Origin: Elusimicrobiota bacterium | GTDB taxonomy: Bacteria > Elusimicrobiota > Elusimicrobia > 2-02-FULL-39-32 | Assembly (NCBI GenBank): GCA_016193115.1 | Contig: JACPSV010000116.1 | Location: forward strand, 1 to 10,903 | Direction of reading: 5' to 3' | DNA length: 10,903 nucleotides | Part shown: positions 1-10,903 of the stretch, in pieces | Position numbering within the stretch: the stretch's first letter is position 1 | Layout of the letters: the number at the start of each line of letters is the position of its first letter | Translations under genes and position numbers: made by a program | Notes under the pieces: generated by a model | Database searches by the model: none | What the model saw: the letters and a program-made list of their open reading frames with translations, nothing else | Told to the model about the DNA's origin: nothing

Positions 1-705
1 ACCCTGAGAAAATCGTTGGAAAAAAGAGGTGTTCAAGTGATCCCTTCCGTTACGGTTCAGAAAGCGGAAGAAAAGGGCGGATCCTGGGAAATAACGTGCT
101 CGAACAATACCGTGCTCCACGCGGAGTCCGTTTTGGTCTGCGCGGGCAGAAAACCCAATTGCGACTCTTTGAACCTGGAAAAAGCAAACGTCCAGTGTTC
201 CTCTCGCGGTATCCAGGTGGATTCCCGGCTGCGCACCACCCATCCCGACATCTACGCGATTGGAGACGTCAATGGACTCTCGCTCTTGGCTCATGCCGGC
301 AGCGTTCAGGGTGAGATTGCCGCTTTGAACGCTCTTGGAGAGGAGAAAGAGTATGACGGATCTCTCGTTCCCCGATGTCTCTACACATGGCCGGAAGTCG
401 CTTCTGTGGGGAGCTGGATTTCCGACGCGCAGAAACGGGGAATTGAAACTAAATCGCACCGGTTCTTTTTTGAGGTTTCCGGACGGGCCGCTTGCGAAGG
501 CGAGACGGAAGGGTTGATCCAAATCGTAACCGCTGCGGAAACCAGCCAAATTTTGGGCGCCCAAATGATAGGACCCCATGCCACGGAACTGATCCATATT
601 CTCTCCCTGGCCATACGCCAGAAAATGAGAAAGGCGGACCTGCAAGAAGTGATATTCGCGCACCCCACGTTTTCTGAGGGAATCCGCATGGCTTTAGAAC
701 GGTGA
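1..705 (+). CDS. lpdA: Dihydrolipoamide dehydrogenase (E3 / glycine cleavage L-protein), C-terminal part, cut by window edge
   Basis: FAD-dependent pyridine nucleotide-disulfide oxidoreductase that reoxidises dihydrolipoyl groups with NAD+. It is the L-protein of glycine cleavage and the E3 of 2-oxoacid dehydrogenases. The frame is open from base 1, so the N-terminal FAD domain with the redox CxxxxC lies outside. Seen here: end of the NAD domain, then VCAGRKPN, then the FAD-contact motif DIYAIGDVNG followed by LAHAGSVQGE. The dimerisation domain comes next, ending in AHPTFSEGI, whose His and Glu form the family's catalytic pair (HPTxSE). A TTG at 16 is only an apparent start; homology runs upstream of it. 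The stop overlaps the lipA GTG start (GTGA), and the genes downstream are gcvTHP. This suits an E3 serving GcvH, though it may also be shared with other complexes. Family assignment is firm. Confidence 0.92.
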   Translation, partial: TLRKSLEKRGVQVIPSVTVQKAEEKGGSWEITCSNNTVLHAESVLVCAGRKPNCDSLNLEKANVQCSSRGIQVDSRLRTTHPDIYAIGDVNGLSLLAHAGSVQGEIAALNALGEEKEYDGSLVPRCLYTWPEVASVGSWISDAQKRGIETKSHRFFFEVSGRAACEGETEGLIQIVTAAETSQILGAQMIGPHATELIHILSLAIRQKMRKADLQEVIFAHPTFSEGIRMALER

Positions 706-1326
706 GAACCGCGCCTCTGCCTCCGGAATATCGCCAGAGCGTGCCCGCGGGAGCCGCCTATTTTCGTCTCACTCAAACCTTGCGGGATTTCCGTCTGAAT
801 ACCGTCTGCGAAGAAGCGAAGTGTCCTAACCGGACGGACTGTTATAGCCGAGGCGCTCTGACATTCCAAATTCTGGGAAACATTTGTACCCGGCGATGCG
901 GTTTCTGCGCGGAAACGACAGGCAAACCGGAGTTCGTAGACTTGGGCGAACCGGAACGAATCCTCCAGACTGAGCCCTGCCGTTCGCGCCAAGGCAACGT
1001 ATCCGCGCTCTTTAGAACTGTTACAAACTGCTTCCGAGCATCAACCCCGGATTCAAACGAAGTCCGGAATCATGGTGGGGTTGGGCGAAGAATGGAACGA
1101 GATCGCGCAAACGATGGAGGATCTTCAATCTGTCCATGTTCAAATTCTCACGATCGGACAATACTTGCAGCCTTCTTTTAAACATCTCCCTGTCAAGAAA
1201 TTCTATACGGTTCCGGAGTTCTCGCTCCTGGAAGAAACCGCGCGCTCGATTGGTTTTAAGAAAGTTCTCTCCGGCCCCCTGGTTCGATCCTCTTTTCACG
1301 CCGAATCGCTCCTGAGCCATGTCTAA
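702..1326 (+). pseudogene. lipA: Lipoyl synthase LipA with central deletion and frameshift
   Basis: LipA is a radical SAM enzyme that inserts two sulfurs into protein-bound octanoyl groups. The first part starts at GTG 702 and carries both cluster motifs: CEEAKCPNRTDC (auxiliary cluster, about residues 36-47) and CTRRCGFC (radical SAM cluster, about 62-69). Family similarity runs to EPERI near base 962. It resumes one frame over at about 967 with SRLSPAVR, then [19 protein letters not shown] and the C-terminal RSSFH, whose Ser ligates the auxiliary cluster. Compared from memory with E. coli LipA, about 80 residues (roughly 235-240 bases) of the barrel core are absent, including the ITSVDRDDL and HNLE regions. 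Total length is about 208 codons against roughly 290-320 for the family. The first frame reads past the junction to 1181 as nonsense. The 3' end overlaps gcvT by 8 bases. Either a genuine pseudogene or an assembly or sequencing artefact. Confidence 0.88.
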
Positions 1327-2389
1327 ACGAACCTCTCTTTTCCGCCGGCACCAAGAGGCCGGAGCCAAAATTGTGGATTTTGCCGGTTGGGAGATGCCTA
1401 TCACCTACACCAGCATCGTTCCGGAGCACACGGCCGTGAGGGAACGCGCCGGGCTCTTTGACGTTTCCCATATGGGGCAGATCACCGTGGAAGGAAAAGA
1501 GTCTCTCCCTTTCTTACAGAAGATTTGCACCAACGATATCTCACTCTGCAAACAGGGACACGGTATTTATTCCCACCTGTGCAACGAAAACGGTGGCGTG
1601 ATAGATGACATTTTTGTATATTTTGTGGGCTCTGACCAATATCTTGTGGTCGTGAACGCGGCCACGATAGAAAAAGATTGGAATTGGTTCTTAAAAAATA
1701 AGAGTGATGGTCTTCTCTTAAACAATAAGAGCGATTCCTTAAGTATGGTCGCGCTGCAGGGGCCGCTTTCGGAAAAAGTTCTCTCAAAACTGTTTCAAAC
1801 TCTGCCGTCCCGCCATCAGGTTTCCTCCTGCGCTTTTGAAGGAGAATCTCTCCTGATCTGCAGAACCGGATATACCGGGGAAGACGGGTTCGAGATGATC
1901 GTCCCGAACCCAGCCGCGGAGAAATTGTGGGACCAAATTTTATCAGCCGGGAAAGAGTGGAATGTGGTTCCCTGCGGGCTGGGAGCCAGGGACACTCTGC
2001 GTTTGGAAGCGGGCTACCTGCTCTACGGGCAAGATGTGGACGATGCCCATACCTCGATAGAGTCGGGTCCCCAATGGGTGATTAAGTTCAATAAAGACAA
2101 TTTTATCGGCAAGGAATCCCTTCTCCAACAAAAACAGGGGAACCTGAAAAGAAAACTCATGGCTTTCAAATGTTTGGAACGCGGTATCCCGCGGCATGGC
2201 GCAACCATCCTTATGGATGGAAACCCTGCGGGGATTGTCACCAGCGGGAGCTTTTCACCCATCCTACGGTGCGGGATCGCGTTGGGATATGTTCCGCCCA
2301 ACAGCGAGGGAAAATTTGCGATTGAGTGCAGCGGAAAATCTGTGGCGGCAACCATCACAAAACTGCCCTTTTATAAGAAAGGAGAATGA
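1319..2389 (+). CDS. gcvT: Glycine cleavage system T-protein (aminomethyltransferase)
   Basis: Takes the aminomethyl group from GcvH, releases ammonia and gives 5,10-methylene-tetrahydrofolate. At 356 residues it is close to the usual 360-370. Landmarks in order: FAGWEMPI near the N-terminus; FDVSHMGQI (about 48-56); GVIDDIFVY (about 93-101), where Asp 96/97 matches the folate-side catalytic Asp of the family; [24 protein letters not shown]; and the C-terminal ERGIPRHG and VTSGSFSP segment. The ATG start sits inside the end of the lipA remnant (8-base overlap). The gene ends in an overlap with a possible upstream gcvH ATG. A small oddity is NKSD at residues 127-130 and again at 136-139, which looks like a local duplication in a variable loop. 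The frame is intact. Confidence 0.96.
2378..2384 (+). promoter_or_regulatory. Shine-Dalgarno site that decides the gcvH start
   Basis: AAAGGAG lies at the very end of gcvT. Two in-frame ATG codons follow, at 2386 and 2392. The first is only one base from the motif, too close for initiation. The second is seven bases away, which is normal spacing. The start at 2392 is therefore preferred. This is among the clearest ribosome binding sites seen in the operon. Confidence 0.7.
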
Positions 2390-2391
2390 TC

Positions 2392-2778
2392 ATGGATGAT
2401 CTTAACCAAATTAAGTTTGCCAAAACTCATGAATGGATTGCTCCGGACGGAACGGTAGGGATATCCGACCATGCCCAAAAAGAGATTACGGACGTGGTGT
2501 TTATCGAGTTACCTCAAACCGGAAAAACCGTTTCCCAAGAATCGGAAGCGGGAACGATCGAATCGGTGAAAGCCGCGTTCCCTATCTATGCGCCGGTTTC
2601 CGGTCAAGTCGTTGCAGTGAACCAGGACTTGAGTCAGGATCCTTCTCTCGTCAACCAGTCTCCTTATGGGAAAGGGTGGATATTTAAGCTGAAGATCGCG
2701 GATTCAAACGAACTCAATTCCTTGATGACCCATTCTCAATATCAGGAATTCTTAAAGAGCAGCGAGCCCGTGCACTGA
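2392..2778 (+). CDS. gcvH: Glycine cleavage system H-protein (lipoyl carrier)
   Basis: Small carrier whose lipoyl-lysine arm shuttles the aminomethyl group between P-, T- and L-proteins. From ATG 2392 it is 128 residues, normal for the family. It shows KTHEWI near the N-terminus, VGISDHAQKEITDVVFIELP, and the lipoylation site ESVKAA with the modified Lys at about residue 60. PVSGQVVAVN follows, with PYGKGWIFKLK near the C-terminus. ATG 2386 is possible but badly placed relative to the AAAGGAG site. Only three bases separate it from gcvPA. Since the adjacent lipA is broken, how this lysine becomes lipoylated is the open question of the operon. Confidence 0.97.
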   Translation: MDDLNQIKFAKTHEWIAPDGTVGISDHAQKEITDVVFIELPQTGKTVSQESEAGTIESVKAAFPIYAPVSGQVVAVNQDLSQDPSLVNQSPYGKGWIFKLKIADSNELNSLMTHSQYQEFLKSSEPVH

Positions 2779-2781
2779 ACG

Positions 2782-4125
2782 ATGCAATTTATTTCCAACA
2801 CGTCCCAAGAGAAAAAAGAAATCCTGGAAACGATCGGCGTTAACCGGTTGGAAGATCTTTTTGCCAACATTCCTAGAGATTCACTTTTTTCTCCAAAAAT
2901 AAACGGCGTTTTAAGGAAAGGGATCAGCGAGATGGAAGTCTCGCGCGAACTCCAATCTTTAGCGGACAAAAACCGTACGGTCGCGCAAATCCCGTCTTTC
3001 CTGGGAGCCGGAGCTTACCATCATTTCGTCCCCGCCGCGGTCCCCGCGCTCATTTCCCGAGGAGAATTCTTAACCGCGTATACTCCCTACCAACCGGAAG
3101 CCAGTCAGGGAACGTTACAGGCGACATTCGAATTCCAAACCATGATCTCAGAACTTTATGGGATGGACGTGGCCAACGCGTCCCTATACGACGGCGCCTC
3201 GGCTTTGACGGAAGCGGCGCTTTTGGCTGTACGGGAAACCGGCCGCAGAAAGATATTAGTTTCCAGAACCGTTCACCCGGAGTATCGCCAAACTCTCAAA
3301 ACTTATGGCAAGAGCCTGAACATCCGGGAAATCCCTTTTTTGAATGGAACCACTTCTCTGGATTCCCTGGAGAAAGAGTTGGACGATCAAACGGCCTGCG
3401 TGATCCTGCAAACCCCAAACTTTTTTGGGTCTCTGGAAGAAGGAGAAAAGATAGGCGCGATGACGCATGCCGCGGGATCTCTTTTGATCGTGAGCTCAAA
3501 TCCCATCTCTTTGGGAATTCTAAAGTCTCCGGGGAACTATGGAGCGGACATCGCCACCGGGGAAGGACAACCTCTGGGTATCTCTCTGAACTATGGAGGT
3601 CCGTACTTGGGACTTTTCTCCTGCAAAGAGAGATATTTAAGAAAAATTCCCGGACGGATCGCCGGCATGACGAAGGATCGGGATGGGCAAAGAGGATTTG
3701 TCCTGACGTTGCAGACGCGCGAACAGCATATCCGCCGCGAGAAAGCCACATCCAACATCTGTACAAACGAAGCGCTCATGGCTTTGGCCGCAACCATCTA
3801 TCTTTCCCTTCTGGGACCTAAAGGGCTGGAAGAAGTTGCTCTTCTCAATCTCAAGAATGCGCACATTCTGGCGGATAAAATCTCACAGGCGCCCGGCTTT
3901 GAATTAGCTTTTACTTCCCCATTCTTCAACGAATGTGTCGTACGATCCGCGCAGGATCCTTACCAGATTCAAGATCACTTGTCCCACAAGGGGATTATCG
4001 GCGGCTTTCCCTTAGATAAGTTTTACCCCGACCTGTCGGACTGCACTCTCTACTGCGCTACGGAAATGAATACGGAAAAGGAAATAGAATCTTTAGTGGC
4101 AGCGTTAAAACAGTTCCATGGATAA
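2782..4125 (+). CDS. gcvPA: Glycine dehydrogenase (decarboxylating) subunit 1, P-protein N-terminal half
   Basis: One half of the two-gene form of P-protein, the PLP enzyme that decarboxylates glycine and loads the aminomethyl group onto GcvH. The 447 residues match the usual length of subunit 1. Seen: GVNRLEDLFANIP near the N-terminus; the conserved block PSFLGAGAYHHFVP; TAYTPYQPEASQGTLQ; ELYGMDVANASLYDG; EGQPLGISLNYGGPYLG; and TREQHIRREKATSNICTN. Subunit 1 has the same fold as subunit 2 but lacks the PLP lysine. ATG 2782 lies three bases after the gcvH stop, and the end overlaps gcvPB by 8 bases, which suggests translational coupling of the two subunits. The split gcvPA/gcvPB form is common in thermophiles, Gram-positives and many deep-branching phyla, rather than the fused gcvP of enteric bacteria. 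Confidence 0.96.
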   Translation: MQFISNTSQEKKEILETIGVNRLEDLFANIPRDSLFSPKINGVLRKGISEMEVSRELQSLADKNRTVAQIPSFLGAGAYHHFVPAAVPALISRGEFLTAYTPYQPEASQGTLQATFEFQTMISELYGMDVANASLYDGASALTEAALLAVRETGRRKILVSRTVHPEYRQTLKTYGKSLNIREIPFLNGTTSLDSLEKELDDQTACVILQTPNFFGSLEEGEKIGAMTHAAGSLLIVSSNPISLGILKSPGNYGADIATGEGQPLGISLNYGGPYLGLFSCKERYLRKIPGRIAGMTKDRDGQRGFVLTLQTREQHIRREKATSNICTNEALMALAATIYLSLLGPKGLEEVALLNLKNAHILADKISQAPGFELAFTSPFFNECVVRSAQDPYQIQDHLSHKGIIGGFPLDKFYPDLSDCTLYCATEMNTEKEIESLVAALKQFHG

Positions 4126-5611
4126 GCGCGTTCCTCTGATATTCGAACAAACGGTTTCCGGGCGGCGGGGCACGACTTTCCCCAGTTCCGGAATTTCGGT
4201 TTCCGATGCGAAAAACCTAATTCCGGAACAGTTCCTTAGGACAGGAGGAGACGAAGTCTCACTCTCGTCCTTTAGGAAAGAGCCGGCTCTTCTCGCAGAA
4301 GTCTCGGAACCGGATGTCGTGCGGCACTATACGCGTCTCTCCCAACTTAACTTTTCCGCGGACACCCATTTTTATCCTCTGGGTTCGTGCACGATGAAAC
4401 ATAACCCGAAAATCAACGAAAAAATTTCTTCCTTGCCGGGTTTCACGCACGCGCATCCTTACCAACCCGATGAACAGATTCAAGGCACTCTGGAATTTTT
4501 GTGGCAACTGGAAAAAATGCTCTGCGAATTGACCGGTATGGACGCTTTTAGTCTGCATCCGGCCGCAGGAGCGCAAGGAGAACTCGTGGGATTGTTGTGT
4601 TGCCGGAACTATTTCGACTTTTTGGGAGAAAAAAGAAGTACGGTGATCGTGCCGGACAGCGCGCACGGCACGAACCCGGCCAGCGCCGCTCTGGCGGGTT
4701 ATTCGGTGATCCCCGTCCCTTCCAACAAGCGGGGCAGAATTGACAAAGATGCTCTGCGCAAATCTCTGAACAAAGACGTAGCCCTGGTGATGATCACCTG
4801 CCCCAATACGTTAGGTCTGTTTGAAGACGAGATCCAGGAAATTGCGGAAATCGTGCATGCCTGCGGAGCTTTGCTCTACATGGACGGCGCCAACTTTAAC
4901 GCGTTGGTGGCTCTGGCGGAACCGGCAAAACTGGGGTTCGACATGATGCACCTGAACTTGCACAAGACTTTTAGCGTGCCGCATGGGGGCGGAGGGCCGG
5001 GAGCGGGACCGGTCGGCGTCAGGAAAAATTTGGAGAAATTTTTGCCGGACTCCAGAATCGTCAAAGAGGGCGAGAAGTTCCGGACAGTTCCGGAATCTTC
5101 CCAATCCATCGGTCAGGTACGCTCTTTCTTCGGTAACACGGGCGCCCTCCTCCGCGCTTACGCTTATATCCTTTCTCTAGGACACGACGGCCTAAAATCG
5201 GTGAGCGAAAACGCGATTCTCAACGCAAACTACCTCTTGAAAAACCTAAAAGGCAATTTCAAGCCTTATGTGGATGAGCCCTGCATGCATGAGTGTGTCC
5301 TCTCCGCATCGGAGTCCGCCAAAGACGGAATCAAAACATTGGATATCGTGAAACGGCTGCTCGATTATGGATTTTACGCTCCTACGATCTATTTTCCTTT
5401 GATTGTGCCGGAAGCGATGATGATAGAGCCCACCGAAACGGAATCAAAAAAAACGTTGGATGCCTTCACGGAAGCGATGCGGGCGATTCTGCAAGAGTCC
5501 AAACAAAGTCCGGAAACGGTTAAATTGGCTCCGCACACCACTCCCGTGAGAAGACTGGACGAAGTGACCGCTGCGCGTAATCCGATCCTGCGATGGAAAC
5601 GTCACGGCTGA
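4118..5611 (+). CDS. gcvPB: Glycine dehydrogenase (decarboxylating) subunit 2, P-protein C-terminal half
   Basis: PLP-bearing subunit of the split P-protein. At 497 residues it is of normal length. Key motifs: FYPLGSCTMKHNPKINE (about 85-101), HPYQPDEQIQGTLE, LHPAAGAQGE, DSAHGTNPASA (about 180-190), TCPNTLGLFE, YMDGANFNA, and HLNLHKTFSVPHGGGGPG, where Lys 283 is the expected Schiff-base lysine. The C-terminus has PHTTPVRRLDE and AARNPILRW as in homologues. The stop codon (5609-5611) and the codons just before it lie inside the left arm of the large inverted repeat starting at 5603, so the last residues come from that element. Start ATG 4118 overlaps gcvPA. The frame is intact. Confidence 0.96.
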   Translation: MDKRVPLIFEQTVSGRRGTTFPSSGISVSDAKNLIPEQFLRTGGDEVSLSSFRKEPALLAEVSEPDVVRHYTRLSQLNFSADTHFYPLGSCTMKHNPKINEKISSLPGFTHAHPYQPDEQIQGTLEFLWQLEKMLCELTGMDAFSLHPAAGAQGELVGLLCCRNYFDFLGEKRSTVIVPDSAHGTNPASAALAGYSVIPVPSNKRGRIDKDALRKSLNKDVALVMITCPNTLGLFEDEIQEIAEIVHACGALLYMDGANFNALVALAEPAKLGFDMMHLNLHKTFSVPHGGGGPGAGPVGVRKNLEKFLPDSRIVKEGEKFRTVPESSQSIGQVRSFFGNTGALLRAYAYILSLGHDGLKSVSENAILNANYLLKNLKGNFKPYVDEPCMHECVLSASESAKDGIKTLDIVKRLLDYGFYAPTIYFPLIVPEAMMIEPTETESKKTLDAFTEAMRAILQESKQSPETVKLAPHTTPVRRLDEVTAARNPILRWKRHG

Positions 5612-6393
5612 GGGATACCCTTTTTTATTCTAGACGAGCCACTCGGGAAAACTTTTTTCTAGGGCTCCAAACTCGCCCCGCCGTACCGGCGGGGCTCAAA
5701 CAACTGGAGCCAAAGGAAGATGAAAGAAAAAAGTTTTCCCTCGTAGGCGGCTCGACTAGAATAAAAAAGGGTATCCCTCAGCCGTGGAGATGGGTAGAAT
5801 TCATTTCGGAAAAAGGTCTGGTGGCAATGGAAAGAGACAGGGATCTTTTTGAAAGAGTGAAGCAAAATAGGTTGGAACCTATTTTGCGTTTTTATAAGTG
5901 GGCAGGGGCGGCGATCTCTTATGGGAGAACGCAAAAATTAGACGGGACTCTGGAATCGGAATGGAGGCGGCAAGGGTTGGATATTGTGCGGCGTCCGACT
6001 GGCGGCGGGATCGTCCGGCACGGGAACGATGTTTGTTTTACGCTCATATGGAAAAAGGAGGATTCTGAGATTCCTTGGAAGATTGACGATTCTTATTGCG
6101 CTATACACCGCTGGATTCTGGACTCCATACAGAAACTGGGGATCCAATGCCAATCCTACGATACCAATGAAAAAATTAAAACGCAGGGTTGGTGTTTCCA
6201 AAATCCTGTCCGACACGACTTAATATCTGTAGATAAAAAGATTGTGGGAGGGGCGCAGCGCAGAGATCAAGAGACTGCGCTTCACCAAGGATCCATTCAA
6301 CTAAGTTTAGATCCATCTCAAATGCAAATTTTCCGAAAATCCTTTGAATCTATATTTGGGGTGAGACTCCATGTTTCTGCAACAACTGATTAA
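5593..6393 (+). CDS. LipM/LplA-family octanoyltransferase or lipoate-protein ligase with hairpin-encoded N-terminus
   Basis: BPL/LPL catalytic-domain protein that would attach octanoyl or lipoyl groups to GcvH-type lysines. Family homology begins at WRWVEFI (Trp at base 5785, residue 65 from ATG 5593). Then come RFYKW, RRPTGGGIVRHG (133-144), WCFQNPVRHD with Cys 201, KKIVGGAQRR with Lys 216, and LHQGSI (231-235). The Cys matches, as I recall, the position of the catalytic Cys of LipM octanoyltransferases, so LipM is favoured over an ATP-using LplA. The first 64 residues are encoded almost wholly by the inverted repeat and look non-homologous. No standard start codon lies between 5593 and GTG 5821; GTG 5821 or ATG 5827 follow a GGAAAAAGG but would drop the first conserved strand. 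The ATG at 5593 lies within gcvPB and has no clear ribosome site. The true start is uncertain, and the insertion may have damaged the gene. Confidence 0.8.
   Translation: METSRLRDTLFYSRRATRENFFLGLQTRPAVPAGLKQLEPKEDERKKFSLVGGSTRIKKGIPQPWRWVEFISEKGLVAMERDRDLFERVKQNRLEPILRFYKWAGAAISYGRTQKLDGTLESEWRRQGLDIVRRPTGGGIVRHGNDVCFTLIWKKEDSEIPWKIDDSYCAIHRWILDSIQKLGIQCQSYDTNEKIKTQGWCFQNPVRHDLISVDKKIVGGAQRRDQETALHQGSIQLSLDPSQMQIFRKSFESIFGVRLHVSATTD
5603..5786. repeat. 184-bp nested inverted repeat (large hairpin, MITE- or RPE-like)
   Basis: Arms read by eye, outermost first: 5603-5633 pairs with 5756-5786 (31 of 31 bases), one mismatch, then 5635-5640 with 5749-5754 (6). After a bulge, 5645-5660 pairs with 5725-5740 (16 of 16). 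After another bulge, 5663-5669 pairs with 5705-5711 (7), and finally the apical 5675-5683 with 5687-5695 (9) around a 3-base loop. That is about 69 base pairs in all. The element runs from the last codons of gcvPB to the point where lipM homology begins. It contains no transposase, and I see no clear target duplication or second copy in this window. As RNA it would be an extremely stable hairpin inside the operon transcript. It could be a miniature transposable element, an in-frame palindromic element of the Rickettsia RPE kind, or an mRNA-processing or attenuation site. Confidence 0.9.
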
Positions 6394-7270
6394 CGGGGTC
6401 ACATTAGGTTCCATTTATTCCCTGATCTCTCTGGGATACACGTTGGTTTATGGGATACTGATGATGATCAACTTTGCCCATTCCGAGATATTTATGGTAG
6501 GGGCTTTTCTCTCATTGTTGGCTCTGCACATCCCGTTCTCGAACTCGATTTCTTCCTGGCCGCAGCTTTTGATCGCGCTGGCCGCAGCCATGGCCGGCAG
6601 CGCCCTGATAGGGTTCCTGATAGAACGCATTGCATACAAGCCATTGAGGCATGCGTCCAGACTGGCTCCTTTGATTTCCGCAATCGGGGTATCCATATTT
6701 TTGCAGAACTTCATGTTCCTTTTTGTTTCCAACCAGTCTCTCTCCCATCCGGAAATTTTTCCTATCCGCCGATTTCGTTTGGGAGAAAGCGAGATCAATA
6801 CCCTGCAAATTTTTATTATTGCGCTTTCCCTGCTTCTCATGGTCTGTCTGCGCTATTTTGTGCAGAAAACCCGTCTGGGTAAAGCCATGCGCGCGACCGC
6901 CGGCGACCGGGAAACCGCGGAACTTTTGGGTGTCAACACTAACCAAATCATCTCTCTCACATTTTTGATCGGAGGCGCTTTGGGCGGAGCGGCAGGCATG
7001 TTGAACGGAATGTATTATGGTTCCATCAAATATAATATGGGGTTCCTGCCCGGCATCAAGGCGTTTACCGCCGCGGTATTAGGCGGGATCGGCAACATCA
7101 CCGGCGCGGTGGTGGGAGGGCTGCTGATCGGTATTTTAGAATCTTTGGGAACCGGCTATATTCCCGGCGGATCGGAGTGGAAAGACCTCTTCGCCTTCGC
7201 CATTTTAATTCTGGTTCTTCTTTTCCGCCCGCAAGGCATCCTCGGCGAAAAACTTCCCGATAAAGTCTAA
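6371..7270 (+). CDS. livH: Branched-chain amino acid ABC transporter permease, LivH type
   Basis: Inner-membrane permease of the hydrophobic amino acid uptake ABC family. The 299 residues are the normal LivH length. The start FLQQLINGVTLGSIYSLIS and YTLVYGILMMINFAHSEIFMVGA are typical LivH. The cytoplasmic coupling segment is KAMRATAGDRETAELLGVN, followed by GGALGGAAGMLNG and KAFTAAVLGGIGNITGA, and FRPQGILGEK at the end. About eight hydrophobic segments are visible. The ATG lies inside the end of the lipM-like gene (23-base overlap). The usual partners livM, livG, livF and the binding protein do not follow; instead the gene meets mltA tail to tail with overlapping stop codons. Substrate cannot be told from the sequence: LivH-type permeases also serve urea, amides and other amino acids. 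Confidence 0.93.
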   Translation: MFLQQLINGVTLGSIYSLISLGYTLVYGILMMINFAHSEIFMVGAFLSLLALHIPFSNSISSWPQLLIALAAAMAGSALIGFLIERIAYKPLRHASRLAPLISAIGVSIFLQNFMFLFVSNQSLSHPEIFPIRRFRLGESEINTLQIFIIALSLLLMVCLRYFVQKTRLGKAMRATAGDRETAELLGVNTNQIISLTFLIGGALGGAAGMLNGMYYGSIKYNMGFLPGIKAFTAAVLGGIGNITGAVVGGLLIGILESLGTGYIPGGSEWKDLFAFAILILVLLFRPQGILGEKLPDKV

Positions 7271-8478
7271 CGTTTCTGAACTAAAAAGTAGAGGTCGCCC
7301 TTAAACCAGAGGCTTTCTGCCATCTTTTGGGCTTTCCAGTCGTGGCCGGCAAAATAGTCTACTCGACCGGGACCCTGGATTGCTCCCCCCTCGTCCTGAT
7401 TTAAGACAAACCGCATCATGGGTTCCTGACCCGAGACATTGCCTTTCCCATCTATCTTAGGTCTTAAAGTCTTGATCCAAGCGAGCGCCGCCCGCGGATA
7501 CACTTTAGGATCGGTGGCAATGGATCTGCAGGGCGTGAGCGGCACCAGAAGCGATCCGCGTGAAGAGTGTGTGGCGGAAACCACTTCAAAAAAGATGTAT
7601 CTTGGATTGTAATTCAAGATATCATGCTGCCTTTCTTCTGTCTGCCGATTAAAATATTCGATCATTTTAGCTTTATTGAACTCGGACTTAGGGATTGCCC
7701 CGCTCTCTATCAAATGGAGACCTACGGAACGGTACGGCAACCCGTTGTCGCCCGCGTACCGAATGTGATAAGTTTCTGTTGTGCCGGGCGCCTCCAACCA
7801 TCCGGAACCCTGAATCTGCAAAAAGAGGATATCCAAAAGACTTTTTGACCACGCTACTTCTAACCCTTTGCCCTCTAAAATCTTGTCGGAATCTATTTCT
7901 TTGCGGGTAAAGTAGGGAACGAGATCCTTTCCCTCAACTCTGCCTGCCATGCGTTCCCCCTTCCTTTTGGAATCGAACTTCTCCGCATGAACGTCCACTA
8001 AACCGGGTGGCCGCGCGTATAAGGGATACCGGAACTCCGCGTCCGGTTTCAAACGCGCAGGTATTGTATAAGAGCAGTAGGCAGAAAATGTGACGGTATT
8101 GTCCGACCCTACCCCCAAAGAACGGTAAAGTTGGAAATTCTCCTGTAAGAATCGCTTGAATTCTCCGAAGTTCGGGTTCCCTTGCAAAAATTCTCCCAGA
8201 ATTTCCAGAGACTGAACCATATCCTGCAGAGAGTAGGAATCCTCGCCAAAAGAGAATTGGGTTTCCGGCGGCAACTGTTGGCAATAGACTAAGCTCTGTT
8301 CCAGAGCCAAGGAGAGATCGTCAAAATCCCCATCATCTGTCAGGTCCGGCCACTGAGATTTCTCCACTAAAACTAAAGAGGAACTGCCGGAGTAAACAGG
8401 GGAAATCCTGCTAAAAACTAAGAGGGGAATAAGAAGAAATAGCCGCCAAAAAAGGAGATATTTGACTCTATAATTCAA
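7267..8478 (-). CDS. mltA: MltA-type membrane-bound lytic murein transglycosylase
   Basis: Cleaves peptidoglycan glycan strands to 1,6-anhydromuropeptides in the periplasm. The 403 residues begin with a hydrophobic segment (about 7-30, rich in Leu and Phe) that serves as signal peptide or anchor. No lipobox Cys is seen, unlike E. coli MltA, which is a lipoprotein. The MltA domain shows PLYARPPGL, LFLQIQGSGWLE (about 219-228), IRYAGDNGLPY, and GSLLVPLTPCRSIA. The C-terminal 3D domain shows QDEGGAIQGPGRVDYFAG (about 361-378), with the conserved Asp residues expected at the active site. The start is a TTG at 8478-8476, supported by AAAGG eight bases upstream; no ATG or GTG is better placed. The start lies two bases from the divergent gene's ATG 8481. 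The stop overlaps that of livH. Confidence 0.9.
   Translation of the reverse strand: MNYRVKYLLFWRLFLLIPLLVFSRISPVYSGSSSLVLVEKSQWPDLTDDGDFDDLSLALEQSLVYCQQLPPETQFSFGEDSYSLQDMVQSLEILGEFLQGNPNFGEFKRFLQENFQLYRSLGVGSDNTVTFSAYCSYTIPARLKPDAEFRYPLYARPPGLVDVHAEKFDSKRKGERMAGRVEGKDLVPYFTRKEIDSDKILEGKGLEVAWSKSLLDILFLQIQGSGWLEAPGTTETYHIRYAGDNGLPYRSVGLHLIESGAIPKSEFNKAKMIEYFNRQTEERQHDILNYNPRYIFFEVVSATHSSRGSLLVPLTPCRSIATDPKVYPRAALAWIKTLRPKIDGKGNVSGQEPMMRFVLNQDEGGAIQGPGRVDYFAGHDWKAQKMAESLWFKGDLYFLVQKR
8469..8474 (+). promoter_or_regulatory. Putative -10 element of the DUF151 gene, giving a leaderless or near-leaderless mRNA
   Basis: A perfect TATAAT lies six bases before ATG 8481, within the first codons of mltA on the other strand. 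Transcription would start at or next to that ATG. No good -35 box is seen at the usual distance, and no Shine-Dalgarno is well placed: AAAGGAG at 8451-8457 is 23 bases away. Inferred by eye only. A start at ATG 8499 would instead leave an 18-base leader. Confidence 0.4.
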
Positions 8479-8480
8479 AA

Positions 8481-9008
8481 ATGTTACCTTTACACTCGAT
8501 GCTCAAACCGGTCAACCTCTACTCTCTCGTCGCGTTAGGCACCCAATTTGTAGTCGTTTTGGAAGAGATTGAAGGCCCGCGGCTTATCCCTATCTGGATC
8601 GGCGCGTCGGAAGGAAACTCGATCGCCATGTTCCTTAACCGGATCCGACTTCCGCGTCCCATGACCCACGATCTGATTTTGAGTTTTATGGAGAAAGTCC
8701 AAGCCAAAATCACAAAAGTCGTGATTACGGAACTCAAAGAAAGCACGTTCTACGCATCGATCTATCTGGAACAAAATAGTCACGTGCAGGAAATTGACGC
8801 GCGCCCTTCCGATTCCATTGCGCTCGCTTTACGCGCCTCGGCGCCCATGTTTGTGGACGAATCAGTGTTCGCGCAGTGCGAACCGCTCCTCAAACCGATT
8901 TCAAAAGATGAACTCAACGAATTCAAAAGAAAACTGACAGACCTAAAACCGGAAGACATCTACAAAGACATCAAAAACAAACCGCCGGAAAATCCTCCCC
9001 AAGCCTAA
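8481..9008 (+). CDS. DUF151 / bifunctional nuclease family protein
   Basis: Member of the BFN (DUF151) family. Some members have been reported to have DNase and RNase activity, but most have no assigned function. The 175 residues carry the family landmarks: RLIPIWIGASEGNSIA (about 34-49), RPMTHDLILSFME (about 59-71), ITELKESTFYASIYLE, the strongly conserved EIDARPSDSIALALRA (about 102-117), then APMFVDESVF. The tail (about 140-175) is charged, ends in a Pro-rich stretch, and has no UvrB/C motif. The start is either ATG 8481 or ATG 8499; the second aligns better with family N-termini (MLKPVNLYSL), while the first fits the TATAAT at 8469. It diverges from mltA and converges on a barrel gene, so it is probably transcribed alone. 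Confidence 0.88.
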   Translation: MLPLHSMLKPVNLYSLVALGTQFVVVLEEIEGPRLIPIWIGASEGNSIAMFLNRIRLPRPMTHDLILSFMEKVQAKITKVVITELKESTFYASIYLEQNSHVQEIDARPSDSIALALRASAPMFVDESVFAQCEPLLKPISKDELNEFKRKLTDLKPEDIYKDIKNKPPENPPQA

Positions 9009-9026
9009 TTTCTGCCGTCATTATAC

Positions 9027-9050
9027 CAAGTAATTAGGCAAGTAATTAGG
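9027..9050 (+). repeat. Two tandem copies of a 12-bp unit, CAAGTAATTAGG
   Basis: Bases 9027-9038 and 9039-9050 are identical. The second copy lies wholly, and the first mostly, inside the left arm of the palindrome at 9032-9093. The right arm repeats only one and a half units, so the duplication extends past the palindrome on the left. It may mark how the palindrome arose, for example by slippage at its base. Confidence 0.75.
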
Positions 9051-9093
9051 GACAGCGCCCAATTGGGCGCTGTCCCTAATTACTTGCCTAATT
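9032..9093. terminator. Perfect 62-bp palindrome, probable bidirectional terminator or REP-like element
   Basis: Bases 9032-9062 are the exact reverse complement of 9063-9093, with the centre at CCCAATTGGG. The core GGGACAGCGCCC is GC-rich and the outer part is AT-rich (AATTAGGCAAGTAATTA). It fills most of the 85-bp gap between the stops of two convergent genes (9008 and 9094), where a two-way terminator is expected. There is no clean run of T after the GC core in either direction, so intrinsic termination is plausible but not classical. A repetitive extragenic palindrome of the kind mobilised by IS200-like (RAYT) transposases is the main alternative. Only one copy is present here. Confidence 0.75.
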
Positions 9094-10683
9094 CTACCAA
9101 TGATACATGAGCTTTAGTTTGATTTTTTGCTGGGATTTCGTAATTTGAAATTGGTTGTCCCAGATTAGAAACCAGACGAAGCCCTCCTTGAGACGGCCCC
9201 GCAACGAAAAAAGGAAATCTTGAGTTTCGTTCTCCAAATTTGGTGCGCTAAAATCGCTCAGCTTGATTCCGGAACACAATTCGGTCTTTTTGCCGATCGC
9301 ATAGTTTAAACGGTAAAACAGAACTTGTTTTTCGGAAAGGTCTCCCTTCCCTTCCTTCTCTCGCAAGGACGCTTGCAATCCGATCTGGTTTTGGAAACGT
9401 TTTGAGGCGCGATGCGCCCACCGCAGAGCTATCTGGGATTCCGTGTCGGTTAGATTTTGGAGGATTTGGAAACGTTCCCGGCTGTTTCTGTCCCAAGAGA
9501 GTCTTAGATTGATTTTCTTCTTGGCGTCGGGAGAAGGTTCCCGCCGCTTTCGATAATAAGAAAGACCGATTCCCGTTTCACAATTTTCTGTGATTCTGTA
9601 ATGGACCCGGCTCGTAATTTTCCAGAGATCGCTGCCGGAAAAGAATTCACTCACAGGGTTCCAATAACCTTCCTCCAATCTTCTGAATTCAAGTGTCCAG
9701 TCTGCGCCGGCAAAAAGCGGTGTCTTGATCTCGCCTCGGTAAAAGTTTCTGTCTTCCGCTCCCAGAAGACCTTGCGCCCGACGGGAAAAAAGTGTCCGTA
9801 TCCGCAAATGATCAATCGAACCATTTATTTGAATCCCCCAAATGTGAGAATGAAGACCCGATTCCCCTTGTGAAAACTGGCTGCCGACCACACTGTCTCT
9901 CATCCAAAAACTGCGAAAATGAATTCCACGATCGGACGGATACCCTAGCAAGATACCCAGGAGATGGGTCCCGGCCTGTTTCCCGTTCGTTAGATTATCC
10001 GCAGAAGCGCTATCGGAATAAAACCCGGAAGATTGAAAATTGTGGATCTGGAGTGTCGTTCCTAAACCTCGCAACGGGAGACCGCGTTTCCCCGCAGAAA
10101 AAGGATTGAACGTTTTCAAAGATGTCATCCTCTCATCCGCAAAAAAAATTCCGGAACCGTTGTTGTCTGAATTTTCCCAGAAGCGGATACGATAATGACC
10201 TAAATAGACTTGCGAACCCGCGCGATCGGAGGAGAGATACCCTTTCAACCATTGCCATTGCCGAATTCTGTCCGGAAAACGATCCTGAGAATTGGAATTG
10301 AGATTGAGAGAACGATCATTCACAAAAACCGATCCAAAACCAAAACCCTTTCTCAGATTCGCTGTTCGGAATCTAAACTTCTCCCTTGTGTCGAGAGCCG
10401 CCTTTGAGGACACGGAAGAGAGTGTTTCGAAATGCAGTTCCCCGTTGGACTGGGCATTCTCTTCTTTTTGGAAGACCATGGATTCTCTCAGTTCGTTGGA
10501 TTCTTCAGAACCTTCTTCCCCATCTTCTTCCGATTTATGAATTTTCTCTATCTCCTGGTCGCTGATCTCAAGAGGTAATTCCCACCAAAGATCAATCTCC
10601 TCCGACCTCAAATCCCCCGCACAAAAACAGAGCGCGGCACAAAAGAAGAAAAAATAGAGCAGGTCGCTTTTTTCAATTTCCAA
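9094..10683 (-). CDS. Predicted outer-membrane beta-barrel protein of unknown function
   Basis: About 529 residues from the TTG at 10683-10681. The N-terminus is a hydrophobic signal-like segment (LLYFFFFCAALCFCAG, about 8-23). A strongly acidic linker rich in Glu and Ser follows (about 30-80). The rest is a run of alternating-polarity strands with many aromatic residues and ends in LKLMYHW; a terminal aromatic is typical of barrel proteins. Features such as FRTANLRKGFGFG (about 105-117) and VYLGHYRIRF (about 159-168) loosely recall large barrel proteins in Bacteroidetes-like genomes that carry helix-hairpin-helix repeats. I see no such repeats here, so this link is weak. Upstream reading in the same frame to 10893 only shadows the PorV-like gene, which it overlaps by 11 bases. 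The pair probably forms an operon. I do not recognise a specific function. Confidence 0.75.
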   Translation of the reverse strand: MEIEKSDLLYFFFFCAALCFCAGDLRSEEIDLWWELPLEISDQEIEKIHKSEEDGEEGSEESNELRESMVFQKEENAQSNGELHFETLSSVSSKAALDTREKFRFRTANLRKGFGFGSVFVNDRSLNLNSNSQDRFPDRIRQWQWLKGYLSSDRAGSQVYLGHYRIRFWENSDNNGSGIFFADERMTSLKTFNPFSAGKRGLPLRGLGTTLQIHNFQSSGFYSDSASADNLTNGKQAGTHLLGILLGYPSDRGIHFRSFWMRDSVVGSQFSQGESGLHSHIWGIQINGSIDHLRIRTLFSRRAQGLLGAEDRNFYRGEIKTPLFAGADWTLEFRRLEEGYWNPVSEFFSGSDLWKITSRVHYRITENCETGIGLSYYRKRREPSPDAKKKINLRLSWDRNSRERFQILQNLTDTESQIALRWAHRASKRFQNQIGLQASLREKEGKGDLSEKQVLFYRLNYAIGKKTELCSGIKLSDFSAPNLENETQDFLFSLRGRLKEGFVWFLIWDNQFQITKSQQKIKLKLMYHW

Positions 10684-10903
10684 ACTTGAATCCGAGGGAG
10701 AAGTGATGGCTGCCCGGCAATGTGAGATGGTGCTGGTAGGCGTAATCGAAGGATGTGCGTCCAATCCTGGAGCCAAACCCGCCAGAGATAGAGAGGGGCG
10801 GACTGTTAAAACCGCTGCGGAAAAAGAACGAACGGTTGAGATCCAACTCAAGACCGCTCTTCCAAAGGGGCGGTTTAAGGTCGGTCCGTTCATAATCGAG
10901 CAT
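10673..10903 (-). CDS. PorV/PorQ-like outer-membrane protein, C-terminal fragment cut by window edge
   Basis: Only the last 76 residues are in the window and the frame is open to the edge. The ATG at 10903 is probably not the start. The fragment reads as the final strands of a barrel: WKSGLELDLNRSFFFRSGFN, GGFGSRIGRTSFDYAYQHH, then HHFSLGFKFGN. The pattern of a GLE strand, RxG turn, DYAY strand and a terminal H(x)FSLxFxF strand is that of PorV/PorQ-type (UPF0164-like) barrel proteins. In Bacteroidetes PorV takes part in type IX secretion, but the family is much broader and the role here is not shown. The stop overlaps the start of the next barrel gene by 11 bases. Confidence 0.65.
   Translation of the reverse strand: MLDYERTDLKPPLWKSGLELDLNRSFFFRSGFNSPPLSISGGFGSRIGRTSFDYAYQHHLTLPGSHHFSLGFKFGN

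Follow-up and report, generated by a model that had tools for sequence, protein, structure and literature searches.

We analysed a window of 10,903 nucleotides of Elusimicrobiota bacterium (GenBank assembly GCA_016193115.1, contig JACPSV010000116.1, forward strand), in which the local gene order is gcvT, gcvH, gcvPA, gcvPB, a gene for a lipM-like ligase and a gene for a branched-chain amino-acid permease. On the forward strand, gcvPB (497 aa) occupies 4118-5611 and the ORF of the lipM-like lipoyl protein ligase (266 aa) occupies 5593-6393. A palindromic element of 184 bp (5603-5786, same strand), recognised from its fold and from homologous copies, covers the end of the former and the beginning of the latter. 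The last two codons of gcvPB (HG) lie inside the element, and termination of gcvPB is now at the stop TGA 5609-5611 in the element arm.

A hairpin with exactly these coordinates had been described in a first-pass annotation, with 31 perfect terminal pairs and five stems totalling about 69 base pairs. The minimum free energy (MFE) fold of 5603-5786 alone reproduced the long hairpin and its perfect outermost 31 pairs, but it gave 71 pairs in six helices (31, 6, 2, 16, 7 and 9 bp from outside to inside) with two main internal loops, at -119.5 kcal/mol. Complementarity of the arms amounted to 97% over 38 nt (5603-5640 and 5749-5786). With 13 and 14 flanking bases, the hairpin reached -122.3 kcal/mol; dinucleotide shuffles averaged -61.1 (sd 4.9), which places it at z -12.5, and none of 200 was as stable. 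The outer arm, which differs in sequence between copies, consists of a 5' side (5603-5633) and its inverted complement on the 3' side (5756-5786), as judged by the fold and by comparison with relatives. Between them lies a conserved core (5633-5756), which was matched by our covariance models R1, R2 and R3. According to fold and alignment, the outer internal loop reads ACTC on the 5' side (5641-5644; family consensus CATTC) and TCGTAGGC on the 3' side (5741-5748; family consensus CTCATA). Farther inside, the MFE fold has stem 2 (5645-5660 with 5725-5740) and stem 3 (5663-5669 with 5705-5711). The alignment then places an inner internal loop of AACTC (5670-5674) and TCAAACA (5696-5702), and an apical hairpin of 9 bp with the loop TAC (5675-5695) stands between its two sides in the MFE fold.

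In relatives, lipM starts with M/V-E-T-I-T within the end of gcvPB (DNA of genomes G005 and G007; proteins P0002, P0003 and P0004). The window keeps an equivalent start that overlaps gcvPB, ATG 5593 (M-E-T), and the element begins directly after codon 3. Because ATG 5593 corresponds to the METIT/VETIT starts of the relatives, the element is located inside lipM, rather than between gcvPB and lipM as first annotated. The former view that it has no coding content also has to be corrected: the 266-codon frame crosses the element without a stop and runs on, through a Trp-Arg-Trp motif, into the ligase domain (residues 76-246, Pfam PF21948). Residues of about 4-65 are encoded by the element, and the last two bases of its 3' arm fall in TGG 5785-5787, which encodes a Trp of the WRW motif. 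The next in-frame ATG, GTG or TTG are codons 77 and 79, beyond a confident first strand at residues 64-73. In a structure model of LipM, built from an alignment of 28 sequences, residues 1-60 showed pLDDT values of 34-52 (means of ten), and the values were mostly above 90 from residue 61 on. This low confidence suggests that the element-encoded residues most likely form an additional, disordered tail at the N terminus of the predicted LipM. A search with the element-encoded peptide found no homologues. Two other LipM homologues (P0006 and P0007) bear the N-terminal peptide SFPRKRES at the same place; it is encoded by the repeat TCATTCCCGCGAAAGCGGGAATCC (codons read by eye), which is also present in the genome of the window. 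Judging from these sequences, the LipM N terminus is apparently a permissive site for inserts. Three further homologues (P0016, P0024 and P0005) have extra stretches before the WCF motif, which resemble further inserts. A start of a small ORF behind the Shine-Dalgarno-like AAAGGAAGATG in the window was dropped as a candidate, since several copies in the related genome G003 read AAAGGAACTATA there.

We compared the gcvPB-lipM junction with that of the relatives, a check proposed in the first-pass annotation. All six readable junctions (G002, G003, G004, G005, G007 and G008, from four other genera) were without the element. This absence argues against a local regulator of the gcv genes and against a cis-acting RNA selected for its effect on lipM expression, such as an attenuator, a stability element or a target of RNase III. 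An extremely stable hairpin in the operon mRNA and conserved internal loops that could contact protein or RNA would suit such a role, but the same element also stands beside other genes, by eye aroA/cmk, gcvT/gcvH, glmM and cyoE, and we consider the local RNA very unlikely. The suggestion that an RNA here controls downstream expression thus finds no support at this locus, where relatives do not keep the hairpin. The hairpin may have an effect on the mRNA. The junction of G008 (contig L023) carries a different short palindrome (CCCACCACCCGCTTGCG...AGCAGGTGGTGGG).

The element is dispersed over different loci in different genomes. Covariance model R2 of the core detected 3 copies in the genome of the window (G000), two intact and one at a contig end, and 11 copies in Elusimicrobia bacterium nzgw210 (G003), which belongs to another genus of the same family (E <= 5.1e-8; three weaker rows of G003, with E 6.9e-4, 0.33 and 0.84, were left out of this count). 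Covariance model search found no copies in seven other genomes of the family. In the genome_contigs collection, which possibly does not include the window's own genome, the core pattern gave 11 matches, all on 10 contigs of nzgw210, and a scan of 66 contigs, sampled from G000 and G003, with model R3 gave no additional copy. A covariance model scan of the phylum was positive in 11 of 340 genomes from 11 genera (E <= 0.01), nine of the genera being beyond the two main hosts; this is a lower bound, since 10 candidates were scored per genome. When nine of these 11 genomes were searched again (E <= 0.05), they gave 25, 14, 13, 7, 5, 3, 1, 1 and 1 matches. Moreover, R3 found three copies outside its training set, from three genera, in G245 (E 6.0e-10), G239 (9.4e-12) and G324 (3.4e-12). 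Intact copies are 173-193 bp long with terminal inverted repeats of 26-37 bp. Matches of R1 in G135 (E 0.0072, class-wide) and G006 (E 0.85) were dropped, because they were not recovered by R2.

The third G000 copy (C220, L003 1-230) starts at the contig end, and some 56 additional bases lie in its 3' half. One G003 copy (C97, L040/L046, near 2968-3260) is split by another palindrome (GTTCATGCTGATAAAGTC...GACTTTATCAGCATGAAC), seemingly a nested insertion. In G326 (L088-L110), the upstream flanks show, by eye, a few recurring hairpin-bearing modules (e.g. AACTTTCTTTG...CAAAGAAAGTT), which suggests composite units.

The fold of the element is maintained by compensatory changes. Of 68 loci given to the alignment, 60 passed E 1e-4, which is a part of the known copies. 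In these 60 aligned copies, 94.7% of the pair cells were standard pairs against 69.6% with shuffled partners, and 30 of 32 pairs had changes on both sides. Cells changed on both sides numbered 390 against 104.5 after shuffling, a count that none of the 500 shuffles reached. These shuffle figures are not to be read as probabilities, because the copies are related and had been aligned to fit this structure. When partner columns were slid by 1-3, pairing fell to 38-58%. The best-conserved unpaired stretches, CAtTC, AACTc, TCAaACA and CTCATA (capitals in at least 90% of the rows, small letters in 70-90%), are situated in the two internal loops. It is the centre that is conserved, a point missed in the first-pass annotation, and the 31-base terminus varies. 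These results also bear on a possible assembly artefact at a repeat. The genomes are fragmented and the third G000 copy does stand at a contig end, but the coding flanks are intact on both sides in the window, many copies come from separately assembled genomes including G326 (listed as 100% complete), and misassembly is not expected to produce compensatory changes, which makes this explanation hardly credible.

The reading frame is kept open at some of the other sites too. One G003 copy interrupts glmM in frame. To the left of the insert, this GlmM has a clear alignment with solved phosphoglucosamine mutases; to the right, the alignment is weak (10.8 bits). The insert is absent in all seven matched genomes of the family, with clear alignment on both sides, and the eighth (G008) had no match; these relatives have a shorter, variable linker at the insert position. 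Another G003 copy is fused in frame to the start of cyoE (name assigned by eye). A gene frame thus crosses the element in three recognisable genes (lipM, glmM and cyoE), corresponding to 3 of the 14 copies of G000 and G003, and the element seems to be read through as protein. Among the 11 intact copies of the two genomes, an open forward frame was present in five, against a shuffled mean of 1.4 (P 0.006), and the total number of stops was not reduced (91 against 95.3 expected, P 0.27). In 10 of these 11, the stop codon of a flanking ORF falls in an arm or no more than 10 bases away, as at aroA-cmk. Compact gene junctions together with tolerance would alone produce this pattern. In G326, none of the 23 copies fetched was seen inside a recognised gene, and the neighbours lie on either strand; four of these copies are crossed by ORFs of 101-144 aa without assigned identity. 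The cell would tolerate about 60 added residues as a disordered tail in LipM and CyoE, or as an enlarged variable linker in GlmM.

Taken together, we consider it probable that 5603-5786 belongs to a dispersed family of non-autonomous palindromic elements of Elusimicrobiota, a mostly uncultured phylum, and that this copy was inserted in frame after codon 3 of lipM. A mobile palindrome read in frame is, to the same degree, the likely general interpretation. One proposal of the first-pass annotation, a non-autonomous mobile palindrome, is well supported by the dispersed copies, the empty relatives and the in-frame copies in other genes. The outcome that it had named as contrary, no other copy together with conservation of the hairpin at this locus across many relatives, is not what we observed. 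As for the movement itself, we infer it from comparison between species, for no filled and empty site was seen within one species.

The arms of the element match within a copy and differ between copies. In the 11 intact copies, 6 of 354 arm pairs were mismatched, a count that is biased low because the arm ends were set by best pairing. Comparison of the nine copies of G003 gave 92% identity for the inner 12 arm bases and 84% for the core. Arm positions 13-30 were 45% identical without gaps; the same outer arms reach 78% when gaps and free ends are allowed, and we rely on the ungapped 45%. Copies from one master should keep the arms of the master. Either selection maintains the pairing as the sequences drift, or one arm serves as the template from which the other is rewritten. 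In the G003 copy at gcvT (C29), the outermost 12 arm bases, AAG GAG CAA TGA, are the end of gcvT, and gcvT of G000 ends similarly with AAA GGA GAA TGA. Since the arm of C29 reads as the gcvT end, host sequence seems, by this comparison, to have become an arm. In addition, palindromes with similar arms occur without any core. The window has a perfect palindrome of 62 bp (9032-9093) between two convergent ORFs, which has neither core nor spacer and does not itself count as a family copy; the stretch AGGGACAGCGCCC within it is similar to the motif in the outer arms of several members of the family. A similar coreless palindrome of 44 bp is found in G000 (L343 1594-1637), and one of 31 bp with similar arms is found in L311 of G003. 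The C29 arm and the coreless palindromes are anecdotes and not tests, and they are hints in favour of arm rewriting.

Other palindromic repeats accompany the element in both genomes. A further palindromic family, about 165 bp long (AACCCGAATA...GGAATTCGA...TCTCGGTTC...TATTCGGGTT), is present in G003 (L309, L316, L321, L327, L351, L356, L045, L046 and L052); 40 sampled contigs plus 10 named ones gave 10 pattern matches. Its arms likewise vary between copies yet pair, and one match (L045) is crossed by an open frame of 112 codons without assigned identity. In G000, contigs L340, L298, L345 and L302 carry inverted pairs of the repeat CGTCATTCCCGCGAAAGCGGGAATCC with spacers of 10-25 bases.

Terminal inverted repeats of 26-37 bp, the want of an own transposase and dispersed copies would fit a MITE of a classical DDE insertion sequence, which is moved by cut and paste at its terminal repeats with duplication of the target. 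However, the mean direct repeat at the 11 intact copies was 1.5 nt against 1.35 in permuted data (P 0.35), giving no sign of target duplication, and the terminal repeats are not common to the copies, unlike an expected transposase site; together these two facts disfavour DDE-type movement. Compensatory pairing throughout the core also speaks against a MITE, and we regard this explanation as quite improbable.

A second known mode is that of REPINs, units of two inverted REP-like ends and a spacer, which a RAYT (Y1 transposase) mobilises in trans. The element resembles them in its inverted ends, long hairpin, compensatory changes and dispersal (PMC3116915), and the coreless palindromes with similar arms and one G326 copy about 0.5 kb from a Y1_Tnp gene (L248) point in the same direction. 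On the other hand, the ends of REPINs are described as invariant and the spacer as variable (PMC3116915), and the element is reversed: its centre is conserved, its outer arm is the most variable part, and conserved REP ends are lacking. Neither Y1_Tnp nor RVT_1 was found in G000 and G003, both of which are about 80% complete, and the RVT_1 search in these two genomes gave an RT-linked reading no support. Overall, Y1_Tnp was found in four of the nine other element-bearing genomes and not found in seven of the eleven (G000, G003, G297, G307, G247, G301 and G245); several of those without a match are incomplete, and two of them, G297 and G245, are 93% and 99% complete. Of 37 Y1 matches, seven loci were scanned with R3, and the element was present at one. 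With no Y1 gene found in seven of eleven hosts, RAYT movement is disfavoured, and a REPIN-like unit is an unlikely description of this family.

Returning to the mobile palindrome read in frame, we can sketch how it might move. The element would move as a folded single strand (a DNA hairpin, possibly RNA), which might be recognised in trans via the two conserved internal loops. The outer arms would be kept matching by arm-to-arm correction through template switching within the hairpin, and such correction could allow arms to diverge from copy to copy and to incorporate host sequence from the flanks. Folded-strand movement with loop recognition and arm renewal by template switching is a possible but tentative model. 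A more specific version is an 'inside-out REPIN', in which a trans-acting enzyme would read the CATTC/CTCATA and AACTC/TCAAACA loops, and the arms would lie outside the recognition signal and be remade at each site by intrastrand template switching, sometimes from host sequence, such as the C-terminal gcvT codons in C29, or from a REP-like palindrome; we put this forward as speculative and rather doubtful.

Among known systems, the element works like Rickettsia palindromic elements (RPEs), a functional likeness drawn by description. In the accounts cited, RPEs are dispersed hairpin palindromes found between genes and in frame in genes for conserved proteins, whose products tolerate them (PMC2229807, PMC10969869), and Rickettsia is the best-known case of palindromes that frequently insert in frame (PMC2229807, PMC10969869). 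Our family has both traits, dispersed hairpin palindromes and in-frame insertion in conserved genes (lipM, glmM and cyoE), and differs in belonging to another phylum and in its greater length (173-193 bp against 105-146 bp for RPEs; PMC2229807). It also differs by near-perfect outer arms that are not the same in different copies and by a core whose pairing is maintained by compensatory changes in several genera and which contains two conserved internal loops. As to the peptide frame of RPEs, 5 of 11 intact copies are open here, with no evidence of one frame in all. Target duplication of RPEs is entered as '?' in PMC2229807. ERIC, YPAL and Correia repeats are small hairpin-forming repeats of similar size and mostly intergenic, and in-frame fusions are reported for ERIC and YPAL (PMC2229807); our comparison with them is by description, and no Rfam covariance model matched the window at its gathering threshold. 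Perfect inverted repeats inside coding genes of Nematomorpha mitochondria are thought to be actively maintained, but the part of that account used here does not present these coding palindromes as members of a single family built around a common core (PMC6649704). Our literature search gave no such element in Elusimicrobia, and no such class of mobile palindromes, among the matches listed.

The search outside the phylum was mostly negative. At E 1e-5, plasmids and phages yielded no relative of the window element. In viral contigs, an exact search with the 31-base terminus, which is the variable part, found nothing, the core pattern and a pattern with shorter loops had no match, and R2 matched none of 80 loci taken from 120 motif-bearing ones. 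R3 on 52 viral loci gave L133 (E 0.0085) and L173 (E 0.39), E values that are biased since the loci were picked by motif (11 of the 52 for a hairpin or a stricter motif). Contig L173 of the viral collection bears CTGCGGAACTCGCCCCC-GGGGGCTCAGACAGTCCTCG, close to the copies of G245 and G324, and its murB is nearest, among the named matches in the best 120 listed, to those of Azospira and other Betaproteobacteria. BLAST of pieces of L133, L163 and L173 found nothing in plasmids, and that of L173 nothing in phages. Similar sequences presumably occur in proteobacterial chromosomes. With the weak model score of L173 and loci that were picked by motif, the possible cross-phylum occurrence of the element, through the seemingly betaproteobacterial L173, is a lead only.

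Finally, to our knowledge, it has never been settled how in-frame palindromic elements move. The present family, which belongs to another phylum and has compensatory changes and hairpins marked by conserved loops, gives a concrete target in the search for a recognition protein. Arms that match within copies and differ between them make arm correction directly testable. If the lead is true, the same inner loop in the betaproteobacterial L173 would extend the family to a cross-phylum system.
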